Source: Vicinamibacteria bacterium (GTDB lineage Bacteria; Acidobacteriota; Vicinamibacteria; Fen-336). Taken from it: DNA of 64,000 bases. A program made the translations under genes and the position numbers. The notes under the pieces were generated by a model. It was not told the origin of the DNA and did no database searches. It worked only from the letters and a program-made list of their open reading frames with translations. The DNA is taken from the NCBI GenBank assembly GCA_035570235.1, contig DATMML010000036.1, positions 1-64,000 of the forward strand, given 5' to 3'. The stretch's first letter is position 1, and each line of letters begins with the position of its first letter. Positions 1 to 64,000 of this stretch are shown here, piece by piece.

Positions 1-123
1 GCGCAGCTGGGGGTTCCAGAGCAGGACGCCGACCCTGGTTTCCGCAGAGGCGGCGGGCAAGACGCCAAAGAACAAAAGAGCCGCCCCGACCAAGCCAAGC
101 CTCTTGTTGCCGGGTCTCTTCAT
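1..123 (-). CDS. Secreted protein, N-terminal fragment only
   Basis: A minus-strand reading frame starts with ATG at 123 and runs off the left edge of the window after 41 codons without a stop. The visible residues form a classic Sec signal peptide: a basic start (MKRPGNKR), a hydrophobic core (LGLVGAALLFFGVL) and a likely cleavage site at ASA-ET near residue 27, followed by a mature start TRVGVLLWNPQLR. A good ribosome binding site (AGAGGAGAA) lies just upstream of the ATG. The function cannot be told from this fragment; only export is supported. The next gene to the right is divergent. Confidence 0.6.
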   Translation of the reverse strand, partial: MKRPGNKRLGLVGAALLFFGVLPAASAETRVGVLLWNPQLR

Positions 124-308
124 CGTGGTTCTCCTCTGGCCGCGCCCAGTAGCCAACCTGAGGCGGACGGGCACCCCCAAGAAACACCTATGCCGCCAGG
201 GGACAGAACTCGCCCTTGGAAGAGGGAGCCTGCGGTTAACTCCAGCACTGCCAACTCCAACGATGATACTCCACTCTCCGGGGGATCAGGGAGAGGAGGA
301 GCCGTATT

Positions 309-323
309 TAGGGGTTTCCCCTA
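309..323. promoter_or_regulatory. Small perfect inverted repeat in divergent intergenic region
   Basis: TAGGGG and CCCCTA form a perfect 6-bp stem around a TTT loop. It lies between the divergent genes starting at 123 and 396. It could be an operator half-site pair or a short RNA hairpin. There is no U-tract, so it is not a clear terminator. Confidence 0.2.
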
Positions 324-395
324 CCCCAATTCCAGGGCCCCCCTGTGGCCAGGGCGGTCAGCCGGGCCTTAGCTTTGGGGCGAGGAATCAGGGTC

Positions 396-653
396 ATGGC
401 CCAGGAAACCGTGCTCAGAACGCCGGTCGTCTTCGAGTCCCACGGACGCGGATACCAGCTGTGGTCGGACGCGGTCTTCACGCGGCTGGTCTTCGCCATA
501 GAAGGGGTCACGGGGGTCCAGCAGGCGGCCCGCAGCGGGTGTTGGGAGGTCTCGGTCGACCCTCGATACGACAGTCGCCAAATCGAGGCCGCGGTGTACG
601 CTCTGGTGCAGTTCGCGCGGTCGAGCCCGGGCGTGGCCAAGTGGCTCCACTGA
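396..653 (+). CDS. Small hypothetical protein, possible HMA-like ferredoxin fold
   Basis: Encodes 85 residues from ATG 396; an in-frame start 51 bases upstream is possible but gives an unlikely extension. The pattern of alternating strand and helix (VVFESHGRGYQLW, FTRLVFAIEGVTGVQQAA, WEVSVDP, DSRQIEAAVYALVQFA) resembles the beta-alpha-beta-beta-alpha arrangement of heavy-metal-associated domains, including the typical GV..V......V..DP....Q.E..V spacing. The CxxC metal-binding motif is absent and only one cysteine is present. If the fold guess is right, it is a non-metal-binding relative. No function is assigned. It ends 42 bases before the convergent end of the transporter gene. Confidence 0.45.
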   Translation: MAQETVLRTPVVFESHGRGYQLWSDAVFTRLVFAIEGVTGVQQAARSGCWEVSVDPRYDSRQIEAAVYALVQFARSSPGVAKWLH

Positions 654-694
654 GGCAGACCGGCATCTGCCCCCCCATCCGGTGAGGGTCCGGG

Positions 695-2200
695 CTATCG
701 GCCCTCCCCCCCCTGGGCCATCGCGACGGGTTCGGCCAAGCCGGGCATCCCCCGCATGAGCGCAGCGTAGAGGACAAAGGCCACGACGAAGCCCACGAAC
801 CAGGCGTAATCGTAAAGCGGCCTGAGGGCAGGGATGATCAGCCCTCCCCAGGCCAAGGCGCAGCCGGAAAGGGTCGCCGCCACCGCCCTCCAGTTCCACC
901 CCCCCAGGTAGCGGTATTGGCCTTGGGGAAGGTAGAGGTCCTCCAGGCGGAGCTGCCGGCGCCGGATCAGCCAATAGTCGGCGATGAGGACGCCCGCAAT
1001 CGAACCCAAGCCTCCCGAATAGCCGAGGAGCCAGGTGAAGATGTAGCCCGACGCATCGGCCAGCAGCTTCCACGGCTGCATCAGGATCCCGAGGACACCC
1101 GTGATCAGGCCCCCCGTCTTGAAGGCGATGAGGCGCGGGAAGGCATTAGCGAAGTCATTGGCGGGAGAAACCACGTTGGCGGCAATGTTCACGGCCAAGG
1201 TAGCGACCACCGCCGTGAACATCGAGACCGCCACCACCAGCGGGGTCTTGAAGCGGGCCACGAGCTGGATGGGGTCCCAGATGGCTTGGCCATAGATGAT
1301 CACGGTGGCGCTGGTGATGAGCACGCCCATGGCCGCGAATACGAACATCGTGGTGGGCAGGGCCACCACCTGGCCCACGATCTGATCGCGCTGGCTGCGC
1401 CCGAAGCGCGTGAAGTCGGGCATGTTCAAGGAGAGGGTGGCCCAGTAGCCGATCATGGCGGTCAGGGAGGGGATGAAGACGGGAAGGAAGTCGGCCAGGG
1501 TGTGGAGCCGGCCCGGCTGCTCCAAGAGGGGGCCGAGGCCGTGAGCCTCCCTTACCGCCCACACCAGCAGGACTCCCGTCATCACGAGCACGAAAGGAGC
1601 GGCCCAGTTCTCCACCTTCCGCAGGAGGTCCATCCCGCGATAGATGATGAACACGTTCGTCCCCCAGAAAAGGAGGAAGGAGAGCCACTCGCTCGTGGTG
1701 TGACCGCCGAAGCCGGGGCCGAGGAGCGTGGGCCAGGAAGGGATCAGGCTCGTGAGGAAGGTATAGAGGGCCTCCCCCCCGATCCAGGACTGAATGCCGA
1801 ACCAGCCGCAGGCCACCAGGGCCCGCATGAGGGCGGGGAGGTTGGAGCCGATCGTCCCGTAGGCGGCCCGAGCGAAGACCGGAAACGGAATTCCGTACTT
1901 CGTGCCGGGATGGGAGTTGAGCAGGATGGGGATGAGAACGATGGTGTTGCCGAGCAGGATCGTTATGAGCGCTTGCCACCAGTTCATGCCCGCGGTCATG
2001 AGCCCCGAAGCGAGCATATAGGTGGGGATGCAGTGGGCCATGCTGATCCACAGCGCCGCGTAGTTGTAGGTCGTCCAGTTGCGGAGGGAGGCGGGAAGGG
2101 GAGCCAGGTCGTGGTTGTAGAGGGGGCTGGCCTGGATGAGCGCGGTGTCGCTGAGCTCGACCCGGCCGTCGGCATGATACGTTTCCCGGGAGGGAAGCAT
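695..2200 (-). CDS. NCS1-family nucleobase/hydantoin:cation symporter
   Basis: A 501-residue integral membrane protein with about 12 hydrophobic segments. The early region (NYAALWISMAHCIPTYMLASGLMTAGMNWWQALITILLGN) and the segment HPGTKYGIPFPVFARAAYG are characteristic of the NCS1 family, which includes Mhp1 (hydantoin), PucI (allantoin) and bacterial uracil permeases. Family knowledge indicates cation-coupled import of a nucleobase, hydantoin or allantoin across the inner membrane. Its position beside dihydropyrimidinase and dihydropyrimidine dehydrogenase genes makes a pyrimidine or dihydropyrimidine/hydantoin the likely substrate. It is transcribed in the same direction as hydA but is separated from it by a two-gene plus-strand insert. 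A 9-base match to an arm of the hydA/preT palindrome lies 34 bases upstream of its start. Confidence 0.9.
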   Translation of the reverse strand: MLPSRETYHADGRVELSDTALIQASPLYNHDLAPLPASLRNWTTYNYAALWISMAHCIPTYMLASGLMTAGMNWWQALITILLGNTIVLIPILLNSHPGTKYGIPFPVFARAAYGTIGSNLPALMRALVACGWFGIQSWIGGEALYTFLTSLIPSWPTLLGPGFGGHTTSEWLSFLLFWGTNVFIIYRGMDLLRKVENWAAPFVLVMTGVLLVWAVREAHGLGPLLEQPGRLHTLADFLPVFIPSLTAMIGYWATLSLNMPDFTRFGRSQRDQIVGQVVALPTTMFVFAAMGVLITSATVIIYGQAIWDPIQLVARFKTPLVVAVSMFTAVVATLAVNIAANVVSPANDFANAFPRLIAFKTGGLITGVLGILMQPWKLLADASGYIFTWLLGYSGGLGSIAGVLIADYWLIRRRQLRLEDLYLPQGQYRYLGGWNWRAVAATLSGCALAWGGLIIPALRPLYDYAWFVGFVVAFVLYAALMRGMPGLAEPVAMAQGGEGR

Positions 2201-2233
2201 GAATCGCGGGATGCTATCGGACGGCGTGGGATG

Positions 2234-2242
2234 GTGTCAACG
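2234..2242. promoter_or_regulatory. Possible operator half-site upstream of NCS1 transporter
   Basis: GTGTCAACG is identical to nine bases of one arm of the large palindrome between hydA and preT. It is placed about 34 bases upstream of the transporter start codon. No second arm is visible here, so it is at best a half-site for a shared regulator, and a chance match is possible. Confidence 0.2.
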
Positions 2243-2402
2243 GCGAATCCGCGCCAAGAGTGTTGGCGCCGCACTGTCGACCGCGCGGCGTACCCCGTTC
2301 ACGGAGGTCCTAAGGAAGCCGACGAGCGCACGCCAGAGCCGGCCCCGCCCGGCACGCCGTCGGGGCCAATCCTGGGTCGAGAGTGGTAGATTAGTGGCCG
2401 TG

Positions 2403-2603
2403 GTGAGCACACGCTTGGGCTCCACTGTCTCTCTTGAGCCGGATCCCGTGATCGAGGCCTTCAAGAAGGACATCGACAGAACCCTTCTCCGGCAAAACCT
2501 GACGCGGACGGTGGAGGAACGGCTGCGCAACCTTATCGAGCTGCAACGCTTCGCTCGCGAGCTCGTGCGGGCGGGGCGTAAGGCCAGAGATGACCGACGT
2601 TGA
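2403..2603 (+). CDS. Small antitoxin-like protein upstream of nucleotidyltransferase
   Basis: About 66 residues if GTG 2403 is used; GTG 2394, 2400 or 2448 are alternatives and the exact start is unclear. The core EPDPVIEAFKKDIDRTLL followed by RQNLTRTVEERLRNLIELQRFARELVRAG is helical and charged. I recognise this pattern as that of short proteins that often precede AbiEii-like nucleotidyltransferase genes. The reading frame overlaps the next gene by 14 bases, as expected for translational coupling of a toxin-antitoxin pair. By analogy it would be the partner of the downstream nucleotidyltransferase. No DNA-binding motif is visible. Confidence 0.6.
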   Translation: MSTRLGSTVSLEPDPVIEAFKKDIDRTLLRQNLTRTVEERLRNLIELQRFARELVRAGRKARDDRR

Positions 2604-3078
2604 ACGCCTGCTACGCGCGTTGGCCCAGGGCAGCGTCGAATTCATCCTCGTTGGCGGCGTCGCCGCCACCGCCCACGGCTCCGCCCGCCTGACCCAAGAC
2701 GTTGACGTCGTTTACTCTCGGTCAAGCGACAACTTGGCGCGGCTTGCTTCCTCCCTCGCCCCCCATTCCCCCTATCCGCGGGGTGCTCCTCCCGGCCTGC
2801 CCTTCCGGTGGGATGAGGCAACCCTCCGCCGGGGGCTCAATTTCACCCTCACCACGGCAATCGGCGACCTTGATCTCTTCGGACAGCTGATCGGGGGCGG
2901 GTCCTACGAGGATCTGTTGACCGAAACCATCTCCATCCGAGTGTTCGCGGTTGAGTGCCGGTGCCTCGGGTTAGAGGGGCTGATCCGCGTGAAGCGGGCG
3001 GCCGGGCGGCCGAAGGATCTTGAAGCGATCGCAGAGCTCGAGGCGCTGCGGGAAGAGCGGGACCGAGGGGAGAAGTGA
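2590..3078 (+). CDS. AbiEii/MNT-like nucleotidyltransferase, putative toxin
   Basis: Encodes 162 residues. The N-terminus carries the minimal nucleotidyltransferase signature: GGVAATAHGSARLTQDVDVV contains the GG motif followed by a D-x-D metal-binding pair. The family moves a nucleotide to a protein or tRNA, and several members act as toxins or defence effectors in bicistronic systems. The gene overlaps its upstream small partner by 14 bases. It is only about half the length of full AbiEii toxins, so it belongs to the short domain class. It ends 8 bases before the convergent end of hydA. The pair is inserted on the opposite strand between the transporter and hydA, which suggests a cargo insertion into a metabolic island. 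Confidence 0.7.
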   Translation: MTDVERLLRALAQGSVEFILVGGVAATAHGSARLTQDVDVVYSRSSDNLARLASSLAPHSPYPRGAPPGLPFRWDEATLRRGLNFTLTTAIGDLDLFGQLIGGGSYEDLLTETISIRVFAVECRCLGLEGLIRVKRAAGRPKDLEAIAELEALREERDRGEK

Positions 3079-3086
3079 GGGAAAGA

Positions 3087-4487
3087 TCACCCCACCAGCG
3101 GTCGTCCCGGCTGCCGCTTCACGAACTGCCCGCGTCCAGGCCGGCCCTTGAGCTGCCCGTGATCCACCAGAACCTCGCCTCTTGAGAGCACGACGGCCGG
3201 GCCGCCCTTGACCATCCGTCCCTCATAGGGGTTGTAGTCCACCCTCATGTGGTGGGTCTGGGCGGACAGGGTGGTCTCCTTCTCGGGGTCGAAGAGGACG
3301 AGATCGCCGTCCGAGCCGACGGCGATCGTTCCCTTCCGGGGCCAGAGGCCGAACATTTTGGCGGGGTTTGTGGACACGATCTCCACGAAGCGGTGCATAT
3401 CGATCTTGCCCGTCCGGACCCCGCCGTCCCACACGAGCAGGAGCCGCGTCTCGATGCCGGGGGCGCCGTTCGGGATCTTTGAGAAGTCTTCCTTCCCGAG
3501 CTGCTTCTGGGGCGGCTCGTTCATGCAGAACGGACAATGGTCGGTGGAGACAACCTGAAGGTCGTTCTTGGCCAAGCCCTTCCAAAGCGCGTCCTGGTTC
3601 CATTTCTCGCGCAGGGGAGGCGACATCACGTACTTGGCCCCCTCGAAGCCCGGTCGCTCGTAGTCGTCGTAGGAGAGAAACAGGTACTGGGGGCAGGTCT
3701 CGGCATAGGCGGGCAAGCCCATATCGCGTGCCTGCTTCACCTTCTCCAGCGCGTCCGAGCAAGAGAGGTGGACTATGTAGATGGGGACGTCGGCCATCTC
3801 CGCGAGGGCGATGGCCCGCCCCGTCGCCTCCCCCTCGGCCCGAGTCGGCCGCGTGAGGGCGTGGTACTTCGGAGCGGTCTGGCCCTTGCGCAACGCCTCC
3901 TTGACCAGGGTATCGATGACGCCACCGTTCTCGGCGTGCATGCAGATGAGGCCGCCGTTGTCGCGGGTCTTCAGGAGGGCCTTGAAGATGGTGGCGTCGT
4001 CCACCATGAAGACGCCCGGGTAGGCCATGAAGAGCTTGAAGGACGTGATTCCCTCGTGGCGGATCAGCTTGTCCATATCTCCGGAAACCACGTCCGTCAG
4101 CTCGCGCACGATTATGTGAAAAGCGTAGTCGATGACGGACTTTCCCTCCGCCTTCTTCATCCATCGCTCGAAGGCGGGGTAGAGCCCCTCCCCGAAGTCC
4201 TGGATGGCGAAGTCGATGAGGGTGGTGGTGCCGCCGTGGGCGGCGGCGATAGTGCCGGTCTCGAAATCGTCGGCGGAATTCGTGCCCCCGAAGGGCATGT
4301 CCAGGTGGGTGTGGACATCGATGCCTCCGGGCATGACCAGCTTGCCGGAGGCGTCGATCACGCTGTCGGCGGGAAGGTTCAGCCCCTGCCCGATGAGGGT
4401 GATCACGCCCCGGTCGATGTAGAGGTCCGCCTGGTAGCGGTCCGATGCCGTGATGACGGTGCCGTTCTTCACCAGAGTCGTGGCCAT
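3087..4487 (-). CDS. hydA: Dihydropyrimidinase / D-hydantoinase
   Basis: A 466-residue zinc amidohydrolase of the cyclic amidase family. It hydrolyses dihydrouracil or dihydrothymine to N-carbamoyl-beta-alanine or its methyl analogue, and often 5-substituted hydantoins as well. The metal site is complete: VHTHLD gives His59 and His61, the carbamylated lysine is Lys151 in SFKLFMAYPG, and the later ligands lie in MHAENG, IVHLSC and STDHCPF. The C-terminus contains the usual family run YNPYEG. The ATG at 4487 follows a modest GAGG ribosome binding site. It is divergent from preT across a 177-bp region holding a large palindrome, so the two operons probably share a regulator. Substrate is inferred from the neighbouring pre genes. 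Confidence 0.95.
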   Translation of the reverse strand: MATTLVKNGTVITASDRYQADLYIDRGVITLIGQGLNLPADSVIDASGKLVMPGGIDVHTHLDMPFGGTNSADDFETGTIAAAHGGTTTLIDFAIQDFGEGLYPAFERWMKKAEGKSVIDYAFHIIVRELTDVVSGDMDKLIRHEGITSFKLFMAYPGVFMVDDATIFKALLKTRDNGGLICMHAENGGVIDTLVKEALRKGQTAPKYHALTRPTRAEGEATGRAIALAEMADVPIYIVHLSCSDALEKVKQARDMGLPAYAETCPQYLFLSYDDYERPGFEGAKYVMSPPLREKWNQDALWKGLAKNDLQVVSTDHCPFCMNEPPQKQLGKEDFSKIPNGAPGIETRLLLVWDGGVRTGKIDMHRFVEIVSTNPAKMFGLWPRKGTIAVGSDGDLVLFDPEKETTLSAQTHHMRVDYNPYEGRMVKGGPAVVLSRGEVLVDHGQLKGRPGRGQFVKRQPGRPLVG

Positions 4488-4581
4488 GGGAGCCTCTGCT
4501 TCCCCCTCCCGGCGGGCGGGAAGGAGCGGGGATGGCGGCCGGCAGCGCGAGATGGGGCATGCTACCCAACGTCTCTGCGAC

Positions 4582-4611
4582 GTGTCAACGCAGCCGCGGT
4601 TGCGTTGACAC
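4582..4611. promoter_or_regulatory. 30-bp near-perfect palindrome in the hydA-preT divergent promoter region
   Basis: The left arm GTGTCAACGCA and right arm TGCGTTGACAC are perfect 11-bp complements. The centre CCGCGG is also palindromic about the same axis, leaving one G/T mismatch per half (4593/4600). In total 14 of 15 base pairs match. It lies 95 bases upstream of hydA and 54 bases upstream of preT. Its size, symmetry and position fit an operator for a dimeric regulator controlling both directions. No regulator gene is adjacent in the window. Confidence 0.6.
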
Positions 4612-4664
4612 CCTCGGAAGCCGGGGATAGAGTCGCATCACCCACCACGCGGGAGTGCCTTCTC

Positions 4665-6011
4665 GTGAAGAACATCGCGGCAAAGCTTGACGATGCCGTC
4701 TACGAGCGTAACTTTGCGGACATAAACCCCGGGCTCAGCGCAGCCGCGGCCCTGGCCGAGGCGGCGCGCTGCCTCTTCTGCTATGACGCTCCCTGCATCA
4801 AGGCTTGCCCCACCGCCATCGACATCCCGTCCTTCATCAAGAAGATCGCGAGCGGCAACCTCAAGGGCTCAGCCCGCACGATCTTCGAAGCCAACATCCT
4901 CGGCCACTCGTGCGCCCGGGTCTGCCCGGTGGAGGTGCTTTGCGAGGGGGCCTGTGTGCTCAACCAGGAGCACAAGCGTCCGGTCATGATTGGGTCCCTT
5001 CAGCGCCTGGCCACGGACTTCGTGCTGGACCGCGGGATTCGGGTCCTGGAGGCGGGGTCTCCCAACTCACGCCGGGTGGCCCTCATCGGAGCCGGGCCCG
5101 CGAGCTTCGGCTGTGCGGCCGAGCTGGCCCGCCTGGGCTACGCCTGCCGCATCTACGAGAAGCGCAAGATCCCCGGCGGCCTGAACACCCACGGCATTGC
5201 CGCCTACAAGATGCGGGCGGCGGAGGCTTTGCGGGAGGTGGAGCTGTTGCGGTCGCTGGGAGTCGAGGTCGTGGGTGAGGTCGAGGTGGGGAAGGATCTC
5301 AGCATCTCCGAACTTCGTGCAAAGGCCGACTCGCTCTTCCTGGGCATCGGGCTGGGCACGACGGAGGCCCTCGGCATCCCCGGCGAGACCCTACCGGGGG
5401 TGGTGGATGCTCTCGGTTTCATCGATCGTGTGAAAAACGAGCCTTTCCGCCAGATCGACGTAGGCCGGACGGTCGTGGTTTTCGGCGCCGGCAACACCTC
5501 GGTGGATGCCGCTACCCAGGCCAAGCGACTGGGGGCGGAGAACGTTCTTGTGGTCTACCGCCGGGGGCCGGAGGATATCCCCGCCTACGACTACGAGTAC
5601 GAACTGGCCAAGTCGGACGGTGCGACCTACGTCTTCTACGCGCTGCCCGTGCGCTTCCTGGGCGACGGGGCCCTGACCGCGGTCGAGTGCGTAAGGACGG
5701 AGATTGTTGAGGACGCCCGGGGACGCCCCGCCGTGCGGCCCATCCCCGGCTCTGAGTTCCACATCCCCTGCGACATGGCCATCACCGCGGTGGGGCAGAA
5801 GAAGGCGGTGGAGTGGCTGACCGGGATGTTCCCCGGCCTCGCCCTGGAAGGCGGGAGGGTGCAGGTGGATGCCAGCGGCCGTACGAACCTGAGCGGACTC
5901 TACGCGGGCGGCGACTGCGTCAACGGGGGCAAGGAGGTCGTGAACGCGGTCGCAGAGGGCAAGGCGGCGGCAGGTGCCATCGATCAGGACCTGGGTCGGC
6001 CGCGAGGGTAG
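4665..6011 (+). CDS. preT: NAD(P)-dependent dihydropyrimidine dehydrogenase subunit PreT
   Basis: Encodes 448 residues from GTG 4665, which has a GGGAG ribosome binding site; the frame is open further upstream but that part is antisense to hydA. An N-terminal Fe-S cluster domain carries CLFCYDAPCIKACP and CARVCPVEVLCEGAC, as in glutamate synthase small-subunit relatives. Two dinucleotide folds follow: the FAD site VALIGAGPASFG and the pyridine nucleotide site VVVFGAGNTSVDAA. The C-terminus has the GGDCVNGGKEVVNAVAEGK flavin motif. PreT passes electrons between NAD(P)H and PreA for reduction of uracil or thymine. It is 9 bases upstream of preA. An alternative would be a purine-pathway YgfK-like role, but the length and partner favour PreT. 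Confidence 0.92.
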   Translation: MKNIAAKLDDAVYERNFADINPGLSAAAALAEAARCLFCYDAPCIKACPTAIDIPSFIKKIASGNLKGSARTIFEANILGHSCARVCPVEVLCEGACVLNQEHKRPVMIGSLQRLATDFVLDRGIRVLEAGSPNSRRVALIGAGPASFGCAAELARLGYACRIYEKRKIPGGLNTHGIAAYKMRAAEALREVELLRSLGVEVVGEVEVGKDLSISELRAKADSLFLGIGLGTTEALGIPGETLPGVVDALGFIDRVKNEPFRQIDVGRTVVVFGAGNTSVDAATQAKRLGAENVLVVYRRGPEDIPAYDYEYELAKSDGATYVFYALPVRFLGDGALTAVECVRTEIVEDARGRPAVRPIPGSEFHIPCDMAITAVGQKKAVEWLTGMFPGLALEGGRVQVDASGRTNLSGLYAGGDCVNGGKEVVNAVAEGKAAAGAIDQDLGRPRG

Positions 6012-6020
6012 GGAGGCGTC

Positions 6021-7307
6021 ATGGCGGACCTGACCACCGACTGCGGGGGCATCCGGAGCCCCAACCCCTTCTGGGTGGCCTCGGGCCCGCCCGCCAACAC
6101 CGCTTACCAGGTCATGCGGGCCTTCGACGCCGGGTGGGGGGGGGCCGTCTGGAAGACCATTGGCGAGCCCATCATCAACACCACCTCGCGGTACGGAAGC
6201 GTCGACCTCGCCAACGTCCGCATGATGGGCTTCAACAACATCGAGCTGATCTCGGACCGGCCCGTCGAGGACAATCTACGCGAGATCGCAGAGGTCAAGA
6301 AGCGCTACCCCAAGAACGCGGTGGTGGCGTCCCTGATGGTGGAGTCCAAGCGAGAGGCTTGGCACGAGATCGTCCGGCGGGCGGAAGGAGCGGGAGCCGA
6401 CGGCCTCGAACTCAACTTCGGCTGCCCCCATGGCATGAGCGAGCGGGGGATGGGCTCCGCGGTGGGCCAGGTGCCCGAATACACGAGGCTCATCGTCTCC
6501 TGGGTCAAGGAGGTGGCGCGCACGCCCGTGCTCGTGAAGCTCACCCCCAACATCTCGGACGTCACCTACATCGGCGTGGCCGCCCGGGAGGGGGGGGCGG
6601 ACGGGGTCTCCCTCATCAATACCATCAACAGCATCATGGGCATCGACCTCGACACCCTGGCCCCCCGCCCGATCGTGGACGGCAAGTCGTCCCACGGCGG
6701 CTACTGCGGCCCCGCGGTCAAGCCGATAGCCCTCAACATGGTGTCGGCGGTGGCCCGGCACCCAGAGATCGGAATCCCCATCTCAGGGATCGGGGGCGTG
6801 GCTTCTTGGAGCGACGCCGCGGAATTCCTGCTCCTGGGGGCGAGCTCCATCCAGGTCTGCACGGCCATCATGCACTATGGGTTCCGTATCGTGGAGGACA
6901 TGGTGGACGGCCTCTCGAACTGGATGGACGAGCGGGGGTTCAGGACCCTGGCCGAGGTTCGCGGGAAGAGCCTGCCCCGCGTGACGGAATGGGGAGAGTT
7001 GAACCTCAACTTCAAGGTCATCGCCGAGATCCACCGGGAGAAGTGCATCGGCTGCCACCTCTGCTACGTGGCTTGCGAGGACGGAGCCCACCAGTCCATC
7101 CGGATGGTCGCGGGGGGGAAAGTGCCCGAGATCATCGAGGAGAAATGCGTGGGCTGCAACCTCTGTATGCTGGTCTGCCCCATCCCCGGCTGCATCACCA
7201 TGAAGGAGATCCCCCACGGGCGACCCGCCACGTCCTGGCGGCAGTACCAGGAAGCCTTGGGCAAGGGGATCGTCTGCGAGCCGCCGGGCGAGCGGCCCCC
7301 CCACTGA
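6021..7307 (+). CDS. preA: Dihydropyrimidine dehydrogenase catalytic subunit PreA
   Basis: A 428-residue protein with an FMN-binding dihydroorotate-dehydrogenase-like barrel followed by two [4Fe-4S] ferredoxin motifs (CIGCHLCYVAC and CVGCNLCMLVCP). The active-site loop LNFGCPHGMSERGMGSAVGQ is the counterpart of the mammalian DPD catalytic-cysteine loop, with the cysteine at about residue 135. It reduces uracil and thymine at the 5,6 double bond. A GGGAGG site precedes the ATG. With PreT it forms a split version of eukaryotic DPD. The next gene, a molybdenum hydroxylase, begins 20 bases downstream in the same direction. Confidence 0.94.
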   Translation: MADLTTDCGGIRSPNPFWVASGPPANTAYQVMRAFDAGWGGAVWKTIGEPIINTTSRYGSVDLANVRMMGFNNIELISDRPVEDNLREIAEVKKRYPKNAVVASLMVESKREAWHEIVRRAEGAGADGLELNFGCPHGMSERGMGSAVGQVPEYTRLIVSWVKEVARTPVLVKLTPNISDVTYIGVAAREGGADGVSLINTINSIMGIDLDTLAPRPIVDGKSSHGGYCGPAVKPIALNMVSAVARHPEIGIPISGIGGVASWSDAAEFLLLGASSIQVCTAIMHYGFRIVEDMVDGLSNWMDERGFRTLAEVRGKSLPRVTEWGELNLNFKVIAEIHREKCIGCHLCYVACEDGAHQSIRMVAGGKVPEIIEEKCVGCNLCMLVCPIPGCITMKEIPHGRPATSWRQYQEALGKGIVCEPPGERPPH

Positions 7308-7327
7308 GAGACTCCGAAGATACCAGC

Positions 7328-9571
7328 ATGTCGTCCAGGCCCGGCGTGGGAGTAAACGCGCTTCGGCGGGAGGGACCGGAGAAGCTCTGCGGCCGCGCCC
7401 GGTACATCGACGACCACAACTTCCCAGGCTGCTTGCACGGCGTCACCCTCCGGTCCTCCATACCCCACGGTCGCATCCAGCACATCTCTTTCGATCCCCG
7501 CTTCCCCTGGGAGGAATGCGTGATCGCCACCGCCCGCGACGTCCCCGGCGGCAACCACGTGGCCCTCATCGAGGAAGACCAGCCCCTCTTGGCGGAGGGG
7601 AGGGTCCGCCACGTGATGGAGCCCATCCTCCTCGTGGCCCATCGTTTCCGGCCTCGGGCCTACGAGGCCCTCCGCCACATCCACGTGGAGTACGAGGAGC
7701 TGCCGCCCGTGCTCACCGTGGGGGACGCTCTCCGGGCCGAGACCGTGCTCCATCCCCCCGACAACGTTTTCAAGAGCTTTCTCATCGAGAAGGGGGACGT
7801 GACGGCCGGCCTGGCCGGGGCCGATTTGGTGGTGGCGGGCGAGTATCGGGTCCCCCACCAGGAGCAGGCCTACATCGAAAACAACGGGATGGCCGCCTAC
7901 GTGGAGGAGGACGGCACGGTGGTGGTCCTGGGCTCGCTGCAGTGCCCCTATTACGTGCACAAGGCCCTGAAGCACATCTTCGACCTTCCGGACGACAAGG
8001 TCCGGGTCGTCCAAACCACCACCGGGGGCGGGTTCGGCGGCAAGGAGGAGTATCCGTCGATGATCGCCGGCCACGCCGCCCTCCTGGCCTTGAAGGCGAG
8101 GCGACCGGTCAAGATGATCTACGACCGCGGGGAAGACATGGCCGCCACCACCAAGCGTCATCCCGCCTGGATCAAGCACCGCACGGGGGTGATGCGCGAC
8201 GGGACGCTCGTGGCCCAGGACATCGAGGTGGTGATGGATGGCGGGGCTTACGTGACCCTGTCCCCGGTTGTCCTGTCCCGGGGGACCCTGCACGCCGGCG
8301 GCCCCTACGCGTGCCCGAATGTGCGCATCCGCTCGCGGGTGGTGGCCACCACCACCCCCCCCAACGGGGCCTTCCGCGGCTTCGGAGCCCCCCAGGTCCT
8401 GTTCGCGGCCGAGCTGCAGATGGAGAAGGTCGCGGAGAAGCTGGGTCTCGACCCCGTCGTCCTCCGCCGGCGCAACGTCTTCCGCGAGGGGTCGGTGACG
8501 GCTACCGGGCAGGTGCTGGAGGAGAGCGTGGGGGCGTCCACCGCGCTCGAGCGCTGCGCCCGGAAGAGCGGCTACGTCCGGAGGCGGGCCGCGCACGTAC
8601 GCTGGAACCGCGCCCGCCGCCCCACCTGGCGCGGAATCGGCCTCGCCCTCTGCCATCACGGGGCGGGGTTCACGGGCAGCGGCGAGGCGTACCTGAACAG
8701 CAAGGCCGCGGTCTCTCTCTCGCGGGGGGGCGAGGTTTGGGTGCTCGCCGCCTCCACCGAGATCGGACAGGGGACGGGCACCATGCTCGCGCAGATCGTG
8801 GCCGACACGCTGCGGATCCCCTGCGAGTGGGTGGAGGTCGAGACTCCCGACACCGGCAAGGTCCCGAACAGCGGCCCTACCGTGGCCAGCCGCACGTGCA
8901 TGATCGTGGGCGGGCTCTTGGAGCGCGCAGCGCGGCAGCTGCGGGAGGAGGTCATCAAGAGGTGCGGGTCTTTCCCCCGCACGCGCGCCGGGCTCCGCCG
9001 GGCGGGCCGCCTCCTTTGTGGAAAGGGCCCTCCGCGGCGGTTCGAGGCGGAATACCAGAACCCCCCGGAAATCCGCTGGGACGAGGCCGCCTACCGGGGC
9101 GACGCCTATGGCGTCTACAGCTACGGCGCGGTGGCTGTGGACCTGGAGGTGGACCGGCTCACCTTCGAGGTGCGCGTGAGAGAGGTCACCGCCGTCTCCG
9201 ACATCGGGAAGGCCATCAACCCCCGGCTCGCAGAGGGCCAGATCATGGGCGGCACCGCCCAGGCCCTCGGCTACGCCCTCCTCGAGAACGTGGTCTACGA
9301 GAACGGCTTCATGACCAACAGCCAACTCACCAACTACATCATTCCCACCGCCTTGGACACGCCCCCCTTGAAGGTGGAGATCGTGGAGAAGCCTTACTCT
9401 CGTGGCCCCTCGGGGGCCAAGGGCGTGGGCGAGCTACCCATGGACGTCCCCGCCCCGGCCGTCGCGGCGGCCATCCGCCAGGCCACCGGCCATTGGATCG
9501 ACGTTCTTCCCATCTTGCCCGAGAGGATCCTCGAGGCCCACCTTCATGGTCCGGTTCCGCGTCAACGGTAA
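7328..9571 (+). CDS. Xanthine dehydrogenase family molybdopterin-binding subunit
   Basis: A 747-residue large subunit of a molybdenum hydroxylase. Visible family motifs are GGGFGGKEE, AFRGFGAPQ (with the arginine that in xanthine dehydrogenase orients the purine), GQGTGTMLAQ, and the C-terminal SGAKGVGE, whose glutamate is the catalytic base. It lacks the CO dehydrogenase active-site loop. ATG 7328 is chosen because upstream sequence is preA on another frame; no strong ribosome binding site is seen. It overlaps the small subunit by 26 bases. The substrate is unknown. The location in a pyrimidine operon suggests hydroxylation of a purine, pyrimidine or related N-heterocycle, but motifs alone cannot decide. 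Confidence 0.88.
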   Translation: MSSRPGVGVNALRREGPEKLCGRARYIDDHNFPGCLHGVTLRSSIPHGRIQHISFDPRFPWEECVIATARDVPGGNHVALIEEDQPLLAEGRVRHVMEPILLVAHRFRPRAYEALRHIHVEYEELPPVLTVGDALRAETVLHPPDNVFKSFLIEKGDVTAGLAGADLVVAGEYRVPHQEQAYIENNGMAAYVEEDGTVVVLGSLQCPYYVHKALKHIFDLPDDKVRVVQTTTGGGFGGKEEYPSMIAGHAALLALKARRPVKMIYDRGEDMAATTKRHPAWIKHRTGVMRDGTLVAQDIEVVMDGGAYVTLSPVVLSRGTLHAGGPYACPNVRIRSRVVATTTPPNGAFRGFGAPQVLFAAELQMEKVAEKLGLDPVVLRRRNVFREGSVTATGQVLEESVGASTALERCARKSGYVRRRAAHVRWNRARRPTWRGIGLALCHHGAGFTGSGEAYLNSKAAVSLSRGGEVWVLAASTEIGQGTGTMLAQIVADTLRIPCEWVEVETPDTGKVPNSGPTVASRTCMIVGGLLERAARQLREEVIKRCGSFPRTRAGLRRAGRLLCGKGPPRRFEAEYQNPPEIRWDEAAYRGDAYGVYSYGAVAVDLEVDRLTFEVRVREVTAVSDIGKAINPRLAEGQIMGGTAQALGYALLENVVYENGFMTNSQLTNYIIPTALDTPPLKVEIVEKPYSRGPSGAKGVGELPMDVPAPAVAAAIRQATGHWIDVLPILPERILEAHLHGPVPRQR

Positions 9572-10022
9572 GGGACGGTCCTTCGCGGGCCCTCCCTTTA
9601 CGCGGCTGATCGACGTCCTGCGGGAGGACTTCGGTTTGACCGGAACCAAGGAGGGCTGCGGGGAGGGGGAGTGCGGGGCCTGCACCGTACTCCTGGACGG
9701 GCGGCCCACGAATAGCTGCTTGATTCCGGTGGCCCAGGTGGCGGGGCACCGGGTCGAGACGGTCGAGTCATTGGGAAGACGGGGACGGCTGAGCCCGCTC
9801 CAGCAGTCGTTCCTCACCGAGGGCGGGACCCAGTGCGGCATCTGCACTCCGGGCATGCTGATGACGGCCTGGTCCTGGATCCGGGCCGGGGGCGGCGCCG
9901 ACGAGGCGGCCATCCGCAACCTCCTGGCCGGGAACCTCTGCCGCTGCACGGGCTATCAGCACATCGTCAACGCCGTGGTCCAGGCCGTGAAGGCGCGGAG
10001 GCGGAGCGGGCGGAGCCGATGA
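9546..10022 (+). CDS. Molybdenum hydroxylase [2Fe-2S] small subunit
   Basis: A 158-residue protein with two [2Fe-2S] domains. The plant-ferredoxin-type cluster is ligated by GTKEGCGEGECGACTVLLDG with a later NSC, and the four-helix domain cluster by QCGICTPGM and LCRCTGYQ. This is the standard small subunit of xanthine dehydrogenase and aldehyde oxidoreductase-type enzymes and relays electrons from Mo to FAD. The ATG at 9546 overlaps the end of the large subunit, and its TGA overlaps the ATG of the FAD subunit (ATGA), so the three subunits are translationally coupled. Confidence 0.93.
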   Translation: MVRFRVNGKGRSFAGPPFTRLIDVLREDFGLTGTKEGCGEGECGACTVLLDGRPTNSCLIPVAQVAGHRVETVESLGRRGRLSPLQQSFLTEGGTQCGICTPGMLMTAWSWIRAGGGADEAAIRNLLAGNLCRCTGYQHIVNAVVQAVKARRRSGRSR

Positions 10023-10882
10023 GGGGCGACCCCCGCTCCATGGAGCTGCTCCAGCCACGCTCGGCGGAGGCGGCGGTGAGGATGAAAGCCGAACACCCCC
10101 GCGCGGTGCCTCTCGCCGGAGGCACCGATCTCATGGTGGCCTGGAACGCCGGCCACCTCAACCACCGAACCGTCCTCGATCTGTCGGGTCTCTACGAGTG
10201 GAAGAGGATCCGGGAGCTCCCCGGACGTCTGTGGATCGGTGCCCTGGCCACCCACGCCACCATCGGTGAACACCCCGTCGCGAGGTGGAGGCTACCCCTC
10301 CTGGTCCAGGCCTGCGCGGTGATCGGCGGGGTCGCGATCCAAAACCGCGGCACCCTGGGCGGCAACCTCGCCAACGCCTCCCCGGCGGGCGACACCTTCC
10401 CCCCCCTCGCCGTCTACGATGCGGTCGTGCGGGTGGTGTCGAGGGATGGCCGGCGAACCCTGCCCATAAGCGAGTTCTTCGCGGGGGTCAAGAAGACGCG
10501 CCTGGGGCCGGGGGAGCTGATCGAAGCCGTCGAGGTTCCGTTCCTCGAGCGGCGCCCCACCCGCCATCTCTTTCGCAAGGTGGGGACCCGGGCCGCCCAG
10601 GCCCTATCCAAGACGGTCGCGGCCGGACTCCTTTGGCGGGGACGGGACCACCGCGTGCGCGAGCTGCGATTCGCCCTGGGCAGCATGGCCCCTACCGTTT
10701 GCCGCCTGGCCCAGGTGGAGGCCTTCATCGCCGGCCGGAGGATGACCCCCGAGACGGTGGAGGAGGCCTGCGCGCTCCTGGAACGGGACGTCGCGCCCAT
10801 CGACGACTTCCGCTCCACGGCGGAGTACCGCCTCCACACGTCCCGGAACCTGTTGCGATCTTTCCTGGAGGAGAAACAGTGA
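10019..10882 (+). CDS. Molybdenum hydroxylase FAD-binding subunit
   Basis: A 287-residue medium subunit of the xanthine dehydrogenase family. The PLAGGTDLMV motif and the second FAD motif QNRGTLGGNLANASPAGDT are clear, and the C-terminal CO-dehydrogenase-flavoprotein-like domain is present. It accepts electrons from the [2Fe-2S] subunit and passes them to NAD+ or another acceptor. The ATG overlaps the preceding stop by four bases. The subunit order large-small-FAD differs from the FAD-first order common in xdh operons. Confidence 0.92.
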   Translation: MRGDPRSMELLQPRSAEAAVRMKAEHPRAVPLAGGTDLMVAWNAGHLNHRTVLDLSGLYEWKRIRELPGRLWIGALATHATIGEHPVARWRLPLLVQACAVIGGVAIQNRGTLGGNLANASPAGDTFPPLAVYDAVVRVVSRDGRRTLPISEFFAGVKKTRLGPGELIEAVEVPFLERRPTRHLFRKVGTRAAQALSKTVAAGLLWRGRDHRVRELRFALGSMAPTVCRLAQVEAFIAGRRMTPETVEEACALLERDVAPIDDFRSTAEYRLHTSRNLLRSFLEEKQ

Positions 10883-10919
10883 TCGGGACCTCGCTCCCCC
10901 CGGGGGCCGCGCCGTCGAT

Positions 10920-10938
10920 CCGGGCCCGTCAGGCCCGG
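10920..10938. terminator. GC hairpin after the preT-preA-hydroxylase operon
   Basis: CCGGGCC and GGCCCGG form a perfect 7-bp stem with a 5-base loop, 38 bases after the FAD-subunit stop. No run of T follows, so intrinsic termination is doubtful; it may slow transcription or stabilise the 3' end before the next gene. Confidence 0.3.
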
Positions 10939-10962
10939 CGGCGGTAGGGGGGCGACGCGCAA

Positions 10963-12648
10963 TTGGGCGCCTCCTCCCTGCTCCGACGCCTGCAGCGGCT
11001 GATTGGCGAGTACGGCCCGGGGCGGGCGCGGCCCAAGCTTGGGCTGCTGACCGCCCTCGAGAGGCTTGCCCTCCCGCGGGCCCGCGAGGTCTGGCGTCTC
11101 CACGAGACCCTTTGCTTCCTGCGGGCCTACCCGGACGACGTGGCCGTCCTGGCCCGAGTGGAGCGGATGCTGGCCCGCTTCGAGAGGCGCCCTGACCTCC
11201 GCCGCCACCGCCGCGCCCTTGCCGACACGGGCATCGCGGGCACGTTCATCCGCTATCGGTTCTTCGCGCCCACCGCGAGCTGGCTGGTGCGCCTTTGGGG
11301 GGACCGGATCACGATCGACTGGCCGGGGTTCCGGCACCAGGACCGTCTGGAGGCGTTCCTGTCCCTGCTCGCCCTCTATGCTGAGACTCCTGGGTTGGAC
11401 GAGATTGCTTTCACGGCCCGGGAGTGGATCGAGCGAATGAAGGGGCAGAGGGAGACGGACGCCGCTTTCCTGATTCGGCGCTTCGACGCCTTGCCGGTGG
11501 GCCCCTTCGTGCGCGAGAGACTCTACGACGACCTTGATCCGCCGCTTGTCCTGGCTCCCGGCCCCGACACGCCGGCCCGGGGCAGGGAGAAATACCGCCG
11601 GGCCCGGTTGACGTTCCAGACCCGGCCCCTCTCCCGGGCGCGTCCGTCCTTGGAGGAGGAGGTCCGGCGGCCGCCCGTGGCCATCCGGCCCCTGTCCCCG
11701 CGCGCGGGCCAGGAGCTCATCGACCTGGCCCGGGCCGCCATGGTCACGCGCAGCCGGGACCTGGATGTGTTCTCCTATGCCGACCGGAACGACGTCTGCC
11801 TCGTGGACTGCGGCCAGGGCCTCCAATTTGCCGGGTTCGGAGCCATACCCGAGCGGAGGCTGCTCCTGGAGGCGGTCTACGGCTTCCTCACCCTGAAGAA
11901 TGGAGTGCCTATCGGCTATGTGCTGGCGAGCGCTCTCTATGGCTCCGCGGAGGTGGCCTACAACGTCTTCGACACCTATCGCGGTCAGGAGGCGAGCCTC
12001 GTCTACGGGCGTGTGCTGGCCATGTTGGGGCGCCTCTTCGGTGCGGACTCGTTCACGATCGTCCCCTTCCAGCTCGGGCACGAGAACGATGAGGCGCTGC
12101 GCTCGGGAGCCTGGTGGTTTTATCAGAAGCTTGGCTTTCGGCCGCGGCACGGGGCCACCCTGCGCCTCATGCGTCAGGAACTACGACGCATGGGGAGGGA
12201 TCCCGCGCACCGCTCGCCCCGGACCACCCTGGAGAAGTTGTCCACGGAGAACGTGTACCTGGCGGTCGGTCCGATACGGCGGGACGTCCTCGGTCTGCTC
12301 CCCCTGGCCGACGTAGGCCTCCGGATCACCCGCTACTTGGCGCGACGCTTCGGCTCCGACCGCGAAGAGGCAGCGCGGGTGTGTGCCGAGGAGGCGGCGG
12401 AACGCCTCGGCGTTCGCTCGCGGGCCAGTTTTTCGGCGGGAGAGCGTCTGGCCTGGGAGCGGTGGGGTCCGCTGCTGGCCGTCATGCCCGGCCTCGAGGC
12501 CTGGCGTCCGGCCGAGAAGCGGGCGCTCGTGGAGGTGGTGCGGGCGAAGGGCGGGCGGCGTGAGAGCGAGTTCGTCGCTCGCTTCGACCGGCACCGCCGA
12601 TTGCGGCGGGCGGTGCGGGCTCTTGCCGAGGGCCGAGAGCGGGCCTGA
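10963..12648 (+). CDS. Large hypothetical protein with GNAT-like segment
   Basis: Encodes 561 residues from TTG 10963, the first possible start after an in-frame TAG at 10945. I do not recognise the family as a whole. The N-terminal 180 residues are arginine- and leucine-rich and helical. Residues about 285-400 read like an acetyltransferase (GNAT) core: GVPIGYVLASALYG is a strand pair, VFDTYRGQEASLVYGRVL resembles the acetyl-CoA loop and helix, and SGAWWFYQKLGFRPR matches the C-terminal GNAT motif. The C-terminal 130 residues are helical and basic. No signal peptide or membrane segment is visible. It follows the molybdenum hydroxylase by 80 bases on the same strand and could be cotranscribed, but no functional link is shown. 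Confidence 0.6.
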   Translation: MGASSLLRRLQRLIGEYGPGRARPKLGLLTALERLALPRAREVWRLHETLCFLRAYPDDVAVLARVERMLARFERRPDLRRHRRALADTGIAGTFIRYRFFAPTASWLVRLWGDRITIDWPGFRHQDRLEAFLSLLALYAETPGLDEIAFTAREWIERMKGQRETDAAFLIRRFDALPVGPFVRERLYDDLDPPLVLAPGPDTPARGREKYRRARLTFQTRPLSRARPSLEEEVRRPPVAIRPLSPRAGQELIDLARAAMVTRSRDLDVFSYADRNDVCLVDCGQGLQFAGFGAIPERRLLLEAVYGFLTLKNGVPIGYVLASALYGSAEVAYNVFDTYRGQEASLVYGRVLAMLGRLFGADSFTIVPFQLGHENDEALRSGAWWFYQKLGFRPRHGATLRLMRQELRRMGRDPAHRSPRTTLEKLSTENVYLAVGPIRRDVLGLLPLADVGLRITRYLARRFGSDREEAARVCAEEAAERLGVRSRASFSAGERLAWERWGPLLAVMPGLEAWRPAEKRALVEVVRAKGGRRESEFVARFDRHRRLRRAVRALAEGRERA

Positions 12649-12760
12649 GGAGGTTGTGCACCGTCCCGCCCAGCTACCCCCTCCCCGGGATCTTCTGTAA
12701 TCTGTGCCCCCGGGATCCGATTTGGGGGACCCCGCGAAGGCGGAGATGAGGAGGTGGGAC

Positions 12761-13144
12761 ATGTGGAGGAAGGTGTTGGTGGGCGTGGGCATCGTGGTGG
12801 CGGTCGCGGCGTTGGCCGCGATGGCGTTCTCGCAGGCGCAAGAGGATCCTCTGGATCCCCTTCGCGCCGCCGGCGACACGCACAAGCTGGCGCTCGAGAA
12901 CAAGTTCGTGCGGGTTCTGGACGTCCACATCCCGCCCGGAAAGGTGGAGCCACGGCACCGACATCCCCACGGGATGACCGTCTACTTCACGGATTGGGAC
13001 GCGAGAGTGACGCCCGACGGCGGCCCCAGTGAAGTCCACCATCGCAAGGCGGGAACCTACCAGTGGAGTGAGGCCGTCACTCACGCCGTCGAGAACGTGG
13101 GGCAAGTGGAAGGCCATGTCCTGCGGATCGAGTTGAAGTTCTAG
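12761..13144 (+). CDS. Secreted or membrane-anchored small cupin protein
   Basis: Encodes 127 residues. ATG 12761 is chosen over an ATG 15 bases upstream because AGGAGGT ends 5 bases before it. Residues 1-25 form a hydrophobic signal sequence or anchor (KVLVGVGIVVAVAALAAMAFSQA). The rest is a single cupin barrel: VRVLDVHIPPGKVEPRHRHPHGMTVYFTDW carries the first motif with histidines able to bind a metal, and TYQWSEAVTHAVENVG the second. Substrate is unknown. It is convergent with the aminotransferase gene across 213 bases in which I see no gene. Confidence 0.75.
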   Translation: MWRKVLVGVGIVVAVAALAAMAFSQAQEDPLDPLRAAGDTHKLALENKFVRVLDVHIPPGKVEPRHRHPHGMTVYFTDWDARVTPDGGPSEVHHRKAGTYQWSEAVTHAVENVGQVEGHVLRIELKF

Positions 13145-13357
13145 CCGGGAGAGACTACGACCATCGAGGGCCGGTTCTTACCAGGGGTCCCGAAGGGCGC
13201 GAGCTCCTGCACCACCGGAAGGTCCAGGCCGGGGTGAATAGCGAGGGAGCACTGTCGCACCCTCCAGAGCTCCTCTGGGGCTAGGCGTCCTCCCGGAGGG
13301 CCGGCGCGTCCTTGCGGCGTTTGTCCGGACGGGGACCTAGTGACCGCGCTCGTCCGG

Positions 13358-14650
13358 CTAGACCGTGGCCGCTCCCGCCAGGGCCTGGTCCAGGATGTCG
13401 GCGGCCTGGTCGGCGTCGGCCGCGCTCACGTTGAGGGCGGGGGAGATGCGGAGGACGTTGCCGTAGAGCCCGCCCTTGCCGATGATGAGCCCGCGGTCCT
13501 TGGCCGCCTCCATCACCGCCGCCGTGGCCTGGGCGGCCGGCTCCTTGCTCTTCCGGTCCTTGACCAGTTCCACTCCCTGCATCAGGCCCATGCCCCGCAC
13601 CTCGCCCACCAACGCGTGCTTTTCCTGGAGCTTCTCCAGGCGCGACCGGAGGTGGGCCCCGACCGCGGTTGCGTTGTCCAGGAGGCGATCGCTGGCGATG
13701 GCGTCCACCACCGCCTTAGCCGCGACCATGGTCACGGGGTTACCCCCGAACGTGGCGATGGTCAAGCCCTTGAAGGAGTCCGCTACCTCCGCCCGGGCCA
13801 CGGTGGCCCCGATGGGGTGACCGTTGGCCAGACTCTTGGCGGCCACAATGATGTCCGGCTTCACGCCGTATTGCTCGATCCCGAACCACTTGCCGCCCGT
13901 CCGCCCCCACCCGGTCTGGACCTCGTCCGCAATGTAGAGGCCCTCGTGCTTGCGCACGATCTCCGCCACGATACCCGGGTACTCCTTGGGAGGGGTGATG
14001 AAGCCACCCACCCCCAGGATGGGCTCCGCGATGAAGGCGGCGGGGCGCCCCGAGGTCGTGGTGCGGATGACGTCGGCCACATCCTCCGCACAGGCAACCC
14101 CGCACTCCGGGTAGCTGAGCTTGAGCGGGCAGCGATAGCAGTAGGGGGCGACCGCGTGGCGGATGGAGGGGTCGTGGACGCCCCCCAACCGCCAGCCGGC
14201 GTGGGCGGTGAGGGACATCGAGAGCATCGACCGCCCGTGGTAGCCGTGGCGCAGGCCGATGATCTCGGTGCGCTGGGTGTGGACACGGGCGGTCAGAATA
14301 GCGGTCTCGATGGCCTCCGTCCCGCTGTTGGTGAAGAAGACCTTGGCCGGCTTGTGTCCGGGGAAGAGATCGACCAGGGTCTCCGCCAGCTCCACGATGG
14401 GCACGGTGGGAAAGAGGGTGGAGACGTGCTGCAGAGTCCGGATCTGTTTTTCGATCGCGGCCACCACCCGGGGCTCGCAGTGGCCCAGGCTCACGGTGAC
14501 GATCCCCCCGAAGAAGTCCAGGTACTTCTTTCCCTCCGCGTCCCAGAGCCACTTCCCCTCCCCCCTTACGAAGGGAAGCGGTTCCTTGTAGTAGGTGCCG
14601 AGGCCGTAGAGGAGCTTTCGGTATTTCTCAATGATCTCTTTGCTGTCCAT
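13358..14650 (-). CDS. Class III PLP aminotransferase, likely beta-alanine/beta-aminoisobutyrate aminotransferase
   Basis: A 430-residue class III omega-aminotransferase. FFTNSGTEAIETAI binds the PLP phosphate, LYIADEVQTGWGRTG is the conserved aspartate motif, and the Schiff-base lysine is in IIVAAKSLANGHPIGA. The family includes alanine-glyoxylate aminotransferase 2, which also uses beta-aminoisobutyrate, and beta-alanine:pyruvate aminotransferase. Next to beta-ureidopropionase and an aldehyde dehydrogenase, it most likely converts beta-alanine or 3-aminoisobutyrate to the semialdehyde. A GGGAG site precedes the ATG. It is separated from the upstream aldehyde dehydrogenase by 117 bases on the same strand. 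Confidence 0.88.
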   Translation of the reverse strand: MDSKEIIEKYRKLLYGLGTYYKEPLPFVRGEGKWLWDAEGKKYLDFFGGIVTVSLGHCEPRVVAAIEKQIRTLQHVSTLFPTVPIVELAETLVDLFPGHKPAKVFFTNSGTEAIETAILTARVHTQRTEIIGLRHGYHGRSMLSMSLTAHAGWRLGGVHDPSIRHAVAPYCYRCPLKLSYPECGVACAEDVADVIRTTTSGRPAAFIAEPILGVGGFITPPKEYPGIVAEIVRKHEGLYIADEVQTGWGRTGGKWFGIEQYGVKPDIIVAAKSLANGHPIGATVARAEVADSFKGLTIATFGGNPVTMVAAKAVVDAIASDRLLDNATAVGAHLRSRLEKLQEKHALVGEVRGMGLMQGVELVKDRKSKEPAAQATAAVMEAAKDRGLIIGKGGLYGNVLRISPALNVSAADADQAADILDQALAGAATV

Positions 14651-14767
14651 TTGTCGCTCCCTAGGCTATCGAGGGGCCGGGGCCGGAACTCGCCGCGCCC
14701 CTCCGCTCGTTCAGAGAGAGTCACGTCCGTCCTCGCGGCCTCGGCAGTGGTTCGCGGAGACCTGCTC

Positions 14768-16273
14768 CTAGTAAAGGCTGCCCTTGCGCGCCTGCCCCGT
14801 GTAGTCCACGTAGACGGTCTTGACCTCGGTGAAGAACTCGAGGGCCGTCGTCCCCTGCTCCCGTGGTCCCACGCCCGTGGCCTTCATGCCCCCGAAGGGA
14901 AGCTGGGCCTCCCCACCGGGGGTGCCGCTGTTGACGTGCACGATACCGGCCTCGATTCCGTCCACGAAGCGGAAGATCCGGCCCGCATCCTGGGTGAAGA
15001 TGGCGGCGGAGAGCCCGTAGCGCACGGCGTTGGCCGCCTCGAGGGCTTCCTCGAAGGAACGGACGCGCATCACGCTTATCACGGGGCCGAAGATCTCCTC
15101 CTGGGCAACGCGCATGGTGGCCTTCACATGATCGAAAACGGCGGGCTCCAGGAAATATCCATGCTCGTGGGCACCGCTGGAGAGGCGGCGGCCCCCGCAG
15201 ACCAGGGTCGCGCCCTCCCCCCTTCCCACATCGATGTAGCGGAGGTCGGTGTCCAATTGAGCCTGGTCCACAGCCGGGCCCATGTCGATGCCTTCGTGGG
15301 CCCCGTTGCCGATGCGGACCTTGCCCGCCCGTGCGGCAAGGCGCTCCACGAAAGCATCCGCGATCTTCTCCTCCACGATCACGCGCGAGGTGGCGGTGCA
15401 TCGCTGGCCGGTGGAGGCGAATGCCCCTTGGGCGGTTGACTCCACGGCCAGGTCAAGGTCGGCGTCCTCCAGGACCACCACCGGGTTCTTCCCACCCATC
15501 TCGCACTGGACGCGAATCATGCGTTTGGCCCCGCGGGCGTAGATCTCGGCCCCCACCTCGTTGCTCCCCGTGAACGAGACCGCGCGTACATCCTCGTGGT
15601 CCAGGAGCGCGTTACCCACCGTGCCTCCCGAGCCCAAGACCATGTTCAGGACACCCGGGGGGACGCCCGCACGCTCGAAAATCGAGACTACCGCGCCCGC
15701 GGTGTCAGGGGTCAGGCTGGCCGGTTTGAAGACGACAGTATTGCCGGCCACGAGGGCGGGCGCGATCTTCCAGCAGGGGATTGCGACCGGAAAGTTCCAG
15801 GGCGTGATGCAGGCCACCACCCCCAGGGGTTGGCGAACGGTGTAGCAGAAGTTCTTGGGCAGCTCCGAAGGGAGGGTGTGGCCACCCGGGCGGCGTCCCT
15901 CGGCGGCGATGAACTCCAGTATGTTGATCGTGCGCTGGATCTCCCCCAGCGATTCCTTGACCGTCTTACCCTCCTCGCGGGTGAGCCGGCGCGCCAGGTC
16001 CTCCTTCTCCTTCTCCATGAGGGCCCAAGCCCGGTAAAGGATGCCGCCGCGGACAGGGGCGGGGGTGTCCCGCCAGGCCGGGAAGGCGGCGCGAGCCGCG
16101 GCCACCGCGCCCCGCGCCTCCTCCGCGGTGGACATGGGCAGGAGCCCCAAGACGTCACGGGTGTCGGCGGGGTTCCGGTTGAGGGTGGTCTTGCCGGAGG
16201 CGGACTCCACCCACTGCCCGCCGATGAAGTTGCGGTAGGGCCGGACCGCGACGGCATTGGCGGCGGCGCTCAC
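14768..16273 (-). CDS. NAD(P)-dependent aldehyde dehydrogenase
   Basis: Encodes 501 residues from GTG 16273, whose GTGA overlaps the stop of the upstream amidohydrolase. It is a full-length aldehyde dehydrogenase: [25 protein letters not shown], the general base Glu258 in QCEMGGKNP and the nucleophile Cys292 in [11 protein letters not shown]. Methylmalonate-semialdehyde dehydrogenase, the CoA-acylating enzyme usual in thymine and valine breakdown, lacks this glutamate, so the sequence points to a hydrolytic enzyme making a free acid. In context it should oxidise malonate semialdehyde or its methyl analogue. The same frame is open upstream to 16942, but that is antisense-free shadow inside the amidohydrolase gene. 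Confidence 0.88.
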
Positions 16274-17139
16274 GGAGCCACCAGCGGCCCGTAGGCGTCC
16301 GGCCGCCGGTCGCGGAAGAACTGCCACACCGCGCGCACCTCGTCGATCATGTCCAGATTCAAGTCTGCCACCACCACCGCGTCCTTGTCCCGCGGCCCCT
16401 GGGCCAGGATCTTCCCCCGGGGATCGCAGAAATAGCTCTTGCCGTAGAACTCCCCCATCTTCCAGGGGGCCTCGAGACCCACGCGGTTGATGGCCCCCAC
16501 GAAGTAACCGTTGGCCACGGCGTGGGCGGGCTGCTCCAGCTCCCACAGATACTCCGAGAGACCGGCCACCGTGGCCGACGGGTTGAGGACAATCTCCGCC
16601 CCGTTCAAGCCCAGCGCGCGCGCCCCCTCCGGAAAGTGGCGGTCGTAGCAGATGTAGACGCCGACCTTGGCGTAGGCGGTCTCGAAGACCGGGTAGCCCA
16701 GGTTGCCTGGTCGGAAGTAAAACTTTTCCCAGAACCCGGGCTTGCAGTGGGGGATGTGGGTCTTGCGATACTTGCCCAGGTACTTTCCATCTGCATCGAT
16801 CACGGCCGCGGTGTTGTAGTAAATACCCGCCGCCTCCTCCTCGTAGACGGGCACGACCAACACCATGCGATGCTTGCGGGCCACTTTTCGCATGAGGGCC
16901 ACGGTGGGCCCTTCGGGCACCCGCTCCGTCAGGTCGTACCAACGGGTCTCCTGCTCCGCACAGAAGTAGGGGCCGTAGAAGAGCTCCTGGAGGCAGAGGA
17001 TCTTGACCTTCTGGCGGACGGCCTGGTCAATGAGCTTCAGGTGCTTCTCGACCATGGCCTTCTTGATGGCCGGCAGGCCGGCCTCGGGACCTTTCACGTT
17101 CCTGGCCTGGATGAGGCCGCAACGGACGATCCGGGGCAT
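16270..17139 (-). CDS. N-carbamoyl-beta-alanine amidohydrolase (beta-ureidopropionase), nitrilase family
   Basis: A 289-residue carbon-nitrogen hydrolase. The catalytic triad is complete: Glu52 in CLQELFYGPYF, Lys126 in KYRKTHIP, and Cys164 in VYICYDRHFPEG. LNPSATV and the overall length fit N-carbamoylputrescine amidase or beta-ureidopropionase; linkage to dihydropyrimidinase favours the latter. It releases CO2 and ammonia from N-carbamoyl-beta-alanine. ATG 17139 follows an AAGGAG site. It is the first gene of a minus-strand operon with the aldehyde dehydrogenase (4-base overlap) and probably the aminotransferase. Confidence 0.9.
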   Translation of the reverse strand: MPRIVRCGLIQARNVKGPEAGLPAIKKAMVEKHLKLIDQAVRQKVKILCLQELFYGPYFCAEQETRWYDLTERVPEGPTVALMRKVARKHRMVLVVPVYEEEAAGIYYNTAAVIDADGKYLGKYRKTHIPHCKPGFWEKFYFRPGNLGYPVFETAYAKVGVYICYDRHFPEGARALGLNGAEIVLNPSATVAGLSEYLWELEQPAHAVANGYFVGAINRVGLEAPWKMGEFYGKSYFCDPRGKILAQGPRDKDAVVVADLNLDMIDEVRAVWQFFRDRRPDAYGPLVAP

Positions 17140-17234
17140 GGGAATCTCCTTATCCTCTGGGCGGGCGACAGTATGCCACGGGTGGTGGGACTTCTCCCAG
17201 CGGGGAGCGCCGCTTTTGGGTCTAAACTGGCGAC

Positions 17235-17915
17235 ATGAAGAAAAAGATGATGGCGCTCGCCCTGCTCGTCGCCCAGCCCCTGGCCGCCCAGGTCAAAGAG
17301 ACGAACCGGCTCGACGCCTGCCGCGAGGTGTTGCAGGAGGTCTTGGACATGCCCGAGGGCATCCCCCGCGACCTCCTGGCCAAGGCGGAGTGCGTGATCG
17401 TGATCCCCAGCGCCAAGAAGTTTGCCCTCGGTTTCGGGGGGCGCTTCGGCAAGGGAGCGGCCGTATGCCGGACGGGTGGCCGCGGTCCGTGGGGTCCCCC
17501 CCTCATGGTCAGCATCGGGGGGGGGAACTTCGGACTCCAGATCGGGGGGGAGGCCGTGGACCTCGTCTTCTTGGTCATGAACCGCAAGGGGATGGAGCAC
17601 CTCCTGCAGAGCCAGTTCACGCTCGGGGCGGACGCTTCCGTGGCCGCGGGGCCCAAGGGCCGGAACGCGGAGGCCGCCACGGACATCCAAATGTACGCAG
17701 AGATACTCACCTACTCCCGCAGCCGGGGGCTTTTCGCGGGGATCGCGATCGATGGTGCCGTCATCAAGCAAGACAAAGACGGCAACGAGCGCGTCTACGG
17801 CGACGCGGTGAGCCCGAAAGCTCTCCTTTTCACCCCCGGCCAGGCCATCCCCCCCGCGGGGAAGGCCCTAGTAGATGCCCTCCGCGGGATCTCCCCGGAG
17901 AAGACCGGCCCCTAG
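17235..17915 (+). CDS. Secreted SYLF/YSC84 lipid-binding domain protein
   Basis: A 226-residue protein with an N-terminal signal peptide (MKKKMMALALLVAQPLAAQ) followed by a single Ysc84/SYLF domain. The motifs PRDLLAKAECVIVIPSAKK, GGNFGLQIGGEAVDLVFLVMN and the closing AEILTYSRSRGLFAGIAIDGAVIKQD are typical. Eukaryotic SYLF domains bind phosphoinositides; bacterial exported members are poorly characterised. It is divergent from the beta-ureidopropionase operon and its end is 12 bases from the convergent TRAP permease. No role in the pyrimidine pathway is implied. Confidence 0.88.
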   Translation: MKKKMMALALLVAQPLAAQVKETNRLDACREVLQEVLDMPEGIPRDLLAKAECVIVIPSAKKFALGFGGRFGKGAAVCRTGGRGPWGPPLMVSIGGGNFGLQIGGEAVDLVFLVMNRKGMEHLLQSQFTLGADASVAAGPKGRNAEAATDIQMYAEILTYSRSRGLFAGIAIDGAVIKQDKDGNERVYGDAVSPKALLFTPGQAIPPAGKALVDALRGISPEKTGP

Positions 17916-17927
17916 CCCCGTCGTCGT

Positions 17928-19757
17928 CTAAAGAGGGCGGTGGGAGCCGAGGAGTCTCACGAGACCCTCCGACATGCTCGGCACGTAGGTGATGAGAAGA
18001 ACGGCCAAGGCCATGATCAGCAGGAAGGGGAAGGCGTTCTTGGTGACCTCGGTCAGGGGTTTGTTGAAGCGGGAGGAAGAGAGGAAGAGGTTCAGGCCGA
18101 AGGGAGGGGTGAGGAAGCCCAGCTCCAGGTTGGCCAGGAAAATCACCCCCAGATGGAGCGGCTCCACCCCGAAGGCGGCTCCCAGGGGCACGATGAGGGG
18201 CGCTATGGCCACGATGGCCGCGTAGATCTCGACCAATGACCCCACGAACAGGAGGAGGGCATTTAGGGTCAGGAGGAAGAGGAACTGGGAGTGGATGTGG
18301 GCCTTGACCGCGGTCACCAGCAGGTCCGGGATCTGGGCGTCCACGATGTAGCTGGTGATGCCCATGGCCGCGCTCAGCAGGATCAAGACCGCGCCCGTGA
18401 GAACGGAAGACTTGATGAGCGCCCCCGGCAGGGTCCGCAGCGGGTGCAGATCACGGATGATGAAGCACTCCACGACCACCGCGTAGACCAGAGCGGCGGC
18501 CGCGGTCTCCACCATGGAGGCCCGCCCGCTCGCGAAGAGCCCCACCACGAAGAAAGGCAGGAGCAGCTCCCATTTGGCCCTCCAGGTCGCGGCCAGGACC
18601 TCGCGGCCGGCGAAGGGTTGGCGGGAGGTCTTCAGGCCGCGCCCCACGTAGATTCCGTAGGCCGCGACGAGGACGATCATGAGGATGCCGGGGAGCAGCC
18701 CCGCCAGATACAGAGAGTCGGCGGGCACGCTCTGCTCCCGGGTGCCGGCCACCACGCTGTAGAGGATCACGGGCAGGCTGGGGGGGAAGAGGAGGCCCAG
18801 GCTTCCGGCAGCGGTCACTAGGCCGAGGGAGAAACCCTCCGGGTACCCGTCGTCCTTCAGCATGGGGTACAAGAGGCCCCCCACGGCTATGATGGTGACC
18901 CCCGAGCCCCCCGTGAACGTGGTGAAGAGGGCCAGGACCGCGGTCACGATGACAGCCAGCCCCCCCGGCATCCAACCGAGCAGGGACCGGAAGAAGCGCA
19001 GCAAGCGTGCGGACGCTCCGCTCTCGGCGAGGAGGTAGCCGCAGGCGGTCAGCAACGGGATCGCGGGCAGGGTGGGGGACGCGATGAGGCGGTAAATCTC
19101 GGCGGAGACCGCGGCGACGGGGATGCCCTCCCGGAAGAAGAAAAAGAGGGAGAGAGCGCCCATGGCCACGAAGACGGGCGTGCCCAGAACTAGGGCGGCC
19201 AGGATCAAGACCACCACCACGCCCGTGAGCGAGTTCGCGGCCTCGGGGGCGAGGCCGAGGGCGAAGATGGCGGGGATGGCCAGGAGGGCGAGGAGCCGTC
19301 CTCTCCATCCGGTCGAGGCCCGCCAGGCGAAGCGCAGGGCCATGAGGCCCAGAGCGACCGGCATCACAAGCTCGCTGACCCACTCCGGGATCCCGTTGGG
19401 TAGGACGTTTCCTTGCTGCCGATTGGCGCCGATCAGGCCCAGGGATGCGTAGGTCAGGACGGCCACCGTCGCCGCGGAGATTGCGGCGGCCATGACGCGG
19501 CCCACGCGGCGAACCCGTCCCTCCCCGAATAACTCGGCCGTAGAAAGGGTCAAGTGCCTCCCCTCGCGGGTGGCGAGGAGGCCGCCCAGGAAGGCCAGCC
19601 ACAGGGTGAGCTGCTGCAGATAGGCGGCGCCCCCCGGAACATGGAAGCCGCCCAGGGGGCGTCCCAGCATGTTCACCAGGGGCAGCAACGCGGCCAGGGC
19701 CAAGGCCGCGATCAGCGTCCACTCCTCCAACCGGCGGAGCGCGGCCGGGAGAGTCAA
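17928..19757 (-). CDS. TRAP transporter fused small and large permease (DctQM)
   Basis: A 609-residue membrane protein. The first 170 residues have four hydrophobic segments of the DctQ small permease (LPLVNMLGRPLGGFHVPGG, TLWLAFLGGLLATREGRHL). From about residue 175 the DctM large permease follows with about 12 segments and family motifs (LTACGYLLAESG, FTTFTGGSGVTIIAVGGLLYPML, LGFLTPPFGLNLFLSSSRF). Fusion of Q and M is known in the family. With the periplasmic binding protein it forms a Na+-driven importer for an organic acid or similar solute. Its ATG overlaps the end of the dctP-like gene by four bases. Confidence 0.92.
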   Translation of the reverse strand: MTLPAALRRLEEWTLIAALALAALLPLVNMLGRPLGGFHVPGGAAYLQQLTLWLAFLGGLLATREGRHLTLSTAELFGEGRVRRVGRVMAAAISAATVAVLTYASLGLIGANRQQGNVLPNGIPEWVSELVMPVALGLMALRFAWRASTGWRGRLLALLAIPAIFALGLAPEAANSLTGVVVVLILAALVLGTPVFVAMGALSLFFFFREGIPVAAVSAEIYRLIASPTLPAIPLLTACGYLLAESGASARLLRFFRSLLGWMPGGLAVIVTAVLALFTTFTGGSGVTIIAVGGLLYPMLKDDGYPEGFSLGLVTAAGSLGLLFPPSLPVILYSVVAGTREQSVPADSLYLAGLLPGILMIVLVAAYGIYVGRGLKTSRQPFAGREVLAATWRAKWELLLPFFVVGLFASGRASMVETAAAALVYAVVVECFIIRDLHPLRTLPGALIKSSVLTGAVLILLSAAMGITSYIVDAQIPDLLVTAVKAHIHSQFLFLLTLNALLLFVGSLVEIYAAIVAIAPLIVPLGAAFGVEPLHLGVIFLANLELGFLTPPFGLNLFLSSSRFNKPLTEVTKNAFPFLLIMALAVLLITYVPSMSEGLVRLLGSHRPL

Positions 19758-20818
19758 CGGCTGGCCGCGCCGCCGCGCTTGCGGTACTCGTCCCGATAGC
19801 GCAAAGCCGCGTCGAAGGCTTCCGCGGGCACGATCTGCCCACGGATCTTCGGGTACATTGCCTCAGTCAGCTTGTACCACTCGGCCCTCTGTTTGGGGCT
19901 CACGGGAACCACAGTGACCCCCCGCTTCTTCATCGCCTCCACGTCCTTGGCCTCGCTCTGCCGGACCTCCTGCTGCAACCGCCGGCCGGCTTCGCGCGTG
20001 GCCTCCATCATGGCGGGCCTGAGGTCGGCGGGGATTTTCTCCCAGGTGGACTTGGTGATCAGGGTCGCGCCCAACAGGAGCTGCCAGCGCAGGTCGGTCA
20101 TGTTTCGCGCGTAGTTGAAGAACTGGGAGATCACCGCCACCTGAGGCGGGGAGCCGAGCGCGTTCACGAGACCGGTTTGGAGGGCGGTGGAAATCTCCGT
20201 GGAGGGGAGGGGCACGGGATTGAAGCCCGCCGAGCGCCACACCTCCACCGCCTGGGTGTCCCCCGCCCAGGAGAAGAGCTTGAGGGCGCGCAGGTCGTCG
20301 GGAACCGCCACCGGTTTCTGGGTGAAGAAGTGGACCCAGCCGCCGTCCGCCCAGTTCAGGACGATGAAGCCCTTCGCCTCGAGGCTCGCCTCCAGCCGAG
20401 GTTGCATCTTCTCCAGAACGTAATAGACCTCCTCGTAGGAGTCGTACATCAGGGGGACCCCGAGGGCGTAGACGGACTTGTCGATCTCAGCCACCCCCAC
20501 TTCGGTGAGCACGCCCGCGTTCAGCGTCTCCAGCCGCATCTTGCGGACCACGTCGGGGTCGTCGCCGGCCACGCCCCCCGGGAAGAGACGGACCACCACC
20601 CGCCCCCCGGAGATCGTCTTCCACTTCTCCAGCGTCTCCTTGAGGACCAGGTGCCAAGACGACCCCTCGGGCACGAGCGTCGCCATGCGCACGATCAGGG
20701 GAGCCTGGGCGGCGGCCCCGGGCATGGCGCGGACCGCGAGGGTGGCCCCCGCGAGCGCGCCCGCCGCGGCCAGTGCCGCCGCGCGTGCCAACCTCGTTCT
20801 GGGAAAGAGTCGATGCAT
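19754..20818 (-). CDS. TRAP transporter periplasmic solute-binding protein (DctP family)
   Basis: A 354-residue exported protein with a signal peptide (LARAAALAAAGALAGATLAVRAMPGAAAQA). The mature part begins with the DctP pattern IVRMATLVPEGSSWHLVLKETLEKWKTISGGRVVVRLFPGG. The segment ALKLFSWAGDTQAVEVWRSAGFNPVPLPSTEISTALQTGLVNALG corresponds to the conserved ligand-binding region, but a typical arginine ligand for carboxylates is not obvious in it. It sits between the TPR lipoprotein TatT and the fused permease, and matches the TatP type that works with TatT. Substrate is unknown. Confidence 0.9.
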   Translation of the reverse strand: MHRLFPRTRLARAAALAAAGALAGATLAVRAMPGAAAQAPLIVRMATLVPEGSSWHLVLKETLEKWKTISGGRVVVRLFPGGVAGDDPDVVRKMRLETLNAGVLTEVGVAEIDKSVYALGVPLMYDSYEEVYYVLEKMQPRLEASLEAKGFIVLNWADGGWVHFFTQKPVAVPDDLRALKLFSWAGDTQAVEVWRSAGFNPVPLPSTEISTALQTGLVNALGSPPQVAVISQFFNYARNMTDLRWQLLLGATLITKSTWEKIPADLRPAMMEATREAGRRLQQEVRQSEAKDVEAMKKRGVTVVPVSPKQRAEWYKLTEAMYPKIRGQIVPAEAFDAALRYRDEYRKRGGAASR

Positions 20819-20827
20819 GAAATCTCC

Positions 20828-21745
20828 CTACTCGATGAAGAGCTCGTCGACGCGGGACAGGAGCCAGCGCGCCCGCCTCTGGGCGAGCAGGTTGGCCAGC
20901 CGCTGGTTGGTCGCCTTGTTCGCGTCCACCGCCAGGGCCTTCTGCAGGAGGGCCACGAACTCCTTCCGGTCCTGCCGTGAAACCGCAGCGCTCTCAGCGT
21001 AGGTCACATAGGGCCAGGCCCGCTGTCCCTTGGAGAGCTCGAGGGACCGCTCCAGGTGCTGGCGGGCTCGCTCCAGGGAGCCTCCGACCGAGGCCCGGCC
21101 GGCCTCGTAAGCGATGAAGAAGTCGTGCGCGGAGCCCAGATCGTACCCCTCGTCCAGCTCGAGCGACCGCTTCATCAGGGCCTCGGCCAGGCGCTGGTCG
21201 GCGGAGAGCTCGGAGTCGTTGATGGAGATGGAGATCGCCGCGCCCCAGGCGTTGGCCGTCCAGTAGAGCAGGGGTACGTGCTGCTTACGGGTGCTCTGCA
21301 GCGCCGCGGACGGGTCGGCGCGCAGCCGGTCACGAAAGCCAGGGAAATCCACCTCCAACCCCCGGAGGCCATACTCGAGGGCCCGCAGGTACAGCTTCCG
21401 GGCCCGCGTGCGCAAGGCCGTGGCCCGGGCGAGGTCCTGGGCCTCGATGAAGTCCCCCTCTTCCTGGACGAAGGCATAGGCGTACTGCGTGAAGCCGCTG
21501 GCCGTCGCGTAGAGGAGCCCCTTGTGGCGGGGCGACTCCAAGAGGAGGCCCTCCATGGTCTTGAGACCAAAGGGTATAGCGTCCCGAACCAGCTCCGGGT
21601 CCTCGTCGGAGGCGAAGTTCGAGCCTCCTTTGGCGAGTGCGTTCCCCAGCGAATTCACGGCGATCGATCGGAGAGAGCAACCGGGAAGGGCGAGGGCGGA
21701 CACGGTGAACGCGACGGCGAGCAGGGTCGGGTTGTCCCGCTTCAT
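20828..21745 (-). CDS. TRAP-associated TPR lipoprotein TatT
   Basis: A 305-residue protein with a lipoprotein signal peptide ending at ALPGC (Cys23). The mature protein is all helical with tetratricopeptide-like repeats, for example RTRARKLYLRALEYGLRGLEVDFPGF and the C-terminal VALLQKALAVDANKATNQRLANLLAQRRARWLL. It matches the TatT family, first described in Treponema pallidum, in which a TPR trimer docks with the periplasmic binding protein TatP. A strong AAGGAGGAGG site precedes the ATG. It is the first gene of a tatT-dctP-dctQM operon, with a 9-base gap to dctP. The ligand of the T. pallidum system is unsettled; hydrophobic molecules have been suggested. Confidence 0.85.
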   Translation of the reverse strand: MKRDNPTLLAVAFTVSALALPGCSLRSIAVNSLGNALAKGGSNFASDEDPELVRDAIPFGLKTMEGLLLESPRHKGLLYATASGFTQYAYAFVQEEGDFIEAQDLARATALRTRARKLYLRALEYGLRGLEVDFPGFRDRLRADPSAALQSTRKQHVPLLYWTANAWGAAISISINDSELSADQRLAEALMKRSLELDEGYDLGSAHDFFIAYEAGRASVGGSLERARQHLERSLELSKGQRAWPYVTYAESAAVSRQDRKEFVALLQKALAVDANKATNQRLANLLAQRRARWLLSRVDELFIE

Positions 21746-21896
21746 CCTCCTCCTTGCGCTTCCGATTGTAGCATCCGTCCGCGCGCGCTCCCGCCGCCGC
21801 CTGGCGGGCCCGAAGGACCCGGTCCACCATGACCGCGCTCGGGCCCGGCCTCGGCGGAGGGGTGGTGCGGAGGGCGCCCCGGCCCCCGGCCGGCCG

Positions 21897-22682
21897 TCAT
21901 CGCTTGGCCCAGAGGAGGATCCGCTTGTAGGGAAGGAAGTAGGGACGACTGTCCGCCAGGGCGGGGAGGAGCCGCTCCCGATAGCGCTCTTGGAAGAGCG
22001 AAAAAAGATCGGGGGAGAGGCGCTGCTGATAGTCGGTGAGGAGCGTTCCCTTCGTCCACTCCACGACCTCCTCGCGCGACTTCAGCCGATGTCCGTAGAC
22101 CTGGAGCCGAACCTGCTGCTCTTGATAGGCCAGCCGATCCAGGCTGAGCGCATACTCCTCGGGCGGCAGGACGGGCGAACGCCGAACGTATCCCCCGAGT
22201 GCTTCTCGAAAGGGGGCCTCCCCCGCTACTTGGGCGGCTACCGTCTGCGAGAGATGGTCGTGGTTCGCGGGCACCTGGATGGCGAGTTGTCCGCCAGGTG
22301 CGAGCAGGCTCGCTAGGGAGCGCAGGAGGTGGTCGTGCTCCGGCACCCAGTGGAGGGCGGCGTTCGAGAAGATCAGGTCCCAAGGTGCCTCCCCGGTCCG
22401 CGCGGCGGCAAACTGGAGGATCTCGTTCTTCTCGAAGCGCAGGCCATCTGCCGCGTGGGCCCGGCTCTCGGCCAGCATGGCCGCGGAGCTGTCGATCCCG
22501 AGCGTCTCGCGGGCCCCAAGATGCCGGTGAAGTCTGCGGGTCAGCTCGCCGGTGCCGCAGCCCAGGTCCACCACCCGCATCCCGGGCTGGGGCCGCACCA
22601 GGTTCAAGAGGTCGAAAAAGGGCTGGCTGCGCTCCTCGTGGAAGCGGTTGTACTGCCTAGGGTCCCACGCGTCCTCCGCCAT
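21897..22682 (-). CDS. Trans-aconitate 2-methyltransferase-like enzyme
   Basis: A 261-residue class I SAM methyltransferase. The start WDPRQYNRFHEERSQPFFDLL and the SAM-binding VVDLGCGTGELTRRL are characteristic of trans-aconitate methyltransferase (Tam), as are NAALHWVPEHDHLL and IQVPANHDH. The enzyme esterifies trans-aconitate, removing an inhibitor of aconitase. Family members also methylate other small acids, so the substrate is probable rather than certain. No strong ribosome binding site is visible and the gene appears monocistronic, 151 bases downstream of the start of tatT in divergent-free tandem orientation. Confidence 0.82.
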   Translation of the reverse strand: MAEDAWDPRQYNRFHEERSQPFFDLLNLVRPQPGMRVVDLGCGTGELTRRLHRHLGARETLGIDSSAAMLAESRAHAADGLRFEKNEILQFAAARTGEAPWDLIFSNAALHWVPEHDHLLRSLASLLAPGGQLAIQVPANHDHLSQTVAAQVAGEAPFREALGGYVRRSPVLPPEEYALSLDRLAYQEQQVRLQVYGHRLKSREEVVEWTKGTLLTDYQQRLSPDLFSLFQERYRERLLPALADSRPYFLPYKRILLWAKR

Positions 22683-23053
22683 TAAGAGGCCTCCCGCCCC
22701 GAAAGGCCTAGGCTAACCCAAGTCCCTTTCTTCCGCCGACCGCTCCGCGAATCGCATCGCGGGAGGGGTCCCGATGGAACGACGGTTGCGGCATCTCTAG
22801 AACGGAAGGAGGGTCCATGGACCGACGAGCCAAGGAGTTCCTGACCGCGTTCTCTCGGGCTGCACAGCTTGTCCGGCGGGTCCGGGCCTGTCCCCAACCC
22901 ACACCGGCGCGACCGAATACTTCTAGGATGTGGCTCGTCTGCGCGCCATCGCGGACGGTCTGGTCCGGCGCGGATTTGGCCGCGGGCCGCCTTTGTGCGC
23001 TCGGAAAGGGTGAGGGGACCACGCCGAGGTGACGTCTCCCAACCCCAAGATAC
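22683..23053. other. Intergenic region with one imperfect hairpin and a weak short frame
   Basis: No convincing gene is seen in these 371 bases. An imperfect hairpin pairs CTCCGCGA (22743-22750) with TCGCGGGAG (22757-22765) with a one-base bulge. A plus-strand frame of 71 codons starts at ATG 22817 with a good AAGGAGG site, but its protein turns proline- and arginine-rich after 24 residues and resembles no family; it may be the remnant of a lost gene. Confidence 0.4.
22817..23032 (+). pseudogene. Possible small ORF or gene remnant
   Basis: The frame starts at ATG with an AAGGAGG site at ideal spacing and encodes MDRRAKEFLTAFSRAAQLVRRVRAC, which is plausible coding sequence. After that the composition changes to PQPTPARPNTSRMWLVCAPSRTVWSG, which looks non-coding. 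I therefore suspect a decayed start of a gene, though a true small protein cannot be excluded. Confidence 0.2.
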
Positions 23054-24583
23054 CTAGTTCGAGCCTCGAATCAGGCCCTCCGCCCGCAAGAATTCCACGG
23101 CCACGTCGGCCGGCGCGCGGTGCCCGCCGTCGACTTCTTGGTTCATGCGGCGCATGGCCGACTCCGGAATGAGTCCGGCCAAGGAAGCGAGCGCGGCCTC
23201 CAGGCCGGGATGTAGGGCGAGGCGGGCCGTGTTCGCCACCGGCACCGCGTCATAGGGGGGGAAGTACCGCCGATCATCGTCGAGCACCACGAGATCGAGG
23301 GCGTCAATAAGCCCGTCGGTGGCGCTGCCCACCACGAGGTCGACTTGGTTCTGGGCGAGGGCTTGATAGAGCAGCCCCAGATCCATCTCGCGGGGACGCA
23401 GTCCGAGGCGAAAGCCGTAGGTCTGCGATAGTCCGGACAGGCCGTCCGGACGCTCCAAGAACTCACCGAAGAGACCGACGCGCAACGTAGCGGCGTGGGG
23501 AGCGAGATCGGAGATGCGGGAGATGCCGTGAGCGCGGGCAAAGGGGCGGCGCATGACGAGGGCGAAGGTGTTGTTGAAACCGAGGGGTGGTCCCACGTTG
23601 AGGCCCATTCCTCTATACGCCTCGCGGACAGTGGCGAGCACGCGCGCGGAGTCCGCGGTGGCCGGGCGCTTCAGGATGTCGGTGAGGGCGGTGCCCGTGT
23701 ATTCGACATAGACGTCAAGCTGACCGGACCTCACCGCCTCATGACAAAGGATAGTACCCCCGAGATTGAGCCGACGGTCGACGGGGAAGCCGCGCGCCTC
23801 CAGGAGGGTGGAGATCACCTGCCCCAGGATGACCTGTTCCGTGAAGTTCTTTGAGCCCACCACCACCGCTCGAGACGCGGGGCGGGCGCCGCTGGCCAGG
23901 GCCAAGCCGAGGGCCGCGGTCAAGGCCAAGGCGAGACCGGCGGCCGCGTAGGCCGGCCGTCGACTCCCCTCCACTGCGCCCAGCAGGCCGTCGGCCAGGA
24001 GCGCCAGGAGCGCGGCGGGGATGGCCCCGGCCAGGATGAGCCGGGTGTCCACGGTGGCGAGGCCACGAAAGACGTACGTTCCCAGGCCGCCCGCCCCGAT
24101 CGCAGCCGCGATGGTAGCGCTGCCCACCGAGACCACGGCCGCGATGCGCACGCCGGACAGGATCACGGGCAGGGCGAGCGGGAGCTCGACCATCCGCAGC
24201 CGCTGGCCCGTGGTCATGCCCAGGCCGGTGGCGGCTTCGACCGCGGCCGGGTCCACCTGGCGGATGCCGGTGTAGGTGTTCCGCATTATGGGCAGGAGGG
24301 CGTAGAGCACGAGGGCCACCACGGCGGTGCGGGTCCCGATGCCGCCGATGAAGGGGATGGGGATCAGGAAACCGAAGAGGGCCAGGCTGGGAATGGTCTG
24401 GGCCAGGCTGGCGAAGCCCAGGAGCGGGCGGGCCAGGCGCGGAGAGCGCGTCATGGCGACGCCCAAGGGCAAGCCCAAGACGACGGCCAGGACGGTGGAG
24501 ACGAGCACGAGGATCACGTGCTGGCCCGTGAGCGCGAAGAGTTCGACCCTTCGCTCCACGAGGAAGGCGAGAAATTCGGTCAT
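23054..24583 (-). CDS. Osmoprotectant ABC transporter, fused permease and substrate-binding protein
   Basis: A 509-residue fusion. Residues 1-215 are an OpuCB/OpuBB-type permease with the EAA-like loop (DPAAVEAATGLGMTTGQRLRMVELPLALPVI) and about six membrane segments. From about residue 235 a periplasmic OpuAC/OpuCC binding protein follows, starting VVVGSKNFTEQVILGQVISTLLEARG, with YVEYTGTAL typical of glycine betaine, carnitine or choline binding proteins. It should import a quaternary ammonium osmoprotectant. The ATG overlaps the end of the ATPase gene by four bases (ATGA). Such fusions are known and assemble as dimers with the ATPase. Confidence 0.92.
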   Translation of the reverse strand: MTEFLAFLVERRVELFALTGQHVILVLVSTVLAVVLGLPLGVAMTRSPRLARPLLGFASLAQTIPSLALFGFLIPIPFIGGIGTRTAVVALVLYALLPIMRNTYTGIRQVDPAAVEAATGLGMTTGQRLRMVELPLALPVILSGVRIAAVVSVGSATIAAAIGAGGLGTYVFRGLATVDTRLILAGAIPAALLALLADGLLGAVEGSRRPAYAAAGLALALTAALGLALASGARPASRAVVVGSKNFTEQVILGQVISTLLEARGFPVDRRLNLGGTILCHEAVRSGQLDVYVEYTGTALTDILKRPATADSARVLATVREAYRGMGLNVGPPLGFNNTFALVMRRPFARAHGISRISDLAPHAATLRVGLFGEFLERPDGLSGLSQTYGFRLGLRPREMDLGLLYQALAQNQVDLVVGSATDGLIDALDLVVLDDDRRYFPPYDAVPVANTARLALHPGLEAALASLAGLIPESAMRRMNQEVDGGHRAPADVAVEFLRAEGLIRGSN

Positions 24584-25314
24584 GGCAGGGCCGCCCCGAC
24601 GAAGTCGCGGACGAAGCCGGGTCGTGGCTCTTCGCGGATCTCGCGCGGGCTCCCGCGCTGCAGAACACGGCCGCCGTCCATGACCCCCACTTCGTCCGCC
24701 AGCCGCAGTGCCTCCGGCACGTCGTGGGTGACGAGGACCACCGTCTTCCCGAGGCGCGACTGTAGCTCGCGGAACTCGTCTTGGATGCGCCGGCGCGTGA
24801 GGGGATCGAGGGCTCCGAACGGCTCGTCCATCAGGAGGAGGGGAGGGTCGGCGGCGAGGGCTCGGGCCAGGCCCACCCGCTGGCGTTCACCGCCCGAGAG
24901 CTGGGCCGGCCGGAGCGGCGGGAAGCGAGCCGCGTCCAGGCCCACGAGGGTCAGCAGCTCGCGCGTGCGTTCCTCCTGCCGTTCCCGGGGCCAGCCGAGC
25001 AAGCGGGGGACGAGGGCCACGTTCTCGGCGACGGTCAGGTGGGGAAGCAGGCCCGTTTCCTGGATGACGTAACCGGTCCGACGCCGCAAGGCGATGGGGT
25101 CCCAGCGGGCCACGTCTTCGCCCAGCACCGAGATCCGTCCAGAATCGGGTCGCACGAGGGCGTTGATCGTCTTGAGGGCGGTCGTCTTGCCGGAGCCACT
25201 GGTCCCGAGCAGGACCAGGACCCGCCCCTGGTCCACCGCGAAGGACACGCCGTCCAGAGCGTCTACGCCCGAGGGGTAGCGCTTGCGAACGTCGACGAGC
25301 TCGACCGCGTGCAT
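24580..25314 (-). CDS. Osmoprotectant ABC transporter ATP-binding protein
   Basis: A 244-residue ABC ATPase of the OpuCA/ProV group. It has Walker A GTSGSGKTT, Q-loop VIQETGLLPHLTVAEN, signature LSGGERQRVGLARAL, Walker B LLLMDEP and switch histidine VLVTHD. The sequence LKTINALVRPDSG is characteristic of glycine betaine transporters. No C-terminal CBS osmosensing domain is present, unlike many OpuA and OpuC ATPases, so gating by ionic strength through CBS is not expected. ATG 25314 is chosen because upstream frame lies inside the protease gene. It starts only 4 bases after the protease stop and is overlapped by the permease. Confidence 0.92.
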   Translation of the reverse strand: MHAVELVDVRKRYPSGVDALDGVSFAVDQGRVLVLLGTSGSGKTTALKTINALVRPDSGRISVLGEDVARWDPIALRRRTGYVIQETGLLPHLTVAENVALVPRLLGWPRERQEERTRELLTLVGLDAARFPPLRPAQLSGGERQRVGLARALAADPPLLLMDEPFGALDPLTRRRIQDEFRELQSRLGKTVVLVTHDVPEALRLADEVGVMDGGRVLQRGSPREIREEPRPGFVRDFVGAALP

Positions 25315-25318
25315 GGTG

Positions 25319-26992
25319 CTACCGAGAGAGGGCGGCGAGCCAGGCCCGGAAGAGTTCGTCCAGGAATGGGGCCTTGGGCGGCGGTGCCGCCAGCTCGATT
25401 TGCACGACGCCATCGCCGCGGCGCCGGAAGGCCCCGCGCAGGGTCTGCACCGTACCCCATTGTTCGCGGCGCAAGCTGTAGGAGCCGGCTCCCAGCGATC
25501 CCGTCGGCCCGGCGCAGGCCGCGCTCGCCCCCTCGGGAGTGAAACCGGGAGCGCGCCACCAGGCCGCGCGTAGGGAGACCGTGAAGTCGCCCGCCGGTGA
25601 CGCGGAGAGGACGGAATCGGGCGGCGGGAGCCGGGGGCAGGCGTGGGGAGCGGTCGGCTCCCGGACCCAGCTCGGTGGGAAGGGCAGGGCCGGCGCGCCC
25701 GGGTTGGGGAGGCTGGCCGGCTCCAGCGCCGTGGGCGCCGCGGCCGTGAGCTCGGCGGTGAGCAGGGGGTCCACCTCCAGGCTCGCGAGCGAGCCTCGAA
25801 GGATCGAGCGGTTGAAAGCAACCTGCCACGCGGGGCCGACCCAGCGCGCGAGCACCTTCTCCTTGCCCAGGTCGATAAGCGCGTACTCCATCAGCAACTC
25901 CGCCGTCCGGGGGCCCGCGGAGGGGATGCCGGCCGCCACCCCGACCCGCGCTGGCCATCCCCCGATCCGGGCCGTCAGGCCGCGGGGGCCGCCCGAGGCG
26001 ACGAATCCGTCAGAGCCCTGCCCGGAGAGGAGGAGCGCCTCCAGGTCGGAGAGGCTGCGGGCGGTGGCCAGGCGGTCGACATGGAGGGCGACATCGCCGG
26101 AAGGGTCGGCGGCATAGAGGCGAAGCCGGCTGGGGGCCGTGTCCTCCAGGCCATCGGGCAGCCGAAGCCGCACCCCCTTCCCCTCGGGGGACGAGAGGGG
26201 TCCGAGCTGCCGGCGATGGGCCGGGAACACCCGCTCCAGACCACTCACCTCCAGGAAGTCCTTGGCCCGGTTGATGGGGATGGCGAAGCCGACGCCGGGG
26301 CCCCGCCCCAGGCGCATGCGGATCACGCCCACCACGTAGCCCTCCTCGTCGAGCATGGGGCCCCCGCTGCTGCCCGGGCTCACGGAGGCGTCGGTCTGGA
26401 TGTAGCGCGGCTCCCCCTCGTCGCTGGCACGGAGGGCAGCCACCACTCCCCGGCTGACGCTCGCCTGGGCTGGTGCGTCCTGCATCCCCGCCCTGCCCAC
26501 CTCGACCGCGCCGCCGAAGGGAAATCCCAGCACCCTCACCGGCTGGCCCGGCTCCAGAGCGTCCGAGTCCCCGAGGGGGATGAAGGGCAGGCCGGCGCCG
26601 GTGACAGAGAGGACGGCCAGATCGAGGTCGGCGTCGGCAGCGTCCACAGCGGCCTCGAACCGTCGGCCATCCGTGGGCAAGACCACCTCGATCCTCCTCA
26701 CCTCAAGCTTTACCCGGACGGGGGTGCCGCGGCGGTTCAGGGTCAGCTCGGAGCCGCTCACCACGTGCTGGTTGGTGAGCAGGTGCCCGAAAGCCGAGAT
26801 CAGGAAGCCACTGCCCGTCCCGATCTCGACATTAGACCTCTCTCGAGACTGCTTCCAGCCCTGATCGTACTCTTCGCGGACCTCGCCGATGACGCGGATA
26901 AAGACCGTAGCCTCCTCGGGAGCAGCGGCGACGCCGGCTGCGGCCGTGCGGGTGAGGGCGAGCAACAGGACAGAGAGACCAGCCGTTTTCAC
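25319..26992 (-). CDS. Exported trypsin-like serine protease (S1C/HtrA-type, no PDZ)
   Basis: A 557-residue protein starting at GTG with a signal peptide (MKTAGLSVLLLALTRTAAAGVAAA). The catalytic triad is visible: His in HLLTNQHVV, Asp in [14 protein letters not shown], Ser in TDASVSPGSSGGPML. The FPFGG and GVGFAIPIN segments are typical of DegP-like proteases. After the protease domain (to about residue 235) there is no recognisable PDZ domain; instead about 320 residues of unknown beta-rich sequence follow. It lies 4 bases upstream of the osmoprotectant ATPase, so cotranscription is likely and a stress-related role is possible. Confidence 0.85.
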   Translation of the reverse strand: MKTAGLSVLLLALTRTAAAGVAAAPEEATVFIRVIGEVREEYDQGWKQSRERSNVEIGTGSGFLISAFGHLLTNQHVVSGSELTLNRRGTPVRVKLEVRRIEVVLPTDGRRFEAAVDAADADLDLAVLSVTGAGLPFIPLGDSDALEPGQPVRVLGFPFGGAVEVGRAGMQDAPAQASVSRGVVAALRASDEGEPRYIQTDASVSPGSSGGPMLDEEGYVVGVIRMRLGRGPGVGFAIPINRAKDFLEVSGLERVFPAHRRQLGPLSSPEGKGVRLRLPDGLEDTAPSRLRLYAADPSGDVALHVDRLATARSLSDLEALLLSGQGSDGFVASGGPRGLTARIGGWPARVGVAAGIPSAGPRTAELLMEYALIDLGKEKVLARWVGPAWQVAFNRSILRGSLASLEVDPLLTAELTAAAPTALEPASLPNPGAPALPFPPSWVREPTAPHACPRLPPPDSVLSASPAGDFTVSLRAAWWRAPGFTPEGASAACAGPTGSLGAGSYSLRREQWGTVQTLRGAFRRRGDGVVQIELAAPPPKAPFLDELFRAWLAALSR

Positions 26993-27117
26993 GAAGCGAA
27001 TCCTAGCGGGGAGCTCTCCGGAGTGTCAAAACCGCCCTGACGCCCTTGACGCCGGGCCCGCGATCTGGGGTAATCAGGGCGCTGCCCTGGAGCAGACAAA
27101 TCAAGGAGTTCAACAAA

Positions 27118-27708
27118 ATGAAGACCGCGAGGTGGGCGTGTGGCTTGCTGACCCTGGGCCTGCTGGGCCTGGGGGCGAACATGGGGGGGGCCCAGGAGGC
27201 CAAGAAGTCCGAGGAGACCAAGAAGGCTGCTCCGGCCATGCCCCCGCTGCCGAAGCCCGGGCCCGAGCATGAGTTCCTAAAGAACGACGTCGGCGTCTGG
27301 GACGCAACGGTGGAGATGTTGGGCGGCCCCCCCAATGTTTCCAAGGGGGTGGAGACGGACACCATGCTCGGGGGCCTCTGGCTGGTGACCGATTTCAAAA
27401 GCGAGATGATGAACCAACCTTTCCAGGGGCACGGCGTGACCGGCTACGACCCCGCCAAGAAGAAGTACGTGGGCACGTGGGTGGACAGCATGTCGAGCGG
27501 GCTCCAGATCTCGGAGAGCATCTACGATGCCAGTAAGAAGACCATGACGGGCTGGATCGAAGGACCAGACATGACCGGCAAGACGGCGAAGATCAAGGCG
27601 GTGACCGAGTATAAGGACCCCGACACCCGCGTCTTCACCATGTACTTCCCGGGCCCCGACGGCAAGGAGGCCCCCGGGATGCGCATCACCTACAAGCGGC
27701 GCAAGTAA
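27118..27708 (+). CDS. Secreted DUF1579 protein
   Basis: A 196-residue protein with a signal peptide (ARWACGLLTLGLLGLGANMGGAQ). A lysine-rich linker with a proline stretch follows, then the DUF1579 beta-barrel: PGPEHEFLKNDVGVWDATVEM, LGGLWLVTDFKSEMM, GHGVTGYDPAKKKYVGTWVDSM and KTMTGWIEGPDMTGK. The family is calycin-like and of unknown function. ATG 27118 has an AAGGAG site 10 bases upstream. A possible promoter (TTGACG at 27046, weak -10 around 27069-27074) lies about 50 bases upstream. It is divergent from the protease. Confidence 0.87.
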   Translation: MKTARWACGLLTLGLLGLGANMGGAQEAKKSEETKKAAPAMPPLPKPGPEHEFLKNDVGVWDATVEMLGGPPNVSKGVETDTMLGGLWLVTDFKSEMMNQPFQGHGVTGYDPAKKKYVGTWVDSMSSGLQISESIYDASKKTMTGWIEGPDMTGKTAKIKAVTEYKDPDTRVFTMYFPGPDGKEAPGMRITYKRRK

Positions 27709-27711
27709 CGG

Positions 27712-27733
27712 GTCGACCCTCTAGGAGGTCGAC
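27712..27733. terminator. Hairpin after DUF1579 gene
   Basis: GTCGACC and GGTCGAC form a perfect 7-bp stem around an 8-base loop, three bases after the stop codon and in the gap between two convergent genes. No T-run follows, so it is only a candidate terminator. Confidence 0.35.
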
Positions 27734-27835
27734 GACTGGAAGCGAGGGCGGCCGTGAAAAGCGGGCGCCCCGAGCCGCCCTCGTCTCCGGTCACGTGACG
27801 CCCCGCCCCGAACCTGCGGCGAGGGGCCTCCGCGG

Positions 27836-28582
27836 TCACGCGAAGTCGAAATCGACCACGATCGGTAAGTGGTCGCTGGCCACGCGGGACAGGCTGAGTC
27901 GGCAGCGACGCCCCGCGAGGAGGCGCAGGGGGCCCCGGTAGTAGATCCGGTCCAGGCTGCCCTGGGGGAAGAAAGAAGGGAAGGTTGGGACCGCCCGCTC
28001 GCGCCGGCGATCGCCGCCGGTGGCGGAGCGAAAGGCGAGCCGATCCAGGAAGATCGGCTCCAGCTGTGAGCGCCAATCATTGAAGTCGCCCCCCACCAGA
28101 CAGGCCACATCCGGGGAGAGAGCGGCGAACTCCCGCGAGCGCGTGAGCATGCCAACCTGGTTCTGCCGCTCGCGGGCGGAGAGGCCGAGGTGCAGGTTAA
28201 AGACCTCCAGCGGATGACGCCCGCCAAAAGGGCCGGGGAGGGCAATGCGGGTGTGCTGGCACCCCCGCCGCTTGTGGGGGCCCACCGTGAGGTCGATGTT
28301 GCGCTCGCGCTGGATCGGGTGGCGGCTCAAGGTGGCGTTCCCGTAGCGGCCCTTGCGCAAGGTGACGTTGTGGCCGATGGCCAGGTGGCGATAGTCCAGC
28401 CACGCGGCCAGCTCGCGGGCCAGGTTCATCTCCCGGGAGCGCGGCACCCCTTCGTCCACCTCCTGGAGGAGGACGACGTCGGGATCGTGGGCCTCGAGGA
28501 TGCGTGCGATCCGCTCCGGTCGAAAGCGGCGATCCACACCGATGGCTCGATGGATGTTGTAGCTGAGCACGCGCAGCCTCAT
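27836..28582 (-). CDS. Endonuclease/exonuclease/phosphatase family protein
   Basis: A 248-residue cytoplasmic EEP-fold enzyme. The motifs are in order: VLSYNIHRAIGVD, the metal-binding glutamate in VVLLQEVD, FNLHLGL, CLVGGDFNDW and the C-terminal SDHLPIVVDF. These are the Mg2+-dependent catalytic motifs of the family. Substrates in the family range from abasic DNA to phosphoinositides, cardiolipin-like lipids and nucleotide 5' ends; the short length and lack of extra domains do not separate these. It is convergent with DUF1579 and divergent from truA across 102 bases. Confidence 0.85.
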   Translation of the reverse strand: MRLRVLSYNIHRAIGVDRRFRPERIARILEAHDPDVVLLQEVDEGVPRSREMNLARELAAWLDYRHLAIGHNVTLRKGRYGNATLSRHPIQRERNIDLTVGPHKRRGCQHTRIALPGPFGGRHPLEVFNLHLGLSARERQNQVGMLTRSREFAALSPDVACLVGGDFNDWRSQLEPIFLDRLAFRSATGGDRRRERAVPTFPSFFPQGSLDRIYYRGPLRLLAGRRCRLSLSRVASDHLPIVVDFDFA

Positions 28583-28684
28583 GGCCCCGGCGACCTCGCG
28601 GGCAAAGCCTCCCGCGAGACGAGTTTAGCAAAGGGCTGGTCGTCTTGACGCGCCGGGCCGGGGGCGTTAGCTTTCGGGCTCTCC

Positions 28685-29473
28685 ATGGCCCGCTTCAAGC
28701 TCTGCCTCGAATACGCGGGGACGCGCTATCGAGGCTGGCAGGTCCAGAAGAACGCGCGCACCGTCCAGGGCGAGGTCCAGCGCGCGGTGAGGGCCGTGTC
28801 CGGGCGCACCGATTTCGAGCTCTACGGTTCGGGGCGGACCGATGCCGGCGTTCACGCCCTTCGGCAGGTCGCCCATCTGGACCTCGAAACGGCCACCCCT
28901 CCCCACCCCCTCCGCCGCGCTCTAAACGACGAGCTGCCCCCGGACATCCATATCCTCTCCGTGGAGAAGGTGTCGCGCCGCTTCCACGCCCGCCACGGGG
29001 CGGTGGCCCGCAGCTACCTCTATCAGATCTCGCGCCGGCGTACTGCCCTCGCCCAGCCCTTCGTATGGTGGATCAAGGATCCCCTGGACGTGGACCGCAT
29101 GCGTCAGGCCGCGGGTCTCTTTGTGGGCATGAAAGACTTCCGGTCCTTCTCGGACCAGGACGCGGACGAGACATCTACCCGCGTGCTCGTCGATCGGGTT
29201 GACCTTAAAGAGGACGGCGCCCTCGTCCTCATCCGCATGCAGGGCTCCCACTTCATCTGGAAGATGGTCCGCCGAGTGGTGGGGGTGCTGGCGGAGGTGG
29301 GCCGCGGGGCTCTACGGGAAGAGGACGTGGTTCGATTCCTCCGCGAGCGCTCGGGGGCGCCCGCGCGGCTCACCGCCCCCCCCTCGGGGTTGTTCCTGGA
29401 GCGGGTCTTCTACCCGGGGGACGAGAGGGACCAACCCCTACAGGCGGTCACGAACCTGGCCGAAGGCCCTTGA
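28685..29473 (+). CDS. truA: tRNA pseudouridine(38-40) synthase TruA
   Basis: A 262-residue enzyme that isomerises uridines 38-40 in the anticodon arm of tRNAs. The catalytic Asp53 lies in the signature GSGRTDAGVHALRQV. Other family elements are LEYAGTRYRGWQVQ, RRFHARHGAVARSYLYQI, FRSFSDQDAD and FIWKMVRRVVGVLAEVGRG. Its 3' end overlaps the convergent aminotransferase gene by 26 bases, so the C-terminal residues of both proteins are encoded on opposite strands of the same DNA. Confidence 0.95.
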   Translation: MARFKLCLEYAGTRYRGWQVQKNARTVQGEVQRAVRAVSGRTDFELYGSGRTDAGVHALRQVAHLDLETATPPHPLRRALNDELPPDIHILSVEKVSRRFHARHGAVARSYLYQISRRRTALAQPFVWWIKDPLDVDRMRQAAGLFVGMKDFRSFSDQDADETSTRVLVDRVDLKEDGALVLIRMQGSHFIWKMVRRVVGVLAEVGRGALREEDVVRFLRERSGAPARLTAPPSGLFLERVFYPGDERDQPLQAVTNLAEGP

Positions 29474-30617
29474 GCCGCCGGATAGCCTCGTCCAGGGTCG
29501 CATCGGTCTTGCAGAAGGCGAACCGCACGAGGTGGCGAGCCTCGGCACGGTTCCGGTAGAAGGCGCTCGTGGGAATGGCGGCCACCCCCACCCGGGCGGG
29601 AAGCTCCCGGCAGAAGTCCACGCCGTCCTCGAAGCCCAAGGGCCGGATGTCGGCCTGCGCGAAGTACGTCCCCGCCGGCGTGAGGACGCGGAAACCGGCC
29701 TCGGTTAGCCCCCCACACAGGCGGTCACGCCGCGCGCGGTAGTCAGCGCCTAGGGCCTGGTAGTACGCATCCCCCGTCTCCAGAGCCGCCACCAGCGCGT
29801 GCTGGAAGGGCGTCGCGCTGCAGAAGGTGATGAACTGATGGGCGGTGCGGAGGGCCGCGCTGATAGCGGGGGAGGCGCAGGAGTAACCGATCTTCCAGCC
29901 CGTGAGGCTGAAGCTCTTGCCGGTGGAGGAGATACTGACTACGCGCTCACGCATCCCGGGCAGGCTGGCCAGGGGGATGTGCTCGCCCTCAAACACGATG
30001 TGCTCGTAGACTTCATCGGTGATGGCCAGGATGTCATGGCGCCGACAGACCTCGGCGATGTGCGTGAGCTCGTCGCGGGTGAAGACCTTCCCCGCGGGGT
30101 TGTTGGGGCTGTTCAGGAGCAGGGCCCGGGTGCGGGGGCTGACCGCGGCCTCCAGGGCCGCGGGGTCATAGCGGAACCCGGCCCCCCCTAGGGTCACCAC
30201 CCGGGGCACCGCCCCCGCCATGGCCAAGGCCGCGGGGTAGGCATCGTAGAAGGGCTCGAACAGTATGACCTCGTCTCCCGCCTCCAGCAGGCCCTGGAGA
30301 GTGGCGCAGATCCCCTCCGTGGCTCCCGCGTACACCGTCACCTCGGTCTCGGGGTCGTACTCGAGGCCATAGAAGCGCCGCTGGTGAGCTGCGATGGCGC
30401 GGACCAGCTCGGGCAGTCCGCTCGTTCGGCAGTACTGGTTGTGGCCGGAGCGGATGGCCGCTACCGCCGCCTCCTTTACGAAGTCGGGGCCATCAAAGTC
30501 CGGATAGCCCTGGCCAAGGTTCACCGCCTGGTGCTGAACGGCGAGCTGCGTCATCTCCGCGAAGATGGAGGTCCCAACCTTCCGTAGCCGGGAGCTCAGG
30601 TAGGGCCGAGCGCTCAT
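29448..30617 (-). CDS. Class I PLP aminotransferase (methionine/kynurenine-glutamine type)
   Basis: A 389-residue fold-type I aminotransferase. It starts RKVGTSIFAEMTQLAVQHQAVNLGQGYPDFDGP, a pattern typical of the YbdL methionine aminotransferase and kynurenine aminotransferase group. NSPNNPAGKVF, AITDEVYEHIVFEG and the Schiff-base lysine region SISSTGKSFSLTGWKIGYSC are clear. It probably transaminates methionine, glutamine or aromatic amino acids with 2-oxo acids. ATG 30617 lies 5 bases after the stop of the MBL-fold gene, so the two may be cotranscribed. Confidence 0.88.
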   Translation of the reverse strand: MSARPYLSSRLRKVGTSIFAEMTQLAVQHQAVNLGQGYPDFDGPDFVKEAAVAAIRSGHNQYCRTSGLPELVRAIAAHQRRFYGLEYDPETEVTVYAGATEGICATLQGLLEAGDEVILFEPFYDAYPAALAMAGAVPRVVTLGGAGFRYDPAALEAAVSPRTRALLLNSPNNPAGKVFTRDELTHIAEVCRRHDILAITDEVYEHIVFEGEHIPLASLPGMRERVVSISSTGKSFSLTGWKIGYSCASPAISAALRTAHQFITFCSATPFQHALVAALETGDAYYQALGADYRARRDRLCGGLTEAGFRVLTPAGTYFAQADIRPLGFEDGVDFCRELPARVGVAAIPTSAFYRNRAEARHLVRFAFCKTDATLDEAIRRLKGLRPGS

Positions 30618-30622
30618 GGCGT

Positions 30623-31546
30623 TTATTTCTTGCCCGGCTTGGCCTCCCGGGACAGGCTGGTATAGACGATCTCCGTGAACGTGTCCGGCTTCAGGAAGCC
30701 CTTGCCCCACTTGGCATCCCAGGCCGCGGTAGGCTTGGCCGCCTGCACCTCGGCTAGGGTCTTCCCGGCGCGAACCAGCGGCTCGATCTTGTCCCGCACC
30801 GACCCCAACATCTCCCGGTACTCCTTGAGCGCGACGCGGTCACCGAGGGGGCCGTGGCCGGGAATGATGCGGGTCTTCTCATCGGCCATTCCCAACATCC
30901 GATCTGCGGCCGCGATCACGCCCGTGAAAGAGCCGCCGCTGCCGAGGTCGATGAAAGGATAGAAGCCATTGAAGAAGAGATCGCCGGCGTGGATGACGTT
31001 GGCCTTTCTGAAATGGATCACGGAGTCGCCGTCGGTGTGGGCAGGGGAAACATGGCTCGCCTGGATCTCGTCCCCGTTCAGATGGAAGGTCACGGAGCTG
31101 TCATAGGTGACCACGGGCAATGCCTTCTCGGGGGAGGCGGGGATCTTACGCTTGAAGGCCTCGAGGAACTGCTCAGTGCTCATGCGCACGCGCACGTTGT
31201 CGTGGGCCACGATCAGGACTCCGGCCTCGCCCAGGTCCTTGTTGCCGCCGGTGTGGTCGCCGTGCCAATGGGTGTTGAGGACGAAACGGATGGGCTTGTC
31301 GCTGATGGCGGCCACCGCCGCCTTGATCTTGGGGGTCAAGGGAGCGTATTGGTCGTCGATGAGGAACACGCCGTCCCCGCCTGCGGAGACGCCGATGTTC
31401 CCCCCGGCCCCTACGAGCATGTAAACGCCCTCCGCCACCTTGGTCGTGGTGACCTCGACCTTGTCGAAGTCTGGCTCTTGGGCGAGGGTCCCTCCCCCGA
31501 CGCCGAGAGCGAGGAGGGTGAAGGCGAGGCGTCGGAGCTCAGGCAT
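30623..31546 (-). CDS. Secreted metallo-beta-lactamase-fold hydrolase
   Basis: A 307-residue protein from ATG 31546, with an AAAGGGAG site; an upstream ATG in frame gives no better start. The signal peptide is LRRLAFTLLALGVGGGTLAQ. The zinc-binding motif is LNTHWHGDHTGGN (HxHxDH), followed by HVSPAHTDGDSVIHF and IIPGHGPLGD. This is the periplasmic MBL subgroup that includes B3-like and quinoprotein-associated hydrolases; the substrate is unknown and there is no direct evidence for antibiotic hydrolysis. Confidence 0.87.
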   Translation of the reverse strand: MPELRRLAFTLLALGVGGGTLAQEPDFDKVEVTTTKVAEGVYMLVGAGGNIGVSAGGDGVFLIDDQYAPLTPKIKAAVAAISDKPIRFVLNTHWHGDHTGGNKDLGEAGVLIVAHDNVRVRMSTEQFLEAFKRKIPASPEKALPVVTYDSSVTFHLNGDEIQASHVSPAHTDGDSVIHFRKANVIHAGDLFFNGFYPFIDLGSGGSFTGVIAAADRMLGMADEKTRIIPGHGPLGDRVALKEYREMLGSVRDKIEPLVRAGKTLAEVQAAKPTAAWDAKWGKGFLKPDTFTEIVYTSLSREAKPGKK

Positions 31547-31668
31547 TGGGATCTCCCTTTCGAAGGAACGGCCGGCATCATAACCCAAACCGACAAGGCC
31601 ACGTGGAGTGGGCCGGGCGTCTCCGATGCGGAGATCGAGCCCCCGAAGGAGTGTGGCATAGTGCAGCG

Positions 31669-32994
31669 ATGACCGATCCGCCTCTCCCTAACGATCTCGG
31701 CGACTTCGCCCGCGACCCCGGGCCCAACCCCGGGGGCCGCATCTCCAAGATGGCCACCGGTCTGGTGGGCTCAGAGATCCTCCGTATCTCTGGAGAGATT
31801 CGCGCCCTCGTCGCCGGGGGCCACCCCGTCTGCGACCTCACGGTGGGGGACTTCAGCTCCCGGCACTTCCCGATCCCCGAGCGGCTCTCCACCGACATTT
31901 GCGATGCTCTGAAAAACGGCGAGACCAACTACCCTCCCGCGAACGGAGTGGCTGAGCTTCGGCGAGCGGTGGGGCGCTTCTATGCACGGGAGCTGGGCCT
32001 GCTCTACCCCCAAGAGGCAGTACTGATCGCGGGCGGAGCGCGACCCCTGATCTACTGTCTCTACCGGACGGTCTGCGATCCGGGGGACCGCGTGGTCTAC
32101 CCGGTTCCGAGCTGGAACAACAACCACTACGCACACCTGGCAGGGGCGGTCGGGGTCCCGGTGCCCTGCCGGCCCCAAGAGCGCTTCCTGCCCACGCGGG
32201 AGAATCTGGCGAGCTCCCTCCGCGGGGCCCGCCTCTTGTGCCTGAACTCGCCCCTGAATCCCGCCGGGACCGCCTTCACCGCCGAAGCCCTCGACGGCAT
32301 TTGCGAGGTGGTGATAGCGGAGAACGAGACCCGCGGCCGGAGGGGGGAGCGGCCACTCTACCTGATGTACGACCACATCTACTGGATGCTCTGCTTCGGC
32401 GGAACCGTCCACGTGACCCCCCCGCAGCTCCGGGCGGAGATGGCTCGCTACACTGTCTTCGTGGACGGGATCAGCAAGGCCTTCGCCGCCACCGGCTTGC
32501 GGGTGGGATGGGCGGTGGGCCCGGCGGACGTCATTGACCGGATGTCGGCGGTGCTCGGCCACGTGGGTGCCTGGGCCCCGCGCGCCGAACAAGTCGCCAC
32601 CGTGGGGCTTCTCGACGACGTTTCCGGAATCCGCGCGTTCCACGCCACCTTCAAGCAGAACGTTCAGGCCCGGCTCGCCCGGCTGCACGACGGTCTCCAG
32701 GCCCTCAAGGCCGCGGGCTTGCCGGTGGAGAGCGTCCCCCCCATGGGCGCCATCTACCTCACCGCCCGCCTCTACCCTTTCGGACGGCGAACCCCTGCGG
32801 GCGGGGTATTGCAGACCAACGAGGACGTGCGGCGCTTCGTGCTACAGGCCGCGGGCATAGGCCTCGTTCCCTTCCAGGCCTTCGGCGCTCCCGACGAGGA
32901 TGGCTGGTTCCGCCTGAGCGTGGGCGCGGTCGGAGAGCCCGACATTGAGGCGGCGCTGCCCCGCCTGGCCAAGGCCCTCCGCTCGCTCGCCTGA
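31669..32994 (+). CDS. Class I/II PLP aminotransferase
   Basis: A 441-residue aminotransferase from ATG 31669. The pattern EILRISGEIRALVAGGHPVCDLTVGDFSSRHFPIPERL, NGETNYPPANGVAELRRAVGRFYARELG, NSPLNPAGTAF, and the lysine motif FVDGISKAFAATGLRVGW defines a fold-type I enzyme. It is somewhat longer than AspC-type enzymes, and the substrate is not clear. It is divergent from the MBL hydrolase across about 120 bases. Downstream it is convergent with the pdx operon, with strong hairpins between. Confidence 0.86.
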   Translation: MTDPPLPNDLGDFARDPGPNPGGRISKMATGLVGSEILRISGEIRALVAGGHPVCDLTVGDFSSRHFPIPERLSTDICDALKNGETNYPPANGVAELRRAVGRFYARELGLLYPQEAVLIAGGARPLIYCLYRTVCDPGDRVVYPVPSWNNNHYAHLAGAVGVPVPCRPQERFLPTRENLASSLRGARLLCLNSPLNPAGTAFTAEALDGICEVVIAENETRGRRGERPLYLMYDHIYWMLCFGGTVHVTPPQLRAEMARYTVFVDGISKAFAATGLRVGWAVGPADVIDRMSAVLGHVGAWAPRAEQVATVGLLDDVSGIRAFHATFKQNVQARLARLHDGLQALKAAGLPVESVPPMGAIYLTARLYPFGRRTPAGGVLQTNEDVRRFVLQAAGIGLVPFQAFGAPDEDGWFRLSVGAVGEPDIEAALPRLAKALRSLA

Positions 32995-33000
32995 CCCTCG

Positions 33001-33021
33001 CTCGCGCGGTTCGAGCGCGAG
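33001..33021. terminator. Hairpin after aminotransferase gene
   Basis: CTCGCGC pairs perfectly with GCGCGAG around a 7-base loop, five bases after the stop at 32994. There is no T-run. Position between convergent genes supports a transcription-end role. Confidence 0.35.
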
Positions 33022-33074
33022 GACTCCGGCACTGGCTTCGCGCTCTCGGTCCCCAACCGAGTCGGGGCCGGCGC

Positions 33075-33120
33075 CCTCCGGGGGGGTAGGGGTGCTACCC
33101 GGTTCGGCCGCCCCCGGAGG
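33075..33120. terminator. Nested stem-loop between convergent genes
   Basis: CCTCCGGGGG (33075-33084) and CCCCCGGAGG (33111-33120) are a perfect 10-bp inverted repeat. An alternative inner hairpin pairs GGGTAG (33084-33089) with CTACCC (33095-33100). The structure ends eight bases before the stop of the PLP enzyme on the minus strand and could serve both strands as a bidirectional terminator. Confidence 0.45.
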
Positions 33121-33127
33121 AACCCGC

Positions 33128-34252
33128 TCAGTCGAGAGCTTGGCGGAGATCGGCGATGAGGTCTTCCGGGTGTTCGAGGCCAATGGAGAGCCGAACCAGC
33201 TCCGGCGGGGCCGTCGAGCCCGGGCCCTCGCTGGAGGCCCGCTGCTCGATCAGGCTCTCCGTCCCCCCCAGGGAGGTGGCGCGCACGAACAGCTGAGCGC
33301 GAGCCACCACGCGCAGGGCGGCTTCGAGCCCGCCCTTGAGCCGCAGGGAGAGCATGGCCCCGAAAGCCTTCATCTGCCGCCGGGCCAGGGCGTGACCAGG
33401 GTCCGACTCCAGACCAGGATAGTGAACCGCGGATAGGGCGGGATGGTGGCTAAGGGCCTGGGCCACGAGAAGGGCGCTAGCGCTCTGGGTGGCCATGCGG
33501 CAGGCCAACGTGCGCAGCCCGCGCAGGACGAGCCAGGAGTTAAAGGGCGAGGCCACCGCCCCCAGGATATGGCGCACGTGAGCGACCGCCTCGAGGGTGG
33601 CATCGCGCCGGGCGAAAACGAGGGCGCCTCCCTGGACGTCGCTGTGGCCCCCGAAGTACTTGGTCGTGGAGTGCAGCACGACATCCGCCCCGAGCCCAAG
33701 GGGCTGCTGGAGGGCGGGAGTGGCGAAAGTGTTGTCCACCAGGATCTGCGCCCCCCGGGAGCGGACGAGGCGGATCGCCTCCGCGAGGTCCACCACTTTC
33801 ATCAGCGGGTTAGACGGGGTCTCAAGGAGCACGAGGCGCGTCTCCGCCCGCAGGGCCTTTTCCAGGTCCGAGAGCCGGCTCATGTCTACGATTGAGGCGC
33901 GGATGCCCCAGCGGGGCAGGAACTCGCGGGCCGCCACTCCGTAGCCGTAGTAGGCGTCGTCCGGGAAGACGACGTGGGATCCGGGCTCCAGCGTCTGCAA
34001 GAGGGCCACCGCGGCGGCCGTGCCCGAGGCGAAGACGAGTGCCGCCGCCCCTCCCTCCAGGGGCGCCAGCGCCTCCTCGAGGTGGGCCTGGGTGGGGTTC
34101 GACTCGCGGATGTAGGTGTGGCCTCCGAGGGGCGTCCCGGAGGGATCGCGGGCGAAGTTGGTGGCCAAGTGGATGGGCGGAGCCACGGCCCCGGTCGCCC
34201 CGTCCGGCCCCGGGCCGGCGTGCACGGCGAGGGTCTCGAAGCGCAGGGTCAT
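33128..34252 (-). CDS. Cys/Met metabolism PLP enzyme (cystathionine gamma-synthase/lyase type)
   Basis: A 374-residue fold-type I enzyme. ETLAVHAGPGPDGATGAVAPPIHLATNF, the PLP phosphate-binding FASGTAAAVALLQTL, LLETPSNPLMKVVDL, DNTFATPALQQPLGLGADVVLHSTTKYFGGHSD (Schiff-base lysine in TTKY) and SLGGTESLIEQR are family hallmarks. Reactions in the family include cystathionine gamma-synthase, gamma-lyase and methionine gamma-lyase; the sequence does not decide between them. Its ATG overlaps the end of pdxT by four bases, so it is the third gene of a pdxS-pdxT operon. Confidence 0.9.
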   Translation of the reverse strand: MTLRFETLAVHAGPGPDGATGAVAPPIHLATNFARDPSGTPLGGHTYIRESNPTQAHLEEALAPLEGGAAALVFASGTAAAVALLQTLEPGSHVVFPDDAYYGYGVAAREFLPRWGIRASIVDMSRLSDLEKALRAETRLVLLETPSNPLMKVVDLAEAIRLVRSRGAQILVDNTFATPALQQPLGLGADVVLHSTTKYFGGHSDVQGGALVFARRDATLEAVAHVRHILGAVASPFNSWLVLRGLRTLACRMATQSASALLVAQALSHHPALSAVHYPGLESDPGHALARRQMKAFGAMLSLRLKGGLEAALRVVARAQLFVRATSLGGTESLIEQRASSEGPGSTAPPELVRLSIGLEHPEDLIADLRQALD

Positions 34253-34854
34253 TGCCGGAGGGCCGAGAGCTCGGGGGTGCGGGCGCCAGGGGCCGTTGCC
34301 ATCTCCACGAAGAGGCGGTGCAGGCCCCGGGATCGCGTCAGCTCGGGGTGGAAGGTGGCGGCCAGGACGCGGCCCTGCCGAACGAGCACCGGCTCCTCTC
34401 CCAGCCGGGCCAGCACTTCCACCGCCGGCCCCAGGGCCCGGAAGCGGGGAGCGCGGATGAAGACCGCTTCCAAGGGCTCCCCGAGGGCAGCGGCATCGAT
34501 CCGGGCCTGGAAGGAGTCCACTTGTCGTCCGTAGGCGTTGCGGACAACGCCGGCGTCGAGAAAGCCCAAGCTGGCCTGGGGCGGATGGACCTCGCGCGCG
34601 AGGAGGATGGCCCCGGCGCAGGTGCCCAAGAACGCCCCCCCCTCTTCATGGAGTCGCTCGAGCGCCGAGAACCAGGGCTCGTCTTGCATGAGGTTCAGCA
34701 GTGTCGAGCTCTCGCCCCCGGGCAGGGCCAGGCCGGCGAGGCCGGCCACATCCCCCGCCCGCCGCACCTCACGCACGGGTGCCCCTATCTCACGCAAGGC
34801 CGCCGCGTGGGCAGCGAAGTCCCCTTGCAGGGCTAGCACGCCAAAGACCGCCAC
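34249..34854 (-). CDS. pdxT: Pyridoxal 5'-phosphate synthase glutaminase subunit
   Basis: A 201-residue class I glutamine amidotransferase that supplies ammonia to PdxS. The start FGVLALQGDFAAHAAAL, LALPGGESSTL, the nucleophile LGTCAGAILLA, and the His/Glu pair in ATFHPELT are all typical of PdxT. GTG 34854 begins one base after the pdxS stop. The alternative upstream frame lies in pdxS and is not coding. The gene overlaps the following PLP-enzyme gene by four bases. Confidence 0.93.
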   Translation of the reverse strand: MAVFGVLALQGDFAAHAAALREIGAPVREVRRAGDVAGLAGLALPGGESSTLLNLMQDEPWFSALERLHEEGGAFLGTCAGAILLAREVHPPQASLGFLDAGVVRNAYGRQVDSFQARIDAAALGEPLEAVFIRAPRFRALGPAVEVLARLGEEPVLVRQGRVLAATFHPELTRSRGLHRLFVEMATAPGARTPELSALRQ

Positions 34855-34855
34855 T

Positions 34856-35746
34856 TCACCAGCCTCGGGTCTGCAGCCGTTCGGATTCGGGAAGGCCCGC
34901 AGTCTCCAGGCCGGGCATGGCCTCGCCGAGGCCCCGAGACACCTCGGCCACCACCGCCGGGTCCTGATAGTGGGTGGTGGCACGCACGATAGCCCGTGCG
35001 CGCTTAGCGGGGTCCGAGGACTTGAAGATGCCGGAGCCGACGAAAACTGACTCCGCGCCGAGCGCCATCATGAGGGCAGCGTCGGCTGGTGTGGCGATGC
35101 CTCCGGCCGCAAAATTAGGGACCGGCAGCCGGCCCTCGGCCGCCAACAAACGCACAAGCTCGTAGGGCGCGCCCAGGGCCTTGGCCTCAGCCATCAGCTC
35201 TTCGGGCCCCAGGACCGTGAGGCGCCGGATGCCCGATCTCACCGCGCGCATGTGACGCACCGCCTCCACTACGTTCCCGGTACCCGCCTCGCCCTTGGTG
35301 CGGACGAGGGCTGCCCCTTCCCCGATCCGCCGCAGGGCTTCGCCCAGGTCCCGGCAACCGCAGACGAAGGGAACCTTGAATGCGAACTTGTCCACATGGT
35401 GCGCCTCGTCGGCGGGGGTCAGTACCTCGCTCTCATCGATGAAGTCCACGCCGAGTGCTTCCAGGACCCGGGCCTCCGCGAAGTGTCCGATCCGGCATTT
35501 GGCCATGACGGGGATCGTGACCGCTTCCATGATCCGCGCGATGATCGCGGGGTCGGCCATTCGGGCCACGCCCCCGTCCCGACGAATGTCGGCGGGGACC
35601 CGCTCCAGGGCCATGACTGCCACCGCCCCTGCATCTTCAGCGATCCGGGCTTGGACGTCGTTGGTGACGTCCATGATCACGCCACCCTTCAGCATCTCCG
35701 CCAGCCCGGTCTTTAGGGTCGGTGTTCCCGTCTTCTTCTCCTCCAT
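34856..35746 (-). CDS. pdxS: Pyridoxal 5'-phosphate synthase lyase subunit
   Basis: A 296-residue (beta/alpha)8 barrel that makes PLP from ribose 5-phosphate, glyceraldehyde 3-phosphate and ammonia. It shows near-universal family sequence: [42 protein letters not shown] (in overlapping parts), [30 protein letters not shown] and the phosphate-binding [22 protein letters not shown] 35746 is chosen over an in-frame start 90 bases upstream because that region holds the promoters. The 5' untranslated region of about 54 bases contains two perfect palindromes. First gene of the pdxS-pdxT-PLP enzyme operon. Confidence 0.96.
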
Positions 35747-35758
35747 GCTCAGTGCTCC

Positions 35759-35774
35759 ATTGTATCGATACAAT
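35759..35774. promoter_or_regulatory. Perfect 16-bp palindrome in pdxS leader
   Basis: ATTGTATCGATACAAT is a perfect palindrome lying 13-28 bases upstream of the pdxS start codon. Its outer ATTGT/ACAAT bases recur in the palindrome at the pdxR start, so both may be sites for the same PdxR-like dimer. Confidence 0.45.
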
Positions 35775-35777
35775 AAC

Positions 35778-35789
35778 GTTAGATCTAAC
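35778..35789. promoter_or_regulatory. Perfect 12-bp palindrome in pdxS leader
   Basis: GTTAGATCTAAC is a perfect palindrome centred 17 bases from the centre of the adjacent 16-bp palindrome. This is a little under two helical turns. It lies within the predicted pdxS leader, downstream of the predicted promoter. Confidence 0.35.
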
Positions 35790-35807
35790 TTCGCTGTCGA
35801 CAATTCC

Positions 35808-35836
35808 AATCTAGCCTTGACTTTAGTGGGTGTCAA
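35808..35836 (-). promoter_or_regulatory. Predicted sigma-70 promoter of pdxST operon
   Basis: On the minus strand TTGACA (35836-35831) is a perfect -35 box. TAGATT (35813-35808) is a four-of-six -10 box, with exactly 17 bases between. Transcription would begin near 35801, at an 8-bp palindrome TGTCGACA (35795-35802). Confidence 0.55.
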
Positions 35837-35846
35837 TAGCTAGATT
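35817..35846 (+). promoter_or_regulatory. Predicted promoter of the pdxR-like regulator, leaderless
   Basis: TTGACT (35817-35822) and TAGATT (35841-35846) are spaced by 18 bases on the plus strand. The start codon at 35853 lies only seven bases after the -10 box and has no ribosome binding site, so the transcript is probably leaderless. This promoter overlaps the pdxS promoter almost completely in the opposite direction. Confidence 0.5.
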
Positions 35847-35860
35847 GTCACCATGACAAT
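35844..35860. promoter_or_regulatory. 17-bp inverted repeat over the regulator start codon
   Basis: ATTGTCA and TGACAAT are perfect 7-bp arms around a CCA spacer, and the ATG of the regulator is inside the repeat (35853). Binding here would block transcription start or leaderless translation, suggesting autoregulation. Confidence 0.45.
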
Positions 35861-37250
35861 TTGGTCACCGCACCTCGACAAGCGTCGGGGGCCCCGGTAC
35901 CTCGCGATCGCGGACGCGATCGCGGACGACGTGGCCTCCGGCCAGCTCAAGCCGGGCAGCCGGCTGCCCACCCACCGTGATCTGGCTGACCGGCTAGGTG
36001 TCACGGTGGGGACAGTGAGCCGCGGTTACGTCGAGGCCGCGCGCCGGGGCCTGCTCTCGGGCGAGGTCGGCCGGGGCACGTTCGTCCGCTATCGCGGGAC
36101 CGAGGTCACTCCGCCCGCCCGCGGGGACCTCGGGCGGCCCAAAGCCGTGGACCTGAGCCAGAACCTCCCGCCGCCGGCCATGGACGAGCCCCACCTGCGG
36201 AGCCTGCAGGACACGCTTCGCTCCCTCGCGAACCGGGCGGATCTCGCGGCCCTGCTCGACTATCCGGCCGAAGCGGGCAACGCCCCGGACCGTGAGGCGG
36301 GCGCGGCCTGGATCGCCCGCACCGGCCTTCCCGCACGGCCGGAGCAAGTGCTGGTCTGTGGGGGGGGCCAGCACGGTCTGACCACGGTCCTGGCCACGCT
36401 GCTCAAGCCGGGAGACCTTGTCCTCACGGAGGCCCTGACCTTCCCGGGGCTAAAGGCGGCCGCCAACCTGCTGCACCTCCGCCTGCAGGGCCTGGCCCTC
36501 GACGACCACGGTCTGCGCGCCGACGCTTTCGCGGCCGCTTGCCAAAGCACGGGGGCGAAGGCTCTCTATTGCGTGCCCACTATTCAGAATCCCACAGGGG
36601 CGGTGATGCCGGCGGAGCGGCGTCGGGAGATCGCCTCCATCGCGGAGGCCCACCGCGTGGCCATCGTGGAGGACGACCTGCACGCCCTGCTGCCGCGGGA
36701 GCGTCCGCTCCCCCTCGCCGCTCTGGCCCCGGAGATCAGCTACTACGTCACGAGCATGTCCAAGACCCTGGCCCCTGGTTTGCGCATTGGCTACGTGCTC
36801 GCGCCCTCCGCGATGGTGGGTCGGCTGGCCGTAAACCTGCGCGCCACCACCTGGGCGTCCGCACCCCTGATGGCCGCGATCTGCTCTGCCTGGATCCGGG
36901 AGGGTACGGCGGACACGATCCTGGAGTCCCGAAGGCGGGAGGCCGCGGCCCGGCAGGCCCTGGCCCGCGCGATCCTGGGGGGGAGTGAGTACCGGGCCCA
37001 CCCCTACGCATACCACCTCTGGCTGTCTCTTCCGGAGCCCTGGCGGAGCGATAGTTTCGTGGCCCAGGCCCGCATCCGAGGGGTGGCCGTCACGCCCGCG
37101 GAGGCCTTCGTGGTGGGGCGCAGCAGCGTTCCCCACGCGGTCCGTCTCTGCCTGGGTGCAGCCCGCGACCGAGCCGAGTTGGAGAAGGGCCTGCGCCTGG
37201 TGGTGGCGACCCTCGAGGGCTCCCCCGACGCGGGGTCGCCGATCGTCTGA
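35853..37250 (+). CDS. pdxR: MocR/PdxR-type GntR regulator with aminotransferase domain
   Basis: A 465-residue fusion. Residues 12-78 form a GntR winged helix-turn-helix (YLAIADAIADDVASGQLKPGSRLPTHRDLADRLGVT is the recognisable stretch in two parts, followed by VSRGYVEAARRGLL and GRGTFV). The rest is an aminotransferase-fold effector domain with QNPTGAVM and the PLP lysine in YVTSMSKTLAPGLRIGYV. PdxR proteins bind PLP covalently and control vitamin B6 synthesis. Its divergent position to pdxST with shared promoter strongly supports this role, though MocR relatives regulate other pathways too. No ribosome binding site precedes the ATG. Confidence 0.85.
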   Translation: MTIWSPHLDKRRGPRYLAIADAIADDVASGQLKPGSRLPTHRDLADRLGVTVGTVSRGYVEAARRGLLSGEVGRGTFVRYRGTEVTPPARGDLGRPKAVDLSQNLPPPAMDEPHLRSLQDTLRSLANRADLAALLDYPAEAGNAPDREAGAAWIARTGLPARPEQVLVCGGGQHGLTTVLATLLKPGDLVLTEALTFPGLKAAANLLHLRLQGLALDDHGLRADAFAAACQSTGAKALYCVPTIQNPTGAVMPAERRREIASIAEAHRVAIVEDDLHALLPRERPLPLAALAPEISYYVTSMSKTLAPGLRIGYVLAPSAMVGRLAVNLRATTWASAPLMAAICSAWIREGTADTILESRRREAAARQALARAILGGSEYRAHPYAYHLWLSLPEPWRSDSFVAQARIRGVAVTPAEAFVVGRSSVPHAVRLCLGAARDRAELEKGLRLVVATLEGSPDAGSPIV

Positions 37251-37655
37251 GCCGCGCCATCCGGTCCGCTCCGGCCTACGGGTCGGCGCGGGACGGGTGT
37301 CGCCGCCAGCGTCGCGGCATAATGGAGCCGCACGGTGGATTGTGCCGCGCTAAGCGATCAACGATGAACGGCCCCTGTAGTGAGACTCGCCCCCATCGGT
37401 CGGATGCCCTCGGTTTCGCTGGACTTGCGGGGTGGCGTTCCCGCTAGGAGGGGACCAGCCCCGAGGGCCGACCAAGTCGAAGCCTGGCCCTGCAGAATCT
37501 TGAGGACGGCTTTCCGGAAGGGAGGTATCCTTCCAGGCCCCGAGGACGGGGAGGCGCTCCGCGTTGCCTGGGGTCGCGTTTGAGCGTCTTAGCCAGGCCT
37601 CGGTTGGGACTTCCACCACGCAGACCGAGGGCAGATAGAATGAGGGAGGCCGGCG
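37251..37655. other. Intergenic region without recognisable feature
   Basis: These 405 bases show no convincing coding frame on either strand, no tRNA-like cloverleaf and no obvious repeat. Open frames here are products of high G+C. A minus-strand frame crossing the next gene has no family resemblance. Confidence 0.5.
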
Positions 37656-37871
37656 ATGAAGGAGAATCCTCGGAAGAAAGTCTCGCCGCCCCCGCCGACC
37701 GGGCCCCCGTCCGCGGACGAGGTCGCTCGCCGAGCGTACGAGATATACCTCGCACGCGGTGGCGAGCCTGGCCACGAGCGGGAGGATTGGCTCCGCGCGG
37801 AGAGGGAGCTCCGAGAGCAGGCTGCCTCCGCGAAGAAGACCGGGCGCGCGCGGGGGCAGAGTGGAGGTTGA
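37656..37871 (+). CDS. DUF2934 small protein
   Basis: A 71-residue protein. The core PSADEVARRAYEIYLARGGEPGHEREDWLRAERELRE (in parts) matches DUF2934, which has the pattern of a helix with RAYEIY, a glycine-rich turn and EDWLRAEREL. It has a proline-rich N-terminus and a basic C-terminus. The function is unknown. It lies 18 bases upstream of the CFA-synthase-like gene in the same direction and may be cotranscribed. Confidence 0.8.
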   Translation: MKENPRKKVSPPPPTGPPSADEVARRAYEIYLARGGEPGHEREDWLRAERELREQAASAKKTGRARGQSGG

Positions 37872-37889
37872 GCGCATGAGGTGGGCATC

Positions 37890-39152
37890 ATGACCGCCGC
37901 GCTCGGAGAGGGCCTACCCGGCCTGCGCGGGGCGGGCCAAGAGAAGGGCTGGGAGGCGGAGGGGCGGGCGGGCGCCCTCGATCGTTGGCTGCTCGCCCGG
38001 CTGGCCAAAGCGCTAGAGGGCGTGCCCATCCGCCTCGCGCTCTGGGATGGGACGGAACGCCTCGCGGCCCCCGAGGCGCCAGTCGCCCGCGTGCGCTTTC
38101 GCAACCGCCGGGCCCTCTTCGCGGTTCTGAGGGACCCGGAGTTCGCGTTCGGCGAAGCCTACGCCTCCGGGAACCTCGCGGTGGAAGGAGACCTCGTATC
38201 GGCCCTGGTCGGCATCGACCGGGTTGTGGACGCGCCGCGCCGGGGAGGGCGGCGTCGCCCGCGTCCGCGGAACCACGGCCTGGGTGCGGCGCGCGAGAAC
38301 GTGCACCATCACTACAACCTCGGGAACGACTTCTACCGGCTCTGGCTGGACGAGGAGATGCTCTACACCTGCGCCTACTTCCCTCGACCCGACGACAGCC
38401 TGGAAGTGGCGCAACGGGCCAAAATGGACCACGTCTGTCGCAAGCTGGGCCTGAAGCCGGGGGACCGGGTGGTGGAGGCAGGATGCGGGTGGGGCGCCCT
38501 GGCTCTGCACATGGCCCGCGCCTACGGCGCCACCGTGACCGCCTTCAACATCTCCCGGGAGCAGATACAGCACGCCCGGCGGCGCGCCGCGGAGGATGGC
38601 CTGGCCGACCGCGTGGAGTTCCGCGAGGACGACTACCGGGCCATCCGCGGGCGATTCGACGCTTTCGTTTCTGTCGGCATGGTCGAGCACGTCGGCCTCG
38701 AGAACTACCGGACGCTCGGGGAGGTCATCGATCGCTCCCTGGAGCCGCAGAGGGGCCGGGGACTCCTACACTTCATCGGCCGCAATCGTCCCGCGCCCCT
38801 GAACGCCTGGATAGAGCGGCGCATTTTTCCCGGTGCCTACCCCCCCTCTCTGACCGAGGTGGTGGACGGCGTGCTCGCTCCCTTCGACTTCTCGGTCCTC
38901 GACGTCGAGAACCTGCGTCTGCACTACGCGCGGACGATCGAACACTGGCGTCATCGCCTGGACACAGCCGCGGAGACCGTAGCCGCTCACTTCGGCGTCC
39001 CTTTCTTGCGCGCTTGGCGGTTGTACCTCGCAGGCTCGGAGGCTGCGTTCCGGAGCGGCTCGATGCAGCTCTTCCAGATCGGCTTCGCCCGCGGGGTGAC
39101 GAACGAGATCCCTTGGACCCGCGCCCACCTTTATACCGACCTCATCCCCTGA
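37890..39152 (+). CDS. Cyclopropane-fatty-acyl-phospholipid synthase family methyltransferase
   Basis: Encodes 420 residues from ATG 37890 with a GAGGT site; a GTG nine bases upstream is also possible. The N-terminal lipid-binding domain (RFRNRRALFAVLRDPEFAFGEAYASGNLAVEGDL) and the catalytic domain (HHYNLGNDFYRLWLDEEMLYTCAYF, SAM-binding VVEAGCGWGALALHMA, VGMVEHVGLENY) are those of CFA synthase. The C-terminal AGSEAAFRSGSMQLFQIGF is also typical. It transfers a methyl group from SAM to an unsaturated acyl chain of a phospholipid, giving a cyclopropane or methyl branch. It lies 7 bases upstream of a flavin reductase gene. Confidence 0.9.
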   Translation: MTAALGEGLPGLRGAGQEKGWEAEGRAGALDRWLLARLAKALEGVPIRLALWDGTERLAAPEAPVARVRFRNRRALFAVLRDPEFAFGEAYASGNLAVEGDLVSALVGIDRVVDAPRRGGRRRPRPRNHGLGAARENVHHHYNLGNDFYRLWLDEEMLYTCAYFPRPDDSLEVAQRAKMDHVCRKLGLKPGDRVVEAGCGWGALALHMARAYGATVTAFNISREQIQHARRRAAEDGLADRVEFREDDYRAIRGRFDAFVSVGMVEHVGLENYRTLGEVIDRSLEPQRGRGLLHFIGRNRPAPLNAWIERRIFPGAYPPSLTEVVDGVLAPFDFSVLDVENLRLHYARTIEHWRHRLDTAAETVAAHFGVPFLRAWRLYLAGSEAAFRSGSMQLFQIGFARGVTNEIPWTRAHLYTDLIP

Positions 39153-39159
39153 GCGACCC

Positions 39160-40287
39160 ATGCGCGCCTACGACGCTGTGATCGTCGGCGGGGGACCTGC
39201 CGGCTCCACCTGTGCGTGGAAGCTCCGGGAGGCCGGCCTGGAGGTGGTCGTGCTCGAGCGCGCGACCCTGCCCAGGGACAAACCCTGCGGGGGCTGGATC
39301 ACGCCCGCGGTCCTGGACGACCTGAGCCTGGACACGGAGGAATACCGGAAAGGGCGCGTGTTCCAGCCCATCACCGGGCTCCGAACGGGCCGGATCGGCC
39401 GTGCCCCTCTAGAGACTCGCTACGAGAGGCCGGTGAGCTTCGGCATCCGGCGGTGCGAGTTCGATCACTACCTGCTCCAACGCTCCGGGGCGACGGTGAT
39501 GAGCGGATTCGCGGTGACCAGCCTGAGACACGCCTCGGGCGTGTGGGAGGTGAACGACGAGGTCCGCGCGCCCTTGCTGGTGGGGGCGGGGGGCCATTTC
39601 TGTCCCGTGGCGCGGATGTTGGGGAGCGGCCCCGAGGCCGAGCCCGTAGTCGTGGCTCAAGAGGTCGAGTTCCTCATGGATTCGGGGCAGCTGTCGCGCT
39701 GCCGGGTGCAGGCCGAGGTGCCCGAGCTTTACTTTTGCCCGGACGGCAAGGGCTACGGGTGGTGTTTCCGGAAAGGGGAATTTCTCAACGTTGGCTTTGG
39801 TCGGCTGGATCGCCGGCGCCTGGCCGCCCAAGTGAGCGGGTTCGTCCGCGACCTGACCGCCCAGGGCCGGGTGGCCGACCTCCCGGACCGGTGGCGGGGG
39901 CATGCGTACCTGCTGTATCCCACCGCTCCCCGCCCGCTCATCGATGATGGCGTCCTGCTCCTGGGCGATGCGGCCGGGCTTGCTCACACCCTAAGTGGCG
40001 AAGGTATCCGGCCCGCCGTCGAGTCCGGTTTGCTGGGGGCGCGGGCGGTGCTGGGGGCGGGGGGCCGCTATCGGCGCCAGGATCTGCAGCCCTATCGGTC
40101 GGCCATCGAAGCGCGCTTCGGCCGCCGCGGGCCGGTCCGTAGCTTGGCCGCGACCCTCCCTCCCGGACTTGTGGCCGTGATGTTGGACCGGCTGCTATCG
40201 ACACGCTGGTTGACGCGGCATGTCCTGCTCGACCGTTGGTTCTTGCAGACCGGGCGGCCAGCCCTGGCGGCAAGCGCGGGGGCCTAA
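39160..40287 (+). CDS. FAD-dependent oxidoreductase, geranylgeranyl reductase family
   Basis: A 375-residue flavoprotein. It starts with the FAD motif YDAVIVGGGPAGSTCAWKLREAGLEVVVLER, followed by DKPCGGWITPAVLDDL, which is the geranylgeranyl reductase signature. The second flavin motif is LLLGDAAGLAHTLSGEGIRPAVESG. The family reduces isoprenoid double bonds in chlorophyll, menaquinone or archaeal lipids, and some members act on other substrates. Its tight linkage to a CFA-synthase-like methyltransferase suggests reduction of a lipid intermediate, but this is inference. Confidence 0.87.
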   Translation: MRAYDAVIVGGGPAGSTCAWKLREAGLEVVVLERATLPRDKPCGGWITPAVLDDLSLDTEEYRKGRVFQPITGLRTGRIGRAPLETRYERPVSFGIRRCEFDHYLLQRSGATVMSGFAVTSLRHASGVWEVNDEVRAPLLVGAGGHFCPVARMLGSGPEAEPVVVAQEVEFLMDSGQLSRCRVQAEVPELYFCPDGKGYGWCFRKGEFLNVGFGRLDRRRLAAQVSGFVRDLTAQGRVADLPDRWRGHAYLLYPTAPRPLIDDGVLLLGDAAGLAHTLSGEGIRPAVESGLLGARAVLGAGGRYRRQDLQPYRSAIEARFGRRGPVRSLAATLPPGLVAVMLDRLLSTRWLTRHVLLDRWFLQTGRPALAASAGA

Positions 40288-40480
40288 GCGGCCTCTGGCC
40301 TTACGCGCGCGGGTAGGCGACTCGCGACTCCTTCGACGCACCTCTCGCGGGCGTCCCGACCTTCCCTTCAAGCTCCCCCGAATCATTGCCACGATCGGGG
40401 CTGCCGTGAGCCCGGCGGTCTGCGCAGGATGGCACGGGGCCTCCCACCCGTAGTAGAGTGGGGAAGTGAAGGAGGCTTCC

Positions 40481-40759
40481 TTGGAACCCGCAACCGCGCG
40501 CTCCCTTGGCCGCAACGATCCCTGCCACTGCGGCTCGGGGCGCAAGTACAAGCAGTGCTGTCTGGGCAAGGACGAGGCCGCAGAGCGCCTGGCCCGGGCC
40601 AAGGCTGCGGAGGCAGCGCCCGCCCCGGAGGCGGGGACGGCCGCCCCCGCGCCGACCGCGCCCTCCAGACACACCACGACGCAACCCTGGAAGAGAGGGT
40701 CCGCCAACACTCGCGGCTTCCAACGGGTGAACGCTACTCGCAAGGTGGGCGGGGGCTAA
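40481..40759 (+). CDS. SEC-C motif protein
   Basis: A 92-residue protein. TTG 40481 is chosen because AAGGAGG ends five bases before it; GTG 40466 is in frame but has no such site. The SEC-C zinc-binding motif [19 protein letters not shown] is near the N-terminus. An alanine/proline-rich linker follows, then a basic tail ([16 protein letters not shown]). The motif is the same as the C-terminal zinc finger of SecA. Stand-alone SEC-C proteins are common and their role is largely unknown. Confidence 0.82.
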
Positions 40760-40892
40760 GAACAACGTCGGCCGTCGGAGCGTCCCCGCCTCTCCAGGAT
40801 CGAGCGTTGGTGGGCTGAGCTCATTTCCCCGTAGCGGGTCACGATCGGAATCCACAGAGCGGTCGACTCTGCCGCGGCTGCACCCTTGATCG

Positions 40893-43013
40893 TCAGCTCT
40901 CGCCGACCTGCCAGAACAGAAAGCGGTAAACGTCTGCCTGCTCCTCGATCTGCTTGGAGACGGGCTTGCCCGCACCGTGGCCCGCCTTGGTTTCAATGCG
41001 GATCAGGATGGGCCGCTGACCCCCGGCCGCGGACTGCAACCGGGCCGCGAACTTCTTCGCCAGGCCAGGAGCCACACGGTCGTCGGTGTCCGCGGTGGTC
41101 ACGAGGGTAGCGGGGTACGCCACGCCATCCTTGACGTTATGGTACGGCGAGTAACGGTAGAGAAAGGCGAACTGACGGGGATCCTCTGAAGAGCCGTACT
41201 CCGGGATCCAGAAGCGCCCCACCGTGAAGAGGTGGTAGCGCAGCATGTCCGCCACCGGCACCTGGCAGACCACTGCCCCGAACAGCTCCGGCCGCTGCAC
41301 CATGGCCGCCCCCACGAGGAGACCGCCATTGCTGCCGCCCTGGATGGCCAGATTCGTCGGCCGCGTGTAGCCGTTCGCAATCAACCACTCGGCGGCAGCG
41401 ATGAAGTCGTCGAAGACGTTCTGCTTGCGCTCCTGCATTCCCGCCTGATGCCAGGCCTCGCCGTACTCCCCGCCCCCGCGCAGGTTGGCGACGGCGAGCA
41501 CGGCCCCTCGCTCGAGCCAAACGAAGCGCGACGGGCTGTAGACGGGAGTCTGGCTAATGTTGAAGCCACCGTAGCCGTAGAGCAGGGTGGGTCGATGGCC
41601 GTCCTTGGCCAGGCCTTTCCGGTGAACCAGGAACATGGAGACCCGGGTCCCGTCCTTGGAGGGAAAGAAGACCTGGGTCGTCTCGTAGGCCCCGCCGTCC
41701 GCCTTCCCGTGCACGGGCTCGAACTCGGTCAACCGCTCTCGCGTGAAGTCGAAGCGATAGGGCGTCGCGGGTTGGGCGTAGGAGCTGAAGCCCAGGAAGA
41801 GCTCGCGGTCCTCGGGCTCGCCGCTGAGGCCGCTCACCGAGCCCAGATCCGGCAGCTCGATCGCTCGCTCGAGCTTCCCGTCGAGGGCATGCAAGAGCAC
41901 GCGATGGCTCGCGTTGTGGAGGCGCACGACCACGAGCCGCCGGCTGACCAGGGCCACCTCGGAAAGGGAATCGGCGCCCTCCGGGAGGACCTCGCGGGCC
42001 TCCCTCTCCCCTTTGCCCAGGTCCACCGAGACCACGCGACCCAAGGGCGCCCCCTCGTTGGTCTGGAAGTACAGGCGGCCCTCCAGTTCCGCAGTGTAGA
42101 CCCGCCGATGCTCGAACCCCGATAAGAGAAGGAAGGGCCTCGCTCCCGGCATCCGGCGGTCGAGGATGTGGATCTCGCTGTTGCCGCTCGAGCCCTTGTA
42201 GGAGGTCAGGATCAGGAAGCGTCCGTCCCGGGTGACATCCGCGCCCAGCCCGATGTCCTTGGCTTCCGTCCTCTCGAAAGCGAGGGCGTCCTTCTCCTGG
42301 GAGTCGCCCATCCGGTGGTAGTACACCCTGGCATAGTAGTTCTCGTCCCCCGACGGGACCGTTCCCGGAACGGGGTAGCGGGTGTAGTAGAAGCCGTCGT
42401 TGTTCGGTGTCCAGGCGAGGCTCGTGAACTTGGCCCAGAGGAGGTGATCGGGGCGGTCCCGCCCGGTTAGGACCTCGCGCACGAAGATCTCCTGTCGGTC
42501 GCTGCCGCTCCGGGATAGGGTGTAGGCCATGAGGCTGCCGTCCCGGGTGACGGAAGTCATGGTCAGGGCCACCGTTCCGTCCGGGCTGAGGGTATTGGGG
42601 TCGAGGAGAACGCGCTCGGGCCCCGCGATGCCCTCGCGCACGAAGAGAACCGACTGGTTTTGTAGCCCCGAGTTGCGGGTGTAGAAATATCGGCCGTTCA
42701 GCGCTTCGGGCAGGCCGACGCGCGGGTAGTCGTAGAGCTCTTGGAGCCGCTTCTTGATCGCCTCCCGGGGGGGGCCCTCAAGAAGGGAGCGGGTGAGGTC
42801 GTTCTCGGCCTCCACCCAGCGCGCGGTCTCCGGGTCGTCCGCTCTCTCCAGCCACCGGTAGGGATCTGCCACCTTGGTGCCGTGGTAGTCGTCCACCACA
42901 TCGGCCTTCCGCGCTGCGGGGTACCTGAGCCCTCCCGCCCCTGCGAGCGCCAGGACCGAGACGACCAGGCCCATAAAGAGAGCGATTCCAGCGCGGCGAG
43001 AAGAACTTTGCAT
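40893..43013 (-). CDS. Secreted prolyl oligopeptidase (S9A family)
   Basis: A 706-residue protein with a signal peptide (RAGIALFMGLVVSVLALAGAGG). An N-terminal seven-bladed propeller (start YPAARKADVVDDYHGTKVADPYRWLE) is followed by the alpha/beta hydrolase domain. The catalytic serine is in IQGGSNGGLLVGAAM, Asp in TTADTDDRV and His in KAGHGAGK. The enzyme cleaves short proline-containing peptides, here in the periplasm or outside. ATG 43013 is preferred over TTG 43016. It is divergent from the multiheme cytochrome. Confidence 0.93.
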   Translation of the reverse strand: MQSSSRRAGIALFMGLVVSVLALAGAGGLRYPAARKADVVDDYHGTKVADPYRWLERADDPETARWVEAENDLTRSLLEGPPREAIKKRLQELYDYPRVGLPEALNGRYFYTRNSGLQNQSVLFVREGIAGPERVLLDPNTLSPDGTVALTMTSVTRDGSLMAYTLSRSGSDRQEIFVREVLTGRDRPDHLLWAKFTSLAWTPNNDGFYYTRYPVPGTVPSGDENYYARVYYHRMGDSQEKDALAFERTEAKDIGLGADVTRDGRFLILTSYKGSSGNSEIHILDRRMPGARPFLLLSGFEHRRVYTAELEGRLYFQTNEGAPLGRVVSVDLGKGEREAREVLPEGADSLSEVALVSRRLVVVRLHNASHRVLLHALDGKLERAIELPDLGSVSGLSGEPEDRELFLGFSSYAQPATPYRFDFTRERLTEFEPVHGKADGGAYETTQVFFPSKDGTRVSMFLVHRKGLAKDGHRPTLLYGYGGFNISQTPVYSPSRFVWLERGAVLAVANLRGGGEYGEAWHQAGMQERKQNVFDDFIAAAEWLIANGYTRPTNLAIQGGSNGGLLVGAAMVQRPELFGAVVCQVPVADMLRYHLFTVGRFWIPEYGSSEDPRQFAFLYRYSPYHNVKDGVAYPATLVTTADTDDRVAPGLAKKFAARLQSAAGGQRPILIRIETKAGHGAGKPVSKQIEEQADVYRFLFWQVGES

Positions 43014-43087
43014 CAATGACGCCTCCTCGGACAGGGCGTGACCCCTCGATTCTACGCCGGGACACGCGTGCCGCTATGATGGCGCCG

Positions 43088-45433
43088 ATGAGCAAGAAGG
43101 CCCTCGGTGCGGCCGTCGCGGGAGGGGCGGCGGCGATTGGGCTCGTGGCCTGGTGGATAGCGCACGCGGCCGCCCCCTACCCCGGAGTATCGGGCGGGGA
43201 GTTGCCCCCGGCGGAGCCCGCCCGCTTCGTGGGCGGCCCCGCCTGCGCAAAATGCCACCCCCAGGAGGAAGCTCGGTGGCGCGGGTCGCACCACGAGCTT
43301 GCTATGCAGGTGGCAGACGCGACAACCGTGCTCGGTGACTTTGGGGGCCGTCGATTCACGTACCACGGCGTGACCTCCACGTTCTACCGGAAGAACGACA
43401 GGTTTCTGGTCCGGACCGACGGACCCGACGGTGCGCTGCACGAGTACGAGATTGCCTACACTTTCGGGGTTTACCCCCTGCAGCAGTATTTGATCGCCTT
43501 CCCCGGCGGCCGCTACCAGGCCCTGACCATCTGCTGGGACACGAGGCCGCTCAAGGAGGGCGGACAGCGCTGGTTCCACCTCCACCCAGAAGAAGAGATC
43601 CTGCCCAGCGATATTCTTCATTGGACGGGCCCCTACCAGAACTGGAACTTCATGTGCGCCGAGTGTCACTCGACCAACGTGAGGAAGGGCTACCAGCTGG
43701 CAACGGACACGTACCAGACGACGTGGTCCGAGATCAACGTGTCGTGCGAAGCCTGCCATGGACCCGGCTCCGCTCACCTCGACTGGGCTGAGGCGGTCAG
43801 GGCCGGCCGAAGGAAGAAGGACGACCCCCGCAATGGCCTGGTCGTGAGGCTGAAGGAACCGGTTCCCGCCACCTGGGAGTTCGACCTCTCGCGCGGTATC
43901 GCGAAGCGCAGCCGGCCGCGGGTGTCGCACACCGAGGTCGAGACATGCGCCCGCTGCCACTCCCGCCGCTCGGTGGTGAGCGCGGAGTACGTATTTGGCC
44001 AGCCCCTTCTCGACACACACCGCCCGGCCCTTCTCGAGGACGCCCTGTACCACGCGGACGGCCAGATCAAGGACGAGGTCTACGAGTACGGATCCTTCCT
44101 GCAGAGCAAGATGTTTCGCGCGGGTGTCACTTGCAGTGACTGCCACGACCCGCATAGCCTTAAGATACCCGTCTCCCCCGACGCGGTCTGCGCCCGCTGC
44201 CACCGGGAGGAGACATTCAACACCCCCTCGCATCACTTTCATCGACCGGGCTCAGGGGGGGCCAGCTGCGTCGCGTGCCACATGGCTCCCCGGAGGTACA
44301 TGGTCGTCGACCCCCGACGTGACCACAGCTTTCGCGTCCCCCGGCCCGACCTCTCGCTGCGCATCGGGACTCCCAACGCGTGCAACCAGTGCCACCAGGA
44401 CCGCTCGTCCGCCTGGGCGGCGCAGGTCGCGGCTCGATGGTGGCGGCGCGGGTCACCCAGCCCGCCCCACTACGGCGAAGCCCTCCACGCGGGACGGGCG
44501 GGTCTGCCGGGGGCGGAGCGGCTCCTGGCTGGTCTTGCCGGGGACGCGGGGCAACCGGGGATCGCCCGCGCCACCGCCGTCGCCCTCCTGGAGGGATACC
44601 CGGGGGCGGCCACCGAGGGGGCCGATGAGCAGGCCCTCCGCGACCCCGATCCCCTGGTGCGCATGGCTGCGCTGGGGCCGGCGGACGGCCTTCCGCCCGA
44701 CGTCCGTTTGCGCACCGTGGCTCCCCTCCTCAATGACCCCCTCCGGACCGTGCGCATCGACGCTGCTCGGCAGCTCGTTTTGGTGCCGCGCGAGGGCTTG
44801 AGCCCCCAACAGGGCAAGGCGCTTGAGGCGGCGCTCGCCGAGTACCGCGCCGCCCAGCTTGCCACCGCCGACCGGGCGGAGGCCCACCTCAACCTGGGCA
44901 CCTTGGACCTCGAGATGGGGGAGCTCGCGCAGGCGGAACAGGAGTACCTGACCGCGCTGCGCCTCAATCCGCGGTTCCCGCCGATCTACGCCAACCTCGC
45001 CGACCTCTACCGACGCCAGGGTCGAGACCTGGAGGGGGAGCGATCGCTCCGCAGAGGACTGGCGGCGGCGCCCACCGACCCCGGCCTCCACCAGGCGCTC
45101 GGGCTCTGGTTCGTCAGGCAGAAGCGCCTCCCCGAGGCCCTCGTGTTCCTGGCGCGCGCGGCGGAGCTGGGTCCCGATCAACCTCACTTCGGCTACGTCT
45201 ATGCCGTGGCCCTCCAGTCCGCCGGTCAGGTTGATCGCGCCCTGGAAGTACTGCGGAAGATACACCGAGTTCACCCCCGCGACTCCGAGGTCTTGCTGGC
45301 TCTCGTCACCATGAGCCGCGATCGGGGCTCGATCTCGGAAGCGATCGGCTACGCGAAGGAGCTCGCGGGGCTGTCCCCTCAGGACCCCCGGCTTCGCCGG
45401 CTTCTCGCGCAGCTGGAATCCGAGCGCCGCTAA
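43088..45433 (+). CDS. Octaheme c-type cytochrome with HEAT and TPR repeats
   Basis: About 781 residues from ATG 43088 (ATG 43076 or 43079 also possible; no ribosome binding site distinguishes them). An N-terminal membrane segment (GAAVAGGAAAIGLVAWWIAHAAA) is a signal or anchor. Eight CxxCH heme sites follow in order: CAKCH, CAECH, CEACH, CARCH, CSDCH, CARCH, CVACH, CNQCH, over about 350 residues, in a cytochrome c554-like arrangement. Then come two HEAT-like repeats (DPDPLVRMAAL, DPLRTVRIDAARQL) and about five TPRs (AHLNLGTLDLEMGELAQAEQEYLTAL and on). The role in electron transfer is clear, the redox partner and substrate are not. Confidence 0.87.
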   Translation: MSKKALGAAVAGGAAAIGLVAWWIAHAAAPYPGVSGGELPPAEPARFVGGPACAKCHPQEEARWRGSHHELAMQVADATTVLGDFGGRRFTYHGVTSTFYRKNDRFLVRTDGPDGALHEYEIAYTFGVYPLQQYLIAFPGGRYQALTICWDTRPLKEGGQRWFHLHPEEEILPSDILHWTGPYQNWNFMCAECHSTNVRKGYQLATDTYQTTWSEINVSCEACHGPGSAHLDWAEAVRAGRRKKDDPRNGLVVRLKEPVPATWEFDLSRGIAKRSRPRVSHTEVETCARCHSRRSVVSAEYVFGQPLLDTHRPALLEDALYHADGQIKDEVYEYGSFLQSKMFRAGVTCSDCHDPHSLKIPVSPDAVCARCHREETFNTPSHHFHRPGSGGASCVACHMAPRRYMVVDPRRDHSFRVPRPDLSLRIGTPNACNQCHQDRSSAWAAQVAARWWRRGSPSPPHYGEALHAGRAGLPGAERLLAGLAGDAGQPGIARATAVALLEGYPGAATEGADEQALRDPDPLVRMAALGPADGLPPDVRLRTVAPLLNDPLRTVRIDAARQLVLVPREGLSPQQGKALEAALAEYRAAQLATADRAEAHLNLGTLDLEMGELAQAEQEYLTALRLNPRFPPIYANLADLYRRQGRDLEGERSLRRGLAAAPTDPGLHQALGLWFVRQKRLPEALVFLARAAELGPDQPHFGYVYAVALQSAGQVDRALEVLRKIHRVHPRDSEVLLALVTMSRDRGSISEAIGYAKELAGLSPQDPRLRRLLAQLESERR

Positions 45434-45499
45434 CGTGGCGGGGAGCACGCCGGCATCGAAGTTGCCCCCGGCGCCGCCAATCGGTCATGATTGGCGCCC

Positions 45500-46720
45500 G
45501 TGACCCTCACCCGATCCTACAGGGTCTGCGTCGGCGTCCTGCTGTGTCTGCTCATCCTCGCGGTTAACGTACTCTCGGTCTCGTCAAGACTGGGCTTTCT
45601 CCATAAGCCTAAGCAGGTCAAGGAGCTAGACCACCTCCGCTATATCGAGATGGCGCGCGGTCCAGAGGGGCGACCCCAGCTGGCCCATGAGTCGACGTAT
45701 TGCTGGCGGATCCTCGTTCCCGAGCTGGCCCGGCTCCTAAACCGCGCCGGGCTCGACCTCAACCTCGCGTTTTTCCTGATCACCAATGCGTCGCTCTTCG
45801 GCTTCCTCCTCGCGCTCTGGGCCTACTTGGGCGCGCTGGGGTTCTCTCTCCCTTACCGGCTGGCGGGCCTGAGCCTGGTGGGCCTCACCCAAGGCGCTGT
45901 CCGGTGGTACGAGTACCAGTACTGGATGACCGATGCCGCCTGCCTCTTCCTGATGGCCCTCGCCTTCCTTTGGATCCGGCAGGGACGCTCCCGTGCCCTC
46001 TACGTGCCAAGCGTGATCGCCGCCTTCGTGCGCGAGAATTATGTCGCGGTCTATCCGTACTATTTCCTCCACCTACTCAAGCGCGGGGCATCGCCCACGC
46101 GGGCGGGGGCGCGGGTGTTGGCGCTGGGCGCGCTGCCTCTCGCCATCTTCGTGGGCCTGCGGATCCTCATCGTGCCCAACCAGCCCGACAATTTCCTGGC
46201 TGACATCGCGGAGACGACGGCCTTCCGGCTCCGGCACCTGAGCGACAACCAGCCTTACCTGCTCACGGTGGGCTCCCTGGGGGTGCTCTTTCCTATGCTG
46301 TTCCTCTTCCCGGGCCGGCTCCTCCAGGTGGCCCGTCGGCACTACGACCAGGTCGCGGTAGTGGCCTTCTTCTATGCCTTGCTCCTCCTCGCCAACAACA
46401 CCGAGCGGGAGCTTGCCTACACGCTGCCCGTGGTCCTCCCCGCCGCGCTGCGCAACCTGGGTGACCTCGTGGCGGAGGCGCGCCTCCCGACCGTGCCCCT
46501 CCTCGCCGGGGCGGTGGTCCTGCAGGGGCTGTTCTTCTCCCAGCAGCGGTTCGCTGAGATCGGGATGAGCATGTACCAGCCCACCAATCTCGTGGTGGTG
46601 GCGGCGATGGCTCTCTTCTGGCTCGGCGCCCAAGCGGCTCTCTACCGGCGCCGGCCGCGGGGCGTGCCTCTAAGCTCGGCGCTCCCGGAACCACCACCGG
46701 ATCGTCCGGGCACGAAATGA
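45500..46720 (+). CDS. Polytopic membrane protein of unknown function
   Basis: About 406 residues from GTG 45500; TTG 45491 is an alternative. The protein has about nine to ten hydrophobic segments, starting with VCVGVLLCLLILAVNVL and ending with LVVVAAMALFWLGAQAALY. A soluble loop follows the first segment (LDHLRYIEMARGPEGRPQLAHESTYCWRILVPELARLL), reminiscent of GT-C glycosyltransferases and EpsG-like proteins, which place catalytic acids after TM1; HLRYIEMA is compatible but not diagnostic. It starts 66 bases after the octaheme gene on the same strand. Confidence 0.7.
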   Translation: MTLTRSYRVCVGVLLCLLILAVNVLSVSSRLGFLHKPKQVKELDHLRYIEMARGPEGRPQLAHESTYCWRILVPELARLLNRAGLDLNLAFFLITNASLFGFLLALWAYLGALGFSLPYRLAGLSLVGLTQGAVRWYEYQYWMTDAACLFLMALAFLWIRQGRSRALYVPSVIAAFVRENYVAVYPYYFLHLLKRGASPTRAGARVLALGALPLAIFVGLRILIVPNQPDNFLADIAETTAFRLRHLSDNQPYLLTVGSLGVLFPMLFLFPGRLLQVARRHYDQVAVVAFFYALLLLANNTERELAYTLPVVLPAALRNLGDLVAEARLPTVPLLAGAVVLQGLFFSQQRFAEIGMSMYQPTNLVVVAAMALFWLGAQAALYRRRPRGVPLSSALPEPPPDRPGTK

Positions 46721-46890
46721 AGGGCGCCCTGAACGCGCGGTCCTTCCCTGATCGATCAGCCAGGGGCGGGGGCGTCGCCCACCCGCGACCGCCGCTCTCG
46801 TGTTCATGATCACAGCGCCATTGCCCGGCAGGATTTAGGGTTAGGGTAGAGGGTGGGACCGGGAGCTCCGGAGCGAAGGAGGTCAGAGTC

Positions 46891-47394
46891 ATGAAGGTTT
46901 ATCGGGCACTGTTAGGAACACTGGCCGCGACGGCCCTGGCCTTCGCGCCCGCCTGCCGGAACACGGCCCAAGGCGTCAAGGAGGACTCGCGGCAGAATGC
47001 GGAGAAGGCCCAGCAGGAGGCCAAGGAGATCGCCCGCAAGATTAGCGCGGATGCCAAGGAGACGGGGGCCAAGATCAGCGAGGCCGCAAAAGAGGTCGGG
47101 GGGAAGGTTGCCGAGGGCGCCAAGGATGTGGGGGAGAAGGTCAAGTCGGGTGCCAAGGAGGTGGCCTCCGAGGCGGCGTCGGTGAAGCAAACCGTGGACG
47201 TGAAGGCCCACCTCGTGGCGGCCAGGAACATCGACACTTCCCACATCGAGGTGGACACGGACGCCGGGGCCAGGACCGTGACCCTCCGCGGCACGGTGCC
47301 GACCGGGGGCCAGAGAGCAGCAGCGGAGAAAGTCGCCCGGGAAAACGCCGAAGGCTACCGGGTCCGCAACCTTCTCACGATTGCGACGAGGTAG
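46891..47394 (+). CDS. BON-domain lipoprotein with LEA-like repeats
   Basis: A 167-residue exported protein with a strong GAAGGAGGT site. The signal sequence ends at a lipobox-like APAC (Cys22). Residues 30-95 are an amphipathic Lys/Glu/Ala run with 11-residue periodicity (AKETGAKISEAAKEVGGKVA), as in LEA and apolipoprotein-like repeats. A BON domain follows (VKAHLVAARNIDTSHIEVDTDAG and TVTLRGTVPTGGQRAAAEKVAREN). BON domains bind phospholipid and stabilise the cell envelope, for example in OsmY. A role in envelope stress is likely. Confidence 0.86.
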   Translation: MKVYRALLGTLAATALAFAPACRNTAQGVKEDSRQNAEKAQQEAKEIARKISADAKETGAKISEAAKEVGGKVAEGAKDVGEKVKSGAKEVASEAASVKQTVDVKAHLVAARNIDTSHIEVDTDAGARTVTLRGTVPTGGQRAAAEKVARENAEGYRVRNLLTIATR

Positions 47395-47432
47395 CGGGAC
47401 CGGCCGACCGCGGCGGGCGTAGGAGGCAACGC

Positions 47433-48683
47433 TTAGCGGAGGGCGTACGACCGTCGCACCTCGTAGCGGCGCGGGGTGGGGATGGCCCGGGCCCGCTGGT
47501 CTTGGTGGAGCCGAGCGTCGAGGCCCTCCAAGGCAGTGGCGGTTTCAGCGAACTTGGAGTCTTTGTCCGCGGTTACCAGGAGGCGCCGCCGGACGAATTG
47601 CACCGGGGGGCGACCGCGGACCGCCGACCGGACCCCCATCGCCTGCTTCAGCATCGGGGTCTCTCTAGTGGCCAGGTTCACGCCCAGGGCCATTTCCGTC
47701 TCCGAGAAGCGTCCCAGAGAAACCCCGTCGATCAGGAGCTCGTAGCTCCCCTTGGAGAGCCCGGTAATCTTCAGGACCTGTTGGTCGAGCGCCTCCAGAC
47801 CGGCCCCCGCCGTCTCCGCCAGATCGACGTCGGCGTCTCCGAACCGGACGGGCAGGGGCAGCGCCCTGTCCGTCTGAGTCCACGTGAGCTCCTTGGCCAG
47901 GAGCCCCGTCACTTCCGTGTTCTCCGCCCGGACGAGGTGTGCCGTGGCCGCGGTGGCGTCGATCTCCACGAGGGTGACCAAGGGGGGTGCGTTCCAAGCT
48001 CGGAGCAGGGCGCCGGCCATGACCAGGTGGCCCGTCGGACCCGGGTGCATGCGGTCGGGGATGATCATTCGGGCCAGGGTGGGGGACACCTTGTTCACCT
48101 TCTCGAGACCGGTCTGCAGGGGCGCGCCGAGGTCCACGAAGGTGACCCCCCGCTCCTTCGCAACTTCCTCTATCAACTTCCCGTAACGCCGCAAGACCGC
48201 GCCGTAGCCGTCCGCGAAGGCGGGCGGACGCGTGACATCGTCGAAGGGCGACGGCCCCAGGGGAGTCAGCCGGGCTCCGGGAAGGGCCTCCGCCAGCCGA
48301 CCCAGAATCTTCCGGTAGCCCTGCCCGTAGACGTCAAGGAGGCCCTGGTCGAATGGGCGGTAGCCCGCGTCGTTCATCCCCAGCATGATCGTGACCACGT
48401 TGGCGTGAGCGGCGATCACGTCCCGGTCCAGGCGGAGGTCTATGGAGCCCGCATCGCCACCGCCAACCCTGTCCCCGCTGACCCCCGCGTAAAAGAAGTC
48501 AACGTTCCAGGCCGGGAAGCGGGTGGCCACGTACTCCTCCACCGCGCGGGCGTACTGGCCGTCTTCGGTGATGTCGTCGCCGTAGAAGACAACGTGGTCG
48601 CCGTCCTTTAGGGCAAAGCCTTGCCCGTGGGCGAGGGAAGGGGCCAGGAGCAGGCTCAGCAACGCCACGCGGGTCGCGGTCAT
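47433..48683 (-). CDS. SGNH/GDSL hydrolase-fold protein lacking the catalytic serine
   Basis: A 416-residue secreted protein (signal ATRVALLSLLLAPSLAHGQ). The SGNH fold is evident: block I VVFYGDDITEDGQY, block II AGVSGDRV, block III MLGMNDAG and block V DRMHPGPTGH with Asp210 and His213. The nucleophile position in block I, usually Ser in GDS, is Asp37 (GDD), encoded by GAC at 48575-48573. Serine esterase activity is therefore not expected unless another residue takes over. Similar proteins sit in carbohydrate-acetyl-esterase contexts; the two downstream-neighbour genes are sugar enzymes. A C-terminal extension of about 190 residues is unassigned. Confidence 0.82.
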   Translation of the reverse strand: MTATRVALLSLLLAPSLAHGQGFALKDGDHVVFYGDDITEDGQYARAVEEYVATRFPAWNVDFFYAGVSGDRVGGGDAGSIDLRLDRDVIAAHANVVTIMLGMNDAGYRPFDQGLLDVYGQGYRKILGRLAEALPGARLTPLGPSPFDDVTRPPAFADGYGAVLRRYGKLIEEVAKERGVTFVDLGAPLQTGLEKVNKVSPTLARMIIPDRMHPGPTGHLVMAGALLRAWNAPPLVTLVEIDATAATAHLVRAENTEVTGLLAKELTWTQTDRALPLPVRFGDADVDLAETAGAGLEALDQQVLKITGLSKGSYELLIDGVSLGRFSETEMALGVNLATRETPMLKQAMGVRSAVRGRPPVQFVRRRLLVTADKDSKFAETATALEGLDARLHQDQRARAIPTPRRYEVRRSYALR

Positions 48684-48845
48684 GAGTCCTCTCTTTCCAG
48701 GGCAGCTCTACGGCGACTGCGGGCGATTCTATCCCGGGTTTGACGCGGTGCGGAGCCGGCGCCGGTCCTGGACACCCGTACCCTTGCCGAGTCTCGGAGG
48801 GGGCCAGGGCCGGGAGAAGCCGCGAGCCGCGCCCCTCGGGGCGGG

Positions 48846-50195
48846 TTAGCTCTTGATGCTCTTGGTCCCCGAGTCCAGGTAGACCGCACCCTTACGGAAA
48901 TAGGACTCATTCGCCATGTGGCAGGCGAGGGCGGCGTGATGACCGAAGACCGCGTCTTGGACCACGCCCTGGCGCGTTTTGACGGCCTGGAAGAACCTCC
49001 AGAGATGGGGCCGCACGTCGTTGTAGGAGGGCCCTTGGTAACTGACGCCTTCCAGCGCCTGCTCGCTGCCCGGCTGGGGATCGTGGTCTTGGTGCCACTT
49101 CTCGAAGTACTCCTCCCGCATGGCCCGGGGGAAGGCGGAAGCATAGTAGCTGGGCCCGGTGGCTTCGCCCGACTGCGGAAAGTAGGTGACGCCGCGCTCG
49201 GTAAGCTCGAGGATGCCCTTGGAGCCCAGGAAGCGCACGACCTCGGGCGTCTCCGTGCCCAAGGTCAAGCGGATGTACACCGGCACGTTTCCGTATTCGA
49301 AGAGGGAGGCGTGAACGTCGGGCATGTTCCGCCCGTCCTTCCATCGCAGGATGCCGCCCAGAGCGAGGGCGCGTTTCGGTGGCTCGTTGATCCCCCATGC
49401 GTAGAGCATTCCGCTGATCACGTGCACCATCAGGTCGCCGGCGACGCCGGTGCCGTACTCCTTCCAGCAGCGCCAGCGTGCGAAGAGGTTGGGATCGAAG
49501 GGTCGTCGGGGTGCGGCACCTTGCCAGGTGTCCCAATCCAGGTTGGAGGGAGACAGATCGGGGGGGGGCGGATACTCCCAGGCTCCGCCGGGGTCATTGC
49601 GACCCAGCGAGCCTTCCACCATGCACAGGTCTCCCAGGACCCCCTTGGCGACCAGCTCCCGGGCTTTGGCGCAGACCACGGAGCTCGTGCGTTGAGAGCC
49701 GACCTGGACGATCCGCCCGCTGCGCTGACCCGCGGCTACCATCTCGAAGCCGTCGGCGGCCGAGTGGGACATCGGTTTCTCGCAGTAGATGTCCTTGCCC
49801 GCGCTCAGGGCGTCGATGACGATCTGCTTATGCCAGTGGTCGGGAACGGCGGAGACGATGCAGTCGATCTCCTTGTCCGCGAGCAGCTCCTGGTATCGGC
49901 GCGTGGTGGGCAGCCCGGGGCCCGCGATCTCCTTGGCTAGGGTATGGCGGCCATCATAGAGATCGCAGGCTCGCGCGCAAGCCACCCCCGGCAACGTGAG
50001 TGCCTTCGCCAGCAACCCGGATCCCTGCATGCCGACGCCTATCATCCCGAAGCGGAGGCGGTCGCTCGCGGGCACGGGTGTGGGGGCCCCCGGAGCGGGC
50101 TCCGGCTCGAGAAGGATCCGTCGGGAGGCCAGCACGACGCCCGCCACCCCCGTGCTTGTTTGCAGGAACTCACGGCGAGAAGAGCCAGTCTTCAT
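48846..50195 (-). CDS. Tat-exported Gfo/Idh/MocA family oxidoreductase
   Basis: A 449-residue protein with a twin-arginine signal (SSRREFLQTSTGVAGVVLAS). The Rossmann fold starts RFGMIGVGMQGSGLLAKAL, followed by CIVSAVPDHWHKQIVIDALSAGKDIYCEKPMS with the EKP motif. The C-terminal domain (WKEYGTGVAGDLMVHVISGMLYAWG) holds the substrate-site Asp/His. NAD(P) must be bound before export in the cytoplasm, a known feature of Tat-exported members of this family. Substrate is probably a sugar or glycoside. It lies 48 bases downstream of the DUF1080 gene on the same strand. Confidence 0.9.
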   Translation of the reverse strand: MKTGSSRREFLQTSTGVAGVVLASRRILLEPEPAPGAPTPVPASDRLRFGMIGVGMQGSGLLAKALTLPGVACARACDLYDGRHTLAKEIAGPGLPTTRRYQELLADKEIDCIVSAVPDHWHKQIVIDALSAGKDIYCEKPMSHSAADGFEMVAAGQRSGRIVQVGSQRTSSVVCAKARELVAKGVLGDLCMVEGSLGRNDPGGAWEYPPPPDLSPSNLDWDTWQGAAPRRPFDPNLFARWRCWKEYGTGVAGDLMVHVISGMLYAWGINEPPKRALALGGILRWKDGRNMPDVHASLFEYGNVPVYIRLTLGTETPEVVRFLGSKGILELTERGVTYFPQSGEATGPSYYASAFPRAMREEYFEKWHQDHDPQPGSEQALEGVSYQGPSYNDVRPHLWRFFQAVKTRQGVVQDAVFGHHAALACHMANESYFRKGAVYLDSGTKSIKS

Positions 50196-50243
50196 GGGCG
50201 CGCTCCTGGTTTGTCCCGCCGGCCACGCGCGGCGCGGGGACTC

Positions 50244-50897
50244 TTACTTCAGTGATCTGATCGCGACTTCCTTGAAGAAGACGACGTCGTTGTCGCTATG
50301 ATTCTGCAGTCCGATATAGCCCTCGGGAGGGCGTGGCCCGCGATGTGGCTCGAAGTCGAACTTGCGCGGCGGCACCGCTTGGCCCTCGGTGTAGTCGGTT
50401 ACCGTCACCCCGTTCAGGACCACCAAGGTGTGGGGTCCCTCCAGCGTGATTTCCATCGTATTCCACTCCGGCCCGGGCTTGCCGGGCCGGGCCAAGGGCT
50501 TGGTCAGGGAGTAGAGGGCTCCCGTGACGTGGTAATCATCTTCGTTTGAGTTCTCGGGCTCGTTGTCAATCTGGACTTCGTAGCCATAGTGCACGGGCAT
50601 CCACGCCTCTCGGGGCTCGAGGGGGATGCGGACGAAGACCCCGGAGTTGTCATTGTGGTCGCGCATGCGGTAAACGACGCGGATGACGCAATTGCCCAGC
50701 TTGCCGCCTGTCCAGTAGAGGAGGCCCATGCCGCCGTGGGTCCGGAGGAGGCCTTCCTCTACCGTCATCCCGCCGGGGCCGACATGCTTCCAGCCGGTCA
50801 GGTCCTTGCCGTTGAAGAGTTGTCTCCAGGGATCGGGCTGAGCGGGCAGCGAAAGGGCGGGGAGGGCAGCCAGGAGAAGAAGAAGTAGATTCCGCAT
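50244..50897 (-). CDS. Secreted DUF1080 protein (3-keto-disaccharide hydrolase family)
   Basis: A 217-residue protein with a signal peptide (RNLLLLLLAALPALSLPAQ). The concanavalin-like DUF1080 domain is clear: WRQLFNGKDLTGWKHVGPGG, LGNCVIRVVYRMRDHNDNSGVFVRIP, YEVQIDN, WNTMEITLEGPHTLVVLNG and PPEGYIGLQNHSDNDVVFFKEVAIR. Recent family knowledge links DUF1080 to cleavage of 3-keto-glycosides made by Gfo/Idh/MocA oxidoreductases. The adjacent exported oxidoreductase fits this pairing. Confidence 0.92.
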   Translation of the reverse strand: MRNLLLLLLAALPALSLPAQPDPWRQLFNGKDLTGWKHVGPGGMTVEEGLLRTHGGMGLLYWTGGKLGNCVIRVVYRMRDHNDNSGVFVRIPLEPREAWMPVHYGYEVQIDNEPENSNEDDYHVTGALYSLTKPLARPGKPGPEWNTMEITLEGPHTLVVLNGVTVTDYTEGQAVPPRKFDFEPHRGPRPPEGYIGLQNHSDNDVVFFKEVAIRSLK

Positions 50898-51083
50898 GGC
50901 TTTACCTCGGACCGAAGGAATTCACCCGAGACAAAGATCTCTCCACGAGAGGGGTGCCGGAAAGACCCGGCACGATAACACAACTCCCAATCGCCTGCAT
51001 GCGCGGGGGACGGGACAGGAGGCGGGAGCAGGAGGGCGGGCAGGCCGGTTGACGGTCCTGGCGGGCCATCGTAGCCTGACCGC

Positions 51084-52172
51084 GTGAACGCCCCCTTGTC
51101 CAATGCGGTCCCCGCGAGGGAACGCCGTCCCGCCCGCGGCCGTTCCCGGCGGGCCCTTCTCCCGGCCGTCTGGGAAGGCTGGGACGACGAGAGGCTGCTG
51201 GGCCTGCGCATGTGCGACCTCGACCTGCAGGTTGAGGGGAGCGGCCTCGAGGAGCGCATGGCGGAGCTGTACCGGGACTTGGCCGAGCATGGGCTCCGCT
51301 TCCGACCCCACGCCTGGCTCTCCGATGAGTGGTTCACCCCCGACGGGGTCCCCGGCATCGCCATCCCCTTCTACCTGGCCCACCCCCGCCTGGCCCGCCT
51401 GGAGCAGAACCAGATGCTGGAGGTGGAGGGGGGCACCCCCGAGTGGTGCCTGCGCATCCTCCGCCATGAGACTGGCCATGCCCTCGAGAACGCCTACCGC
51501 TTGCGCCTGCGCCGCCGCCGGCAGGAGCTCTTCGGCAAGACCTCGCAGCCATACCCTGACCATTACGCGCCCCGACCCTACAGCAAGAGCCACGTGATCC
51601 ATCTCGAGTCCTGGTACGCGCAAAGCCACCCCGACGAGGACCTTGCCGAGACCTTCGCGGTGTGGCTCACACCGGGCTCCGACTGGCGCGCGCGCTACGC
51701 GGGCTGGCCGGCCATGCGCAAGCTGGAATACGTGGACGAGCTGATGCGGGAGATCGGACCCAAGCTGCCCCTCCTCCGCTCCCGGCAGCGCCCCGAGCTG
51801 CTATCCACCTTGGGCAAGACCCTGCACGAGCACTACCAGCAGAAGCGCCAGCACTACGGCGTCGACCACCCAGACTTCTACGAGCGCGACCTGCGCCGCC
51901 TCTTCTCCGGCGCTCCTGAACACGCGGGCAAGCCCACCGCCGCCTCATTCCTGGCCCGCCATCGCCGGGACTTGCGGCGGCGGGTGCGACGCTGGACGGG
52001 GGAGTACTCCTACACGATCGACCAGGTCCTGGGGGACATGATCGCCCGCTGCCGGGAGTTGAAGCTCCATCTCTCGGGACCGGAGGACGAAGCCAAGGTC
52101 GACTTCGCGGTGCTCCTCACCGTGCAAACCATGAAATACCTACATAGCGGTCGCCACCGGGTGCCCTTGTGA
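51084..52172 (+). CDS. Putative zinc-binding metallopeptidase
   Basis: A 362-residue soluble protein from GTG 51084, without a signal peptide. The zinc site is ILRHETGHALENAYRL, with His128, Glu129 and His132 (HExxH). A third ligand is probably Glu189 in DEDLAETFAVWL, as in gluzincin-type peptidases. The family is annotated as a putative zinc-binding metallopeptidase and is not well characterised. Its end overlaps the start of an ATP-grasp ligase gene by four bases (GTGA), indicating that the two act together. Confidence 0.83.
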   Translation: MNAPLSNAVPARERRPARGRSRRALLPAVWEGWDDERLLGLRMCDLDLQVEGSGLEERMAELYRDLAEHGLRFRPHAWLSDEWFTPDGVPGIAIPFYLAHPRLARLEQNQMLEVEGGTPEWCLRILRHETGHALENAYRLRLRRRRQELFGKTSQPYPDHYAPRPYSKSHVIHLESWYAQSHPDEDLAETFAVWLTPGSDWRARYAGWPAMRKLEYVDELMREIGPKLPLLRSRQRPELLSTLGKTLHEHYQQKRQHYGVDHPDFYERDLRRLFSGAPEHAGKPTAASFLARHRRDLRRRVRRWTGEYSYTIDQVLGDMIARCRELKLHLSGPEDEAKVDFAVLLTVQTMKYLHSGRHRVPL

Positions 52173-53212
52173 AGAAGCGGTCGGGGCCCAGGAGGAAGCT
52201 GCGCGTCCTGGCCCTCATGCAGGAAAGCCTGGTCCCCCCGGACGACGTCAAGGGCGTGGACTTGACGGGGGCGGAGTGGAAGATGGAGTACGACGTGGTC
52301 TCCACCCTGCGCGGGCTCGGCCACGAAGTGCAGCCCCTGGGCGTGGGCGGAAACCTGTCCGATATCCGCAACGCCGTCGCCGACTTCAAGCCCCATATCA
52401 CTTTCAACCTGCTCGAAGGCTTCGACGATGTAGCCACCTGGGACCAGAATGTGGTGGCCTATCTCGAGCTGTTGAAGGTGCCTTACACCGGCTGCAATTC
52501 ACGGGGGTTGCTCTTGGGTCGGGACAAGGCCATCGCCAAGAAGCTTCTCTCCTATCACCGCATACCGGTGGCCGATTTCGTGGTGGCCCCGCGAGGGCGA
52601 CGCTTCCGACGACCCAAACGCCTCGCTTTTCCACTCTTTGTGAAGTCCCTGACCCTGGATGCGTCCATCGGCATCTCCCAGGCTTCGGTGGTGGAGGACG
52701 ACGCGAAGCTGGAGGAGCGCGTTAGTTTCGTCCACGAGAGCATCGGCACGGACGCCCTGGTGGAGCGCTACATCGAGGGACGGGAGCTCTACGTGGGCGT
52801 TCTGGGCAACGAGAGGCTACAGGTGCTACCCATCTGGGAGCTCTATTTCAAGAACCTTCCGGAAGAGGTGCGCAAGATCGCCACCGAACGGCTGAAGTGG
52901 AGCCTCAGCTACCAGAAAAAGCACGGGATCGACAGCGGCGAGGCCAAGGACCTGCCCTCCGGGCTAGAGGACCGGATCCGCGACGTCTGCAAGCGCGTCT
53001 ACCGCAACCTCATGCTCAGCGGCTGCGCCCGCATCGACCTCCGCATGACCGAAGCGGGTCAGGCCTACGTGGTCGAGGCCAACCCCAACCCGCAGCTGGC
53101 CCACGACGAGGACTTTGCCCAGTCGGCCCGTAAAGCGGGCATCGATTACCCCGAGTTGATCCAGCGCATCCTGAACCTGGGTCTGCGCTGGGAGCCCACG
53201 CGCCTGGGATAG
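52169..53212 (+). CDS. ATP-grasp ligase, D-alanine-D-alanine ligase-like
   Basis: A 347-residue ATP-grasp enzyme from GTG 52169. Visible elements are an N-terminal domain (RVLALMQESLVPPDDVKGVDL), the substrate domain (ITFNLLEGFDDVATWDQNVVAYLELLKVPYTGCNSRG), FVKSLTLDASIGISQASVV, the ATP-binding LVERYIEGRELYVGVLGN and the Mg-binding ARIDLRMTEAGQAYVVEANPNPQL. It differs from true Ddl, which has a shorter C-terminal region and a GSSVG loop; here the equivalent is LDASIGIS. It likely ligates an amino acid or peptide. Coupling to a zinc peptidase suggests a make-and-trim or protect-and-release pair. Confidence 0.87.
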   Translation: MKKRSGPRRKLRVLALMQESLVPPDDVKGVDLTGAEWKMEYDVVSTLRGLGHEVQPLGVGGNLSDIRNAVADFKPHITFNLLEGFDDVATWDQNVVAYLELLKVPYTGCNSRGLLLGRDKAIAKKLLSYHRIPVADFVVAPRGRRFRRPKRLAFPLFVKSLTLDASIGISQASVVEDDAKLEERVSFVHESIGTDALVERYIEGRELYVGVLGNERLQVLPIWELYFKNLPEEVRKIATERLKWSLSYQKKHGIDSGEAKDLPSGLEDRIRDVCKRVYRNLMLSGCARIDLRMTEAGQAYVVEANPNPQLAHDEDFAQSARKAGIDYPELIQRILNLGLRWEPTRLG

Positions 53213-53300
53213 CGCTCTCACTGGCCGGCGAGCGCCCGAAGCCCACAGCTTGTGCACCCGGCGACAGGCGAGTAGGGTTGGGGACGATTGAGGAGGCTGG

Positions 53301-55163
<1,863 letters not shown>

Positions 55164-55182
55164 AGACCGCCGGCAATTCGGG

Positions 55183-56367
55183 TCATTCCGGGGGCGCTAG
55201 GACCATGCGCAGGCAGACCGGCCGAGGGACACGGAAGGGGCTGCCCATGGGGGTCAGCCGTCCGCTCTCGGCATCGATTCGAAAGACGGCGATGGAATCC
55301 GAGTCCTGGTTGGCGGCCAGAAGGTACGCCCCTGTAGGATCGATCGCGAAGTTGCGGGGGGTCCGGCCCCGGGTCGATTCATGACCGAGGGGGGTGAGCC
55401 TCCCCGTACCCGCGTCGACGGAGAAGATGGCGATGGAGTCGTGGCCGCGGTTCGAGCCATACACGAACCTTCCGTCGGGACGGATGACCAGCTCCGCGGT
55501 GGAGTTGCGGGCAGCGAAGCCGACGGGCAGGGTGGAGAGGGTCTGCAGTTCGGTCAGAATGCCCGCCCCCGCGTCATAGGCCAAGGCGGTGATCGTCGAG
55601 TTCAGCTCGTTGATCACGTAGCCGTGGGTTCCACCGGGGTGGAACGCGAAGTGGCGCGGCCCCGCTCCGGGGGCGAGCCGTATGGCCGGTGGCTGATTGG
55701 GAGCCAGCGTCCCTTGCGCGGGGTCGAAGCGGTACACGAGTAGCTCATCGAGGCCCAGATCCGCAACCACCGCGAAGCGGTCGGCGGCGTCCAGGTCGAT
55801 GGAGTGAGCGTGCGGGCCCCCCCGCGAAGGGGCGGCCCCGCTCGCGGCCTCGTGCTGCACCAGCGCGCTGGCGGGGCCGAGGCGTCCGTCCGGTCCCAGG
55901 GGAAGGACGGCGACGCTCCCGCCCCAATAGTTGGCGACCAGAAGGTGACGCCCTGGCTTGTCGAGGGAGACGTGACAGGGCGACGCCCCTCCCGAGGGCT
56001 GCTCGTTAAGGAAGGTCAAGCTCCCCGTCCGGGAATCGACCGCGAAGGCGCTGACCGCACCGCCTTTGTCCTCTCGGGATTCTCCAATCTCGTTGACCGC
56101 ATAGAGGAACCTTCCCGTGGGGTGGAGGACGAGGAACGAGGGATTTCTGGCTGCGGTCGGCTCGCCGGCCAGGGAGAGGGTGCCCGTGGCCAGGTCCAGT
56201 CGGAGGCGGTAGATCCCCTTGCTCTCCCCCGACGTGTAGGTGCCCACGTAGACCCTGACCGCGCCCGCCTTCGGGCTGGGGGCGGCCACGACCGCGGCGG
56301 GGGGGAAGGGGGCGATCGAGACCGCGACAAGGGCGGCCCGGGTTCGGATCACGCCCCGAATGCTCAC
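55183..56367 (-). CDS. Secreted lactonase-fold (YbhE/Pgl-like) beta-propeller protein
   Basis: A 394-residue protein from GTG 56367, whose GTGA overlaps the stop of the RND permease. A signal peptide follows (ALVAVSIAPFPPAAVVAAPS). The seven-bladed propeller shows typical repeats: VYVGTYTSGESKGIYRLRLDLATGTLSL, NPSFLVLHPTGRFLYAVNE, GRHLLVANYWGGSVAVLPL, GPRHFAFHPGGTHGYVINEL, and RTPRNFAIDPTGAYLLAANQDSDSIAVF. The family includes cytoplasmic 6-phosphogluconolactonase, but exported members are of uncertain substrate. Confidence 0.88.
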   Translation of the reverse strand: MSIRGVIRTRAALVAVSIAPFPPAAVVAAPSPKAGAVRVYVGTYTSGESKGIYRLRLDLATGTLSLAGEPTAARNPSFLVLHPTGRFLYAVNEIGESREDKGGAVSAFAVDSRTGSLTFLNEQPSGGASPCHVSLDKPGRHLLVANYWGGSVAVLPLGPDGRLGPASALVQHEAASGAAPSRGGPHAHSIDLDAADRFAVVADLGLDELLVYRFDPAQGTLAPNQPPAIRLAPGAGPRHFAFHPGGTHGYVINELNSTITALAYDAGAGILTELQTLSTLPVGFAARNSTAELVIRPDGRFVYGSNRGHDSIAIFSVDAGTGRLTPLGHESTRGRTPRNFAIDPTGAYLLAANQDSDSIAVFRIDAESGRLTPMGSPFRVPRPVCLRMVLAPPE

Positions 56368-59300
56368 TGGTCCACCCGCGCTCGCCGTCTCTCCCGGGCT
56401 CCTTCGATCACCAGGTAGAGCACGGGAATGAAGAACAGGTTGAGGAGGGTTGAGGCGATCATTCCCCCGAACACGGTTGTGCCCACCGAGCGCCGGCCCG
56501 CTTGGCCGGCTCCGCGCGCCGCCACCAGGGGCAGCACGCCCAGGATGAAGGCAAGCGAAGTCATGAGGATGGGACGCAGCCGGATCCGGGCCGCCTCGAC
56601 CGCTGCCTCCATGATGGAGAGTCCTCGCGCCCGCAGTTGCTCCGCGAACTCCACGATCAAGATCGCGTTCTTGCTGGCCAGGCCCACCAGCATGACCAGA
56701 CCAATCTGGCAATAGACGTCGTTCTGGAGGCCCCGGATCCATTGCCCTCCCACCGCACCTAGCAGGGCCATGGGCACGGCCAGCAGCACAATGAACGGGA
56801 GGACGAAGCTCTCGTACTGAGCGGAGAGAGTCAGATAGACAACCAGCGTGCCCAGGCCGAACAAGACGGCGGCCGTGCCCGAGGCTTCAAGCTCCTCCAG
56901 GGACAGGCCCGTCCACTCATAGCTGAAGCCCTGGGGAAGCACCTTACCGCTCAGCGCCTCCATGGCCGCGATGGCCTCTCCGGAGCTGTGGCCCGCCGCC
57001 GCCGAGCCGTCGATCTCCGCCGAGCGAAAGAGGTTGTAGTGGGTGATCACCTGCGGCGTCGAGTCCTCCGTGAGCCGCACCAGATTGTCGAGCGGAATCA
57101 TCATGTCCTTGTCGGAGCGCACGTAGAACTGCCGCATGTCCCGCGGCTCGGAGCGGAACTGCCGGTCCGCCTGCACGAAGACTCGGTAGGAGCGGTTGTT
57201 GAAGTCGAAGTCGTTCACATAGGCCGAGCCCATGTAGACCTGCAAGGCGTCTGTGATCTGCTGCAGGGGAACGTGGACCGCCTTGGCCTTCTCCCGGTCG
57301 ATGGTCAGGACGAACTGCGGATCTGAGGCGGTGTAGCTCGTGAAGAGTCCACCCAGCTCCTTGGTCACATTGCCTTGCCGCACCACGTCCTGGGTGACCT
57401 TGGCCAGCTCGCCGAGGGGGTGCCCGCCCTGGTCTTGCACCACGTACTGAAAGCCCCCGAAGTTCCCGAGGCCTTGCACGGCCGGGGGTAGGAACGGAAT
57501 GACGATCGCCCCCGAGATCGCGCCGAAGGGTCCCCGCAGCCGGTTGATCACGGCCTCCGCCGAATGGGCGGCTCCGCGCCGCTGTGAGTAGGGCTTCAAA
57601 CCGAAAAACACCGACCCGCGGTTCGGGGCGGTGCCGTTGAGGCTGAAGCCGGAGATGGCAAAAACAGTGTCCAGCTCCGGCATCTGCTCCAGGACGGCCC
57701 GCACCTGCCCGTCGATCTTCTTCGTGTACTCCAGCGAGGCCCCTTCCGGCGCCTGCACGATCACGATGCCCCAGCCCTGGTCCTCGTCCGGTACGAAGCC
57801 CCTGGGCACTCTCATGTAGACCAGCCCGGTGAGACCCAGCCCCGCCAGGAACATCCCGACGGCTAGCCGCGGACGGCCCAGGAAGCGCTGCAGGAAGACC
57901 CGATAGCCATCGGTGACGCTCTTGATGATCCTGTCCACGCGGGTGAAAAACCATCCTTTCTCGCTCGGGGCACGCCCGAGGAGGAGGGCGGAGAGGGCGG
58001 GGGTCAGGGTGAGGGCATTGAAGGCGGAGATCGAGATGGAAAAGGCGATGGTGAGCGCGAACTGGCGGAACAGGATCCCGGTCGTACCCGGAAACAAGGC
58101 CACGGGCAGGAACACCGCCACCAGGACCAGAGAGGTCGCGATCACCGCACCCGTCACCTCCTTCATGGCGGCCGACGACGCCCGGCGGGGATCCCTCTGT
58201 CCCTCGCTGATGTGTCGTTGGATGTTCTCGATCACCACGATGGCGTCGTCCACGACCAGTCCCGTCGCCAAGGTAATGCCGAACAAGGTCAAGGTGTTGA
58301 TAGAGAAGCCCAATAGCTTCACGAAGGCGAAAGTCCCGACCAGGGAGACGGGGATGGCGGCGGCGGGAATCACCGTGCTGCGCCAGTCCTCCAAGAAGAC
58401 AAAGATCACCAAGATTACGAGCCCAATCGCCGCCCCCAGCGTGAAGAGCACGTCCTGGATGGATTCGTTAACGACGTCGGTGGTGTCGAAGGCGACTCGG
58501 TACCGCATGCCGGGAGGGAAGCGCTTGGACAGGCGGTCCAGCACGGCCAAGGCCGCGCGGTCCACGGCCAGGGCATTGGCGTTGGAGAGCTGGGTGATGC
58601 CGATCCCTACCGCGTCGTGGCCGTTGAACTGCAGGTCAGAAGAGTAGTCCTCCGCTCCGAGTTCCGCGCGGCCCACATCCTTCATGCGCACGAGGGTTCC
58701 ATCTTCGGCCGTTTTCAGGATGATGTTCTCGAACTCGGAGGGCTCGGTCAGCCGGCCCACCGCGCGCACGCTGATCTGGAACGCCTGTCCCGGTCGCGCC
58801 GGGGGTTGGCCCACTTGTCCCGCCGCCACCTGGACGTTCTGCTCGCGCAAGGCACTCACCACGTCGGAGGCGGTGAGCTTGCGGCTGGCCACGCGCACGG
58901 GGTCGAGCCACAGCCGCATCGAGTATTTGCGTTCGCCGAAGATGAAGACGTCGGCCACGCCCTTTACCCGCTTCAGAGCGTCCTTGACGTTCACGTCGAG
59001 GTAGTTGCTCATGAAGGAGGTGTCGTAGCGGCTATCCTCCGAGTAGACGGCAGCGCCGAAAACGAAGTTGCTGGAGGTCTTGGTGACGACCACACCGGTC
59101 TGCTTGACCTCGTTGGGGAGCCGACCCATTGCGATGTTTACCCGGTTGTTGAGGTCGACCGCGGCCAGGTCCGGGTCCCGCGCCAGATCGAAGGTGGCGG
59201 TGATGGCGGTGGTGCCGTCGTTGCCGCTGGTGGAGGTGAGATACTTCATCCCCTCCGCACCGTTGATCTGTTGCTCGAGGGGCGTGGTCACGGCCGTCTC

Positions 59301-59474
59301 CACCACCTGGGCGCTGGCGCCGATGTAGTTGCTCTGCACGATGACCTGGGGAGGGGCCAGGTTGGGGAATTGGGCAATGGGCAGGGTTGGGATGGCCACC
59401 GCCCCCGCCAGGATGATGAGCAGGGCGCAGACGGTCGCGAAGATCGGTCGTCCTATGAAGAAGTCGACGAACAT
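56364..59474 (-). CDS. RND multidrug efflux permease (HAE1 family)
   Basis: A 1036-residue inner-membrane pump of the AcrB/MexB type. It begins MFVDFFIGRPIFATVCALLIILAGAVAIPTLPIAQFPNLAPPQVIV. TM4 carries the proton-relay pair in LATGLVVDDAIVVIENIQRH. The large periplasmic porter loops and the repeat at AQYESFVLPFIVLLAVPMALLGA and GLASKNAILIVEFA are standard. It exports hydrophobic compounds by proton antiport with the adaptor encoded just upstream (18-base gap). No outer-membrane TolC-like gene is in the window. Confidence 0.96.
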   Translation of the reverse strand: MFVDFFIGRPIFATVCALLIILAGAVAIPTLPIAQFPNLAPPQVIVQSNYIGASAQVVETAVTTPLEQQINGAEGMKYLTSTSGNDGTTAITATFDLARDPDLAAVDLNNRVNIAMGRLPNEVKQTGVVVTKTSSNFVFGAAVYSEDSRYDTSFMSNYLDVNVKDALKRVKGVADVFIFGERKYSMRLWLDPVRVASRKLTASDVVSALREQNVQVAAGQVGQPPARPGQAFQISVRAVGRLTEPSEFENIILKTAEDGTLVRMKDVGRAELGAEDYSSDLQFNGHDAVGIGITQLSNANALAVDRAALAVLDRLSKRFPPGMRYRVAFDTTDVVNESIQDVLFTLGAAIGLVILVIFVFLEDWRSTVIPAAAIPVSLVGTFAFVKLLGFSINTLTLFGITLATGLVVDDAIVVIENIQRHISEGQRDPRRASSAAMKEVTGAVIATSLVLVAVFLPVALFPGTTGILFRQFALTIAFSISISAFNALTLTPALSALLLGRAPSEKGWFFTRVDRIIKSVTDGYRVFLQRFLGRPRLAVGMFLAGLGLTGLVYMRVPRGFVPDEDQGWGIVIVQAPEGASLEYTKKIDGQVRAVLEQMPELDTVFAISGFSLNGTAPNRGSVFFGLKPYSQRRGAAHSAEAVINRLRGPFGAISGAIVIPFLPPAVQGLGNFGGFQYVVQDQGGHPLGELAKVTQDVVRQGNVTKELGGLFTSYTASDPQFVLTIDREKAKAVHVPLQQITDALQVYMGSAYVNDFDFNNRSYRVFVQADRQFRSEPRDMRQFYVRSDKDMMIPLDNLVRLTEDSTPQVITHYNLFRSAEIDGSAAAGHSSGEAIAAMEALSGKVLPQGFSYEWTGLSLEELEASGTAAVLFGLGTLVVYLTLSAQYESFVLPFIVLLAVPMALLGAVGGQWIRGLQNDVYCQIGLVMLVGLASKNAILIVEFAEQLRARGLSIMEAAVEAARIRLRPILMTSLAFILGVLPLVAARGAGQAGRRSVGTTVFGGMIASTLLNLFFIPVLYLVIEGARERRRARVDQ

Positions 59475-59492
59475 GGGGCAGGCCCGACCCTC

Positions 59493-60620
59493 TTAACTCT
59501 GGGGGGTTATGGGGGCTCCATCCAGCAGGAGCTGGGTTCCGGAGACGATGACCCGATCCCCGGGCTTGATTCCTTCGATGACCACGTAGTCGTTGCCGAC
59601 GATCTCGCCGATGCGGAGCGGCCTCTGCCGCGCCACCAGCGAGCCATCTTTGCCTTCCGCCACAAAAGCGAAGTACTGACCGCTGTTGCGTGAAACCGCC
59701 AGGACCGGGATCACGGGCCGCGGGTGCGTGTCCCAGATGACCCGGGCTCGGACAAACTGAGCCGTGCGGAGCGCGCCTGTTTTGTTGTCGATTATGGTTT
59801 TCACGAGCACGGTCTGGGTCTGGTTGTCCACCTCCGGGGAGAGGAAGCGGAGCCGGCTGTCGGCCAGGACCCTGCCCGTGCTGTCCACGATCTGTATGGG
59901 CATGCCCAGGCGCAGTTGCGGGGAACGCTCCACCGGCACCGAGACGTATGCTTCCAGGCTCCCCGGCTCGTCCAGGGTCGTGAGGATGGTGGAAACGGTA
60001 ACCCGGTCGCCTACCCGCACGGGGATGTCCCCGATGATGCCGCCGCGCGGAGCGGCCACGCGATAGTACTGGAGCAGCACCTGCTGCTCGTGCACCTGCG
60101 CATCGAGGGACTGCAACTCGGCCCCGGCCGTGTCGAGAGCCGACTTCGCTTGATCCAGGTCCTGCCCGCTGGTGACGCCCTCGGCATGGAGCCGGCTGAC
60201 CCGCTCATATTGCTGCTTGGCGAACTCCACGCTGGCCAGCTTGGCGCTGCGCGTATCGAGTTGGCTCTTGACGGCGGCCTCCTGCTTCGCGGGGTCGATC
60301 TGCAGTATCGGCGATCCGGGTGAAACATGGTCGCCCGACCGGACGAAGATCTGGGTAATCGGCCCCTCTACTTGGGGCATGATCACGGCCGAGTCGCGGG
60401 ATTTGAGGGTGGCCACATATTCCGTGCTGTCGTCGACGGGCACGGACTGCGCCACTTCAATCTTGACGGGAATCCCGGGAGGAGCCTGGGCCTGAACCTT
60501 CTTGGCGGCATCTCCGGAGCAGCCCATGGCGAGAAGGCCCAGACTCAGGGCGGGCAGAGTCACCGCGTGAGCGAAGCGTCCCCGCGGGAGACTCCGGGTA
60601 GGCGATACCCTTGGCAGCAT
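59493..60620 (-). CDS. RND efflux periplasmic adaptor
   Basis: A 375-residue membrane fusion protein from ATG 60620. The signal has a lipobox-like LLAMGC (Cys34), so it may be lipid-anchored. The barrel-sandwich hybrid (DSAVIMPQVEGPITQIFVRSGDHVSPGSPILQID), the coiled-coil hairpin (QEAAVKSQLDTRSAKLASVEFAKQQYERVSRLHAEGVTS in parts), and the return strand RVAAPRGGIIGDIPVRVGDRV are all typical. It links the RND permease to an outer-membrane channel. First gene of an adaptor-permease-lactonase operon. Confidence 0.93.
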   Translation of the reverse strand: MLPRVSPTRSLPRGRFAHAVTLPALSLGLLAMGCSGDAAKKVQAQAPPGIPVKIEVAQSVPVDDSTEYVATLKSRDSAVIMPQVEGPITQIFVRSGDHVSPGSPILQIDPAKQEAAVKSQLDTRSAKLASVEFAKQQYERVSRLHAEGVTSGQDLDQAKSALDTAGAELQSLDAQVHEQQVLLQYYRVAAPRGGIIGDIPVRVGDRVTVSTILTTLDEPGSLEAYVSVPVERSPQLRLGMPIQIVDSTGRVLADSRLRFLSPEVDNQTQTVLVKTIIDNKTGALRTAQFVRARVIWDTHPRPVIPVLAVSRNSGQYFAFVAEGKDGSLVARQRPLRIGEIVGNDYVVIEGIKPGDRVIVSGTQLLLDGAPITPQS

Positions 60621-60805
60621 AGCCCAGTAAACTAGCATGCGGTCCGGCGGCTGGCCAACAGCTCCTGGCCGCGAGCACGTGAACGCGGGAACGCACTCGA
60701 GCGGCCAACCCCGAGTTGCGGTATAAGGAGCCCTCGGGCCCCCTGGGTTCGACAGCCGGAGGCCCGAAACCGCCAGCGCCATCCCAGGAGTGGGCTCCAC
60801 CCGCG

Positions 60806-63800
60806 TCATCGTGATCGATCGTCGACGGAACCCAGCTTCCTCTGGCGAACGAGCAGGGCGTCGAAATCCTTCCCGGCGGCATCGAGCTCGATCATCGCCT
60901 GCGCGGTCGGGGCTCCGTCGGAACTGTCGATCGCTTGCCACACCGCGTCCAGCCTCGCGCTGAGACGCGCGAAGCCACCCTCTCCCTCTTCCAGCTCCGC
61001 CGCTTCCTTCTCGAGGGAGGTTGCCGGGGGGCGCCTCCCGGCGGCAAGCAGCCGCTTACGGAACGCCCGGGTCTCTTCAAGCGCGGCGGACGAGCGGTCG
61101 AGTAGAGAGCAGGCGCGGCGGGCCGCCCCGAACTGCTCGGCGATCGCTTCCGGCGTGACGCGGACTCGCGGGTCAATCCGGAGCGTCAGCGGCTGCGTAA
61201 AGCTTTGGCCGTCCACGGAAAGGCGCACCGAGTACTGTCCGGGCATGGCGAGCGCACCTTCCGGTTGGAGGGGGATACCTTCGCCCCAGATGGCGCCGAT
61301 CGAGTACTCGTAGCGAGCCGCTCGGGGACGGGGGTAGCGCAGGTCCCAAAGGAAGCGATGATGGCCAGCACTGGCGGCGGGGGTCGCCTCCGGCTTCAAC
61401 CATCCCTCGACAAAGTAGGGCACGGCGTTCAGCTGCGGGGGTGAGTCCTCGCTCGAGAACCGGCGGATGGGATTCCCCTTTGCATCGATGATCTCGATGG
61501 TCACAGGCCCCCGCGCGCTTGCTCCCAAGAAGTAGTCGAGAACCGCACCCTCCGGCGGGTTCTTCCCCAGAGGGGTTTCCGGCGGGAGGGGCGTGTCCCG
61601 GCTCTGGCTCCGTCTCCGACGCCATGCGTCCGCAGGTGGGAACAGGAGCGCGCCCTTACTCGCGGTCTCCGGCGTCACCTGCCGCAGGGGCGCCACATCG
61701 TCGAGTATCCAGAGCGCACGCCCCTGGGTGGCGGCGATCAGGTCGTTGCCGTGCACGAGCAGGTCGCGCACCCAGGTCGTGGGCAGATTCAGCTGCAGGG
61801 GCTGCCATCCCTCACCATCGGTGAAGGAAACGAACACCCCCGTGTCGGTGCCCGCGTAGAGGAGTCCACGCCGCACGGGGTCCGCGCGCACGACGCTGAC
61901 GACACTGTCCTTCGGCAGGCCGGCCCCGATCTCGGTCCAGGTCCGGCCTCGGTCGTGGGTGCGATAAACGTGGGGGGTGAAGTCGTCGAGGCGCTGGCGG
62001 TCGATGGCGGCGTAGACGGTTCCGGCATCGAAAGGCGGGATGTCGAGCGTACTCACCTTGCTCCAGGGGGAAAGGCCCCCCGGAGTGACGTCGCTCCAGC
62101 TTTTGCCCCCGTCGCGTGTGGTCTGAATGCGGCCGTCGTCGGTGCCGATCCAGATCTCGTCGTCGCCAGAAGGCGACAGCGCGATGGTGAAGATCACGCC
62201 GAAGCCGCAGGGGCGAGCATTCCCTAGGCCGATCTCGCCCCCGCACCCCTTGGCGTCGGGCACCGCGCCCGTCAGATCCGGGCTCATCATCGCCCAGGAG
62301 TGGCCGCGGTCTGCTGACCGCCAGAGGTACTGTGACGCGGCGAAGAGAGCGTAGGGGGGGCGCGGCGATACGGCGAGGGGCGCGATCCAGGTGTAGCGAT
62401 ACTTCACGTCGGTGGGACGCCTTCCGTAAGTGCTCTCGAGGTGAGGAGATATGGCGGCGACCTGTCCGGTCCGTGCGTCGAAGCGGGTGAGATCTCCGCC
62501 GAGTCCGCTTCCGTAGACGGTCTCGGGATCGCCGGGATCAGGGATCTCGTACCCCCGCTCCTCCCCGCCGACGGGATGCCATTCGCGGTAACTCAGGGCA
62601 CCGTACTCGCTGCGGCTCGCGATCCCCACTGTGCCGCTGTCTTGCTGTCCGCTGTAGATCCAGTAGGGGAAGCGCTCGTCGGTCGCCAGGTGGTAGAACT
62701 GGCCCGTGGGCTGGTTATACCAGGTGCTCCAGGTCCGCCCGCCGTTGACGGAGACGCTGGTGCCCTGGTCGCTGGCCACCGCCATGTGATCTGCTTGCTT
62801 CGGATTGATCCACAGGTAGTGGTAGTCGTCCCCGCCGGGAGCGCCCTTGACGATCTGAAAAGTCCGGCCCCCATCATCTGACCGCCGTACCGACCGGCCC
62901 ATGGCGTAGATGCGATCGGGGTTACTGGGATCAACGGTAAGGCGGGCGAAATAATCGCTCTCGAGCCAATCCGCCTGGCTGACCCGCTTCCACGTAGTGC
63001 CGCCGTCGTCCGAGCGGTAGAGCCCGCCCCCCGCGTTTGTCTCGCCCGCATGCAGGAGCGTTCCCGCGCGGGTTCGCATGACGACCACGGCGTAGATGCG
63101 GCCTCCGGCCGCGGCGGCGAGGCCGATCCGGCCCAGTGGCTCCGTCGGCCATTCGCCTCCAGAGAGCCGCCTCCAGGTCTTGCCGCCGTCGGCCGACTTG
63201 AAGACACCACTCCCGGGCCCCCTCTCCGCATGGAAGTAGGAAAGCCATGGGTAGTTCCGTACCTGCCACGTCGCCGCATAGACGACGGAGGGGTCGGTCG
63301 GATCCGCGGCCAGATCGACGGCCCCCGTGTTCTCATCCACGAAGAGAACCCTCTGCCAGGTCTTGCCACCATCTTCCGATCGGAACACCCCGCGCTCCGG
63401 GTTGGGACCGAAGATGTGACCAAGGGCGGCGACGAGAACGACGTCCGGGCTTCGGGGATCGACCACGATGCGACCGATAGCGCGCGTGTCGGCAAGGCCG
63501 CGCGGCTGCCACGTTTTGCCCCCGTCGTCGGAGCGATAGATGCCGCGGCCGGAGGCGATGTCGTAGCGGGTATCGGTCTGGCCGGTCCCGACATAGAGGA
63601 TCCTCGGGTTCGAGGGTGCGATGGCGAGGGCTCCCACGCTCGCGCTTGCCTCGTTTTGGAAGAGGGGCTCCCAGGTGCGACCCGCGTCGTCGCTCTCCCA
63701 CACGCCTCCCACCGCGGCCCCGAAGTAAAAGACGTCCGGCCGCCCAGGGACGCCCTCCACACAGGTTGACCACCCTCCACGAAACGGGCCGATGTTGCGC

Positions 63801-63907
63801 CAGCGCAGATCGGAGAAGACTGCCGGCGGCAAGGGTTCGGCGGGAAGCGTTTGCCCCAGGGCGGCTCCGAGGCAGAGGGCACAGACGGGGACAAGCAAAT
63901 GGCGCAT
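60806..63907 (-). CDS. Large secreted BNR/sortilin-like repeat protein
   Basis: A 1033-residue exported protein (signal RHLLVPVCALCLGAALGQ) from ATG 63907 with a GGAGAG site. It contains many BNR/Asp-box repeats, such as SDDAGRTWEPL, SDDGGKTWQPRG, SEDGGKTWQRV, SDDGGTTWKRV, TRDGGKSWSDV and THDRGRTWTEIG, forming a VPS10/sortilin-like propeller pair. The C-terminal 300 residues include a helical segment. Such proteins are often labelled glycosyl hydrolase, but no catalytic residues are evident; a binding role is as likely. The family is expanded in Acidobacteriota. Confidence 0.9.
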   Translation of the reverse strand: MRHLLVPVCALCLGAALGQTLPAEPLPPAVFSDLRWRNIGPFRGGWSTCVEGVPGRPDVFYFGAAVGGVWESDDAGRTWEPLFQNEASASVGALAIAPSNPRILYVGTGQTDTRYDIASGRGIYRSDDGGKTWQPRGLADTRAIGRIVVDPRSPDVVLVAALGHIFGPNPERGVFRSEDGGKTWQRVLFVDENTGAVDLAADPTDPSVVYAATWQVRNYPWLSYFHAERGPGSGVFKSADGGKTWRRLSGGEWPTEPLGRIGLAAAAGGRIYAVVVMRTRAGTLLHAGETNAGGGLYRSDDGGTTWKRVSQADWLESDYFARLTVDPSNPDRIYAMGRSVRRSDDGGRTFQIVKGAPGGDDYHYLWINPKQADHMAVASDQGTSVSVNGGRTWSTWYNQPTGQFYHLATDERFPYWIYSGQQDSGTVGIASRSEYGALSYREWHPVGGEERGYEIPDPGDPETVYGSGLGGDLTRFDARTGQVAAISPHLESTYGRRPTDVKYRYTWIAPLAVSPRPPYALFAASQYLWRSADRGHSWAMMSPDLTGAVPDAKGCGGEIGLGNARPCGFGVIFTIALSPSGDDEIWIGTDDGRIQTTRDGGKSWSDVTPGGLSPWSKVSTLDIPPFDAGTVYAAIDRQRLDDFTPHVYRTHDRGRTWTEIGAGLPKDSVVSVVRADPVRRGLLYAGTDTGVFVSFTDGEGWQPLQLNLPTTWVRDLLVHGNDLIAATQGRALWILDDVAPLRQVTPETASKGALLFPPADAWRRRRSQSRDTPLPPETPLGKNPPEGAVLDYFLGASARGPVTIEIIDAKGNPIRRFSSEDSPPQLNAVPYFVEGWLKPEATPAASAGHHRFLWDLRYPRPRAARYEYSIGAIWGEGIPLQPEGALAMPGQYSVRLSVDGQSFTQPLTLRIDPRVRVTPEAIAEQFGAARRACSLLDRSSAALEETRAFRKRLLAAGRRPPATSLEKEAAELEEGEGGFARLSARLDAVWQAIDSSDGAPTAQAMIELDAAGKDFDALLVRQRKLGSVDDRSR

Positions 63908-64000
63908 TTGAATCTCTCCGCGGGGCCCGAGTATATCCAATAGCAACGACCTCTGCCGCCCGACGGCCCCTCCAAGTCATTGGATCATTTACGCCGCGGA

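Follow-up and report, generated by a model that had tools for sequence, protein, structure and literature searches.

The gene at 43088..45433 (+) of the window, that is, the whole stretch of 64,000 nucleotides that was analysed, encodes a single polypeptide of 781 aa plus stop in which eight CxxCH heme motifs are followed by a HEAT-like and a TPR solenoid, as an earlier note on this DNA had described, and it belongs to a real, conserved octaheme–HEAT–TPR family. The heme domain is a member of the NrfA-HAO-OTR-MccA-c554-OcwA superfamily and is placed on its OcwA/MccA branch because of its fold and the order of its motifs. The reading we favour, tentatively and at slightly less than an even chance, is that of an extracytoplasmic redox enzyme or relay of this branch, with a solenoid that serves to dock a client protein; in many lineages this client may be a sulfatase. 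No paper describing such an octaheme–solenoid fusion was found in the open literature, as judged by titles and the openings of abstracts, and no family-specific model was present among the Pfam and NCBIfam matches listed. The family is widespread in many unrelated bacteria and joins an eight-heme redox core to a solenoid that possibly grips proteins, raising the question of whether a multiheme cytochrome can become a client-specific redox enzyme by gaining a solenoid.

The gene, its heme motifs and candidate ligands

The open frame at 43016-45433 (+) contains in-frame ATGs at 43016, 43076, 43079 and 43088, the last being the start chosen in the earlier note and the one that gives the 781-residue product. 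AlphaFold2, run with relatives, returned a mean pLDDT of 94.3 for the whole protein and 92.1 for the cytochrome domain alone. A hydrophobic N-terminal helix in the model (residues 3-27, 43094..43168, +) may be an export signal or a membrane anchor, and a lipobox-like match, called by regular expression only, precedes heme 1 in 32/93 ORFs. In the favoured reading the protein would act outside the cytoplasm as a multiheme c-type redox protein.

The CxxCH motifs start at residues 53, 190, 220, 287, 349, 368, 394 and 432 and read, all on the + strand, CAKCH (residues 53-57, 43244..43258), CAECH (190-194, 43655..43669), CEACH (220-224, 43745..43759), CARCH (287-291, 43946..43960), CSDCH (349-353, 44132..44146), CARCH (368-372, 44189..44203), CVACH (394-398, 44267..44281) and CNQCH (432-436, 44381..44395). 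The number of motifs previously reported therefore stands, but they span ~385 residues rather than the ~350 given. Hemes 1 and 2 are separated by an insert that the model shows as a beta-sheet (residues 88-164, 43349..43579, +). Conservation was assessed on 199 genomes of the phylum, 59 of them with a match at E<=1e-10, together with 76 loci from contigs of other genomes; among the 110 matching ORFs, 99 cover the cytochrome domain, a set that counts the window protein itself and a small number of duplicates; the other 11 were set aside because they were partial or broken or repeated the window. Eight CxxCH motifs are found in 95 of the 99, the remaining four having seven CxxCH plus a CX4CH at site 8 (L020, L021, L022 and L109). 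When CX4CH is counted, all 99 ORFs keep eight motifs in the same order, which is no chance pattern; the variation of heme number or order in homologues that the earlier note had named as a counter-indication was not seen. The Cys and His residues of all eight motifs are invariant across 58 aligned cytochrome domains. CxxCK, reported missing from the window protein, is indeed absent from its ORF and from the 98 other ORFs examined.

Outside the motifs, His69, His230, His382, His385 and His413 are present in 58/58 cytochrome domains and His356 in 56/58, and each of these six aligns with a His of OcwA. Going by the alignment, five or six of the hemes are probably bis-His ligated; His382 is doubtful as a ligand because it aligns with the pair of His over OcwA heme 5. 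Residue 342 (44111-44113), which was placed by eye near the position of another OcwA His, is Met in 48/58 relatives and Cys in 9/58, and is a possible unusual heme ligand. The copper in the active site of MccA is held by cysteines; of the cysteines outside the heme motifs of the window protein, none is common to more than 60% of the 58 domains. By alignment with OcwA the heme 2 site is probably open or weakly ligated; against this, the His-His pair that OcwA has at heme 2 finds no counterpart in the family alignment. An open heme 2 would, in the favoured reading, bind a small substrate or the redox group of the client.

The solenoid and the spread of the family

The HEAT-like part occupies residues ~462-563 (44471..44776, +), as delimited by the family profile, HEAT_2 matches in relatives and the model, and is followed by the TPR part at residues ~573-780 (44804..45427, +), delimited by Pfam and the model. 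TPR families of Pfam match the window protein within residues 597-766, and TPR_14, at 1.4e-15 and 56.7 bits against a gathering score of 23.5, establishes TPR membership. No HEAT family appears among the best 25 of its 31 Pfam matches; the model has paired helices at residues 462-563, and alphaRep designs match family-profile positions 444-563. Among 58 C-terminal parts of relatives, 56 match TPR_2 and 46 match HEAT_2 (E<=0.01), fused to the hemes in each case, and the separately encoded solenoid that the earlier note had named as a counter-indication was not seen. Of eight distant members scanned singly at E<=0.01, two are without detectable TPR, one having HEAT only and one neither. The solenoid alignment contains four nearly invariant columns. 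In the favoured reading, the HEAT and then the TPR repeats would hold a client protein beside the heme chain; the earlier note had likewise suggested that the solenoid could dock partners in a self-scaffolding redox module.

TPR proteins such as CcmI and NrfG hold unfolded apocytochrome for heme attachment, and the TPR tail could likewise be a built-in assembly chaperone with no outside client. TPR_CcmH_CycH matches 48/58 C-terminal parts at E<=0.01, as such a role would lead one to expect; in the window protein it reaches 35.7 bits, under the cut-off of 42, and TPR families match each other generically. Since the two distant relatives without detectable TPR are nevertheless eight-heme proteins, and since the motifs of the window protein are all standard, so that no special lyase is expected, we consider a chaperone tail improbable.

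The octaheme gene has a patchy distribution. At E<=1e-30 it is present in 23/60 relatives and in only 2/13 of the further genomes assigned to the window's family; at E<=1e-10 the cytochrome domain has a single match in the host genome. Phyla are intermixed in a quick tree of 96 rows, in which 34 of 93 inner branches are open forks and some branches are long, and transfer of the gene between phyla is therefore likely. In one distant subgroup (L139:5860-7776), the start of the octaheme gene is overlapped by another gene that also has a heme motif.

Genes near the octaheme gene

Upstream of the window's gene and divergent from it is a prolyl oligopeptidase-like gene, identified by eye and 71 to 113 bases off depending on its start; the downstream neighbour encodes a protein of 409 aa that matches no Pfam family at 1e-5, and a 167-aa protein is also nearby. 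The absence of an adjacent partner oxidoreductase, stated in the earlier note, is borne out, and inspection of the neighbour genes revealed neither a sulfatase nor a redox partner. The window neighbourhood consequently gives no help on function, and sulfatase and cytochrome b-like neighbours are visible only across the family, in a set of 77 loci made up of the window and the 76 others. The first clustering of neighbours used six-frame ORFs; as shadow ORFs inflated other clusters, genes were called by codon usage and the neighbours recounted.

A sulfatase cluster lies near the octaheme gene in 23/77 loci, the window not among them. An HMM built from these sulfatases found one in 24/76 loci and in 5/20 additional loci of the phylum, but in 0/13 further octaheme loci, some of which are short and three of which repeat loci of the 76; about two thirds of loci are without a sulfatase nearby. 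When 1119 called genes were compared all against all by phmmer, the sulfatase cluster covered 22 lineage groups, assigned by hand, and the next families, an ABC ATPase and an SDR named by eye, 6 each. Likewise, PF00884 was the top family in a Pfam scan of immediate neighbours at 1e-5 (10/115), which left out seven near-duplicate loci, two broken-copy fragments and proteins under 120 aa. Of 70 genomes, 22 have a sulfatase in the locus where 2.3 would be expected, and none of 200000 simulations exceeded 12; after collapse to 51 groups the figures are 18 and 1.8, respectively. These ratios are rough because the expectations combine PF00884 counts at two E cut-offs (1e-3 and 1e-30) with rounded genome sizes and random placement, and because PF00884 includes non-formylglycine members. 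On the quick tree, with the sulfatase label on 25 of the 96 rows and left off L054, L071 and L103, the trait changes 15 times, at least 5 of these being forced by well-supported branches; no sulfatase or redox partner occurs in the branch nearest to the window (L043, L039 and L127) or in the 13 further loci.

Across the 199 phylum genomes, any sulfatase (E<=1e-40) occurs in 22/23 genomes with a close octaheme (E<=1e-50) and in 132/176 of the others, a weak co-occurrence (p 0.016). It is stronger for the CTAGR-type sulfatase (E<=1e-120), where 8/11 of the genomes holding it have a close octaheme (p 1.2e-6); for both p values the cut-offs were picked after viewing the lists and kinship was ignored. 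The neighbour counts link the sulfatase by gene position to the octaheme family in several phyla, which we regard as a lead, the window's own branch being without it.

Both genes could instead lie in accessory regions and occur together without acting together, a possibility to which we assign a considerable, albeit clearly minor, likelihood. The mixing of phyla in the gene tree fits such an origin, as do the several subfamilies to which the neighbouring sulfatases belong and the majority of loci without any, and sulfatases may themselves cluster in genomes. Against it stand the excess of 22/70 genomes over 2.3, the changes forced on well-supported tree branches and the narrower spread of the ABC ATPase and SDR families, which stops at 6 groups.

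According to the favoured reading, the client, or the pathway served, would in many lineages be a formylglycine-type sulfatase. By motif, 27 of 31 listed sulfatase ORFs are of the Cys type (CTAGR, CTPSR, CVPSR or CSPTR, for example); the exceptions are those of L064, L071 and L103 and one of the pair in L076, with L071 and L103 cut by the locus end. In the Nitrosomonas loci L061, L068 and L078 the only PF00884 match of the genome is the one in the octaheme locus. Sulfatase, HAD hydrolase and octaheme genes follow each other co-directionally in L056, L059, L062 and L114, with a 243-aa gene sitting between in L059 and L062, and in L060 the pair is divergent. Four Shewanella loci (L087, L094, L095 and L111) contain an FGE, a sulfatase, the kinase and regulator of a two-component pair, the octaheme gene, a protein of 260 aa and an anaerobic sulfatase maturase; in L094, the one searched with Pfam and NCBIfam, the maturase is TIGR03942 with 482 bits over a cut-off of 349, while the other three were assigned by phmmer or cluster. 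Several points count against this part of the reading. Hydrolysis of sulfate esters itself requires no electrons, the octaheme gene is patchy, the sulfatase subfamilies are mixed, and the window's gene and its nearest branch lack a sulfatase. The question raised is whether electron chemistry has a part in the breakdown of sulfate esters at all and, if so, of which kind. The window's genome (G000) has 33 PF00884 matches, and the CTAGR-type sulfatase finds none there at E<=1e-60; several of the 33 share length and place of the open frame with TPR matches, which suggests putative sulfatase–TPR fusions on contigs C72, C137, C85 and C25.

A further point against the sulfatase tie is that 19/20 sulfatase-adjacent genomes already hold FGE-family or maturase matches. 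PF03781 was found at E<=0.001 in 18/20 of these genomes and TIGR03942 over its cut-off in 5/23 tested; in the next 50 genomes, which repeat two earlier ones for PF03781 and three for TIGR03942, the numbers are 43 (E<=1e-10) and 8, respectively. PF03781 also covers non-maturase proteins, and its presence is thus a loose measure. Neither PF03781 (E<=1e-10) nor TIGR03942 (E<=1e-30) was detected in two Aliiglaciecola genomes, G215 (L103) and G263 (L102), where 8/10 and 3/4, respectively, of the PF00884 stretches sampled have a Cys-type motif by pattern; maturation in these genomes may follow a route not yet recognised or rely on a maturase that has diverged. Four Shewanella genomes with neither maturase (G256, G258, G259 and G260) were dropped as support, as 0/5 of their sampled PF00884 matches carry the formylglycine motif. 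The Aliiglaciecola sulfatases can be cited for a cytochrome-based third route of maturation, in which the solenoid would hold the sulfatase on the far side of the cytoplasmic membrane while the hemes take the electrons released from Cys on its conversion to formylglycine, or, as a variant, the heme chain would supply electrons needed by an oxygen-dependent enzyme. Both forms taken together appear very improbable.

Other neighbours recur less often. Five groups have a cytochrome b-like cluster close to the octaheme gene, accompanied in some cases by a Rieske-like gene, both identified by eye. These genes, and the wide lead of OcwA over all other solved folds, would suit a conduit or terminal reductase of the OcwA kind, which passes electrons to acceptors in the periplasm or outside the cell (iron, quinones, electrodes) and in which the solenoid only packs the complex. 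Such a conduit leaves the sulfatase link unexplained, to our knowledge many octaheme hosts are not known as metal reducers, and no porin–cytochrome cluster caught the eye among the neighbours; we judge it unlikely. A family of 240-295 aa, exported-looking and by eye perhaps a beta-barrel, lies near the octaheme gene in four groups (L059:6211-6939, L062:6175-6906, L113:6888-7772, L127:6225-6977, L133:9838-10557 and L134:15851-16570), and the two members scanned gave no Pfam match.

Comparison with known multiheme cytochromes

Since the best 50 of 1673 Foldseek matches to the whole protein were TPR or solenoid chains, the cytochrome domain was folded alone, whereupon OcwA became the best match (5e-12). 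Structure comparison (VIA) gave Z 20.2 for OcwA (rmsd 3.2, 329 residues aligned), 13.5 for 6qvm and 9.3 for MccA, and Z 4 to 6 for octaheme nitrite reductases, c554 and NrfA, a range attainable by unrelated folds, for which reason Z under 8 alone was discounted. A profile search placed OcwA (6i5b) first at 2.6e-31, followed by the undecaheme cytochrome 6qvm (6.4e-19), MccA (2.3e-9) and c554 (3.9e-8); NrfA, like c554 and MccA, was also found by sequence profile. The earlier note had proposed c554, OTR and HAO for comparison; the nearest solved folds, OcwA and then 6qvm and MccA, lie outside that trio. Membership in the OTR family was rejected (TIGR04315, 13 bits versus a cut-off of 375). The mark of HAO is a P460 heme cross-linked to a tyrosine.

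In the HMM alignment with OcwA, motifs 1-3 and 5-8 pair clearly, and motif 4 weakly, with OcwA hemes 1-4 and 6-9, motif 2 being the counterpart of the open heme 2 and the CLKCH of heme 5 being left over. The stretch containing motif 4 reaches just 6.5 bits, and at its tail CLKCH is set against motif 6, whereas a 54.8-bit stretch pairs motifs 5, 6, 7 and 8 with hemes 6, 7, 8 and 9; the loss of heme 5 is consequently inferred from the order of the motifs. The eight-heme chain would then correspond to OcwA hemes 1-4 and 6-9. In the OcwA study, hemes 2 and 5 are described as open and heme 9 as His-Met, heme 5 superposes on the NrfA active site, and octahemes are proposed to derive from nonaheme ancestors by losing one heme, 2 or 5 (PMC6703420). 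An octaheme without the counterpart of OcwA heme 5 bears on that proposal.

With c554, HAO and NrfA in the same superfamily, heme 2 might instead reduce nitrite, NO or hydroxylamine, or oxidise hydroxylamine. For OcwA, slow reduction of nitrite has been described, as well as turnover of hydroxylamine in both the reducing and the oxidising direction (PMC6703420), and three hosts are Nitrosomonas. The family is, however, without CxxCK and without the heme at the NrfA active-site position, and no nitrogen gene was seen among the best 25 of 139 neighbour families or the families found in at least 4 groups. A nitrogen-oxide enzyme is in our estimation quite unlikely.

The redox enzyme or relay that we favour can be set beside five known systems. 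With NrfA and the octaheme nitrite reductases it shares a heme core at superfamily level (Z ~4 to 6); NrfA membership was rejected, the catalytic CxxCK being missing in all 99 ORFs. Cytochrome c554 (1ft6/1bvb), of four hemes and 211 residues, shares the module of hemes 1-4 (Z 5.6), and the undecaheme cytochrome of Carboxydothermus ferrireducens (6qvm) has, by its title, eleven hemes as opposed to eight. The sulfite reductase MccA/SirA (4rkm) likewise has eight hemes, lacks OcwA heme 5 and contains a beta-sheet domain. An extra domain of this kind is reported to be common to OcwA and MccA, and the MccA active site to hold copper (PMC6703420). The one atypical CX12NKGCH/CX15CH heme site given as the mark of the MccA/SirA family in PMC6976685 is missing here, the window protein having eight CxxCH, and membership was rejected; the present family furthermore adds the solenoid. 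OcwA of Thermincola potens (6i5b), at 24% identity over the aligned part, shares the fold, eight heme positions, six His and the beta-sheet insert, but has nine hemes where the family has eight, and a three-helix bundle where the family has the HEAT–TPR solenoid.
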